Shown here one piece after another: positions 1-43,391 of a stretch of DNA of 43,391 nucleotides. The translations under genes and the position numbers were made by a program. A model generated the notes under the pieces. The model saw only the letters and a list, made by a program, of their open reading frames with translations, ran no database searches and had not been told where the DNA came from. Numbering within the stretch: the first letter of the stretch is position 1; each line of letters begins with the position of its first letter. Source of the DNA: Treponema sp. (GTDB lineage Bacteria > Spirochaetota > Spirochaetia > Treponematales > Breznakiellaceae); contig JAISNI010000110.1 of NCBI GenBank assembly GCA_031276295.1, positions 1-43,391 on the forward strand. Reading direction: 5' to 3'.

Positions 1-418
1 CCAAGGCTTGCGGGGAACTTGGGGGACATTCGGGATCGTATGCCTCCGGGTGTTTCCGCGCTTCCCTTGCTACGCGCCTTACTTCCTGAATTACTTCTTT
101 AGGAATTTTTCTCCCAGCCCTTGCCGTCGATTTGATAATAGCCATGATAACTCCTTTTTCGGCCTTCCCGGCCAACCGCGCCGATATGATTTTTTTGGTT
201 TCTCCCATTTCCGTGTAGACAACCATTAAAACCTTATCCACCATGCCCAGGGTTTGTCGGCGTTCCTCCCCGGAGGTGTTCCCTTCGCTTTCATCCCGGC
301 GCTCTATCCGCTGGGGATCAGTAAAAACATGCTGGGCAGCCTCAAAAGACAAGCCGCTATGCTTGGCTTTATTGATTGTGTTTTTGTTTTCATCCCAATC
401 TACGCCGGGCAATTTCAT
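1..418 (-). CDS. BrnT-like toxin fused in frame to BrnA-like antitoxin; partial, runs off the left edge
   Basis: Manual minus-strand translation: MKLPGVDWDENKNTINKAKHSGLSFEAAQHVFTDPQ..GEERRQTLGMVDKVLMVVYTEMGETKKIISARLAGKAEKGVIMAIIKSTARAGRKIPKEVIQEVRRVAREARKHPEAYDPECPPSSPQAL. It has BrnT-like W-D-E-x-K-N..KH..F and ISAR motifs, then a BrnA-like YDPECPPS tail. No stop codon between 418 and 1. Confidence 0.75.
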   Translation of the reverse strand, partial: MKLPGVDWDENKNTINKAKHSGLSFEAAQHVFTDPQRIERRDESEGNTSGEERRQTLGMVDKVLMVVYTEMGETKKIISARLAGKAEKGVIMAIIKSTARAGRKIPKEVIQEVRRVAREARKHPEAYDPECPPSSPQAL

Positions 419-503
419 ATTTTATAGTGTAGTGTTTTTTTGTAGTGTTTTTCAAGAGGGAACAGAATTTTCCGAAGCATGGGGAACGGTCTCAGGTCCG
501 GGG

Positions 504-1832
504 CTATACCCCCGGCCTCCGCGCCATGGCCGCCCCGGCCAGTACCCCGGCAAAAACAGCCGCCGCCGCCTTGCCCATGTCCACAATCGCCGCCTCGGTT
601 ACATGGTCGGCGTAAGCGTCAAAAATTGCCCGGCTCTTATGCCCGGTGATTCGAGATACCTTATCGGCCGCCTCAATGTCCGCCAACCGCGCCGCGTAAA
701 AATGCCGCCAGCCGTGAAACACAATGTTGCGGCCTCGCCAGTCTATGCCCATGTTTTCAAGTTCCCCATGAAGCGCGTCCAACATAAAACTGCCCTCCAC
801 ACGGGGCCTGTCCGGGGCCGTTCCCCAGAAGACAAACCGTTCCACCGCGGGAATGTCCGTGTGGGGGTTTCTGACCAGTTGCGCCAGCAGAGCCTCCCGG
901 ACTTCCGGTAAGAGGGGAACCTTCCGGGCCTCGCCGTTTTTCGGGGTTTTAAGGCTGTCCGCCGCGCTCCAGGAATGGGCCGCGTTCAAAACACCATCAC
1001 CGATGTCCCCGCCCCGGATTGCCAGAACCTCTCCCTGCCTCATGCCCGTTGTGGCGGATAAAAGATTGGCCGCCATCGCCGCCGTGTCCGCCCAGGGCTT
1101 CGCAAAAAGCGCCCCGGCTTCTTCCACGGTCAGCACTCCGCGCTTTCCCGCCTTGCCGCTGTAGCGTTCAAAGTCCTTCGCAATATCGGCGGGTATCATG
1201 CCTTCTTCATAGGCCCAGCCCAAAGGGATAAGCCCGGCGTTCAATATGCTGTTTTTGTAGGAAGCCGATTTATCGGCAGGGAGAGAAAGAGAGAATGACT
1301 TTAAGTCATTGCGGGTGATACTTGCCAGCATCCGCCCCTTAAAAGCGGATAGCCAGTAGTTCAAGATATGGCGTCCATTTATGCCGCAATAGCTCCGCCC
1401 TATACAGTGCCCATGCGCCAGGCGGTCCCGAACATAGAGACTTTTTTCATAGTCCCAAAAGTCCGTCAAGAAGTCCGTAAATTTGACGCTCCCCTTCCCT
1501 GCGGGAACCACGCCGATGTCGATAAGGCCCCGCTCTTTAAGAGCCTTCACGATTGCCAGAGCCGCGCCGCTGTCCAGTTCCGCCCTCCGTATACCCCGGA
1601 GTATACCGTCAAGGTCAAAGGCGGCCTCTACCTTCCGGCGCTCCCCGTCTTTGCCCAGCAAACCGTCCCTAAGCCAGCCGGATACCACGATAAGGGCAAC
1701 GTCCCTGCCGCGCTCCCCCGTACTTCGGGCGCTCATGGGAAGCCCTGTCTCCTGGTTTACCAGGCAGGCGTAAAAAACGCCTCCCCGCTTGTGCATATAG
1801 AATTTTCGGCGCATAGCCCTTCCCTTTCGCAA
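504..1832 (-). CDS. Tyrosine recombinase/phage-type integrase
   Basis: C-terminal catalytic motifs: TGMRQGE, HGWRHFYAARLADI, ITGHKSRAIFDAYADH. Lies beside the 3' end of a tRNA gene. Likely internal start near 1814 (MRRKFYMHKRGG). Confidence 0.9.
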   Translation of the reverse strand: MRKGRAMRRKFYMHKRGGVFYACLVNQETGLPMSARSTGERGRDVALIVVSGWLRDGLLGKDGERRKVEAAFDLDGILRGIRRAELDSGAALAIVKALKERGLIDIGVVPAGKGSVKFTDFLTDFWDYEKSLYVRDRLAHGHCIGRSYCGINGRHILNYWLSAFKGRMLASITRNDLKSFSLSLPADKSASYKNSILNAGLIPLGWAYEEGMIPADIAKDFERYSGKAGKRGVLTVEEAGALFAKPWADTAAMAANLLSATTGMRQGEVLAIRGGDIGDGVLNAAHSWSAADSLKTPKNGEARKVPLLPEVREALLAQLVRNPHTDIPAVERFVFWGTAPDRPRVEGSFMLDALHGELENMGIDWRGRNIVFHGWRHFYAARLADIEAADKVSRITGHKSRAIFDAYADHVTEAAIVDMGKAAAAVFAGVLAGAAMARRPGV

Positions 1833-1952
1833 AACCCACAGATACGGTTTGTCAGACCGGTTATCATAGGTTTTGTCATAGTGTTAAGAAGCATAGCGCC
1901 GGTTCTTCCGGTGGCTATTCTGTAATTCCTTACCGTACAAGCAATTACAAAA

Positions 1953-2025
1953 TGGAGAATAGGGGATTCGAACCCCTGACCTATAGATTGCGAACCTATC
2001 GCTCTACCAACTGAGCTAATTCCCC
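1953..2025 (-). tRNA. tRNA-Ala(CGC)
   Basis: Minus strand folds as a cloverleaf: GGGGAAT acceptor / ATTCTCC, D-arm GCTCAGTTGGTAGAGC, anticodon stem ATAGG/TCTAT with loop TTCGCAA (anticodon CGC), T-arm AGGGGTTCGAATCCCCT. Carries the G3:U70 pair typical of tRNA-Ala. CCA not encoded. Confidence 0.93.
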
Positions 2026-2120
2026 AAAAAACAACTAACTACTATTTAACATATACTGTATAATTGATCAATACCTTTTGTGGTAAAGGAATGAAAATTG
2101 TTACGGAGGTGGGGACTTTG

Positions 2121-3272
2121 ATGGCATACAATATTTTCCGTTTTGGTTTTTTTGCGGTATTCGTCGGGCTTCATATAGCTTTGATGATAGGGCTTTTCCG
2201 TGAATGGCTCTGGGAAAACCGGCGCCGGGGCAGGAAAACGGCAGGGGCAATGCCGAAGGTCTCGGTGATTATTCCGATTCACAACGAGGCCGGCAGAATA
2301 AGAGGGCTTTTGGAAAGCCTCCTGCGGCAGGATTATCCGGTTGTGGAGTATATCTTTGTCGATGATCGCTCCAATGACGGGAGTGCTGAAATGCTCAAGA
2401 GCTTTACCGAAGGGCGGCGGAATAGCCAAATCATCACTTTAAAGAACAATCCGGGCTGGAATAAGAAACAATACGCCCTCACCAGGGGTATAAAAGCCGC
2501 CGGCGGGGATTTTTTTCTGTTTACCGATGCGGACTGCGAGGTTCCCCCCTGCTGGATAAGCGCCATGACGGCGAGGTTGCAGGACACGGGCACCGGTATT
2601 GTCATAGGACCGGTTTTCAGAAAACCTGCAAGCACCGACTTTTTCCATCTATACCAGTGTTTTGATCATGCGGTACGGTACATGTATCTGACCGGCTCAA
2701 GCGGGCTGGGCGTAGCGGGGGGCGGTTTTGGGAATAACCTTATCATCAGGCGGGAAGCCCTGGATCAGGCGGGGGGGTATGAAGCAGTCCCGTCTTCACC
2801 GACTGAGGATGCCGCTCTTATCGCGGAGATACGGCGCCTTGGAACCTGGAAGATCCACGCCGCAATGGGTAAGGACGCCTGCATTTTTACCGGCAGCGAA
2901 TCTTCCTGGGCAGCGCTTTTTAACCAGACGCTCCGCTGGAATAACGGCGGGCTTTTCGGGCCCGACCCGGCAACCCGCCTGAACTTCGGTTTTCTGATGA
3001 TCACCATATCTATGGGCATCCTCGCCATACCCCTGTTACCCCTCCTGCCGAGTCTCTGGCCCCTCTCCGCCGCCGTTATGCTTTCCATGAGTATGAACAG
3101 CGCCGCAACGCTCGGTCTTTTCGGCGCGTCCCTTCCCGCCGCCGGCCCGCGCTACATTTTGCAAACGGTTTTTACCCCCTGCTATTTTACCATACTGACT
3201 ATACTGGGGTTCAGCGGCAAGAAGACCGAATGGAAGGGAAGCCCCGTAAAAGTGCAGGGCAGTCATAAGTGA
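2121..3272 (+). CDS. Family 2 glycosyltransferase, membrane-associated
   Basis: PKVSVIIPIHNEAGRIRGLLESLLRQDYPVVEYIFVDDRSNDGS is a GT2 signature; hydrophobic C-terminal segments; GGAGGT upstream of ATG at 2121. Confidence 0.85.
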   Translation: MAYNIFRFGFFAVFVGLHIALMIGLFREWLWENRRRGRKTAGAMPKVSVIIPIHNEAGRIRGLLESLLRQDYPVVEYIFVDDRSNDGSAEMLKSFTEGRRNSQIITLKNNPGWNKKQYALTRGIKAAGGDFFLFTDADCEVPPCWISAMTARLQDTGTGIVIGPVFRKPASTDFFHLYQCFDHAVRYMYLTGSSGLGVAGGGFGNNLIIRREALDQAGGYEAVPSSPTEDAALIAEIRRLGTWKIHAAMGKDACIFTGSESSWAALFNQTLRWNNGGLFGPDPATRLNFGFLMITISMGILAIPLLPLLPSLWPLSAAVMLSMSMNSAATLGLFGASLPAAGPRYILQTVFTPCYFTILTILGFSGKKTEWKGSPVKVQGSHK

Positions 3273-3403
3273 TGCCCGGTTAGTATTTGGAGGGGGCCTA
3301 TTTCCGCCCGATGGAGTATCTTGTCTTTATACGTCGATAGTCCTATGGGCCGCTTGTCGTCGCTCCCGGCCTTCGGGATATACACCCGTTTCACCGGCGG
3401 CGC
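3263..3403 (-). pseudogene. Reverse transcriptase (group II intron/LtrA-like) fragment
   Basis: Minus-strand translation APPVKRVYIPKAGSDDKRPIGLSTYKDKILHRAEIGPLQILTGHHL* resembles the RT N-terminal motif 'VRRVYIPKxxGKxRPLGIPTxxDKIVQ'. No RT catalytic core nearby. Confidence 0.6.
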
Positions 3404-3461
3404 CTAGCCGCCTGTTGCACTTGTAGATTTTATACGATTTTGCGCTAAAGCGCAACAAACT
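3401..3461 (+). repeat. Dispersed intergenic repeat, copy 1 (TTGCGC-TAAA-GCGCAA hairpin)
   Basis: cgcctagccgcctgttgcacttgtagattttatacgattttgcgctaaagcgcaacaaact aligns with 16216-16277 and, in its core, with 15197-15238. Confidence 0.75.
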
Positions 3462-3518
3462 ACCAGGGATAGTTCAGCTTTTCCCCGTCATCAATGGCCA
3501 ACGGCGCCCGGTGTTCCC

Positions 3519-3830
3519 TCAACTCGCCGCTTTTGTGGGCGTCCGTATCCGTAGCGTATTGTCCGTCAGAAAATCAACCGCCAGGTTGATGATTCTGTCA
3601 TTCTGATAATCCGGAGGGAATTCCCAGCCCTGTGTTTCCTCAAAGGGCAGCATTTCCTGGTTAAAGGAAAACCGGAACTTCCGCCTGAACCGCTTGCAGA
3701 ACACGCCGCCCTGCGCGCTTCCGGTATCAAAATTCTTCAATGCGGTTAAGAAGAAATAGTTATGCCGGGTTCCGGAAAAATATTCCGGCGGGTCAATCTG
3801 GACGTTGAGGAGGTGAGTCGTATCTTTCAT
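3519..3830 (-). CDS. Hypothetical protein, possibly frameshifted
   Basis: ORF MKDTTHLLNVQIDPPEYFSGTRHNYFF..; an alternative downstream frame continues with coding-like SDGQYATDTDAHKSGELREHRAPLAIDDGEKLNYPW*. No family recognised. Confidence 0.3.
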   Translation of the reverse strand: MKDTTHLLNVQIDPPEYFSGTRHNYFFLTALKNFDTGSAQGGVFCKRFRRKFRFSFNQEMLPFEETQGWEFPPDYQNDRIINLAVDFLTDNTLRIRTPTKAAS

Positions 3831-3861
3831 GGTAATACGTTCCCCCTTCAACACAGGTTCT

Positions 3862-3957
3862 GTCAATGTAAAATTTTATGCTCTTCCCGGCTTAAATTAG
3901 GCGCTCCCACCCCGGACTTGTCCGATTTTAACAAACTAAGAAAAATTCTACATTGAC
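3862..3957. mobile_element. MITE-like element with 16-bp terminal inverted repeats
   Basis: gtcaatgtaaaatttt (3862-3877) and the reverse complement of 3942-3957 (gtcaatgtagaatttt) match 15/16; 64-bp noncoding interior. No clear target-site duplication. Confidence 0.45.
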
Positions 3958-4033
3958 GGGGGCTGTGCCTCATGTATCCTGTTTATAAACATACACCTTT
4001 TATAACATCAAATGTATTTTTAAGGAGAAGTAA

Positions 4034-5758
4034 ATGGCTGAAGATTACAAAGTACGAGCCTTGGAAGTGGATGATACCTTTCAGATGTGGAGCCCCTACA
4101 AGATGGAACGGGTATTCGAGTTCATGATCCGCAACAACATGAATACCCTCATCTTCCACGAGAACAACATTGTCGACAAGGTTGTCTGGCCCGGTTTCGT
4201 TTACGGCTGCGGGGGGGATGATGACCGCCGCAGTTATTCCATCTACCGGGACAGGCTGTATAAGGAAATATATTACCGTACCCCCAGCCCCTATGTCTTC
4301 ATTGATGAACTCATGATCTTCCGCGATCTGATGAAGACTATTGTGGGCAGAGCCGTGGAACTCGGCCTGGATTTCTACTTCCAACCCAAGGAAATATGGT
4401 TTCCCGAGATACTCTACGAGCGTCAGGACCTCATGAAAAACGGCAAGATGTGTCCCAGCGAACCCTGGTGGTGGGAAATCTTCCTTCCTCAAAAATATGA
4501 GGAACTCATGCAGAACTTCCCCGAGATATCTGGAATCGTTACCTCCACCGGTACCAAGGAAAGCCGCATCAGCCTGGCGCACCAGAAATGCCAATGCGAC
4601 AAATGTAAAGCTATGTCCATGCAGGAGTGGCAGCGCAATGTCATTTTGGCTATCTACGGGCCCCTCAAGACCAGGGGCAAAAAATTGGTTATCCGGGACT
4701 TCTCTTACTACGCCGATGAGCAGAACGGCATACGCGCCGGCCTCCTGGACCTCCCCGATGATATCGTCATCTCCATCAAGAATGTCCCCCAGGATTACTA
4801 CCAAACCTTCCCTCACAACACCCTCATTGGACATGTAGGCAATCACGAACAATGGATCGAGTACGAGACCCTGGGTGAATACTACGGCTGGGGCCTCACC
4901 CCTGTCTCCATGCTTGCCGATATCCACTACCGCATGGACCATTGCCTCAAAAATAAAGCCGACGGCATCTCTACCCGTATTGACTGGGAGGCTCTGCCCA
5001 ACACATCCACCTTCGAGACTCCCAACCAGCTTAACCTCTACGCTATCGCCCAGTTCGCCGTCAACGTGGATACACCCCCGCGGGACATCTACGCCAAATG
5101 GCTGGTAGAAGACAGGCATCTTGAGGAAAACATCAGTTCCGCCCGGTTCAAGGACACCCTGGATTTCGTCATGGGGATATTTGACAAAACCTGGCCCATC
5201 ATGTCCAAGACCCCCTATCTTCTGGGTGCGGTCTTCATGAACAACAGCAAGATACCTGTTAGCATCGACAATGCCGATTTTATCAGCCAGGAACACCACG
5301 GTATCCAGAAATGGTTCCCCCAGTACCGGGATATATTCTCCTACGATGATAACCATGTAGCGGACATGCTCAAGGAGAAGGAGGATGCCTACCGGGAAAT
5401 AATCGTCCTTAACAGGGAATGGCATAGCCGCAATCCCGGACTAGAGGAAGAATTCTACCGAACCTACTGTGATCTGTTTGACATCTTCGAGCTTTACGTG
5501 AAGATGTACCGCCTGGTGGGTAAGAGTTATATCTGGATAAAATACCTGCAAAAGCAGGGGAAGAACACCGCGCTCAAGGGATACGGGGAAATCACTGCCG
5601 AGGTAAAGGAACTTATCGGGGAAATGAAAGCCGTGGAGCAGGAACTGAAAGACCACCGTCCGCCGGTTCAGTTCAGGTACCAGTTCCTTGCCATGATGAA
5701 CAGCGAGCGCCTCCGGGTCTACTATGAGGATGTGGAAGCGGTCCTGCAAAATCTGTAA
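4034..5758 (+). CDS. Putative glycoside hydrolase-like TIM-barrel protein
   Basis: 574 aa, AAGGAGAAG RBS. Text such as NNMNTLIFHENN..., DFYFQPKEIWFPE..., GIVTSTGTKES..., LVIRDFSYYAD... resembles (β/α)8 carbohydrate-active enzymes. Upstream of a sugar ABC transporter. Confidence 0.55.
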   Translation: MAEDYKVRALEVDDTFQMWSPYKMERVFEFMIRNNMNTLIFHENNIVDKVVWPGFVYGCGGDDDRRSYSIYRDRLYKEIYYRTPSPYVFIDELMIFRDLMKTIVGRAVELGLDFYFQPKEIWFPEILYERQDLMKNGKMCPSEPWWWEIFLPQKYEELMQNFPEISGIVTSTGTKESRISLAHQKCQCDKCKAMSMQEWQRNVILAIYGPLKTRGKKLVIRDFSYYADEQNGIRAGLLDLPDDIVISIKNVPQDYYQTFPHNTLIGHVGNHEQWIEYETLGEYYGWGLTPVSMLADIHYRMDHCLKNKADGISTRIDWEALPNTSTFETPNQLNLYAIAQFAVNVDTPPRDIYAKWLVEDRHLEENISSARFKDTLDFVMGIFDKTWPIMSKTPYLLGAVFMNNSKIPVSIDNADFISQEHHGIQKWFPQYRDIFSYDDNHVADMLKEKEDAYREIIVLNREWHSRNPGLEEEFYRTYCDLFDIFELYVKMYRLVGKSYIWIKYLQKQGKNTALKGYGEITAEVKELIGEMKAVEQELKDHRPPVQFRYQFLAMMNSERLRVYYEDVEAVLQNL

Positions 5759-5953
5759 GAAAAAAATTCGGGAAACGGATGCGTTTTCCCTTTCCCGGAC
5801 GGAGGGAAACTTATCCGCGGTGTATGAGGATCCTATGGAATTCATTGAAACTCATGAACTTAATATTTTACAACTTTTGACAAATATTTTCCATGTGATT
5901 TTTTCATATCCGGCGTGAAAATTGTTTACTTAATCTTTATAGGAGATAGAATT

Positions 5954-7255
5954 ATGGAAAAGAAAAGTGTTTTTTTGAGCATTATGTTCCTGTTGGCGGC
6001 GTGTCTGATTTTTGCTGCCGGCGGAAGGGATCAGGGGCGTACACAGAGCGCCGCGGGGCCGGCTAACGTCAAATACGCGTTCTGGGGGTCCCCGGAATCT
6101 ATCGGCGTGGAGGCGGATATTATCGCGGCCTTTGAGGCAAAGCACCCCACTATCAAGATAGAACCGGTGGTTACCGGTTATGCCGATTACCATACAAAAC
6201 TATTAACCATGATTGCAGGAGGGTCCGCGCCGGATTTGATGAGAATTTCCACCCAGTTTTTACCGGATCTGGTTGCCTCCAAAGGTCTTGTTGATATAGG
6301 AAAAATGGCAAAGGAGCATAATTACGATTTGTCCATTTATCTAAAGGAAGGCTTGGAAGACTGTTCCTGGGAAGGGGTCTTATACGGGCTCCCCTGGGGA
6401 ACCGCTCCTGTTTATGCCTTGTTAAACCTGACCATGTTCGAAGAAGCCGGTGTCCCGCCGCCTTCTTATAATTGGACCATAGACGAATTTGTCCGTATTG
6501 TTAAAGCCCTGACCTCCGGGTCCGGAGCCGACAAAAAATACGGTTTCGCTATGGAAATACAGGGGGATCTTTACGGACTCTATCCCTTCCTTTGGGCCAA
6601 TGGCGCGCGGCTTTTGGACGAAAGCAGAAAGACCTTTACCCTTGACAGACCCGAGGCTTATCAGGTTATCCAGATGCTTGCGGATCTTTACCAGGGCGGT
6701 TACATACCCCCTGAAACCCTTATGATAGGAAGCCATAGCGCATCAATGCCTTCCTGGTTTATCAACAACAAACTTGCTATATGCTTGGGAGCCGCTACCA
6801 CCGTTCTGAGCGCCCAAAACGGGGGAGCCAAATTTGGAGTTTGGCCTTTACCTTCGGGCAAAACAACCCATACCACGGTGGTAAAATCAAACACCATAAG
6901 TATGAGCGTTAATTCCAGGTATACCGAAGAAGCATGGCTCTTCTCCACTTTCCTCCGGGGAGATGAGGGAGAAACCCTCTATACCCAGGCAAAGCGGGTA
7001 CCCCCATCAATTGTGGGTGATAAATATTGGGACTACTACCTTGATCCGAATTTATATCCCAAAAATATAAAGGAAGTTACCAATATGATTTTCACCACCA
7101 ACGGTAACCTGGCCCCGATACGCAGGGGGTATCTGGAACTGGAACAGCTTTTAACCCCTGTTATACAGAATGTTATGCTTGGCAATGTTACCGCAGAAAA
7201 GGCCATGAAGGACATCACCCCTCGGGCCCAGGCTATCCTTGACAAGACAAATTAG
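5954..7255 (+). CDS. Extracellular solute-binding protein family 1 (sugar ABC transporter)
   Basis: Lipoprotein-like signal sequence, then VKYAFWGSPESIGVEADIIAAFEAKHPTIKIEPVVTGYADYHTKLLTMIAGGSAPDLMRI, typical of SBP_bac_1. Confidence 0.92.
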   Translation: MEKKSVFLSIMFLLAACLIFAAGGRDQGRTQSAAGPANVKYAFWGSPESIGVEADIIAAFEAKHPTIKIEPVVTGYADYHTKLLTMIAGGSAPDLMRISTQFLPDLVASKGLVDIGKMAKEHNYDLSIYLKEGLEDCSWEGVLYGLPWGTAPVYALLNLTMFEEAGVPPPSYNWTIDEFVRIVKALTSGSGADKKYGFAMEIQGDLYGLYPFLWANGARLLDESRKTFTLDRPEAYQVIQMLADLYQGGYIPPETLMIGSHSASMPSWFINNKLAICLGAATTVLSAQNGGAKFGVWPLPSGKTTHTTVVKSNTISMSVNSRYTEEAWLFSTFLRGDEGETLYTQAKRVPPSIVGDKYWDYYLDPNLYPKNIKEVTNMIFTTNGNLAPIRRGYLELEQLLTPVIQNVMLGNVTAEKAMKDITPRAQAILDKTN

Positions 7256-7345
7256 TTCCTCTTTGCGGGTTAAACCGGTTTACCCCCGGAAGCCTCTGAA
7301 GGCAAGCCCCTCAGACTTCCGGTACGGATAAACCGGAAAGGTGAG

Positions 7346-8221
7346 TTGATGATTATTAATAAAAGAAGGGAAGCGTTGACGGCGGCCTGTATGCTTGCGC
7401 CGAATTTGACAGGGCTAGTTGTTTTTCTGGTTATTCCCACCATCGCTTCATTCGGCATTAGTCTTACCAATTGGAATCTTATGGGAAACATCAAATGGGT
7501 CGGGTGGGGCAACTTTAAGGATGTATTTGGTGATGTCCTTTTCTGGCAAACCCTGAAGAATACCTCGGTTTATGTTTTTTGCAAGGTTCCCCTGAATATC
7601 ATCTTTTCGCTGGTCCTGGCGGTATTACTCAATCAAGCCCTCTACGGCAGGACTTTTTTCAGGGCCCTTATTTTTCTTCCCATGATAGCCTCTTCGGTAT
7701 CCGTCGCCCTGCTTTGGCAGCCCCTGTTTCTCACCAACGGTCTATTAAACAAGCTCCTTACCACTGTGGGCCTTCCCCCGTCGACCTGGATTTATAGTCC
7801 TAAAACTTCAATGATGAGTGTTATCATCGTGTCCCTGTGGAAAGAGACCGGGTATTATATGGTGATGTTTCTCGCGGGGCTTCAATCCATATCCCGAACA
7901 TATTACGAGGCGGCCAATATCGACGGCGCCAACGGCATACAGAAATTTTTTAGGATCACCGTGCCCCTTATTTCTCCGACAACTTTTTTTGTTTTAACAA
8001 TTTCGATAATCGGCTCTTTTCAGATTTTTGATCTCACCACCGTACTTACCGCCGGAGGACCGGTGAATTCAACCAATACCCTGATCATGTATGTATACCA
8101 GGCAGGATTTAGGTTTTTTAGAATGGGCTATGCCTCGGCATTGTCAACCGTATTATTTTTTATTGTCCTTGTGTCGACCATCATTCAGAATTGGGCGTCA
8201 AAGCATTGGGTGTTTTATTAA
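7346..8221 (+). CDS. Sugar ABC transporter permease, MalF/UgpA type
   Basis: Multiple TM segments with the EAAxxDGA loop (YYEAANIDGANGIQKFFRITVPLISP). Confidence 0.93.
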   Translation: MMIINKRREALTAACMLAPNLTGLVVFLVIPTIASFGISLTNWNLMGNIKWVGWGNFKDVFGDVLFWQTLKNTSVYVFCKVPLNIIFSLVLAVLLNQALYGRTFFRALIFLPMIASSVSVALLWQPLFLTNGLLNKLLTTVGLPPSTWIYSPKTSMMSVIIVSLWKETGYYMVMFLAGLQSISRTYYEAANIDGANGIQKFFRITVPLISPTTFFVLTISIIGSFQIFDLTTVLTAGGPVNSTNTLIMYVYQAGFRFFRMGYASALSTVLFFIVLVSTIIQNWASKHWVFY

Positions 8222-8225
8222 GGAG

Positions 8226-9077
8226 ATGAATGTGGTTTTTAAGGCGGCTCACTTGGGGAGAAATGAACGGAATAAAATTGCCCTTACGTTTTTTTTTGTC
8301 CTTGCTGCGGCGGTGATAGTATTTCCCCTCCTATGGGCCCTGTCAACTTCCTTTAAAACATATCCTGAGGTATTGGAAAAACCCTATGACCTCGTCCCCC
8401 GGCATATTCAACTTGATAATTACATATCCGTTTTTACTATTGTGCCCTTTACCCGTTATTTTATTAATTCGGTTATCGTATCCTCCGCCGTTATCTTAGG
8501 CACCCTTGTATTTTCATCCCTTGCAGCCTATGCCTTTAGCCGGCTTCAATTTAAGGGCAGGACCCTTCTGTTTTTGCTCTATATTGCAACCCTTATGGTT
8601 CCCCGGCAGGTTGTACTGGTACCTAATTTTATGATAATGAAGAATTTAGGGCTGATAGACAATATATGGTCTTTAATCTTAACAGGGATGTTTACCGCCT
8701 ATGGAACTTTCTTTTTGCGTCAGTTTTTTCTTACGATTCCCATTGATTTGGAAGAGGCGGCAATCATTGACGGTTTAGGGTATTTCAAGCGTCTTAGTCT
8801 TATTATTATTCCCCTGGCAAAACCCGCTCTGGTTACGCTGCTGATTATTACCCTGCTTAATACATGGAATGACTTTTTATTTCCTCTGGTGTTTATTAAT
8901 ACCGATATCAAACGGACCCTGCCGGTAGGTTTGTCCCTGCTCAGGGGCGATTTTGATACCCAATGGAATATTGTAATGGCGGCGACCCTGCTGTCGATTT
9001 TACCGCTGGTTGTCGTTTTTGTGTTCGCTCAAAAATTTTTTATAGAAGGTATTGCATTATCAGGGATTAAGGGGTAA
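8226..9077 (+). CDS. Sugar ABC transporter permease, MalG/UgpE type
   Basis: LEEAAIIDGLGYFKRLSLIIIPLAKPAL is the EAA loop; start ATG 8226 or GTG 8232 after AAGGAG. Confidence 0.92.
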   Translation: MNVVFKAAHLGRNERNKIALTFFFVLAAAVIVFPLLWALSTSFKTYPEVLEKPYDLVPRHIQLDNYISVFTIVPFTRYFINSVIVSSAVILGTLVFSSLAAYAFSRLQFKGRTLLFLLYIATLMVPRQVVLVPNFMIMKNLGLIDNIWSLILTGMFTAYGTFFLRQFFLTIPIDLEEAAIIDGLGYFKRLSLIIIPLAKPALVTLLIITLLNTWNDFLFPLVFINTDIKRTLPVGLSLLRGDFDTQWNIVMAATLLSILPLVVVFVFAQKFFIEGIALSGIKG

Positions 9078-9091
9078 TATTTATTCACGAT

Positions 9092-9898
9092 ATGATACGG
9101 GTAATGATTATAGAAGACGAAATGAATGCCGCGCGGTATTGTTCTTTGTATATAAGCTCCTATGGGCATCAGTTTGTTGTTTCTTCAATTTGTAAAAATG
9201 CCGCCGAAGCAAGGGATCTGTTCCGTAAATACCTGCCGGAAGTTATTTTTTGCGATATCAGATTGGGTAAAGATAATGGTTTGAAATTGCTAGAAGAATT
9301 CAGAATTGCGGGTTGGACCGGCTATATTGTTATCATGAGTGGGTACAAGGATTTTTCGTATGTAAGAGAGGCTATCCATTTAAACATTGAAGATTACCTG
9401 CCTAAACCTATTTTCCCCGAAGATGTGGCGAAGGTACTGGGTTCCGTAGCCATGAAAATCGAACGGGAAACTTCCGGCATCGGCATCGAAAGTTGCCTGG
9501 TCAAAGGTTGGAAGAATAATTTCCCCGATTTTATAATCCGCGCTCTGGATTATGTAACCCTAAATTATGTAGAACGGATAAGTTTAACCGATGCCGCCTG
9601 TTATGCCTGTGTGTCCGCCGCCTATCTTTCAACGGGATTTAAAAAATATACCGGCTATACTTTTATTGAATATGTAAATATGTACCGGATTGAAGTTGCC
9701 AAAAAACTGCTTCTGGAAACCAACCAACTATTGGAACAGGTGGCAGACCAGGTTGGCATTAATGATGTTATTTATTTCAATAAACTTTTTAAACGTTTTA
9801 CTGGTTCTTCCCCGGGCAGGTTCAGGAAGGCTTTAAGCGGCCTGGATAAAACAGTACCCACTGCGCCCGAATTTTCCGGGGATGTGCGGGACCGGTAA
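9092..9898 (+). CDS. Response regulator with AraC-type HTH output (YesN-like)
   Basis: MIRVMIIEDEMNAARYC..IFCDIRLGKDNGL..EDYLPKPI receiver domain, then an AraC HTH (YLSTGFKKYTGYTFIEYVNMYRIEVAKKLL). Confidence 0.92.
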   Translation: MIRVMIIEDEMNAARYCSLYISSYGHQFVVSSICKNAAEARDLFRKYLPEVIFCDIRLGKDNGLKLLEEFRIAGWTGYIVIMSGYKDFSYVREAIHLNIEDYLPKPIFPEDVAKVLGSVAMKIERETSGIGIESCLVKGWKNNFPDFIIRALDYVTLNYVERISLTDAACYACVSAAYLSTGFKKYTGYTFIEYVNMYRIEVAKKLLLETNQLLEQVADQVGINDVIYFNKLFKRFTGSSPGRFRKALSGLDKTVPTAPEFSGDVRDR

Positions 9899-9901
9899 CC
9901 G

Positions 9902-9938
9902 GGGGCTGTTTATAATACGGGCCATTATAAACAGCCCC
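9902..9938. terminator. 15-bp perfect hairpin between response regulator and kinase genes
   Basis: ggggctgtttataat-acgggcc-attataaacagcccc, perfect inverted repeat; no strong T-tract follows. Confidence 0.6.
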
Positions 9939-9974
9939 TAACCATTCGGCCTTACAAAAGATTATGGTGTATCC

Positions 9975-11642
9975 TTGAAAATTTTTAAGAAGATCGATGT
10001 CTTTTTATTTACCTCCGCCGTACTGCTTGTGGTTCTTATTGGGGTCATTACGGTGTTGGTTTTCCGCTTTTTTATCAACGAGCTTATTGAATCCACTATC
10101 AACAATCTTTTTATTAAACAGAATGTTATTGTTAGCGCCATTTCAAAACATCTTGAGGAAGGCCCCAGGATGGTAAGCCAGGTTTTTTCCACCTACAAAG
10201 ATTCGGATCATGAAATTTATGCCCTCCTGATTAAACGCATGAAACACGAGTTCCCCTATTGTAAACTCATGTGGCTTATTATTCAGGACGGGAATGGGAA
10301 TGTCGAGGAATCTATCAGCAACTTTGACTGGGAGCTTAACCCCGCATATATACGGGACAAACGCCGGAAGGATGATATCATTCTGAGTTTTTCCAGCGAT
10401 GGCATCGTTCGTATCGGCAGCCCCTATCGGGATTCCATGAATATCAATACTATTGTCCCCGTTTTCATTGATCATTATAAAGATTTTGAGATCAGGGCCA
10501 CCCTTTTTCTTGAGATTAATATTTCAGAACTGCTTTACGACGCTAAACGGAACATTGTTGATTCTTTCGATACCCTTTCCGGAGAATATGAGGTTTGCCT
10601 TTATGCCCAGAACATGGATTTGGTTGAAACTTCGGAGAACTATCCGGTTGTGAGGGTGTTTTCCGTTTTAACCCGTGAGGGGATGCTTGAGGGTTTATCG
10701 GACAGAGAGATGCTCAAGCTCAGGTCCTTTGCAGAATACCACCGTATTGCCGGGGAAATGATAGAATTATACAGTCTCTCTCCCACAGGGCATATTATCA
10801 GAGGAACGATCCCCTATAGTCTTATTCTATCGAAGGTGAGGTCCCTTATTTTAGTTATCATAGGCATCGGCCTTATTGCCCTGGCTCTTTTGCTGATTGT
10901 AGGCCAGACATCAATTCATTACCGGCAGGTTAAGGAAAAAGAAATACAGTTACAGATAGAGACTTTGCAAGCCAAACTTGATCCTCATTTTTTGTTTAAT
11001 ATCCTTAACAGTATGGTGGGCCTTGTGGTTGATAATAACAATGAATGTTTGTTACGGTCCTTTAAGTCCCTTTCTGTTTTACTGAGGTCCAGTATAGCCA
11101 TTAAGGATAATCATATACCCCTCCGCGAGGAGTTAGACTATATAGATAACTATGTCGATATCCAGCGCTTACGTTTTGAAAACGAATTCGAATATTCCGT
11201 TATTATCGAAGATGAATCGCTTTTGGATCTTAGTATTCCCCGGTTCAGTATCCAGCCTATTATTGAAAACTGTTTTGTTCATGCCGTTGCGGTTAATGAA
11301 GAGGAGGAGAAAATAATTTATATCCGCCTCGGGGTAAAACGGGAAAACAAACTGATGTTTATTGATATATGCAATAACGGCGCCCCCTGTATGGAGGAGA
11401 AAAACAAACTAAAACAGAGCTTTAAGACCAATGTTGAGACAAATTCGGGAGGGCGTATCGGGCTTACCCTGATTAATAAGGAAATCAAACTCCTCTACGG
11501 GGGTAAATTCGGCCTTGAGATACTCGATACCGCACCCGATATATTTTCAGTCAGGATAAAACTTCCCGCCTCCTTTAACCCGGACCATAGACTTGAGGTC
11601 CGACACCGTCTTTTCCAACGGCGCCGGGATAACCGCCCTTGA
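9975..11642 (+). CDS. Sensor histidine kinase, YesM-like
   Basis: Two TM segments, QIETLQAKLDPHFLFNILNSM (His_kinase family H-box), PIIENCFVHAV N-box. Confidence 0.92.
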   Translation: MKIFKKIDVFLFTSAVLLVVLIGVITVLVFRFFINELIESTINNLFIKQNVIVSAISKHLEEGPRMVSQVFSTYKDSDHEIYALLIKRMKHEFPYCKLMWLIIQDGNGNVEESISNFDWELNPAYIRDKRRKDDIILSFSSDGIVRIGSPYRDSMNINTIVPVFIDHYKDFEIRATLFLEINISELLYDAKRNIVDSFDTLSGEYEVCLYAQNMDLVETSENYPVVRVFSVLTREGMLEGLSDREMLKLRSFAEYHRIAGEMIELYSLSPTGHIIRGTIPYSLILSKVRSLILVIIGIGLIALALLLIVGQTSIHYRQVKEKEIQLQIETLQAKLDPHFLFNILNSMVGLVVDNNNECLLRSFKSLSVLLRSSIAIKDNHIPLREELDYIDNYVDIQRLRFENEFEYSVIIEDESLLDLSIPRFSIQPIIENCFVHAVAVNEEEEKIIYIRLGVKRENKLMFIDICNNGAPCMEEKNKLKQSFKTNVETNSGGRIGLTLINKEIKLLYGGKFGLEILDTAPDIFSVRIKLPASFNPDHRLEVRHRLFQRRRDNRP

Positions 11643-11648
11643 TTGGAA

Positions 11649-11797
11649 GGCCGGGTACATACCCCGGAGCTTACTCCGGAAATTTCCCACCACAGAAAAT
11701 GTTGTAATCTGATTTTCGGATCGGGGTATGTACCCGGCCGGTATAATAAATTTCCTATCCAACGAAGCTACCCAGGAGCTTGCTCCTGGGTAGCTTC
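11649..11797. repeat. Bipartite structured intergenic element, copy A
   Basis: 18-bp perfect IR (11649-11666/11722-11739) enclosing a ccggagcttactccgg hairpin; then taataaatttcctatccaacga; then a 34-nt palindrome gaagctacccaggagc-tt-gctcctgggtagcttc (11764-11797). Confidence 0.85.
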
Positions 11798-11826
11798 ATT
11801 TGTGTATGCGCCGCCCAAGGGCAACC

Positions 11827-11944
11827 TATCCGGCCGCCGGTTTCCAACAGCCCCGATAATCGGGATTTTTTGCATAAAGCGGACCAAAGGTCCGATGCAA
11901 AAAATCCACAAGTACCAACAGGCTGCCAGAACGCCGGCCGGATA
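11827..11944. repeat. Nested inverted-repeat structure
   Basis: Outer arms tatccggccg/cggccggata (11827-11836/11935-11944); inner ggattttttgcat/atgcaaaaaatcc (11863-11875/11895-11907) around cggacc-aaa-ggtccg. Confidence 0.75.
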
Positions 11945-12052
11945 AGTTGTAAAAATGCCGCCGATAGTAAACCGGAAAACTTGGGGAGCCGGCCTCTTTC
12001 GGATACTCCCCATCCTTCACTACGGAACCGTCCTCCGCTCTGCCGGCGCCAG

Positions 12053-12412
12053 TTAATAAGCCCTTTGTCCCGCGCCGGGAGCATCCGCCATTTGTAAATA
12101 ATGAGAAAAACACCAGCCTTCGGTACCTTTTTCACTTCTGACATAAACCCAGGGTGAAAGTACATTATTATCCTGGAATATTTCTCCGGACTTCAAATAG
12201 CTAACGATAGCGCCTATCCTTAAATAATCGTTAACCTTTGGGGTTACCGCTTGGGAAGGAAAAAGATACATTTGCCGTTTTAAACGGTATTTCTTGTTCG
12301 GCACTAAATCAATCTGATACGTTTCAGGCTGCTTTACCACTTGCGGTTCTTGCCCCTCCAATGCGAGCAATTTTATAATCTTCTTAAATACAACTTGAAC
12401 ACCATTTAACAT
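12053..12412 (-). CDS. Bacterial SH3-like domain protein
   Basis: LRIGAIVSYLKSGEIFQDNNVLSPWVYVRSEKGTEGWCFSHYLQ resembles SH3_3-type domains. Confidence 0.6.
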   Translation of the reverse strand: MLNGVQVVFKKIIKLLALEGQEPQVVKQPETYQIDLVPNKKYRLKRQMYLFPSQAVTPKVNDYLRIGAIVSYLKSGEIFQDNNVLSPWVYVRSEKGTEGWCFSHYLQMADAPGAGQRAY

Positions 12413-12448
12413 TCCAATACCTCCTGAATTAACGCAGCATATATACGG

Positions 12449-12778
12449 CTAAAAAACCCTTTTATACACAAGGAACACCACAAAAGTAAGAAATAGTATC
12501 ACGCTCATGTAGATAACGTAACCTTTATTCATAAATCCACTTCCTTTTTCTGATATTCCGTAACTGCCGCCGATATTGCCACGGTAATTTCCGGCGTTAC
12601 CGTTTTTTTTTATCTCTTTATGGGGCTGCGACTGCACATCCGCGTCCCATCCCAGCTTATGGACAATTTTTCCTACGCCGTTGACACAAATAATCATAAA
12701 CCACAGAAAAGCGAAAACGACCGTCATGCCGAATATCGTTAAAATTACGCTTTGTTGTAACATATCAAGAATAGTCAT
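12449..12778 (-). CDS. OadG-like small membrane protein (oxaloacetate decarboxylase gamma-like)
   Basis: MTILDMLQQSVILTIFGMTVVFAFLWFMIICVNGVGKIV resembles OadG/sodium-pump gamma N-termini; second TM at the C-terminus. Confidence 0.5.
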   Translation of the reverse strand: MTILDMLQQSVILTIFGMTVVFAFLWFMIICVNGVGKIVHKLGWDADVQSQPHKEIKKNGNAGNYRGNIGGSYGISEKGSGFMNKGYVIYMSVILFLTFVVFLVYKRVF

Positions 12779-12867
12779 ACCATACCCCTTTCTTTTTCAG
12801 TGTTGATGAAATACATAAATGCCCGGATAACCATAAAAAGTACACCGGTAATCACTAACCGCTCCAT
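12775..12867 (-). CDS. Small membrane peptide, 30 aa
   Basis: MERLVITGVLFMVIRAFMYFINTEKERGMV*, GAGGAG RBS upstream; stop overlaps the OadG-like start codon (ATGA). Below the ORF-track size cutoff. Confidence 0.55.
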   Translation of the reverse strand: MERLVITGVLFMVIRAFMYFINTEKERGMV

Positions 12868-13024
12868 TTTTTCTCCTCTTTTGCTATAGTATTCACAAGG
12901 ACATGATACCGCATATCCTCATTTCAATAGCGATTGTTCGTTATAATATTCCTCCCTCACACAGTCTTTTACCGCGGAGAGATTAAAACGGGAAAATAGT
13001 AATAGTGAAAAGAAAAAAAGAATA

Positions 13025-13399
13025 TCAGGTGAGGAGTTTCAGAGGGATGATATTATCGACATTGAAATATTGTATCTTTTTAACCGCATTAAGAGACGAT
13101 TGGGAAAAAACCGCCCCGCCATTCTTTATGCCGAAGGGCATGAGAAGACGCAGATGTCCGTTACGCAACGGAGAAAATGAGGAATTTTTGGCAGTACGTG
13201 TGATAGTCCGGCCTTCAGCCAGACAGTCGATGGTATAATCTATTGAAATAAAAAAACTATCTGAAGCAGGCCCATCCTCTAAAGAATCAAAGGAACGGAA
13301 GGATTCTACCGCCAGAAAAGTGAATATCCTCATTATAGAAACGGCAAGATAAGCCGCTAAAATGCGGCAGGGCCATTTTTTCTGCGAAAACAAAGCCAT
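13025..13399 (-). CDS. Hypothetical protein
   Basis: Open frame of 124 codons with a hydrophobic N-terminus; competes with an opposite-strand coding-like frame (12947-13180). Confidence 0.25.
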   Translation of the reverse strand: MALFSQKKWPCRILAAYLAVSIMRIFTFLAVESFRSFDSLEDGPASDSFFISIDYTIDCLAEGRTITRTAKNSSFSPLRNGHLRLLMPFGIKNGGAVFSQSSLNAVKKIQYFNVDNIIPLKLLT

Positions 13400-13513
13400 G
13401 ATTAGATTTTATCAAAAGTTAAACTATTATACAATAGTCTTTTCAGCGAAGTTACAGAATTTTATTGAAGCGCAGGGCATATCCGCGCCCTGCGAGCTTT
13501 AGCGCGGGGTAAT

Positions 13514-14110
13514 TCATTCAATCCACAGTTCAATTTCCTGTGAAGCGCCCATGTACCGCTCGTTACCGGTAAAAGCAAGGTTCACACGGTAATGCCCTTT
13601 CTCCACGGGCGGCAAGGCAAGCGGGCCGGAACCGTCGGCTGCGAAATAGGTCGGAACCATATCTACCGGCGGTTCGGTTGACACCGCCGCTTCTTTCGGC
13701 CTGCCGTCATAGGTAAAACGCTGGACAGGATCGGCCTTAATAGAAATGAAAGCCTTCTGAATGTGGTATTCCACTTTAATGGGTTTGCCTGCTTTGTATC
13801 CGTTTCCCGCGGGCCGTTCAACTCTGACATAATAATTGCCCACATCGGAAGGAACCTCCACGCTGCCGCCTTCGTCCTTTTCAAGATTTTCCAGGGAAGT
13901 AAAATAGGTGATGATAAAGACAGGAACATCGTCCTTTGCGGCGGTAACTTCTATAGGCTGGTTCCGCCCGTTGTACTGGGTATGCTGGTAAGTGGCGGAG
14001 GTGATGATAGGCGGCTCCTCAAGGGCGCTCTCCTTCGATGCGCAGGAAAAAAACAGCAACACCGGAAACGCGAAAAGAATTACGGTTAGCGTCGTAAAAT
14101 GTACCTTCAT
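13514..14110 (-). CDS. Lipoprotein with MBG-like beta-sandwich repeats
   Basis: MKVHFTTLTVILFAFPVLLFFSCASKES lipobox; paired segments ending in YHIQKAFISIKADP and FTYDGRPKEAAVST, MBG-like. Confidence 0.7.
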   Translation of the reverse strand: MKVHFTTLTVILFAFPVLLFFSCASKESALEEPPIITSATYQHTQYNGRNQPIEVTAAKDDVPVFIITYFTSLENLEKDEGGSVEVPSDVGNYYVRVERPAGNGYKAGKPIKVEYHIQKAFISIKADPVQRFTYDGRPKEAAVSTEPPVDMVPTYFAADGSGPLALPPVEKGHYRVNLAFTGNERYMGASQEIELWIE

Positions 14111-14166
14111 AATTACCCCCTTTTCTCTCATATATGCAAACGGTTCGCGGTTAAAATTCTTCATTT

Positions 14167-15126
14167 TTACTCCTCTAGATCGGAAAGCTGCGTGGACAGA
14201 TACCGTTCCCCGGAATCGGGGAGGATAACCACGACGGTTTTGCCGGCACTTTCGGGCCGGGCGGCGATTTTGAGGGCTGCCCACACGGCGGCCCCCGATG
14301 AAATGCCCGCGAGGATACCCTCGACACGGGCAAGGGTACGGGCGGTGATGACGGCGTCGTCGTTGGTTACACGGACTATCTCATCAATGACGGAACGGTT
14401 CAGCACTTTGGGGATAAAACCCGCACCTATACCCTGTATGCGGTGGGGGCCGGCGAAACCGCCGGAAAGTACCGGAGATGCGTCCGGTTCCACGGCGGCA
14501 ATCTTTACTCCGGGCTTGCGGGATTTGAGGACTTCCCCAACGCCGGTGATGGTGCCGCCGGTACCCACGCCGGATACAAAGACATCCACCGCGCCCTGGG
14601 TGTCGGCCCATATTTCCAGGGCGGTGGTCCGCCGGTGAATTTCGGGGTTGGCGGGGTTTTCAAATTGCAGGGGCATAAAGGCATTGGGGATGCGTCCCGC
14701 TAGTTCCTCCGCCTTTTGAACGGCGCCTTTCATGCCGGACTTGCCGGAGGTAAGTACCACATCGGCGCCGAGCATTTGGGCAAGTTTCCGGCGTTCCACC
14801 GACATGGTTTCCGGCATGGTGAGGATGAGCTTGTACCCGCGGACGGCGCAGGCAAAGGCAAGTCCGATGCCGGTGTTTCCCGATGTCGGCTCAATTACCG
14901 TGCCGCCGGGCTTGAGTTTGCCGTCCCGTTCCCCCGCGTCCAGCATTGCCGCCCCGATGCGGTCTTTCACGCTGGCCAGGGGGTTAAAGGCTTCCACCTT
15001 TGCCAGAACAATCCCCGGCAGATCCTTGCCCAGTTTCGTGAGGCGGACCAGCGGCGTGTTTCCCCGGGCGGCGATAATAGTATCAAAAATCTTTCCCCTG
15101 CTGGGAACGCTTTCCTGTTCATTCAT
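14167..15126 (-). CDS. cysK: Cysteine synthase (O-acetylserine sulfhydrylase)
   Basis: [26 protein letters not shown] (PLP lysine), [38 protein letters not shown]. Confidence 0.96.
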
Positions 15127-15154
15127 ATTTTCTTCCTTCGTATAATATATTGAA

Positions 15155-15264
15155 CGAAGATGCCCGGCAGCCTGCATGGTATAAAGATTAACGAAAGTGA
15201 ATTTTTATACGATTCTGCGCCGGAGCGCGGCAAACTGCCGGCAGCTTAGCTCCGGGTATCTTCG
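15155..15264. repeat. Inverted repeat enclosing dispersed-repeat copy 3
   Basis: cgaagatgcccgg (15155-15167) vs reverse complement of 15252-15264 (cgaagatacccgg), 12/13; core gtgaatttttatacgattctgcgccggagcgcggcaaactgc at 15197-15238. Confidence 0.7.
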
Positions 15265-15300
15265 CTTTAACCTGCTGTTCCGGCCTCCGTCCGTAAATCG

Positions 15301-16209
15301 TTATATCGAATAATCCGCTTCTTGGTTGATGTCATACTGGAACATCGCCAGAATACGATCCTGGGTTTCGAGGAGTTCCGCGTCTGTCCGCGCGCGCGGG
15401 CGTTTTACGGTAACGGGGATGCGGTTGCGGATCGTCCCCGGCCCCGGCGAAAAGACGATTACCTCATCGGAAAGATAGACCGCTTCCTGGGGATCGTGGG
15501 TAACCAGGACAACGGTGATGGGGGCGCCGGTTTTGCCAGTTTCGTCCAGAAGCCGTAGCAGTTCGTCCTGGAGCTTTTCGCGGGTCAGCGCGTCCACCGC
15601 CGCGAAGGGTTCATCCATAAGGATGATTTTTGGTTCCACCGAAAGAGCCCTGGCCAGGGCCAGGCGCTGGCGCATACCTCCTGAAAGCTGGGAGGGGTAT
15701 TTGTGGGCGGAGGCCGCAAGGTCGACCCTATTCAAATAGAACAGGGCCTTTTCTTCGATTTCCCGGTTCTTCAGTTTTACCGCTCCCCGTTCGGCGTTCC
15801 GCAATTTGAGGGCAAAGACCACATTTTGCAGGGCCGTCATCCAGGGGAAGACCGCGTAATCCTGAAAGATCATGGCGATATCGTGTTTGGGATGATCCCG
15901 AAACACGCCGTTTGCCAGGGGCGAAATAAAACGGTAACGCCGCCTGTAGGCGATCTGTTCTTTGCGGGTCGCGGGTAGGGGTTCCAAAACCAGCTTGCCG
16001 TCTATGTGTATAGCGCCGTCCGTGGGGGCCTGGAGGCCGGCGAGGATTTCAAGAAAGGTTGACTTTCCGCAGCCGGAGGGCCCCAGGATAGAAACAATTT
16101 TTCCGTCAGGAATGGTGAGGGAAACATTGAGGACGGCGGTCAGACCTTCGGCCAGTCCCTTTTCATTTATCACCGAAAAAAATTTACTGATGCTGCGCGC
16201 TTCAATCAT
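15301..16209 (-). CDS. ABC transporter ATP-binding protein (sulfonate/nitrate/taurine type)
   Basis: Walker A GPSGCGKST, signature LSGGMRQRLALARAL, Walker B IILMDEPFAAVD, TauB/SsuB-like. Confidence 0.94.
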   Translation of the reverse strand: MIEARSISKFFSVINEKGLAEGLTAVLNVSLTIPDGKIVSILGPSGCGKSTFLEILAGLQAPTDGAIHIDGKLVLEPLPATRKEQIAYRRRYRFISPLANGVFRDHPKHDIAMIFQDYAVFPWMTALQNVVFALKLRNAERGAVKLKNREIEEKALFYLNRVDLAASAHKYPSQLSGGMRQRLALARALSVEPKIILMDEPFAAVDALTREKLQDELLRLLDETGKTGAPITVVLVTHDPQEAVYLSDEVIVFSPGPGTIRNRIPVTVKRPRARTDAELLETQDRILAMFQYDINQEADYSI

Positions 16210-16215
16210 TGCGGC

Positions 16216-16277
16216 CGCCTAGTAACCTGTTGCACTGGTGAATTTTTATACGATTTTGCGCTGAATCGCAACAAACT
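16216..16277 (+). repeat. Dispersed intergenic repeat, copy 2
   Basis: cgcctagtaacctgttgcactggtgaatttttatacgattttgcgctgaatcgcaacaaact, between ATPase and permease genes. Confidence 0.75.
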
Positions 16278-16431
16278 GCGGGTTCGGCCGTTCTTCCGCG
16301 CAAGGGATAGGAGGGGCGCGGAGCGTCCGGCGCCACAGTCGCCGGATGGAGCGATAGCGGAACCCCGGATAGCCCGGTCCGACCGCGGTAAGCGGACGGA
16401 TGCGCCCATAACCTTAAATCATTGTTTTTCA

Positions 16432-17259
16432 TCATCTGCCCACTTTCCAGATTGCGAGTTTGATTTCTATATATTTGAGAATCTCGATAAGGAACCAGCC
16501 TATCCAGCCCAGAATGACCATGCAGACCATCATCTCGGGGATGACGAAGTAGTCTTTGGCCTGGCCCAGGAGGTAGCCGATGCCCATGCGGCCGCCGTAA
16601 CTTTCGCCGATGAGGAGCATCACAAGGCCCATTGCGACGCCGGTTTTGAGGCTCATGATGATGGAACCGAAGGCGTGCCAAAAGTACACTTTGCGGAGGA
16701 GCGTGAACTCGCTTGCCCCGAAGACCCGGGCGGATGCGAGGTAGCGGGGATCGGTGTCCTTGATGCCCTGGTAGGTGTTGAACAACACGGGGTAGAAGAT
16801 GCCAATGAACATGAGGAAGATGTGCATTTTGCTGCCGATACCGAAGAAGATGATGGTCATGGGTACCCAGGCGGGCGGGGGTATGGGGGAGAGGAGCTGC
16901 CAGAGGGGCAGCACGAAGGCGCGGATTTTGAGATTCCAGCCCATGAGGAGGCCGATAGGGACCGCGAGGACCACCGCGGTGGCGAAGGCGGTAAAAAACC
17001 GGCCCATGCTGTACGCGATGTGCAGTACCAGTTGTTTATGCCAAAGCATAAACCAGAAACGTTCGGCCACCACGCTTAAAGGGGGCAGGAGGCTTTCGGG
17101 GATGAGCTTCCAGCGGGGAAGGAATTCCCAGAGGAGGAGTATGGGGACGAGGACCGAAAGAAATTCCAGGGAGAAGAAGTTGCCCAGGGAATTTTTGAGA
17201 AAGCCCCAGAGTTCCTGCAAGAGACGGCGGAGGCCGCGGGTTTCATAATCGTTTGTCAT
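16432..17259 (-). CDS. ABC transporter permease (SsuC/TauC-like)
   Basis: Multiple TM segments and a BPD_transp_1-like loop (ASARVFGASEFTLLRKVYFWHAFGSIIMSLK). Confidence 0.92.
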   Translation of the reverse strand: MTNDYETRGLRRLLQELWGFLKNSLGNFFSLEFLSVLVPILLLWEFLPRWKLIPESLLPPLSVVAERFWFMLWHKQLVLHIAYSMGRFFTAFATAVVLAVPIGLLMGWNLKIRAFVLPLWQLLSPIPPPAWVPMTIIFFGIGSKMHIFLMFIGIFYPVLFNTYQGIKDTDPRYLASARVFGASEFTLLRKVYFWHAFGSIIMSLKTGVAMGLVMLLIGESYGGRMGIGYLLGQAKDYFVIPEMMVCMVILGWIGWFLIEILKYIEIKLAIWKVGR

Positions 17260-17426
17260 ACCGGCAGCCTTTTACCGCGCGGCGTTTTTTTCATGGAAGC
17301 CTCCATAATTCACTTAGAATCAAGTTAGGACAGAACCCGATTGTAATTACGGAGTTTTCCCCGGGACGGTTAGATCCGAGAAAAACTCCGGCGAAAAATC
17401 AACGGCAAACGCCGCGCGTTTTCATG

Positions 17427-18473
17427 CTACCAGGTGATGCCCTTAAATTCCGGCGCGAAAAGTCCGTCGCCGGGGTTTTGTTTGATCGTTCCCTGCCGCA
17501 GGAGGGCGTCGGCATAGCCTTTAAGCTGTTCCGCGGCAAGCTGAGTGGTGAAGCCCAGTTTGGGGTTGCTGTTGATGATAGCCTGCCGGTCAACGCTCAC
17601 GTATTTCTGGGCGATGTCAACAATGTCCTCCGCAATGGGGTTGGACAGGATGATCTGATCCGCCTCGGCAATGGCCTCAATGAAAGCCTTGGCATCGTTT
17701 AGCCGGGTTGCGATGAAGTTCTTGTTGGCGTTAATGGTTCTACAGGGCGGGTTCTCCCCGGCCAGGTTGGGGTCTATCGTGCCGTCCCCGTCCGCGTCTG
17801 AACTGCCGTTAAAGAGGGTCTTGTACTTGGGATTCCCGGCGGCGTCTTTTGCCAGCAGGGCCAGGGCGACAAAGGGTTCCTCCAGGATAGCTCCGTTCAC
17901 CTGGCCGGCATCCAGGGCGGCGATGGCCGCGCCGGGAGCGAGGGTTACGAGCTCAAAATCCGTATTGTACTGGTTGCGCAGCGCGTCCCTGATGAGGATC
18001 ACCGCGCAGCAGGTGGTGGAAAGGCCCGCGATCTGCCGGCCCTTAAGATCCGCGGGGGTCTTATAGGGCGCGTTCACCGGCACAACCAGCACCGAAGTAC
18101 AAGGGATCTTTACCTGGGCTATGATGGTGATGTCCTGACCATTGGCGATAGGGGTAATAACACCGGTGGGGCAGTTGAAAACGATGTCCGCTTCACCACC
18201 GACCACCGCCGCAACCCCGGAACCGGTCTGCTGAATATCCACCTCAAGGCCCCGTTTGGCAAAAAGCCCCTTCTCCTGAGCCACATAAAGGTTCAGGTGG
18301 TGGGTAGAGTTGGCATCCGCCACTATCACCTTTTTGCCTGAAAGAACGGGGGCCGCGGGCGCGGTAGCAGCCGGGGGCGTGGGCGTAGTTTGGGGTTCAT
18401 CTTTCTTTCCCCCGGCCCAGAGGGCGGCGGAAAAAACCGTCAATGCCAGAAACAGACAGAATGTCTTTTTCAT
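17427..18473 (-). CDS. ABC transporter substrate-binding protein (SsuA/NMT1-like)
   Basis: Signal peptide; VIVADANSTHHLNLYVAQEKGLFAKRGLEVDIQQTGSGVAAVVGGEADIVFNCPTGV. Confidence 0.9.
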   Translation of the reverse strand: MKKTFCLFLALTVFSAALWAGGKKDEPQTTPTPPAATAPAAPVLSGKKVIVADANSTHHLNLYVAQEKGLFAKRGLEVDIQQTGSGVAAVVGGEADIVFNCPTGVITPIANGQDITIIAQVKIPCTSVLVVPVNAPYKTPADLKGRQIAGLSTTCCAVILIRDALRNQYNTDFELVTLAPGAAIAALDAGQVNGAILEEPFVALALLAKDAAGNPKYKTLFNGSSDADGDGTIDPNLAGENPPCRTINANKNFIATRLNDAKAFIEAIAEADQIILSNPIAEDIVDIAQKYVSVDRQAIINSNPKLGFTTQLAAEQLKGYADALLRQGTIKQNPGDGLFAPEFKGITW

Positions 18474-18497
18474 AAACGTATCTCCTTTTATTCGAAA

Positions 18498-18658
18498 GTC
18501 TGGTTTAATACCCCGGAGCTCTGCTCCGGCTGAAATAAAGCAACGCTTTCAAAAATTTGGTATTAAACCAGACAGTCTAATAAATTTCCTATCGAACGAG
18601 CCTCCGGTTGAACTAACGCAACGCTAAAGATATCGCGGAGCTCTGCTCCACGGAGGCT
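18498..18658. repeat. Bipartite structured intergenic element, copy B
   Basis: 15-bp perfect IR gtctggtttaatacc/ggtattaaaccagac (18498-18512/18559-18573) enclosing ccggagctctgctccgg; then taataaatttcctatcgaacga; then stem agcctccg/cggaggct enclosing gcggagctctgctcc. Confidence 0.85.
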
Positions 18659-18860
18659 TATTCTTATAAATAATAAGTATTTAATCATATATTAAATACA
18701 TAGAATTAGTCAATGTATATTTTTACAAAATTTGAAGAAAAACCCTACCGGAGGAGGTCGGTGGAAGCCGTAACATCCGCCGCCTCGGTAACATTTTTGG
18801 TGAGGCGGTGCGTATTCTTGTCCGGGTTTTCACTTTCTGGTACAATTTGACCAACATACG

Positions 18861-18990
18861 AAGGAGATTGTCATAACCGATGACGAACCGCCGATTTTGG
18901 TTGAATGGGATGACAGGTATTCCGTAGGAATTGCCCTGATAGACGATCAGCATTATACTGCATTCCCCGTTTGGCGGAACGATTTGACCA
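18861..18990 (+). pseudogene. Bacteriohemerythrin N-terminal remnant
   Basis: AAGGAG, then I-TDDEPPILVEWDDRYSVGIALIDDQH, the canonical bacteriohemerythrin start, with ATA where ATG is expected and loss of similarity after DDQH. Confidence 0.65.
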
Positions 18991-19018
18991 AAGAGGCCGG
19001 ATCGATTATAATCAATGT

Positions 19019-19615
19019 ATGTTTACATTTATTCCATGCGCGGCAGGGTGCGGGCGTTCCGCGATTACGGGGTCGAATATCTGTGCCGTACATTCGGCCA
19101 ATGCCGGGGCGGAAGCAGAACGTATAGCCCGGTATATCGCCGGAGAGAAAACAATAAGGGATATCAATGCCCAAGGGCTGAATTTTGAAGGGGCCGATTT
19201 TAGCAGACGCCGCTTTTACGGCTGTAGTTTTCAACATGCTTTTTTTTTCCGTTGTTCTTTTTCATCTTCCTTTATGCGCCTGTGTTTTTTTGATTTTGCC
19301 TGTTTTTCTGAATGCAGCTTTGAAAAATCGGATATGACGTTTTTATCCTTTGCCGGCGCAAACATCAAAAACTCCAGCTTTAGAGGTTCCGAAATTCAGA
19401 ACGTCAACTACGGGGGATGCAGTATTTTCAATGTGGTCTTTGATAATTCAAATCTCTACAACAGCCGTTTTATTGAGGCGGATTTAAGAGATACAAGCAT
19501 TATTAACTGTAATTTAAAACAGGTTTATTTTATAAAAACCCGCCGGACAAACGTGATCATCAGAGCTTCCAATACCGCCGAAGCAATACACGACATGGAG
19601 CAAATTCAGGGATGA
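19019..19615 (+). CDS. Pentapeptide-repeat protein with N-terminal Cys/His motif
   Basis: NFEGADFSRRRFYGCSF..CSFEKSDMTFLSFAGANIKNSSFRGSEI..FDNSNLYNSRFIEADLRDTSI A(D/N)LXX periodicity; CAAGCGRSAITGSNICAVH at the N-terminus. Confidence 0.85.
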   Translation: MFTFIPCAAGCGRSAITGSNICAVHSANAGAEAERIARYIAGEKTIRDINAQGLNFEGADFSRRRFYGCSFQHAFFFRCSFSSSFMRLCFFDFACFSECSFEKSDMTFLSFAGANIKNSSFRGSEIQNVNYGGCSIFNVVFDNSNLYNSRFIEADLRDTSIINCNLKQVYFIKTRRTNVIIRASNTAEAIHDMEQIQG

Positions 19616-20295
19616 GACTTTTCTATTATTACTGTCATTTTGGATTCAGTAACTGTTATATTCTTGGAAGCGAATTACCCGCCGGTAACGGGGATCGCGT
19701 TAAGGTTTTTGAAAAGGAAGAGGCGCCTTCAATCCAAACCGGGGAAACACCCCTCAGGGAAGCTATCATCATCGATCCCGGATGTGTTGAAGAAAAAATG
19801 ATACAATTTATTGAAGATAATGACTACACCCTCCGGGCCGTACTCGTAACCCACGATCATTTAAACCACGTTCAGGGGCTGCGCTCTTTAATGCGTATAT
19901 ATAATGCGACGATATATTCGGTCAATCCGGTTGTGCGTAATCTTTCCGCCAATTTGGTGCGTGACGGCGATACCCTCAATATAGGGGCCTTTACGGTGGA
20001 GGTCATTTCGGTGCCCGGCCATTCGGCGGATTCTGCGGTTTTCAAGATAGACCGTATGCTTTTTACCGGTGATGCTTTAACCGCCGGTCTTGTAGGCCGT
20101 ACCGCAAGTGCATACGGGGAAACGATTCAAATGACCGCCCTCCAGAGCAAGCTGCTTTCCCTGCCCGGAGACTACACAGTGTTTCCCGGCCACGGGCCGC
20201 CTTCTTCCCTCGAGGCCGAACGCTATTTCAATGCCGGGATTCAACTCTACCGGCAGCAGAAGAATCACCGCCCTTCCTTTAAACCCATTGTATAG
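19612..20295 (+). CDS. MBL-fold metallohydrolase
   Basis: VLVTHDHLNHVQG, VPGHSADSAVF, FTGDAL, VFPGHGPPSS; overlaps the upstream stop (ATGA). Confidence 0.88.
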   Translation: MRLFYYYCHFGFSNCYILGSELPAGNGDRVKVFEKEEAPSIQTGETPLREAIIIDPGCVEEKMIQFIEDNDYTLRAVLVTHDHLNHVQGLRSLMRIYNATIYSVNPVVRNLSANLVRDGDTLNIGAFTVEVISVPGHSADSAVFKIDRMLFTGDALTAGLVGRTASAYGETIQMTALQSKLLSLPGDYTVFPGHGPPSSLEAERYFNAGIQLYRQQKNHRPSFKPIV

Positions 20296-20390
20296 CGGGC
20301 CCTCTCTGTTAAAACGTTGGAGAACAAGCACAGTTCTGAAATTACGCCGCATCTGAATAGTTACGGAAGCGGTTTTGCCGCCATAAGGTT

Positions 20391-22172
20391 TTAGTCTCCG
20401 GCGGTCTGTACCCTCCATACCCTGCCGGCGTTCAGATTCCAGCGGGACCTGGTAAACGCGGAAAATGCCCGGGCTTCCCGCTCAAAGGTCTGCCCTATTT
20501 CGGGCCAGTATCCGCCTGTCCTGTCGGGATGCGGAAGTATGGTTCTGCGCCAGGAATTATTGAGCCTGCCCGCAATGGTTCCGCCGAAATAGGCGCCGGC
20601 CTGGGAAGCCGACTGCTGCATGATATAGGCCATAAATTCGTTGATTAAGAGGTATTCGTCATTCGAATCGTATGCCTGATATTCCATAAAATTGACGATA
20701 AAACGCCGCGCCGGAGGGGGGAGCGCATTAAAGCGGTTCAGGCTGAACTGCCGGAAGTCTTCGTTAAGAAAGAAAATGCCGTGGTAGCCCTCGTGTGTCA
20801 TTAAAAGGGTACGGGTGGCGGCGGACGATTGCCGCGAAATCGAGATGATCGCCCCCTCCCCTGCTGCTATACGCCCGTCCCGGCGTATTATGATGCCGTT
20901 ACGCACAAGTATCTCCTCCAGCAGGCGTTCTTCGGGAAGAAGGGGGAATGACGTATCCCTTGCGGCCTCAAAAAAAGCGGCTAGGGATTCGGCGCGGTAG
21001 TCGTGGGCGTTCCAACCGTGCTTGTCCTTGATTTCGCTGTCGGCCATAAGCCGCCCGCGGTAGCCTGTCTTTTCCGTAAAAAAGGCAAGCCGCTTGAAAA
21101 GATCATCCTGAACATCGTAATCCGCGGTATCAAAAATGAGGATAGACGGGAAGCCCTCCCAACGGAAGATCTCGAAGCGCTGGTCCCGCCAGTTCTCGCG
21201 GGGATACGCAAGGACGATACCGGGATCCGCGGGGATAGGCATCGGGAAAGGACGGGAGGGGGCAGGAACACAGGTAAAGGAAAGAGGAGAGGCATCGGAG
21301 GAGAGGCTCAGGGGGAAAGCGCCGGGGAGGGCGCCTGATGGAATGAAGAGGCGCTGCCTTTCCCCAAAGGCCCCCCCCAGGTATTCAAAGCGCAGCTTAC
21401 CCGCCTTGACGGAGGCGGCCGGGCTGGACGCGGAAGACGCGGCGTCCAATGCGGGAAGCTCCACAGACACCTCAAAAGCGGCGCTTGGGCTGCCCCCTCC
21501 GGTTAATTCACGCTGACCGTAGCCGTCAAACGCGTAGGCGTCCGGTAGATTGATGATAAAAGAGCCCCCCGCCTTTTCTTCCCGATACACAAAGGGGCTC
21601 AGGGCTATTCCTCCGTCTCCGTCCAGGGAAAATCCATACCATCTTTCCGTTAAACGGAGCGCCCTGATCCGCACGGAAGGACGACCTCCAAACGTCGCCT
21701 TTGAAAGAGAGCCGGCCTCCGCGGCCGTATCCCTCATATACACGGAAAATTTTCCGAACAACGGCCCTGAAAACGGTACGGCATACCTCAAGCTGCCCCC
21801 CGCGTCCAGGCCGAGCCCTGTATTCAGGGGTAATTCCCAGGCCGTTTCCCCTTCAATCTCAAAGACAAGCATGAAATTCCGCCTGAACTTCGCAATTTCT
21901 TCCGCAGGAGATGCGATCTCGTATTCCAGTTCCAGGGAAGAACCGGACGGCACGGAAAGAGCGTTTTCCAGGGTATAGTCCAGCCTGTTTCGTTTGGAGA
22001 AAAAGATCGTCCCCTGTACGGCTTCAGGCGATAAACCGTACAGCGCCGTTCCTGCACCATGTACGCCGGTTTCAAAAGAAAAATCCGCGGCCTTCTTAAA
22101 AGAGCAGGATGCCGAGAGAAACGGAATAAAAAAAAGCAAGCAGGCGAGGGCGCAAGGCCTAAAATAATTCAT
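20391..22172 (-). CDS. Putative zinc-metallopeptidase-like lipoprotein
   Basis: Lipobox FLSASCS; MTHEGYHGIFF contains HExxH, downstream YLLINEFMAYIMQQ could supply a third ligand. Confidence 0.6.
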   Translation of the reverse strand: MNYFRPCALACLLFFIPFLSASCSFKKAADFSFETGVHGAGTALYGLSPEAVQGTIFFSKRNRLDYTLENALSVPSGSSLELEYEIASPAEEIAKFRRNFMLVFEIEGETAWELPLNTGLGLDAGGSLRYAVPFSGPLFGKFSVYMRDTAAEAGSLSKATFGGRPSVRIRALRLTERWYGFSLDGDGGIALSPFVYREEKAGGSFIINLPDAYAFDGYGQRELTGGGSPSAAFEVSVELPALDAASSASSPAASVKAGKLRFEYLGGAFGERQRLFIPSGALPGAFPLSLSSDASPLSFTCVPAPSRPFPMPIPADPGIVLAYPRENWRDQRFEIFRWEGFPSILIFDTADYDVQDDLFKRLAFFTEKTGYRGRLMADSEIKDKHGWNAHDYRAESLAAFFEAARDTSFPLLPEERLLEEILVRNGIIIRRDGRIAAGEGAIISISRQSSAATRTLLMTHEGYHGIFFLNEDFRQFSLNRFNALPPPARRFIVNFMEYQAYDSNDEYLLINEFMAYIMQQSASQAGAYFGGTIAGRLNNSWRRTILPHPDRTGGYWPEIGQTFEREARAFSAFTRSRWNLNAGRVWRVQTAGD

Positions 22173-22245
22173 ATTTTCCTATTATTCCTAACATTTCAGG
22201 GGAAACACCGGTACACCGGTAAGCCTGGCGCTCATCAGCGCTTCC

Positions 22246-23031
22246 TTAAAGAGCGATGATACTCTTTGCGATAAGCTGGGCAAGAGCGTACTTTCTTTCC
22301 TGGGTAACTCCGGAATCGTGGCGGAGAAAGGTTTCAAGCTGGGCACAGAAGGAATCGGGAAGGATAGGAAGCTCAAGCGCTTGCCGGTAATAGGCGCGGT
22401 GGCCCGGCTCAAAACGACGGTTAATGCAGAAAAGGACAAGGCACGCGTATTTAATAAAGAGAGCCGACGAGATGAGGTAATAGTAATCGTCCCCCTGGAA
22501 CAGGGCAGCGCCGAGGTCATTCAGGGCATGTTCCATCTTGGATTCGTGAACAAAACGCATCTCCAGCCAGAAGTCTTCGTTCAGGTTTTCGAGCCTCCGC
22601 CGTATGCCTCCAATCCAGCCGCTCCTGTCGTACAGTATCTCTCCATAGGCCAGACGGTAATAACCGTAGGTTCCCGAATCCTTAATAAGCCAGAGGCTGT
22701 CAAGTTTCGTATCGGCAAAGTTTATAAGTTCTTCTATATTAGAGACAGCTTTATACTCCATCCTGACCGGTATATTACCGATGAGGAAGCGATCCTTGTT
22801 TTCCCTGCCCGATGTTTCAAAGGCAGACACATCGGTGCCGAACAGCTTCCGCCTCTCTTCGCTTCCGGGGATAGTATCCGTACAAAAAACATCAAGGATA
22901 AGGGCAAAATAGGGATCCAGGGTATCCTCAAGCGCAGCTTCATTCAGGCTTATACATTCAACCCCCGGCCATTGGGAGAGCGTGCCGGTAAAACGGTCCG
23001 CAAGCAATTTGGTCTTATGTTTCATTATCAT
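22246..23031 (-). CDS. Conserved hypothetical, possibly DUF4037/nucleotidyltransferase-like
   Basis: FALILDVFCTDTIP..RKLFG..IPVRMEYKAV layout and C-terminal helices; weak recognition only. Confidence 0.4.
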   Translation of the reverse strand: MIMKHKTKLLADRFTGTLSQWPGVECISLNEAALEDTLDPYFALILDVFCTDTIPGSEERRKLFGTDVSAFETSGRENKDRFLIGNIPVRMEYKAVSNIEELINFADTKLDSLWLIKDSGTYGYYRLAYGEILYDRSGWIGGIRRRLENLNEDFWLEMRFVHESKMEHALNDLGAALFQGDDYYYLISSALFIKYACLVLFCINRRFEPGHRAYYRQALELPILPDSFCAQLETFLRHDSGVTQERKYALAQLIAKSIIAL

Positions 23032-23119
23032 TCCCCTCGGACGAAGATACTCAGGAACTTGCTCCCGGGTTCTTCAGTAGTATACAATACCTCTTTATGA
23101 ATATACTGAAAAATACTGA

Positions 23120-23178
23120 CGAACCGTAGGTTCGCTCAAACCACAGGTTACGAACTTACGGTTCCGAACCTGTGGTTC
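23120..23178. repeat. Interleaved palindrome array (A-B-A'-B')
   Basis: CGAACCgtaGGTTCG, AACCacaGGTT, GAACttacGGTTC, GAACCtgtGGTTC in tandem; B/B' (23139-23149/23167-23177) an 11-bp perfect IR, A/A' (23121-23134/23151-23164) 13/14. Confidence 0.8.
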
Positions 23179-23232
23179 GCCGTATGCAGAGGGTATTATC
23201 CCCCCTCAGCACGAATAAAGTAAGGAGGATCC

Positions 23233-23781
23233 GTGCATCTGCTCGCATTTATACCTCACCGTGATGTCTTTCCCGTACTGCGCGCGTACCAGCGCGTTCT
23301 GTTTGCCGGAGGGGTTGAAGGGGCGTATTCCTTTCCCCCGGCGGCGCCTCTTGCACTGTTGAGCCGTCCCCTTTCGGCGGCGGCTTTGAAGACTCTTGCG
23401 GGCGCCCTGCGTGAAGAAAGCCTTGCCGGCGGACGGGACGGGAAATTCCGTTCGGGCCCTGCCGTAGTGCAGGACTTACCGGAGCTTTTCGGCAGTATCA
23501 GGGCTTTGCTGGGAATAGAACTGGACGGACTTCCCGGTACGGCAGCCCCGGAACAGGCGGGAGCGGAGGTTCTGTACCGCTTCCCCCGGCCCGCCCTCTG
23601 TACGGCCCTTATTCTGAATACCGTCCCCCCTCAGGATTCTATACCCCCCGTATTTTCATTCCGCGCCGCGGCGCTTGCAAATATAGACTTGAGCTTCCGC
23701 CCGATCTCCGCGGCAGGTTCCATCCGCGGCTATACCGCCGAATGGGAGACGGGCCCCCTGGTTTGGCTGCCTAAGTTATAA
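23233..23781 (+). CDS. Hypothetical protein
   Basis: AAGGAGG RBS before GTG start; no recognised domain. Confidence 0.6.
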   Translation: MHLLAFIPHRDVFPVLRAYQRVLFAGGVEGAYSFPPAAPLALLSRPLSAAALKTLAGALREESLAGGRDGKFRSGPAVVQDLPELFGSIRALLGIELDGLPGTAAPEQAGAEVLYRFPRPALCTALILNTVPPQDSIPPVFSFRAAALANIDLSFRPISAAGSIRGYTAEWETGPLVWLPKL

Positions 23782-23834
23782 CCGGCAAGCGGCAGCTAAT
23801 CCCTCTCTGCCATCTTTACGCTCATAGTCAGCAA

Positions 23835-23874
23835 AAGGCGTCCTAAAAAACCGGCGGGGTTTTAAAGACGCCTT
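23835..23874. terminator. Bidirectional terminator between convergent genes
   Basis: aaggcgtc-ctaaaaaaccggcggggttttaaa-gacgcctt nested hairpin with A/T runs. Confidence 0.7.
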
Positions 23875-23882
23875 GAAACCGG

Positions 23883-24641
23883 CTATACTTTTCCTAAAAG
23901 GAATTTCCGGCTTAGGACTAGGCTTTCAAAGGGATCGGCAAGAAAATCGGCATCCTGCTCGATGACCGCATAGGGAATATTCTGCGCCTTGCAAAGCGGG
24001 ATGATCTCGTCCCAGTCGAGATTGCCCTCGCCGATTTCAGCGTATTGGCGGATACGGTCGACGATGCGGTAATCTTTAAAGTGAATAACCTTGATACGGC
24101 CGTCCAGTTTTTTGATGTATTTGAGGGGATTGCCGCCGCCTGCCTGTACCCAAAAGGTGTCGAGGATAAAGTTGAGATCGGGACACTCTTCGATGACGCG
24201 GTCTATGGCAGGGACGCCGCCCCATTTCTGGAACTCAAAGTCGTGATTATGGTAGCCGAAGCTCAGACCTTCGTCCGCAACCTGCCTGCATATCTCGTTG
24301 GCTTTCCTGATAAAGCGTGTCCAGCCTTCGTAGCTGTTGGGGTACACATCGCCCGGCCGTGATCCAAGGCCGATTTGACCGCACCCCAGCTTTTTGTGTT
24401 CGGCAATGACTTTTTTCAGTTCGGACGGGTCGCTTAAACGCGGCCAGGGAACGTGGGTAACGCATACGTCAAGCCCAAGCTCTTTAACCCAGGCTGAAAG
24501 CAGGTCTATATCGCAAGGGCCGAAACCGGAAATTTGAATTACATCAAAACCAATAGCCTTGGTTCTCCGCAGGGTAGCTTCAATATCCTCCGGAGTTTTA
24601 CAGTATTCCCGCGCCGAATACAACTGAGCCCCAATTTTCAT
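23883..24641 (-). CDS. Sugar phosphate isomerase/epimerase (xylose isomerase-like TIM barrel)
   Basis: MKIGAQLYSAREYCKTPEDIEATLRRTKAIGFDVIQISGFG..YHNHDFEF..LDTFWVQAGGGNPLKYIKKLDGRIKVIHFKD. Confidence 0.9.
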   Translation of the reverse strand: MKIGAQLYSAREYCKTPEDIEATLRRTKAIGFDVIQISGFGPCDIDLLSAWVKELGLDVCVTHVPWPRLSDPSELKKVIAEHKKLGCGQIGLGSRPGDVYPNSYEGWTRFIRKANEICRQVADEGLSFGYHNHDFEFQKWGGVPAIDRVIEECPDLNFILDTFWVQAGGGNPLKYIKKLDGRIKVIHFKDYRIVDRIRQYAEIGEGNLDWDEIIPLCKAQNIPYAVIEQDADFLADPFESLVLSRKFLLGKV

Positions 24642-24741
24642 GTGGAATTCTCCTATAACATAAAATAAAGATAATACTCACTAACTATAATACAGCATTC
24701 GGTTTTATTCAATGAAGATACCCAACAAGCTCCCCCTCCGT

Positions 24742-25464
24742 TTACGGCATCCCCAGCCTGGTTAAGGGCCAATACCGGAACAGGGCCTTGCCGGCTATAT
24801 AATCAACCGGTATAGGCCCCCAGGTGCGGGAATCGTTGGTGTTGCTGCGGTCGTCCGAGAGGACAAAGTACTCGCCTTCGCCCAGAACCATCGTTTCCAT
24901 ATTACCGGAAAAGGGAAGGGACTCGTCCCAAAGCGCGGGTATCTGGGGGATAGTAACATTGTAGTTCTGTTCGGCTACTTCATACTCCGTAAGCGTATAC
25001 TCGCTCTCTTTAGGTTTTACGCGGAGTACGAAATTGGCCATGGAAATCTCATCCCCGGGCAGGGCCAAGACCCGTTTGATATACCAGTTTTCCCCCTTGT
25101 TGTCAAAGCTGACACGCTGGGCGGTAAAGAACCGGATAAGGTTATCCAGCACGGCGCTTACAAGATTCCGCTGATCCGGCCTGCCGGTATCAATAAGCAC
25201 GATGTTACCGCGGCGGACAGGAAGGACAGGCGGACGGGAATCTACGGGAAACAGGGAAAGAAACGTATAGGAGGAAAATACCAGAAAATCCCCGGAATGT
25301 AAGCCGGGCTGCATGGATTCATTTTCCAGGACACGGAATGAAAATAGCAGGTTGGTAAACACCGTATAAAGCAAAAAAAAACCAAGGAACCAGATAAAAC
25401 CCCAATGTGCATGACGACGCTGTTTTTTCTGATCGGCATAAGAAAATTTTTTCTTTTCAAACAT
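24742..25464 (-). CDS. Signal peptidase I (paralog 1)
   Basis: RVLENESMQPGLHSGD (Ser region), WYIKRVLALPGDE (Lys region), YFVLSDDRSNTNDSRTWGPIP. Confidence 0.92.
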   Translation of the reverse strand: MFEKKKFSYADQKKQRRHAHWGFIWFLGFFLLYTVFTNLLFSFRVLENESMQPGLHSGDFLVFSSYTFLSLFPVDSRPPVLPVRRGNIVLIDTGRPDQRNLVSAVLDNLIRFFTAQRVSFDNKGENWYIKRVLALPGDEISMANFVLRVKPKESEYTLTEYEVAEQNYNVTIPQIPALWDESLPFSGNMETMVLGEGEYFVLSDDRSNTNDSRTWGPIPVDYIAGKALFRYWPLTRLGMP

Positions 25465-25471
25465 AATGTAT

Positions 25472-26437
25472 CTACCTAATGGGGCCGAACCGTACCGAAG
25501 GCCAATACTTGAGAGCCCCCTGTCCTAAAATTTTTGCTTCTCTTACCGGACCGAAATAGCGCCCGTCTCGGGAATTGATCCGATTATCCCCCAATGGGAG
25601 TATTCTTCCTTCGGGAACATAGATGCCCAGCTTAAGCCGGGCCAGCTTGATACGGAATTCCTGTTCATGTGGGGCTGCGGCGCGGCGTACTTCAAAGTAT
25701 ATGTTCTGAAGGGCAAAGTGGTCGTCCGAAAGTTCATTTACCGTGTAACGCGGGCTTTTCCGTTCCTTCGTATCCCTGATAGCGCGCTCGTATCCCGTTT
25801 TTTCAAGAATAGTATAGTCCCCCGGAGAAAACCGGCTTAACTGATGGGTGTAACCCCGCGCGGCGATAAAATCGCGCTCCTTAACCCAGCGCTCCTCCCC
25901 CGCAAAGCGTACCTGCATCTCCCCCCGCTTTTCTATATACCGATCCCCTCCCATACCTACCGCCCGTTTGATAAGAAAGTGGGGCTTAGGCTGGCCGTAT
26001 TCATCCTTGTCTATATCCACCAGGGAAAGGGTAAGCATATATATGATGCGCTGGGCTATATCAAAGGCAGGACCTTGGGAATCATACGAGGGATTCTCAA
26101 ATATGATAACATCATTCCTCAGGGGTTTTATGGGACTGGGCAGCTTGGTAAGCCCCGGCAGGAGTTCCGGCCCGTATACCGCCTTATTGACAAAAATACG
26201 ATCCCCAATAAGGAGGGTAGTTTCCATAGAGCCGGAAGGTATCTGATAGGCCTGAAAGAGATACTGATTGATAAGAAGTACCACACCGGCGGCCCATATA
26301 AAGGCTTCTACCCAGTCCAGGATAAAATGTTTTTTCTTCTGCTTTTCCTTTTTGAGCCGCCGTATCTTCCGCCTGCGGGTAAGATACGCTTCGGTTATAC
26401 GCTGAAGACCGTTCAAGAAATTCGATTCTTTAACCAT
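25472..26437 (-). CDS. lepB: Signal peptidase I (paralog 2)
   Basis: QAYQIPSGSMETTLLIGDRIFVNK, LIKRAVGMGGD, ILPLGDNRINSRDGRYFGPV. Confidence 0.94.
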   Translation of the reverse strand: MVKESNFLNGLQRITEAYLTRRRKIRRLKKEKQKKKHFILDWVEAFIWAAGVVLLINQYLFQAYQIPSGSMETTLLIGDRIFVNKAVYGPELLPGLTKLPSPIKPLRNDVIIFENPSYDSQGPAFDIAQRIIYMLTLSLVDIDKDEYGQPKPHFLIKRAVGMGGDRYIEKRGEMQVRFAGEERWVKERDFIAARGYTHQLSRFSPGDYTILEKTGYERAIRDTKERKSPRYTVNELSDDHFALQNIYFEVRRAAAPHEQEFRIKLARLKLGIYVPEGRILPLGDNRINSRDGRYFGPVREAKILGQGALKYWPSVRFGPIR

Positions 26438-26504
26438 TTATAAAGAATCTATCACGAAGCGTCATCATTGACAAGCTGGTTATGAGCGTTTTATAATCTT
26501 TCTT

Positions 26505-28118
26505 ATGTCAAGAAAAAAACCGTCAAGAAAAAAGCATACGGTACGAAAAAAGCCCCCGGTAAAGAATTTCTTCCCGGAAAAAGATCCGTCCCAGGACGGC
26601 GTCCTGCCTGAAGACAGGGTACGCCTCAAACCTATTCTGGGTATTCGGCCGGGACTGTACCTTGCCTGCCTCTATTCCCTGGTTATACTCCTCATCCTTT
26701 TCCTTATCTTAGTGTATCCCGGACTTTCAAAGCCCGGAACCCTCCTCTCCGTCAAGTCGGAACCTCAAGGAGCCGCAATCAGGGTAGACGGGGTCTATCA
26801 GGGTAAAACGCCGGGCAGTCTCTTTATCCCTCAAGGGAAGCGGCGTATCGAAGCGGTTCTGCCCGGTTTTACCACGTATCTAACCGAAAGAGAATTCGGC
26901 GGCCGTATCTTCGCTTCGATCTTCTTCCCCAAAAGGGAAGCGTTAGCCTTTGAACTAAAGACGCCGGATCCGGTTAAAGCCTTTACCGCGGAAGCCGCGG
27001 AATATGCCGAGTGGTCATTTGCGGGAGAGGCTTCCGAAGATTACCAGATACCCCAGACGCTTTCCGAGGGAGCCTACAGAACAGGGCCGGCGGTGTCCGA
27101 TCCTGAAACCGCCGCCGGTATGGAAGATATTCTGAAGGCCGCCGCCCGCTTTACCCAGACAAAGGCGGGCCTCCGCGACCTTGGGCGGGCAAAATTCCTC
27201 AAGGATAACGGGGGCCTTTCCCCTTCCCCGATCAGCCTCCTCCGTTCCGCGGAGGATATACTCGCGTGGCTTTCCGACAATCCCGGGGCTTCCGCGTGGC
27301 TTTCCGGCCTGCTCCCCCAGGATAGCGCCGGGACTTTAGACAATTCGGCCTGGTATCAAAGGGAAAAGCGGAAAGCAACCCTATTAAAGGAAAACCTGCC
27401 GGTACCGGACGGCGGCCGTCCTGAAATCATCACCGTGGGCGGTCTGTACTTTACAGGTATTCCCGCAGGAAAGTTTGTCCAGGCCGAACCCTTCCCCCGT
27501 GAGATACGTTTTGAGGGTACCGGCGGTAATGCTCCCGTCTTTTTTGTCTCCATAGCCGAGGCAGGCCGTGATTCTTGGGATCTTTTCCTCCGGGCCAATC
27601 CTGAATGGAACGGGGAAAACACTCAGGACCTTATCGAACGGGGCCTTGTTGATTCCCTTTACCTGAAGGACGTGCAAAGCGGAACCGGGGAAACTACCGT
27701 AACGGGGGTATCCTGGTACGCGGCCCAGGCTTATTGCAGGTGGCTCACCGGTCTGCTGGCCGCGGACTTCCCCGGTTGGGAAGCCCGCCTGCCCACCGAA
27801 GCCGAATGGGAATATGCCGCCAAAACGATCGGGAATACGGAAGCCCCGGACGGAACAGACGGAAAAGAGCCCGCTCTACCGGGGGACATGGCCGGCGGGT
27901 ACTGGGAGTGGTGCGCGGAACCTTTTGCCCCGCAGAGCTTTCTCCACGCTCCGGCACGGGCAATAGAGAGCATAGGCTCGCCGGAAAGGCCGGTAAGGGG
28001 CGGCTCTAAATTCGACATAAATGCTCCCTCTGTAACTATAGCAACCAGAGCTTCGCTTCCACCCTCGTCCTGTTCGCCCTTTGTATCCTTCAGGCCCGTT
28101 CTGGTTCCGACAAGGTAA
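26505..28118 (+). CDS. PEGA domain plus formylglycine-generating-enzyme (sulfatase-modifying factor) domain protein
   Basis: N-terminal TM; SVKSEPQGAAIRVDGVYQGKTPGSLFIPQGKRRIEAVLPGF (PEGA); GVSWYAAQAYCRWL..ARLPTEAEWEYAAK..GGYWEWCAEPF..VRGGS (FGE-like). Confidence 0.85.
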   Translation: MSRKKPSRKKHTVRKKPPVKNFFPEKDPSQDGVLPEDRVRLKPILGIRPGLYLACLYSLVILLILFLILVYPGLSKPGTLLSVKSEPQGAAIRVDGVYQGKTPGSLFIPQGKRRIEAVLPGFTTYLTEREFGGRIFASIFFPKREALAFELKTPDPVKAFTAEAAEYAEWSFAGEASEDYQIPQTLSEGAYRTGPAVSDPETAAGMEDILKAAARFTQTKAGLRDLGRAKFLKDNGGLSPSPISLLRSAEDILAWLSDNPGASAWLSGLLPQDSAGTLDNSAWYQREKRKATLLKENLPVPDGGRPEIITVGGLYFTGIPAGKFVQAEPFPREIRFEGTGGNAPVFFVSIAEAGRDSWDLFLRANPEWNGENTQDLIERGLVDSLYLKDVQSGTGETTVTGVSWYAAQAYCRWLTGLLAADFPGWEARLPTEAEWEYAAKTIGNTEAPDGTDGKEPALPGDMAGGYWEWCAEPFAPQSFLHAPARAIESIGSPERPVRGGSKFDINAPSVTIATRASLPPSSCSPFVSFRPVLVPTR

Positions 28119-28156
28119 CAAAGAAGGTAGACCTAACGTAAAAAGAGGAACAAACT

Positions 28157-28618
28157 ATGAGTAACGGCATCAAGATCATCGCCCTTAACCGGAAAGCCCG
28201 CTTTGATTATGCGGTAGACGACCGGTATGAATGCGGGATAGAGCTTCTGGGTACCGAGGTAAAATCCTTTAGGGATGGAAAAATCTCCTTTCCCGACGCG
28301 TGGGCGGAGGTTATAAACGGCGAGGTCTGGCTTCGTTCCCTGCGTATAGCGGAGAATCCCTTCTCATCGGTCTTCAACCACGATCCGGATCGGCGGAAAA
28401 AGCTCCTCCTCCACCGCGACGAGATAAAACGTATACGGCGTAAGGTTGAAGAAAAAGGCTATACCCTTATCCCCCTCTCTTTTTACTTTAAGAAAAGCCG
28501 CGTCAAAGTAGAATTGGGCCTGTGTAAAGGGAAAAAAGCCTATGACAAACGCGCCGATATACGGGAACGGGACCTGAAACGGGATGTCCAGCGCGAATTC
28601 CGCCACGGTACGCGGTAA
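28157..28618 (+). CDS. smpB: SsrA-binding protein
   Basis: NRKARFDYAVDDRYECGIELLGTEVKSFRDGKISFPDAWAEV and KGKKAYDKRADIRERDLKRDVQREFR. Confidence 0.97.
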   Translation: MSNGIKIIALNRKARFDYAVDDRYECGIELLGTEVKSFRDGKISFPDAWAEVINGEVWLRSLRIAENPFSSVFNHDPDRRKKLLLHRDEIKRIRRKVEEKGYTLIPLSFYFKKSRVKVELGLCKGKKAYDKRADIRERDLKRDVQREFRHGTR

Positions 28619-28636
28619 CACCGGAATCCGGCGGCT

Positions 28637-29077
28637 TCAGTCTTTTTTGCGGTGTAAGTAGTAATCGCCCCAGGCTATCGTGATAAAAACGAAGATGCCC
28701 ATACAGAGGGAGATGATCTTGAGAACGTAATCGGGGGTGTAGTCCGGTTTGGCTGCGGAAAGAACGCCCCCTGCTTCCATACGCTGCTTGTGCAGGGCGG
28801 ATAGACCTACAATTCTGATAAATTTTTCATCTTTGGAAGCAAATCCCAGCTCCCGCGCGAAAATAGCAATGGTATCCTTGTCGTACAACAGGGCGTCGGT
28901 GGTATTTTTTAATTCCTGATTCAAAGATTTTAGCGCGTCCAGATTCTGCTGCTGTTTATCCTTTTCCCCCTGAAGCACCCTGTATGCGGAAAAACCGGTC
29001 ATGCCCAGAGAAATCGTCATGCCCGTATATGCAAGCACCGCAGTCCAGATTGCTATGAGGTATTTTGCCGCTCTCAT
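28637..29077 (-). CDS. FtsB/DivIC-like septum formation initiator-type membrane protein
   Basis: N-terminal TM, coiled coil EKDKQQQNLDALKSLNQELKNTTDAL, then IFARELGFASKDEKFIRIV. Confidence 0.65.
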   Translation of the reverse strand: MRAAKYLIAIWTAVLAYTGMTISLGMTGFSAYRVLQGEKDKQQQNLDALKSLNQELKNTTDALLYDKDTIAIFARELGFASKDEKFIRIVGLSALHKQRMEAGGVLSAAKPDYTPDYVLKIISLCMGIFVFITIAWGDYYLHRKKD

Positions 29078-29331
29078 TAAATCAATTTACGGTTTCTTTT
29101 GCCCCTTTCTTAAGCCCTGGGGAAAAACCCCCTATAACATCGTATTAAAACCTTGACAACAGGAAAAGCAATAGACTACCATAGTAGATAGTATGATTAT
29201 TTTATTGTATAGCAACTTCAGCCGTGTTTTAGAGTTTTCCATATTATATTTATTGGATATAATTGCCGATAGGAAGATATAGATATACCTGTGATATGAA
29301 AAGACGGCATTTAAATTAACGGGAGCGGCGC

Positions 29332-31491
29332 ATGGCGGATGAAAAAAAACCTTCAATATATTTTGACCGTACTACTATCGGATCATCCAATGAGCTTGAT
29401 GAATACGGCGTATGGATAAAGAGCGAACCTCAGGTATTCTCTTCTTCGGAGAGTACCGAATTCCCTGAAAGTCAGGATGTTTCAAATTTGGCCGTTCCTG
29501 AAATGAGCATACCGAATCTTGATATGGACGAGGAGATTGCCAATGAGGGTAATCCGCCGGCTGCCGACGATTTTTCCGATATGCTGAGTATTCCTGATTT
29601 GGAGGATGAAGATACGGCGGAAGGGGAAGACGCCGTTGACGGCTTTTTCGGGGAGAAAGAGCCGGTAGAACCCGGCGCTCCCGCGGAAGATATGGAACTT
29701 GCCGGAGATGATGCTTCCGTAGAAACCGATGATGAAATATTTATAGATGCGGAAGACGGACTCTCCAATGTTTCATTTATAGATGATGATGATATGAATG
29801 ACGATAAGGATGAAATGTCTTTGGAGGATCAACTGCCTGCCGATATTTCCGGTATAGAATTTGACGAAGATTCTTACAATTCTCTGTCTGAAGAAAACGC
29901 CGATCTGGCTATCTTTGGGAATTCCCTGGAGGATTTTGAAGATGATACCCCGGAACTTTCAGATGAAGCAAAACAAGAAGGTTTTACCAGGATTTCCCTT
30001 GAGGATTTTTTCGATGATACAATGCCTGCCGATATTTCTTTCGACGATGAGGAAGAATTTACTGAAAACGGTGAGATACAAGATGAAAGTTTATATGATC
30101 TTTCCGACATTAATCCAGAAGAACAGGAGGAAGTTTCTATGACCAATTCCGCAGCCCAGGAGGAAAAATCCGGAGCATCGGATCTTTCCACTCAGTTACT
30201 GATGAGGATTGCCGATGAATTGTCCTCCATTCGCAGTGAATTAAGTGATTTGAAAGAGGATTTTAAGTTCATGCGGGAAGAATACCCTGTTCAGGACAGA
30301 TCCGCTCAGGCTCACCGGGAAGAGGGGCAGAACAGGGGATTCTTTGACGAGGAAGACGATGAAAAGATCGCACTGACCGGTGATGAACTTGATAATATCC
30401 TCAATACCGCCCATTTTACCGAGGAAACAGGCGAAGACGCTACCGAGGGGCTGGGCGATAGTTTCAATTTTGATGATTTTAATGAGACGGTTCGTAAAGA
30501 AGCGGCTTTAAAAGAATCGTTCCATCCTGAACCATTCCCTGATAATGAGACGCCTCCTGAAATAGACCTGGATAAGGAAACGGAGGATACTCAGGCGGAA
30601 GACTACCCGCTTTCCAGCCAGCCGGATATTATTACCGACGAAGAAGCATCGGAATCAATTTTTGATGAAGATGCCGAGGGGATAGAGATTAACTTTGATG
30701 ACGACGAATCGTTTGATCTGGGCGGAGACGATTTTCTGTCCGACGGTATGGAGTCGGCGGAAAGCAACGGCGCTGAAGTCGATCTTGAAAGCCCGGAAGA
30801 TTTTATAGAAGAAGATACGGAAGTGCTACAGAAACTCCGTGATGAAGGCGTTGAATTTATGACCGAGCCGCCGGATCCGGAAGAGGAGGAATTTCTTGCG
30901 GAAGACCCCCATGCGGCGTTAGATGAAGATATAGATATGTCCCAGGCGTTTATTGAGGAGCCGGATCTTTCGGAGGGAATCGTTGAGAACCCCATTGCGG
31001 AGCCTTCTCTGGATAATCTCTCCATAGATTTGGAACTGGAAGATGAACAAGCCCCTGATGAGATTTCCCTGGACGACATCTCTTTTGAAGAGACCCCGGA
31101 AGAGGAAGAGATCAATCTCTCCATGGGGGGGGAATTTGAACCGGATGCCTTTGCCTCCGAGACCTCCCCTGAATATCCGGCTGACGAAGAGAATAATACC
31201 GTGCCTGAAGGCTTTGTCGTGGAGGCGGAAGAAGCCCAGATTCCCCCGATAAGCGAAGAGGTAAAAGCCGAACCGGAAGCGGAAGCTGAAATGCCGCCTC
31301 CGAAAAGCGCTCCTGATGATGCCCTCAATACCGCTTCCCTTCCGGCCAATTTACAGCAGGAACTTAAAACGGTGCTTTCCTACATGGACCAGCTTTTGGA
31401 ATCGCTGCCCGATGATAAAATTGAGGAATTTGCTAAATCCGAATACTTTGATACCTATAAAAAACTGTTCAAGGAATTGGGATTAACCTGA
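29332..31491 (+). CDS. Very acidic, low-complexity conserved protein (719 aa)
   Basis: Long ORF dominated by D/E, no TM or signal peptide, structured C-terminus LQQELKTVLSYMDQLLESLPDDKIEEFAKSEYFDTYKKLFKELGL. Confidence 0.8.
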   Translation: MADEKKPSIYFDRTTIGSSNELDEYGVWIKSEPQVFSSSESTEFPESQDVSNLAVPEMSIPNLDMDEEIANEGNPPAADDFSDMLSIPDLEDEDTAEGEDAVDGFFGEKEPVEPGAPAEDMELAGDDASVETDDEIFIDAEDGLSNVSFIDDDDMNDDKDEMSLEDQLPADISGIEFDEDSYNSLSEENADLAIFGNSLEDFEDDTPELSDEAKQEGFTRISLEDFFDDTMPADISFDDEEEFTENGEIQDESLYDLSDINPEEQEEVSMTNSAAQEEKSGASDLSTQLLMRIADELSSIRSELSDLKEDFKFMREEYPVQDRSAQAHREEGQNRGFFDEEDDEKIALTGDELDNILNTAHFTEETGEDATEGLGDSFNFDDFNETVRKEAALKESFHPEPFPDNETPPEIDLDKETEDTQAEDYPLSSQPDIITDEEASESIFDEDAEGIEINFDDDESFDLGGDDFLSDGMESAESNGAEVDLESPEDFIEEDTEVLQKLRDEGVEFMTEPPDPEEEEFLAEDPHAALDEDIDMSQAFIEEPDLSEGIVENPIAEPSLDNLSIDLELEDEQAPDEISLDDISFEETPEEEEINLSMGGEFEPDAFASETSPEYPADEENNTVPEGFVVEAEEAQIPPISEEVKAEPEAEAEMPPPKSAPDDALNTASLPANLQQELKTVLSYMDQLLESLPDDKIEEFAKSEYFDTYKKLFKELGLT

Positions 31492-32319
31492 ATGGGGTTA
31501 TTAAGTAAAGCCGCCGCCCGGAATCCTGACGAAGCGGCGTGGGAGCAGGACGCCTTTTCGGAAAGGCTGCAACGTATTGCCCCTTCCCGTTCGGCGCCCT
31601 ATACCGCGTTAAGTTTATGTAAGGCATACAAGGTTTGTGAGGTTGGTATCTGTCTTGCCCTGGAAGACGATCGGTATGTCAGTTACGCAACGGTGGGCCT
31701 TGGTATGCGGCAGGTCTCGATTCCCTTTACTGAAATAGGGGACGCGGGGGCAGGCAAAACGCCGTCTCAGTCCTTTAAAATAGCAACCTCTCCTACCCTT
31801 AAATGCTTGTACGGAAACGTGGTTTTCCGGGCATTTCCTCTGGATGACAATACTCCCCATAGATACCTTCTTCTGGTAAGGGAAGAAGACGAGGCCGTGA
31901 TTGATACCCATGTTGTAGAGCCTATCCTTAGCCGCACAAGGGCTGTTTTTATCATTCCCGAAGGATCGGTTCGGGATGATAAAGAGGCGCCCGAAAGCAG
32001 AGCGGGGGAAGCGGTAGAAAAAGAGATAGATCAATTCAGGGAAATCTATCCTGCCTTTTACGGTATAGTTGTTGAAGTACCCTCCGGCCTTGACGATGAG
32101 GGAAGGGATAAATTTAAAGATGAAGTTGCTGGTATGATCAAGCTATTCGGAACGAGTGTTTCCCTTTCCGCGTATATGGTGCTTGTACTGCTTCCTATCG
32201 TAAAAGACGGGGAACTTATTGCCCACCGCCTGTCGAACAGCCTTAATACCAAAATTCTGCTTATATTCAATACGGATAATTCCAGCAAGGCTTTTGAACT
32301 GGTCAGGTCCTATCTGTAG
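31492..32319 (+). CDS. Conserved hypothetical protein
   Basis: Directly abuts the upstream stop codon; no family recognised. Confidence 0.75.
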   Translation: MGLLSKAAARNPDEAAWEQDAFSERLQRIAPSRSAPYTALSLCKAYKVCEVGICLALEDDRYVSYATVGLGMRQVSIPFTEIGDAGAGKTPSQSFKIATSPTLKCLYGNVVFRAFPLDDNTPHRYLLLVREEDEAVIDTHVVEPILSRTRAVFIIPEGSVRDDKEAPESRAGEAVEKEIDQFREIYPAFYGIVVEVPSGLDDEGRDKFKDEVAGMIKLFGTSVSLSAYMVLVLLPIVKDGELIAHRLSNSLNTKILLIFNTDNSSKAFELVRSYL

Positions 32320-32322
32320 TGT

Positions 32323-33897
32323 ATGCCGGAGCAATTGCTGAAAGCCCTGTCCGGTGATCCTACCGTCATTTGCGGGCGCCATGCCCTCCATTCCCGGTAT
32401 GATCCGCGCGGCGAGGCTGAAAGGTACATTGCTTCCCTGTGCCTGAAAAACGATATACGGTTCTTTATCCTCGTTGAATGCGGCCTTGGTTATACCATAG
32501 CGCCCCTCAGGAGGAGCTTCCCCAAGGCAAAGATCATAGCCGTTCATACATCCGCCTATTTTTCCGACATAAATGCGTTGTTGGCTTCTTTTTACGGCCT
32601 GCCCTCCTATAATGCCGGGGATTTTTTACCCGATAGCTGCTGGTTCCCCGGATACGGGAATAACCAGGACCTTAATTCTTTTTTGGAGGGGGAGATTCCC
32701 GATACGGACGCGGCTTTTATCAGGATAGTTGAATGGCGGCCCTGTCGTATCGTATACCGCGACGCCTACGTGAAGCTTGTGTCCACGGCGCTTAACTGCG
32801 TAAAGCGCCTTGATGCCAACAAAAGGACGGCGCGGGGTTTCGGCAGCCGGTGGGTAAGGAATTTTTTCAGGAATATCAGGATTATTACGAAGACTCTCAG
32901 GTTACGGCAGCCGGCGGAGCCTGAACTGCCGTTTGTCGTGTGCGGCGCGGGGCCGAGTCTGGAAAAGAGTATCCCGTTGCTGCGGGAACTTAAAGCCCAG
33001 AATCGTATCTTCGTGCTGGCCGCATCTTCCGCGGTGGAAGCCCTGCTGGCAGGCGGGGTTCCGCCGGATATTGTCATCGGTACCGACGGCGGAGGCTGGG
33101 CTCTCTTCCACTTCTGGGAATACCTGCGGTTTCCCCAAGGGGAAAAAAAGACGGCGGTCCAGTCCTGCGCGGCTCTCCCGTCCCAATGCGGGGATATTCC
33201 CGTGCTGATCCTGGCCGACGAAAGTCTCTGGCAGGGTATAGCCCTTTCGTCATGCGGCATTCCCTTTATCCGGTTTCCGCAACGGGGAACGGTTACCGCT
33301 TCCGCTCTGGACCTGGCTTTCTATCTGGGCCGGGGGCCGGTTTTTATATGCGGTATGGACCTTGCGGCGTCGGACCTGGTAAGCCACGCGCGGCCATACC
33401 GGCTTAACAGCATGATGGAAGAAAGGGCCGTGCGGGTTTCCCCCTATTATTCGCAGCAATTTATCCGCGCGGGGGCGGTGCGGGGGAGCATGGACATATA
33501 TGCGGGGTGGTTTCAGGATAGGCTTGCGTCTTATCCCAGACGCCTTTATACGCTGGGGAAGAATCACGGCGTCTTCACTGTCCTGCCCAGGGGAGACGAG
33601 CTTTTAAAGCCTGCATCCCCCAGGCCGCAAACGCCGTCCGCCGGGTATCCGGCGGAAAATCGGGGCGCGTATCCGTCCCGTGAAAGGCTTTTCTCTGAGC
33701 TCAACCTGGGTACGCCGCACAACCGCGACGAGTCGGCCCTCGCCGCTATCCTGCGGGCGCTCGACGACCCGCGGTTCTCTCCGCTTGTCCGGGGGGAACT
33801 TGCCCCGCTCCTCTTTCCCGATGAACAGGATGTCTCCTGCGCCGCGTTGCGGGAAAAAACGGTATGGGCCGCCGCTAAGGGGGCTTGCCTTGGATAG
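32323..33897 (+). CDS. DUF115/MAF (motility-associated factor)-like protein 1
   Basis: PFVVCGAGPSLEKSIPLLRELKAQNRIFVLAASSAVEALLAGGVPPDIVIGTDGG; FICGMDLAASD. Confidence 0.85.
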   Translation: MPEQLLKALSGDPTVICGRHALHSRYDPRGEAERYIASLCLKNDIRFFILVECGLGYTIAPLRRSFPKAKIIAVHTSAYFSDINALLASFYGLPSYNAGDFLPDSCWFPGYGNNQDLNSFLEGEIPDTDAAFIRIVEWRPCRIVYRDAYVKLVSTALNCVKRLDANKRTARGFGSRWVRNFFRNIRIITKTLRLRQPAEPELPFVVCGAGPSLEKSIPLLRELKAQNRIFVLAASSAVEALLAGGVPPDIVIGTDGGGWALFHFWEYLRFPQGEKKTAVQSCAALPSQCGDIPVLILADESLWQGIALSSCGIPFIRFPQRGTVTASALDLAFYLGRGPVFICGMDLAASDLVSHARPYRLNSMMEERAVRVSPYYSQQFIRAGAVRGSMDIYAGWFQDRLASYPRRLYTLGKNHGVFTVLPRGDELLKPASPRPQTPSAGYPAENRGAYPSRERLFSELNLGTPHNRDESALAAILRALDDPRFSPLVRGELAPLLFPDEQDVSCAALREKTVWAAAKGACLG

Positions 33898-35569
33898 GCT
33901 GAATACGGAATCCTTTTTTGAACGGAATCTGCTCTCGCTTTCGGCAAGGGACGGGGCGCTCTGCTCGCGGCTTTCCGTCGCGGATACAGGGCTTCACCGT
34001 TACCGATTCCTCCGGGCCCGTTCCGGCGAGATCGTTCCCGCCATCACCGCCCGGGACGGAAACGCCTATCCCCTCCATTCAATGGTAGACCCCAAACGCG
34101 AAGCGGCGCGGCTCCTGGATTCGGTTAAAGATGCGGGCTGTCTTGTCTTCATGGGCCTAGGCGGAGGGTTTTTTCCTGCCGCCGCGCTGGAATGTGAGGG
34201 GGTATGCAGTGTTTTTGTGATAGACTACGATATCAACGGAATTGCCGAGCTGCTCTGTTCCTGTGAAATGAGCGGTATTTTTAAGGACCCGCGTTTCCGC
34301 CTTCTCATTGACGTTCCGCCTGCCCTTATCGAGAAGCGCATACTCGCCTCGTACCAGCCGGTTTTGCAGGAAGGCATACGGGTACTGCCTATCCGCAACA
34401 GGGTAGCCTTTGACGCGGATAAATTTACCGCGGCAAAAGCCGCTATTGAAGGGGCCGTCTCGTGCGTCTCGGCGGATTATTCGGTACAGGCGTACTTTGG
34501 AACCCGGTGGTTTTCCAACATTATACGGAATCTATTCAACGCGGGGGATACTCCCCCCCTTCCTTCCATAAGACGCGCGGCGGTAAGCGCCGCGGGGCCT
34601 TCGCTGGATATACAGCTACCCAGGCTCAGGGCCGAACAGCGGACGGCATTCATCATTGCCGCGGATACAAGCCTTAACAGCCTTGTCAACGCGGGCATAA
34701 CGGCCCATGCGGTTGTTTCCATTGATTGCCAGCACTATAGCTGCCAGCACTTTATGAACGGCATACCGGAGGGGACCCCGCTCTTTCTGGACCTTGCAAG
34801 CCCGCCGCTGCTTGCAGCAATGACCGGAAACAGGTACTTCTTTGCCGGAGGGCATCCACTTGCGGCATACGTTTCCCGCTTCTGGCGCAGCTTTCCCCCC
34901 GTGGATACTTCCGGCGGGAACGTTACCTATGCGGCCGTTTGCCTTGCCGAAAGCCTCGGGGCGCAGGAAATTGAACTGTACGGGGCGGATTTTTCCTACC
35001 CGCTGGGTTTGACCTATACCAGGGGCGCATACCTCTTCCCCTCTTTTGCTCAAAGGCAGAAAAGGTTATCGCCGCTTGAAACCCTCCATTCGGACCTTCT
35101 CTACAGGACGCCCCTTACAAAACGGGGGGGAAAAGACGGAGGCTTTTACTACGAAACCCCGGCCATGCGCATGTACCGTGAAAGGCTTGAGGACAAGGCC
35201 GCCCTGCTCGGGGCGGAGCTTATCCCTATACCGGGTATGGGGGCGGCTGTTAATGTGCGCATAAAGCAGGGGCAGAGGAGGGGAAACCCCGCCCCTGTCT
35301 GGGGTAAGCCGTCTGTGAGCACGGAAGATTTTCTGGCGGGCTACCACGCCAAGATCTGCGCGCTTCCCCTGCCCGGAAACAGTATTTCCGCTTGGCTTGA
35401 AAAACTAAAACAAGACGAAAGCCTCGTACTGGCAACCTTGTTACCCGAAGCCGCGGCGGTAAAACGCAGATCCCCGCAGTTACAGACGGGGCCGCTTATC
35501 GAAGCGGCGGCAGCTTACTGCCGTGCGGAAATCGAAAAGGTACTCAACGCGGTTAGAGTTAGAGTATAG
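33890..35569 (+). CDS. DUF115/MAF-like protein 2
   Basis: AAVSAAGPSLDIQLPRLRAEQRTAFIIAADTSLNSLVNAGITAHAVVSIDCQ; IELYGADFSYP. Likely TTG start overlapping the upstream stop. Confidence 0.82.
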   Translation: MDRLNTESFFERNLLSLSARDGALCSRLSVADTGLHRYRFLRARSGEIVPAITARDGNAYPLHSMVDPKREAARLLDSVKDAGCLVFMGLGGGFFPAAALECEGVCSVFVIDYDINGIAELLCSCEMSGIFKDPRFRLLIDVPPALIEKRILASYQPVLQEGIRVLPIRNRVAFDADKFTAAKAAIEGAVSCVSADYSVQAYFGTRWFSNIIRNLFNAGDTPPLPSIRRAAVSAAGPSLDIQLPRLRAEQRTAFIIAADTSLNSLVNAGITAHAVVSIDCQHYSCQHFMNGIPEGTPLFLDLASPPLLAAMTGNRYFFAGGHPLAAYVSRFWRSFPPVDTSGGNVTYAAVCLAESLGAQEIELYGADFSYPLGLTYTRGAYLFPSFAQRQKRLSPLETLHSDLLYRTPLTKRGGKDGGFYYETPAMRMYRERLEDKAALLGAELIPIPGMGAAVNVRIKQGQRRGNPAPVWGKPSVSTEDFLAGYHAKICALPLPGNSISAWLEKLKQDESLVLATLLPEAAAVKRRSPQLQTGPLIEAAAAYCRAEIEKVLNAVRVRV

Positions 35570-35590
35570 AAAGAACAACAAGGTAAGGGT

Positions 35591-36097
35591 ATGAATGTAT
35601 TTATCGAACGGAAAAAACACATCCTCATCAGCCTGGGTGTATGTACGGCCAACTTCCTGCTGGACAGGCTGACCAAAGTTCTTGCTTCGTCCTTTCTGGA
35701 CGGAAAAAGCCCGATACGCTTACTGTATAACATGGTCATCCTTGTCTATCAGGAAAACGACGGGGCTTTTCTGAGCCTCGGCGCGTCCTGGCATCCCGCG
35801 TTAAAGTATGCGCTGTTACTGTTCATACCGGTAGGCGTCTGCCTTGCGGCCTTTATCTATATCATGTTTTGGGAGCAGAAAGTGAAGCGCGCCGTCTGTA
35901 TTGCCTGCATAATCGGAGGCGGCATAGGGAATCTGATAGACAGAATCTTCCATGATTTCAAGGTTATAGATTTTATGAATTTCGGCATAGGAAACATCAG
36001 AACGGGAATCCTCAACGCTGCCGATCTTTCGGTATGCGCGGGGGTAGTAATCCTTATCATTTTTGAATGGAGAAGCGAATCCCGCCTAACGTCCTAA
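35591..36097 (+). CDS. lspA: Lipoprotein signal peptidase II
   Basis: FLLDRLTKV, NDGAFLSLG, GGGIGNLIDRIFHDFKVIDFMNFGIGNIRTGILNAADLSVCAG. Confidence 0.93.
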   Translation: MNVFIERKKHILISLGVCTANFLLDRLTKVLASSFLDGKSPIRLLYNMVILVYQENDGAFLSLGASWHPALKYALLLFIPVGVCLAAFIYIMFWEQKVKRAVCIACIIGGGIGNLIDRIFHDFKVIDFMNFGIGNIRTGILNAADLSVCAGVVILIIFEWRSESRLTS

Positions 36098-36945
36098 GCC
36101 CCGCCTTCTGCCGGATACCAGGCAAAGGCGCCGTAGCCTACAAAGGAATCGGGTATCTCCGTACTTCCGCCTGCTTCCGCGCTGGTTGCGTAGGCAAGCA
36201 GTTCGGCATTCCCCAGCCCCATCCCGCGGGCATAACCCAGGACGGCCAGAACAGCCCCCACCGAACAGGCAGACTTATCCGCTTCCGCCCTTTCGAATAC
36301 AAGCGCCGGATCGCCTGTCTTGACGGCTTCTATAAAAGAACTATCGTTTACCTGCCGCACCCAGTCCAGGGCTTTTTGACCGCCGCCCCGGGGAGAAAAT
36401 CCATAGTTAAAGCCGTAGTGGGTAAGGTCGGTTGACCCTAGAACGGCAAGTTTCCTGCCCAGGGAAAGGCCGAGAGTCGCCAGTTCTACTCCCGTATCAT
36501 AGGAGCGCCGTTCAGCCGGAAGCCGCAGCCACACAAGGCCGGCATCGGGGAAAAAATAGTGTACCATAGGAAGGAGAACCTCCACCGTATTGTCACGGTA
36601 GATGTCGGGTCTGCCGTCTATCTTCCCTGAAAGACATTCCCGGAATTCCCTGTCCATCATCATGGTTCCCAGGGGACTTTGAACGCCGTCTTCCATTGCA
36701 AGCAGGGGCGGACAGCCTTCGGGGAGATGGCCGCCTATGATGATAACCGTATCCGGCTTTTGCCCGCCTGAGAGCAAAGCGGAAACCGCTTCCGCGGCTA
36801 TGCGGCCCGAATAGTACCAACCGGCGTGCGGGGCAACCGCGGCCCCGGCTCCGGGCTTCCCGCTCCGGGACTTCAGAAACGCTTCTATTTCCGTTGGGGT
36901 TCGGGGATACCAACCCGCAGGAAGTTGTGATTTTCTCAAATTCAT
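36094..36945 (-). CDS. MEMO1-family protein (AmmeMemoRadiSam system protein B-like)
   Basis: SQLPAGWYPRTPTEIEAFL..VAPHAGWYYSGRIAAEA..VIIIGGHLPEGCPP..LAVLGSTDLTHYG. Confidence 0.88.
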   Translation of the reverse strand: MNLRKSQLPAGWYPRTPTEIEAFLKSRSGKPGAGAAVAPHAGWYYSGRIAAEAVSALLSGGQKPDTVIIIGGHLPEGCPPLLAMEDGVQSPLGTMMMDREFRECLSGKIDGRPDIYRDNTVEVLLPMVHYFFPDAGLVWLRLPAERRSYDTGVELATLGLSLGRKLAVLGSTDLTHYGFNYGFSPRGGGQKALDWVRQVNDSSFIEAVKTGDPALVFERAEADKSACSVGAVLAVLGYARGMGLGNAELLAYATSAEAGGSTEIPDSFVGYGAFAWYPAEGGA

Positions 36946-36991
36946 AAATTCATTCTAGCATGAAAATAAAAAAACGTATATAATTTAATGT

Positions 36992-38944
36992 ATGGAACAA
37001 TCCAAACAATTCGGTCAAAAGAATGTTCATGCCGCACCTTCCGGACGGAGGCAGGCAGGAGCTTCCGACATTTCCAGGATAATTTCTATTATAATCGCCG
37101 TACTCTGTATAATGGTATACACCGGAAGCATTGTATACGCGGCAATCAGGTTTAGAAGTAGTTACTTTGAACGACGCTCCATGGCTGAAAGGGAAATCGA
37201 TCAGATGGCGGTTTTTGCGTCTTCAATTGACTTTTTCGGCTTTATGAGTTCGCCCTATCAAGAAGAAATCCAGACCAGACTGGAAAAAACGGCGACCCTG
37301 GAAGGGCTTATTATTACCGGCGCCGACCGGGTCTTAGGCTTTGAGAAGGTAGAGGGCAGCGTAATACAGGGCGATGATCCGCCGCGCTTTAAAACCGGTT
37401 TCGGCCTGTCAAAGGATCAGCCGTTTCTGCCCCTTCAGATAGAGGAGCAGCGGAATGCCACTATCCGGGCGGTATACAGTACCATTGATTATCCCGTTCT
37501 CCTTGATATTTTAAAGCAAACGTTCATAGCGGTGCTGAGCAGTTTCTGCCTTGCCTTTATTACCCTGATGCTTCTTATTGTATTCGCCAAAAACCAGGAT
37601 AATGCCCCCACGCGGCGCGAAGACGACGACGAAAAATCGGATGATATTGATGCCTTCTTCAACCTTGAAAACGATGAAGACAATCTGCAAACCGGTAATA
37701 GCCCGAACGATGTTGACGGTTTCATTGATACCGAAGGCGGCGGGGATGCCGGCCAGAGCGGTAACGAGTCGGACACGATTGACGATCTGTTTGATACCGA
37801 AGACGGCGGGGACGCCGGTCAAGACGGTAACGAGTTGGACACGATTGACGATCTGTTTGATACCGAAGACGGCGGGGACGCCGGTCAAAACGGTAGCGAA
37901 CTGGACACGATTGACGATCTGTTTGATATCGAAGACGACGGGGACGCCGGTCAAGACGGTAACGAACCGGACACGATTGACGATCTGTTTGATACCGAGA
38001 ACAGCGGGGATGCCGGTCAAAACGGTAACGATTTGGACATGATTGACGATCTGTTTGATACCGAAGACGGCGGGGACGCCGATCAAAACGATAACGAACC
38101 GGACACTACCGGCAACTTCCCTGACGCCGAAAGCGGCGGGGATAAACCTCAAAGCGACGGGCCTACCGATCTGGACGATTTCTTCAAGACCGAAGATGAG
38201 GGCGATGATGCATCCTTGTTTGACGATACAATTGATTTTGTCGATTTTGACGAAATTACCGATACCGAGGATGCCGTTGATCGGAGCGCCGAACTTGATC
38301 AACCTGAGTACGCCGATGAGGATTTTAATTTCCCTGAAATCGATGGCCGTGAAGAGGAAACAGAACCGGAGGAAAAGCCTGAAGAGCATAAAGCTGAGGA
38401 ACCGCCGCCGAACGAGCCTGTTCACCGCGGGCTCTATTCACCGCGGGGCAATATAGGCTGGGAAGATTATACCGGGGACAGGCTTGAGGCGGAACTCGAC
38501 CGCTGTGCGGATGCCGATCAGGATCTGGTCTTTCTTGCCTTGGAATTCAAGGACAAAAAGGTTATGGGAGATACCCTCTACCGGCAGATTGCCAATGAGG
38601 CGGTAAAATTCTTTAAGCACCGCGATCTTATCTTTGAAAAAGGCAAAAGGGGAATCTCCATTATCGTACCCAGCCAGGCCCTGGAAGGCGGTATGAGCCA
38701 GTGCGAGCAATTCCACGCGCAGGTCCTCAGCAAACTTTCCGACGCTTTAAGCGGCAAGAACGATCTCTGCATGGGGGTTAGTTCGCGGCTTGGCAGGAAG
38801 GTTGACTCGGAACGCCTTATGTTTGAAGCATTTCAGGCCCTGGATAAAGCCCTTGACGATCCCGATTCGCCTGTAATAGGCTTTAAGAGCGATCCTGAAA
38901 AGTACGAAACCTTTATCCGCAGCCGGGGACAAGAGAATACGTGA
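36992..38944 (+). CDS. Membrane-anchored protein with acidic tandem-repeat linker and C-terminal GGDEF-like domain
   Basis: Two N-terminal TM segments; six 22-aa acidic repeats; C-terminus DLCMGVSSRLGRKVDSERLMFEAFQALDKALDDPDSPVIGFK resembles a degenerate GGDEF fold. Confidence 0.7.
   Translation: MEQSKQFGQKNVHAAPSGRRQAGASDISRIISIIIAVLCIMVYTGSIVYAAIRFRSSYFERRSMAEREIDQMAVFASSIDFFGFMSSPYQEEIQTRLEKTATLEGLIITGADRVLGFEKVEGSVIQGDDPPRFKTGFGLSKDQPFLPLQIEEQRNATIRAVYSTIDYPVLLDILKQTFIAVLSSFCLAFITLMLLIVFAKNQDNAPTRREDDDEKSDDIDAFFNLENDEDNLQTGNSPNDVDGFIDTEGGGDAGQSGNESDTIDDLFDTEDGGDAGQDGNELDTIDDLFDTEDGGDAGQNGSELDTIDDLFDIEDDGDAGQDGNEPDTIDDLFDTENSGDAGQNGNDLDMIDDLFDTEDGGDADQNDNEPDTTGNFPDAESGGDKPQSDGPTDLDDFFKTEDEGDDASLFDDTIDFVDFDEITDTEDAVDRSAELDQPEYADEDFNFPEIDGREEETEPEEKPEEHKAEEPPPNEPVHRGLYSPRGNIGWEDYTGDRLEAELDRCADADQDLVFLALEFKDKKVMGDTLYRQIANEAVKFFKHRDLIFEKGKRGISIIVPSQALEGGMSQCEQFHAQVLSKLSDALSGKNDLCMGVSSRLGRKVDSERLMFEAFQALDKALDDPDSPVIGFKSDPEKYETFIRSRGQENT
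37739..38134 (+). repeat. 66-bp tandem repeat array, six units, coding
   Basis: Unit ggcggggacgccggtcaagacggtaacgaactggacacgattgacgatctgtttgataccgaagac = GGDAGQDGNELDTIDDLFDTED. Confidence 0.93.
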
Positions 38945-38965
38945 ATCGTTTACTGACGGCCGATT

Positions 38966-40555
38966 TTAAGGAGGGGAAGACGATGCGGGAAGAGTAACCG
39001 TTTTCCACTCGTCAAGGGTACGACTTTCCTTCCCGAATACCGCACCCGCTTTGACGAGCCTCTTCCCGCTTACCGTGTACGGAATCAGATACCCCTTGCC
39101 GTCTATCTGCTCAAGGGCATCCTCCACACCGCCGACCCCGGCAAGTTTGAACTCAAACACATACACCGTGTCAGGGCCCATGATCACCGCGTCCGCACGT
39201 CCCGCCGCACTGCGCACCTCTACCGCCGTGTACTGCCCCATCAGTGTAAAGAGCAGGTAAAATACCGTCTGATAGAACCGTTCACTCCGGTCGTTCAACT
39301 CGTAAGGTATGGCCGCAAAAAACGCCCGCAGCCTGACCATAAAGGCTTCCGTGTCATTCCTCTGGAGATCCTTGATAAAATCCCCTACAAAAAAACCCTG
39401 CCAATCGGGAACGCCGAAAGAATAAAAGGGCGCCAGCTCGTTCAGAAAACCGTATTCCACCTCTTCGTTCGGAAAACCCAGGATATACTCGTCAAACTGT
39501 TTGTTATAGTCCTTTATGGTAAGGTAGCCGCTCTGGTAGAGTATGGGGACCGGGCTGCCGCCATTACCGCGGTAGTCGTCTATGGATGCGGAAGAGACGG
39601 AAATACCCCCGGCAAACCGGAGCAGGTTGAAGCGCGCATCCTTTAATTTTTTTAAGAGGAACGTCGGCGTGCCGGTCTTAAACCAGTAATAGGCAAATTC
39701 CCCCCTGAAAAAGGTGTTGAGCACGCTGAAGGGATTATACATCCCGCCGGTATTCTTGGCAAAATGGTAGCCATTATACCGTTTCTGCATTTCCTCAAGG
39801 GTCCCGTCATAGCTCAGGCCGTTTTTTTCCGCCAGTTCATGCAGTTCGGGATCGAAAGTACCGGTCAATTCCTGGGAGGAAATGCCGCAGATACCGGCAA
39901 ATTCCCGGTCCATGCTGATGTCTACAAGCTGGTTCAGATCGCTAAAAACACTGACCTGCGAGAACGTGGTAACGCCGGTGAGCAGGTAAAAGCGGAGCCA
40001 GGGATCGGCGGCTTTTAACACGCCGTAGAAGCCCTTGAGGGCATCGCGGAGAGCGGTTTGGGCCTGTTCGTCGTCCATAGTTTGCAGGAGGGGCCGGTCG
40101 TATTCGTCTATTAAGACGACGACTTTTCTTTGGGCCTTTTTACAGGCCCGGTAGATAAGGCCGTAAAGCCGGGCCGCCGGGGTTGTTTCCGCCGTATCAC
40201 GGCCCCATTGTTCTTCCAGCATCCGTAAATTAGTGTCAAGGCCCGCCTCTAGGGAGGCAAGCCCCCGGCTGTAATTTTCTACATTAAGATCGATATGAAA
40301 AACCGGGTATTTAATCCAGTCCTGTTCCAGTTCCGCTATGGCAAGTCCGGCAAAAAGCTCTTTTCTACCCAGGAAATATGCCTTGAGGGTAGAGATTAAC
40401 AGGCTCTTGCCGAATCTGCGGGGACGCCCCAGGAAATAGGGGAGGCCCTCACGCGCCAGTTTATACACGTAAGCGGTCTTGTCTACATATACATACCCGT
40501 TGGAACGGAGCTTTTCAAAGTCCTGAATACCGACAGGCATTTTACGGGAAGTCAT
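38966..40555 (-). CDS. AAA-ATPase-like/PD-(D/E)XK nuclease-like protein (DUF1703 type)
   Basis: MPVGIQDFEKLRSNGYVYVDKTAYVYKLAREGLPYFLGRPRRFGKSLLISTLKAYF; VVVLIDEYDRPLL; VEVRSAAGRADAVIMGPDTVYVFEFKL. Confidence 0.93.
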   Translation of the reverse strand: MTSRKMPVGIQDFEKLRSNGYVYVDKTAYVYKLAREGLPYFLGRPRRFGKSLLISTLKAYFLGRKELFAGLAIAELEQDWIKYPVFHIDLNVENYSRGLASLEAGLDTNLRMLEEQWGRDTAETTPAARLYGLIYRACKKAQRKVVVLIDEYDRPLLQTMDDEQAQTALRDALKGFYGVLKAADPWLRFYLLTGVTTFSQVSVFSDLNQLVDISMDREFAGICGISSQELTGTFDPELHELAEKNGLSYDGTLEEMQKRYNGYHFAKNTGGMYNPFSVLNTFFRGEFAYYWFKTGTPTFLLKKLKDARFNLLRFAGGISVSSASIDDYRGNGGSPVPILYQSGYLTIKDYNKQFDEYILGFPNEEVEYGFLNELAPFYSFGVPDWQGFFVGDFIKDLQRNDTEAFMVRLRAFFAAIPYELNDRSERFYQTVFYLLFTLMGQYTAVEVRSAAGRADAVIMGPDTVYVFEFKLAGVGGVEDALEQIDGKGYLIPYTVSGKRLVKAGAVFGKESRTLDEWKTVTLPASSSPP

Positions 40556-40799
40556 ACCTTGAGTATAGCATACAAAAGAGGAACGGACAAGAAAAGCCGG
40601 AGAAGGACGCGCCAACAAAAGCCGTGTAGTTTTACGGACAGACGCATAGTTTTCAAAGCCTTTCCCGAAACCAACCGGGGGTTAATACAAAAAACCGCGT
40701 TAATCTATGTAATCAGCCGCCATTTACGGCACAATCGACGGACATTTGAATTTTGTATACCCCGTTTATCATGCCGCGCCTGTCCGCCGCCCGCTCCCC

Positions 40800-42782
40800 T
40801 TAGCGCGGCGTAAAACTCCACTTTTTGCCGTTCAGGGTATACGTCCCCGCCTTTTTGCCGTTGCGGTTGTAAAATCTTCTGAAAGAACTGTAAGGGTCAC
40901 CAGTCGGTTCACTGAACGGAGCATCAACAGCATAAGCAGAAACAAAATTCACATTCACTCCAATGGCAATGCTGGTCAGTGTCCACTCCTTGTAGCGCGC
41001 ATAATTATCTTGAAACGCCTCAAAGCCGATGGAAGTAACGCTGTCTGGAATGACCACACTGGTCAGTCTATTCTCCCTAAACGCGTAGTTTCCAATGGAC
41101 GTAACGCTGTTTGGAATGACCACACTGGTCAGCCTGTTGAATCTAAACGCGTGGCTTCCAATGGAGGTAACGCTGTTTGGAATGACCACGCTGGTTATGA
41201 TTCCCGACTGGCCAAAATTTTTGTTTTCAAACGCACTGTCCGCTATGGAGGTAACCGGATAATCATCCCAGATTGCCGGGGGTATTATCAAGGTTCCCGG
41301 AATTTTTTCATTGCTTTCATTTAGCACGCCTTGCGAGTACCGGGCAGCAAGCGCCCTGGTAGAAGCAAATTCAGTACCGGGAAGCAGCGTTATCCGGAAG
41401 GGCGTTTGTTCCGGCGGCGCTCCGTTGACCGACGCGACCCGTATGGACATCCCCGTGTCGCTTATGTCCGCCGCTTTAACCGTGTTGAAGGTAAGGGTTG
41501 CGAAATCATCCGCGTTGTATGAAAAGGAGACCTGGTTCCCATCCCGTCTGGGGCTGTATTCCGCGCGCCTGCCGTAGGTTTGCCTGCCGATTGCCTTGCC
41601 CTGCGCGTTCACCAGTTCAAAGACCACGTTTATGTCATGGCGCCAGGACATTGAGAAGGGGTTTCTCTGCGTTACGCCGCTTCCGGGCCAGTTCCCCAAG
41701 CCCCACTCGTCTTTATGGCCGGTTCTGCCTAAGCCGTCATACACGGCGCCGTAGACGCTCTGCGCCGCTATCCGCACCGAATCAAACCAGTATGCAAGCC
41801 CATGCAGGTTCGTCTCGAAACGCGCGTCCCGGCTTTCGGTTTGGTAGTTGATGTCCCCCCACTGTATATCGTTTGAATAAAAGAGCGCGTAGGGCGGTTT
41901 TTCGGAAGCGGAATTAATCAGGTTGTAGAGAGTTTCTTCGGTCTCCGTGAGCAGGGCTATCCAGTCCTTGCGCTGCTGGATAAGATCCCGCGTCCCGGCT
42001 CCAATGCTTCCGCTCGCAATCTGGGCGGTCAGGGTGGAGGCCCGGCTGGCCGTTTGCAGCATCGTGGGGTCTATCGCCGCGGCCTGGGTGTAATAGATGG
42101 CGGCTTCGGCTGTTCGTCCGCTTCTGTCGGCGGTATAGCCCCGGGCGTCCGCGGTCTGGGCGGCGACCGTCTGCGCCCGTGCAGCCCCGGCAAGTTCCGT
42201 CTTTGCCCGTTCCGTAGGTTGTATCTCCATTTGGGTAAGCAGGTCCAAAAACGCCCGCCTGATGCCCGTAAAGTTCTCCAGTTCCCAAAAAGTGCAGGGC
42301 TCCGAATAGTTGGCCTCGGTGAACTTGTCGGCGCTTCTGGTAATCTTGATTTGCATGGCATAGCCCGTAGTGGTTTTCATGATGGTCCCGCCCAGAATAT
42401 AGTCCGTCGGCGTCAACTGACCCAAATCCATCCCTTCCTTCGCGTTCTCGTCATAATAACCGGACAACAGTTCTTTGTATTGGTTGTCGAGCTGCACCCT
42501 GTCCAGCACTTCTATGGCGGAATATCTTTTAAAGTAGCTGACTAATTCCCCCTGCACCAGGGCGGGGATATGACTTTGATTTTCCGCAAGGCCCGTTGCC
42601 TCGGGCGGAAGAATGGCAATGCTCTTTCCCTTACCGCCGTCCCCGGTATAAAGGACATTAACCAGGGCTGGCTCTGCGAAATCCCCGGCGGGCTCAGACT
42701 GAACGGCCATCTCCTGGCTGCCGCAAGCCAAAAACAAAACAACGGTCAAAAAAAGCCCGATTTGTTTAACTATATTCGTCAT
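40800..42782 (-). CDS. Lipoprotein with CsgG-like N-terminal region and BspA-type leucine-rich repeats
   Basis: Lipobox VLFLACGS; KSIAILPPEATGL..LVSYFKRYSAIEVLDRVQLD; LTSVVIPNSVTSIGSHAFRFNR LRR_5 repeats. Confidence 0.8.
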   Translation of the reverse strand: MTNIVKQIGLFLTVVLFLACGSQEMAVQSEPAGDFAEPALVNVLYTGDGGKGKSIAILPPEATGLAENQSHIPALVQGELVSYFKRYSAIEVLDRVQLDNQYKELLSGYYDENAKEGMDLGQLTPTDYILGGTIMKTTTGYAMQIKITRSADKFTEANYSEPCTFWELENFTGIRRAFLDLLTQMEIQPTERAKTELAGAARAQTVAAQTADARGYTADRSGRTAEAAIYYTQAAAIDPTMLQTASRASTLTAQIASGSIGAGTRDLIQQRKDWIALLTETEETLYNLINSASEKPPYALFYSNDIQWGDINYQTESRDARFETNLHGLAYWFDSVRIAAQSVYGAVYDGLGRTGHKDEWGLGNWPGSGVTQRNPFSMSWRHDINVVFELVNAQGKAIGRQTYGRRAEYSPRRDGNQVSFSYNADDFATLTFNTVKAADISDTGMSIRVASVNGAPPEQTPFRITLLPGTEFASTRALAARYSQGVLNESNEKIPGTLIIPPAIWDDYPVTSIADSAFENKNFGQSGIITSVVIPNSVTSIGSHAFRFNRLTSVVIPNSVTSIGNYAFRENRLTSVVIPDSVTSIGFEAFQDNYARYKEWTLTSIAIGVNVNFVSAYAVDAPFSEPTGDPYSSFRRFYNRNGKKAGTYTLNGKKWSFTPR

Positions 42783-42899
42783 TACAGACTCCTTATCTTT
42801 TCGCGGCAGTTCCCATAATCAACGATTATCCTGATGGAACACATTCCGCCTGTATACACATTTCATGCCCGTACCGCATAGCCGGTACAGCCGCCCGCA

Positions 42900-43391
42900 T
42901 CACCCAATCTGGGACAGAATCGCCGGGTCTTTGATCGTTTGGTCCTCGGCCAAAAGGATGATCTTGGACATAACTTCCGCGGTCCGGGGATCGTCGTCGG
43001 CAAAGGGCAGGAACACCCGGCCCCGGTGCTGGCTGGGCACGGCGAGGATGTTTACCGCGCCCCGGCCCATTTTGTGTACCTGGGCGCTCCCCAGGTGTAC
43101 GGTATACTCGCCCAGCGTACCGGTGATTTTCGCGTGGCGGTCTTCGACAACAACGTTGCCGATGTGGAGGAGCCGCAGGAGTTCCCCCACGATGACGGCC
43201 CGCATCTCCACGGTGGAGTGGCTGGCTTCCGGATCAACGCCGCCGACGTGGGCCACCGAAACCACCAGGTCTATGTCCCGCATAATCTCGGAGAAGATCA
43301 CCGGCGGGACCTCTTCCAGCGGAACGGCCTTGTGGGTTTTGCGGTCGAAAAATTCCACGGTCTCCAGGGTGGGCGCTTCGATGTCCGCGGG
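42900..43391 (-). CDS. C-terminal part of a DUF4132-like protein, runs off the right edge
   Basis: PADIEAPTLETVEFFDRKTHKAVPLEEVPPVIFSEIMRDIDLVVSVAHVGGVDP..YTVHLGSAQVHK..FLPFADDDPRTAEVMSKIILLAEDQTIKDPAIL; frame open to the window end. Confidence 0.7.
   Translation of the reverse strand, partial: PADIEAPTLETVEFFDRKTHKAVPLEEVPPVIFSEIMRDIDLVVSVAHVGGVDPEASHSTVEMRAVIVGELLRLLHIGNVVVEDRHAKITGTLGEYTVHLGSAQVHKMGRGAVNILAVPSQHRGRVFLPFADDDPRTAEVMSKIILLAEDQTIKDPAILSQIG

Follow-up and report, generated by a model that had tools for sequence, protein, structure and literature searches.

The 43,391-nt stretch of Treponema DNA analysed here (the window) carries two copies, A and B, of a structured repeat, together with a probable relic of it. 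Copy A lies directly behind a histidine-kinase gene (ORF 9975-11642, His_kinase), and the target motif at which it begins, TTGATT, contains the stop codon TGA. Copy B adjoins an NMT1-type binding-protein gene on the opposite strand (Pfam NMT1; ATG 18473), just upstream of its ribosome-binding site. A covariance model of the element puts copy A at 11639-11800 (138.4 bits, E 7.8e-29) and copy B at 18487-18662 (177.2 bits, E 2.6e-37), both spans including the 6-nt left target motif. The features are as follows:

11639..11644, + strand: left target motif TTGATT of copy A, host DNA (sequence; target logo)
11645..11800, + strand: copy A, type 1, GGAAGG...CTTCATT (covariance-model match, alignment of copies)
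11643..11647, + strand: 5' strand of helix P1 of copy A, TTGGA, pairing with TCCAA at 11758-11762 (covarying helix 1)
11649..11739, + strand: hairpin HP1 of copy A, outer arms 11649-11663/11725-11739 around smaller hairpins (helix 2; inverted repeat)
11744..11765, + strand: conserved linker of copy A, TAATAAATTTCCTATCCAACGA (15 genomic copies, 0 in control)
11761..11800, + strand: hairpin HP2 and right end of copy A, ...CTTCATT (helix 3; inverted repeat)
18487..18492, + strand: left target motif TTTATT of copy B, host DNA (sequence; target logo)
18493..18662, + strand: copy B, type 2, CGAAAG...GGCTTATT (covariance-model match; empty homologous site)
18491..18495, + strand: 5' strand of P1 of copy B, TTCGA, pairing with TCGAA at 18592-18596 (covariation)
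18578..18599, + strand: linker of copy B (linker pattern search)
23041..23077, + strand: probable relic, HP2 end alone, GACGAAGATACTCAGGAACTTGCTCCCGGGTTCTTCA (covariance-model match 22993-23078, E 7.5e-5; sequence)

The original prediction had placed the two copies at 11649-11797 and 18498-18658, which locates them correctly and cuts them slightly short. The architecture that it described as common to both is present, the linkers are identical at 21 of 22 positions, and the 15-nt outer arms (11649-11663/11725-11739 in A, 18498-18512/18559-18573 in B) differ at five positions and pair perfectly in each copy; P1 is an additional helix that was absent from that description. Immediately 3' of copy A lies another palindromic repeat (11822-11949), whose arms are 11822-11839/11932-11949 and whose inner part reads CCACAAGTACCAACAGGCTGCCAG. 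Several relatives contain matches to it; pieces like it (CTAGCAG...CTGCTAG) occur at L005, L011 and L175.

Alignment of bounded copies reveals a common order of parts: the host target TTGATT or TTTATT, SGAARG, HP1, GGTA, the linker ATAAAYTTCCTATCSAACGA and HP2. HP1, a long hairpin of variable length with inner hairpins, starts 4-5 nt from the left end, and HP2 finishes at the right end, which reads CTTCRTT in type 1 (copy A) and GGCTCATT in type 2 (copy B, with GGCTTATT). P1 joins the left end TTSGA to TCSAA in the linker, its variable pair being G-C in copy A but C-G in copy B. The 71 bounded copies span 61-316 nt, too short for a transposase gene, and the unit is about 113-170 nt long and contains no internal gene. 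No terminal inverted repeats were found when the ends were compared across copies, SGAARG... and ...CTTCATT/GCTCATT not being inverted copies of each other. Folded as single-stranded DNA, copy A reaches a z-score of -11.2 and copy B of -7.5, and none of 200 shuffles folds as well. In many copies (L028, L031, L035, L040, L050-L052, L058, L063, L123, L137), the HP1 3' arm has its base replaced by a second palindromic module (AAGAACCCGC..GCGGGGGAGGGTA), which also occurs alone.

Covariation was assessed on 44 distinct copies, whose excised arms were joined into a composite alignment; copies with the replaced HP1 arm were left out. In three helices comprising 28 pairs, 95.1% of the cells are paired and 19 of the 28 pairs show double-sided changes; the covariation score is 0.405, versus 0.119 for shuffled alignments and at most 0.073 for slid controls, which preserve the relatedness among copies whereas shuffles do not. 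P1 (helix 1) is paired in 99.1% of cells, and 13 of the 15 pairs of the HP1 outer arms (helix 2) have changed on both sides. The variable pair of P1 is C-G in 26 and G-C in 16 copies, but this is mostly the difference between type 1 and type 2 and thus reflects few evolutionary events. Non-Watson-Crick cells (21 G-T versus 13 A-C, p 0.23) favour neither strand, nor RNA over DNA.

The compensated changes between A and B had been taken to imply selection on a folded nucleic acid; a conserved fold is borne out by the 44 copies, but "imply" is too strong. Template switching can create hairpins and keep them perfect (PMC8794818), and covariation alone is for this reason no proof of selection on the fold. 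The compensated changes could alternatively result from the correction of DNA hairpins by template switching, without selection for a fold, a rival account of the covariation and not of mobility: inner hairpins vary widely yet remain perfect, and G-T intermediates are few. Against this, the P1 segments, about 115 nt apart, covary between types, for which a simple hairpin switch is inadequate, though this is mainly one change. We regard such an origin as possible, if somewhat unlikely. The covariation supports a conserved fold, without by itself proving selection on RNA.

The linker pattern matches 15 times in the window's genome (8 forward, 7 reverse) and its reversed control not once, so copies A and B belong to a repeat family; the whole element has about 16 strong matches there. 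Further copies with covariation, which the original prediction had set beforehand as its test, are therefore present. In the window's family, where scoring covered up to 23 candidates per genome, at least 73 of 120 genomes match the covariance model at E<=1e-5. At the level of the order, matches occur in 57 of 197 genomes, three further families included, and a phylum-wide draw of 198 genomes yielded no match to the model outside the order. Named carrier records are termite-gut-type Treponema/Spirochaetaceae MAGs, whose termite origin we infer from isolate and literature context. A shorter homologue (~113 nt; TTTATT/CGTGCGGAGGGTTTAATACCCC...GGGGTTGTTGATT, the slash marking the junction here and below) is found 7-25 times per complete genome of family f3, to which the T. 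denticola group belongs; the complete genome G195 of this group we take to be T. denticola ATCC 35405. Zixiibacteriota, Pelagibacteraceae and one viral contig also yielded exact pattern matches (L060, L118, L156), but these are without the structure and were judged to be chance, and a carrier contig labelled "Tannerellaceae" (L105) is probably mis-binned. The copies are scattered between unrelated genes, in either orientation, and clustering of the neighbouring genes returned ordinary genes of no common class. Two copies in G195 (L317, L321) lie directly behind the ends of 5S rRNA-like genes. A scan of the window with Rfam 15 at the gathering score returned a tRNA alone and no match to the element, and our literature search found no description of it. 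The family is thus undescribed in the literature searched, and its members are palindrome-associated miniature mobile elements.

Mobility is seen at empty sites, which were sought by searching the joined flanks of copies in relatives. The site homologous to that of copy B is empty in genome G014 (69% identity), and that of a termite copy (L015) is empty in a congeneric genome (84% across 298 nt). Another copy (L006) interrupts a uvrA-type remnant and introduces stop codons; its joined flanks read IVDLGSGAGEKGGEIVAQGT, and excising 153 nt restores ...QADYIVDLGSGAGEKGGEIVAQGT with uninterrupted coding that aligns to uncut uvrA elsewhere. In the T. denticola group, five sites with TTTATT/x or TTGATT/x are uninterrupted in relatives at 87-94% identity (for example L327 versus L330, TTTGATT/TAATCACC), and in the empty alleles the target is already there, continuous with the right flank. 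At L322 the empty form TTTTTATT/TGCACTTT is found in four related gene copies, and removal of the element restores uninterrupted coding in the gene family. Since the empty alleles carry the intact motif, the element lands immediately 3' of a TTTAT(T) or TTGAT(T) already in place, and a duplication of the target is not detectable; the element lacks terminal inverted repeats and encodes no transposase. A 2-bp duplication (TT) is compatible with the uvrA site taken alone, and with sites whose flanking bases are T. Two T. denticola-group copies (L322, L325) occupy an identical position in genes of one strongly amplified family (FYQAAIDISFLDKG...SFIIFICTFDAIGK), which presumably resembles the Rpn/PD-(D/E)XK group.

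The empty orthologous sites largely refute the idea of a stationary structured RNA, be it a regulatory RNA, a riboswitch or a terminator, selected at many loci. Strong covariation in three helices and stable folds would suit such an RNA, but the element is also found inserted into coding sequence, its neighbours share no common class, no Rfam family matches it and G-T and A-C cells are not asymmetric, and we consider this explanation very improbable. Copies A and B are mobile-element insertions at target motifs and not two cases of a locus-bound structured RNA; both are probably ordinary insertions in tolerated sites. A classical MITE moved by a DDE transposase would likewise be short, non-coding and multi-copy, but terminal inverted repeats are missing, the target motif stands on the left side only and the empty sites are without duplication (none >2 bp), which refutes this reading and makes it hardly credible.

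The target preference is one-sided. Its logo holds 1.3-2 bits at positions -5 to -1, about 1 bit at -6 and close to 0 further out and in the right flank; part of this left-hand sharpness is inflated in the termite set, where the search pattern demanded ATT, ACT or CTT at -3 to -1, while positions -6 to -4 and the whole T. denticola set are free of that constraint. Two bacterial families share this left target, and the +1 base is T in 36 of 43 type-2 copies. Head-to-tail tandems have the common junction CATT/CGAAAG and probably arise because the right end resembles the target. The element strand coincides somewhat more often with the G-rich strand, which is the lagging-strand template, than with its complement (118:85, from 41:25 + 77:60; combined p 0.024). 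This is a weak and post hoc bias, in the direction expected for the active strand of an IS200/IS605 element, which is not significant by GC skew in the termite loci alone and which may reflect gene orientation.

These properties recall the IS200/IS605 family. ISDra2 inserts 3' of TTGAT (PMC2806898), and IS608 and ISDra2 both show a +1 base preference (PMC5934647); the treponeme element shares with them insertion 3' of a short fixed motif, the lack of duplication, subterminal hairpins and the +1 preference (PMC2806898, PMC5934647), but differs in that it has neither tnpA nor tnpB, measures ~113-170 nt as a whole, ends on the right in a target-like sequence and occurs in several hosts in which no Y1 transposase is detectable. 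As far as insertion goes, its behaviour is by analogy IS200/IS605-like. A close structural description is that of the Haloquadratum PATEs (PMC3119063), with which the element agrees on four structural points of the definition: it lacks terminal inverted repeats, has its palindromes close to the ends, makes no detectable target duplication and is too short for a transposase. PATEs likewise keep the target oligonucleotide at one end, and in both cases small repeats are often nested in palindromes (PMC3119063). Unlike PATEs, which share their palindromes with resident IS605-type elements, the treponeme element has no resident autonomous partner among the Y1 loci fetched, and it possesses an extra helix linking the left end to the linker.

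Transposition of REP/BIME-type repeats by RAYT transposases offers another comparison, as these, too, are dispersed palindromes moved on single strands (PMC8266576), and RAYT-like Y1 genes are present in G001, G025 and G035. The CGTC families are furthermore also without a dedicated transposase (PMC8266576, PMC3733652). The treponeme unit, however, is larger than a REP, has two hairpins, carries no GTAG or CGTC tag at its boundary where the ends were read, and uses a fixed TTNAT target, which is not a known REP feature (GTAG and CGTC families; PMC8266576, PMC3733652). Since the RAYT-like genes are moreover flanked by another repeat, containing GGGACAGAG, and complete copy-rich genomes give no Y1 match, we judge a RAYT-moved REP to be quite improbable, and these genes were rejected as partners. 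Their loci (L158, L159, L162) carry that repeat as their own, and L158 has a remnant of the element inside it.

A single case, L044, is reminiscent of the Rickettsia palindromic elements: here the element (6231-6389) lies antisense within a UvrD/PcrA helicase gene (4850-6961, minus strand), in frame over 53 codons and between two parts of the UvrD_C domain, and the ORF stays open; the L006 insertion, by contrast, brings stop codons.

The enzyme that moves the element was sought among the Y1 transposases. No Y1 transposase (PF01797, E<=0.01) was detected in six complete or near-complete genomes (G195, G183, G037, G040, G174, G275), in each of which the element occurs 7-25 times, nor, at E<=1e-6, in ten termite MAGs that carry 10 or more copies, these MAGs being incomplete. 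Among genomes of the termite family, carrying a Y1 gene is not associated with carrying the element (44/29 versus 23/24, Fisher p 0.26). No autonomous copy with the element's ends was found among the Y1 loci fetched, no transposase is enriched beside copies, and TnpB (PF07282) gave nothing above the cut-off in seven genomes. Because no Y1 gene was found in complete genomes with 7-25 copies, we do not file the element as a member of IS200/IS605. Loci without a left end might have marked where a longer autonomous element stops on the right, but no transposase lies upstream of them. A Y1-like gene present in nine copies in the window's genome (L160, L164, L166, L168, L170-L174) was rejected as a partner, its ends differing from those of the element; the HUH motif appears to be lost from the copies read (WVDLYV in place of the HIHL of RAYT relatives), and the gene is possibly an inactive or repurposed transposase.

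The lack of a Y1 match where copies are abundant leaves room for an enzyme of another kind: an unknown or diverged HUH protein, an IS91/Helitron-like or IS110 bridge-RNA type system, or a reverse-transcribed RNA, for example a group II-like derivative. Group II introns start with GUGYG, similar to the CGTGCG at the start of the T. denticola-group element, and tandem arrays, as well as copies directly behind terminator-like hairpins, would also agree with such a system. However, a hairpin-plus-T-run target as in group IIC introns was tried and rejected, hairpins upstream of insertions being no commoner than at other TTKATT sites (p 0.44, 0.73); no domain V-like motif was seen, and the termite copies lack the GUGYG start. 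We hold a different kind of enzyme to be rather unlikely.

The explanation that we consider fairly likely is that the element is a non-autonomous mobile DNA which folds on one strand, with P1 around HP1 followed by HP2 at the right end, and is moved by a transposase acting in trans. This transposase would recognise the folded single strand and cut on the left after TTNAT in the flank and on the right after a TTNAT/CTCAT of similar sequence in the right end of the element itself; the ends would then be joined into a circle, which would insert behind another TTNAT in the manner of IS608 and ISDra2. In the IS200/IS605 family, guide sequences located 5' of the two hairpins base-pair with the sites of cleavage. 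Here the left junction is paired with the linker through P1, and AACGA is able to pair with the right end, a geometry unlike that of the IS608 guides. More tentatively, and with a rather low probability, the element could represent an order-wide treponeme family of miniature, single-strand-type elements whose mover is other than the known Y1 transposases and whose target is set by the pairing between linker and left junction.

The mobiliser missing from complete genomes poses a puzzle parallel to that of the CGTC repeats without a dedicated transposase. Hundreds of copies are present in termite-gut and T. denticola-group treponemes, where neither an Rfam match nor a published description was found to account for them. 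They probably break metagenome contigs, and through insertion at TTNAT sites in and beside genes they shape the genomes of these treponemes.
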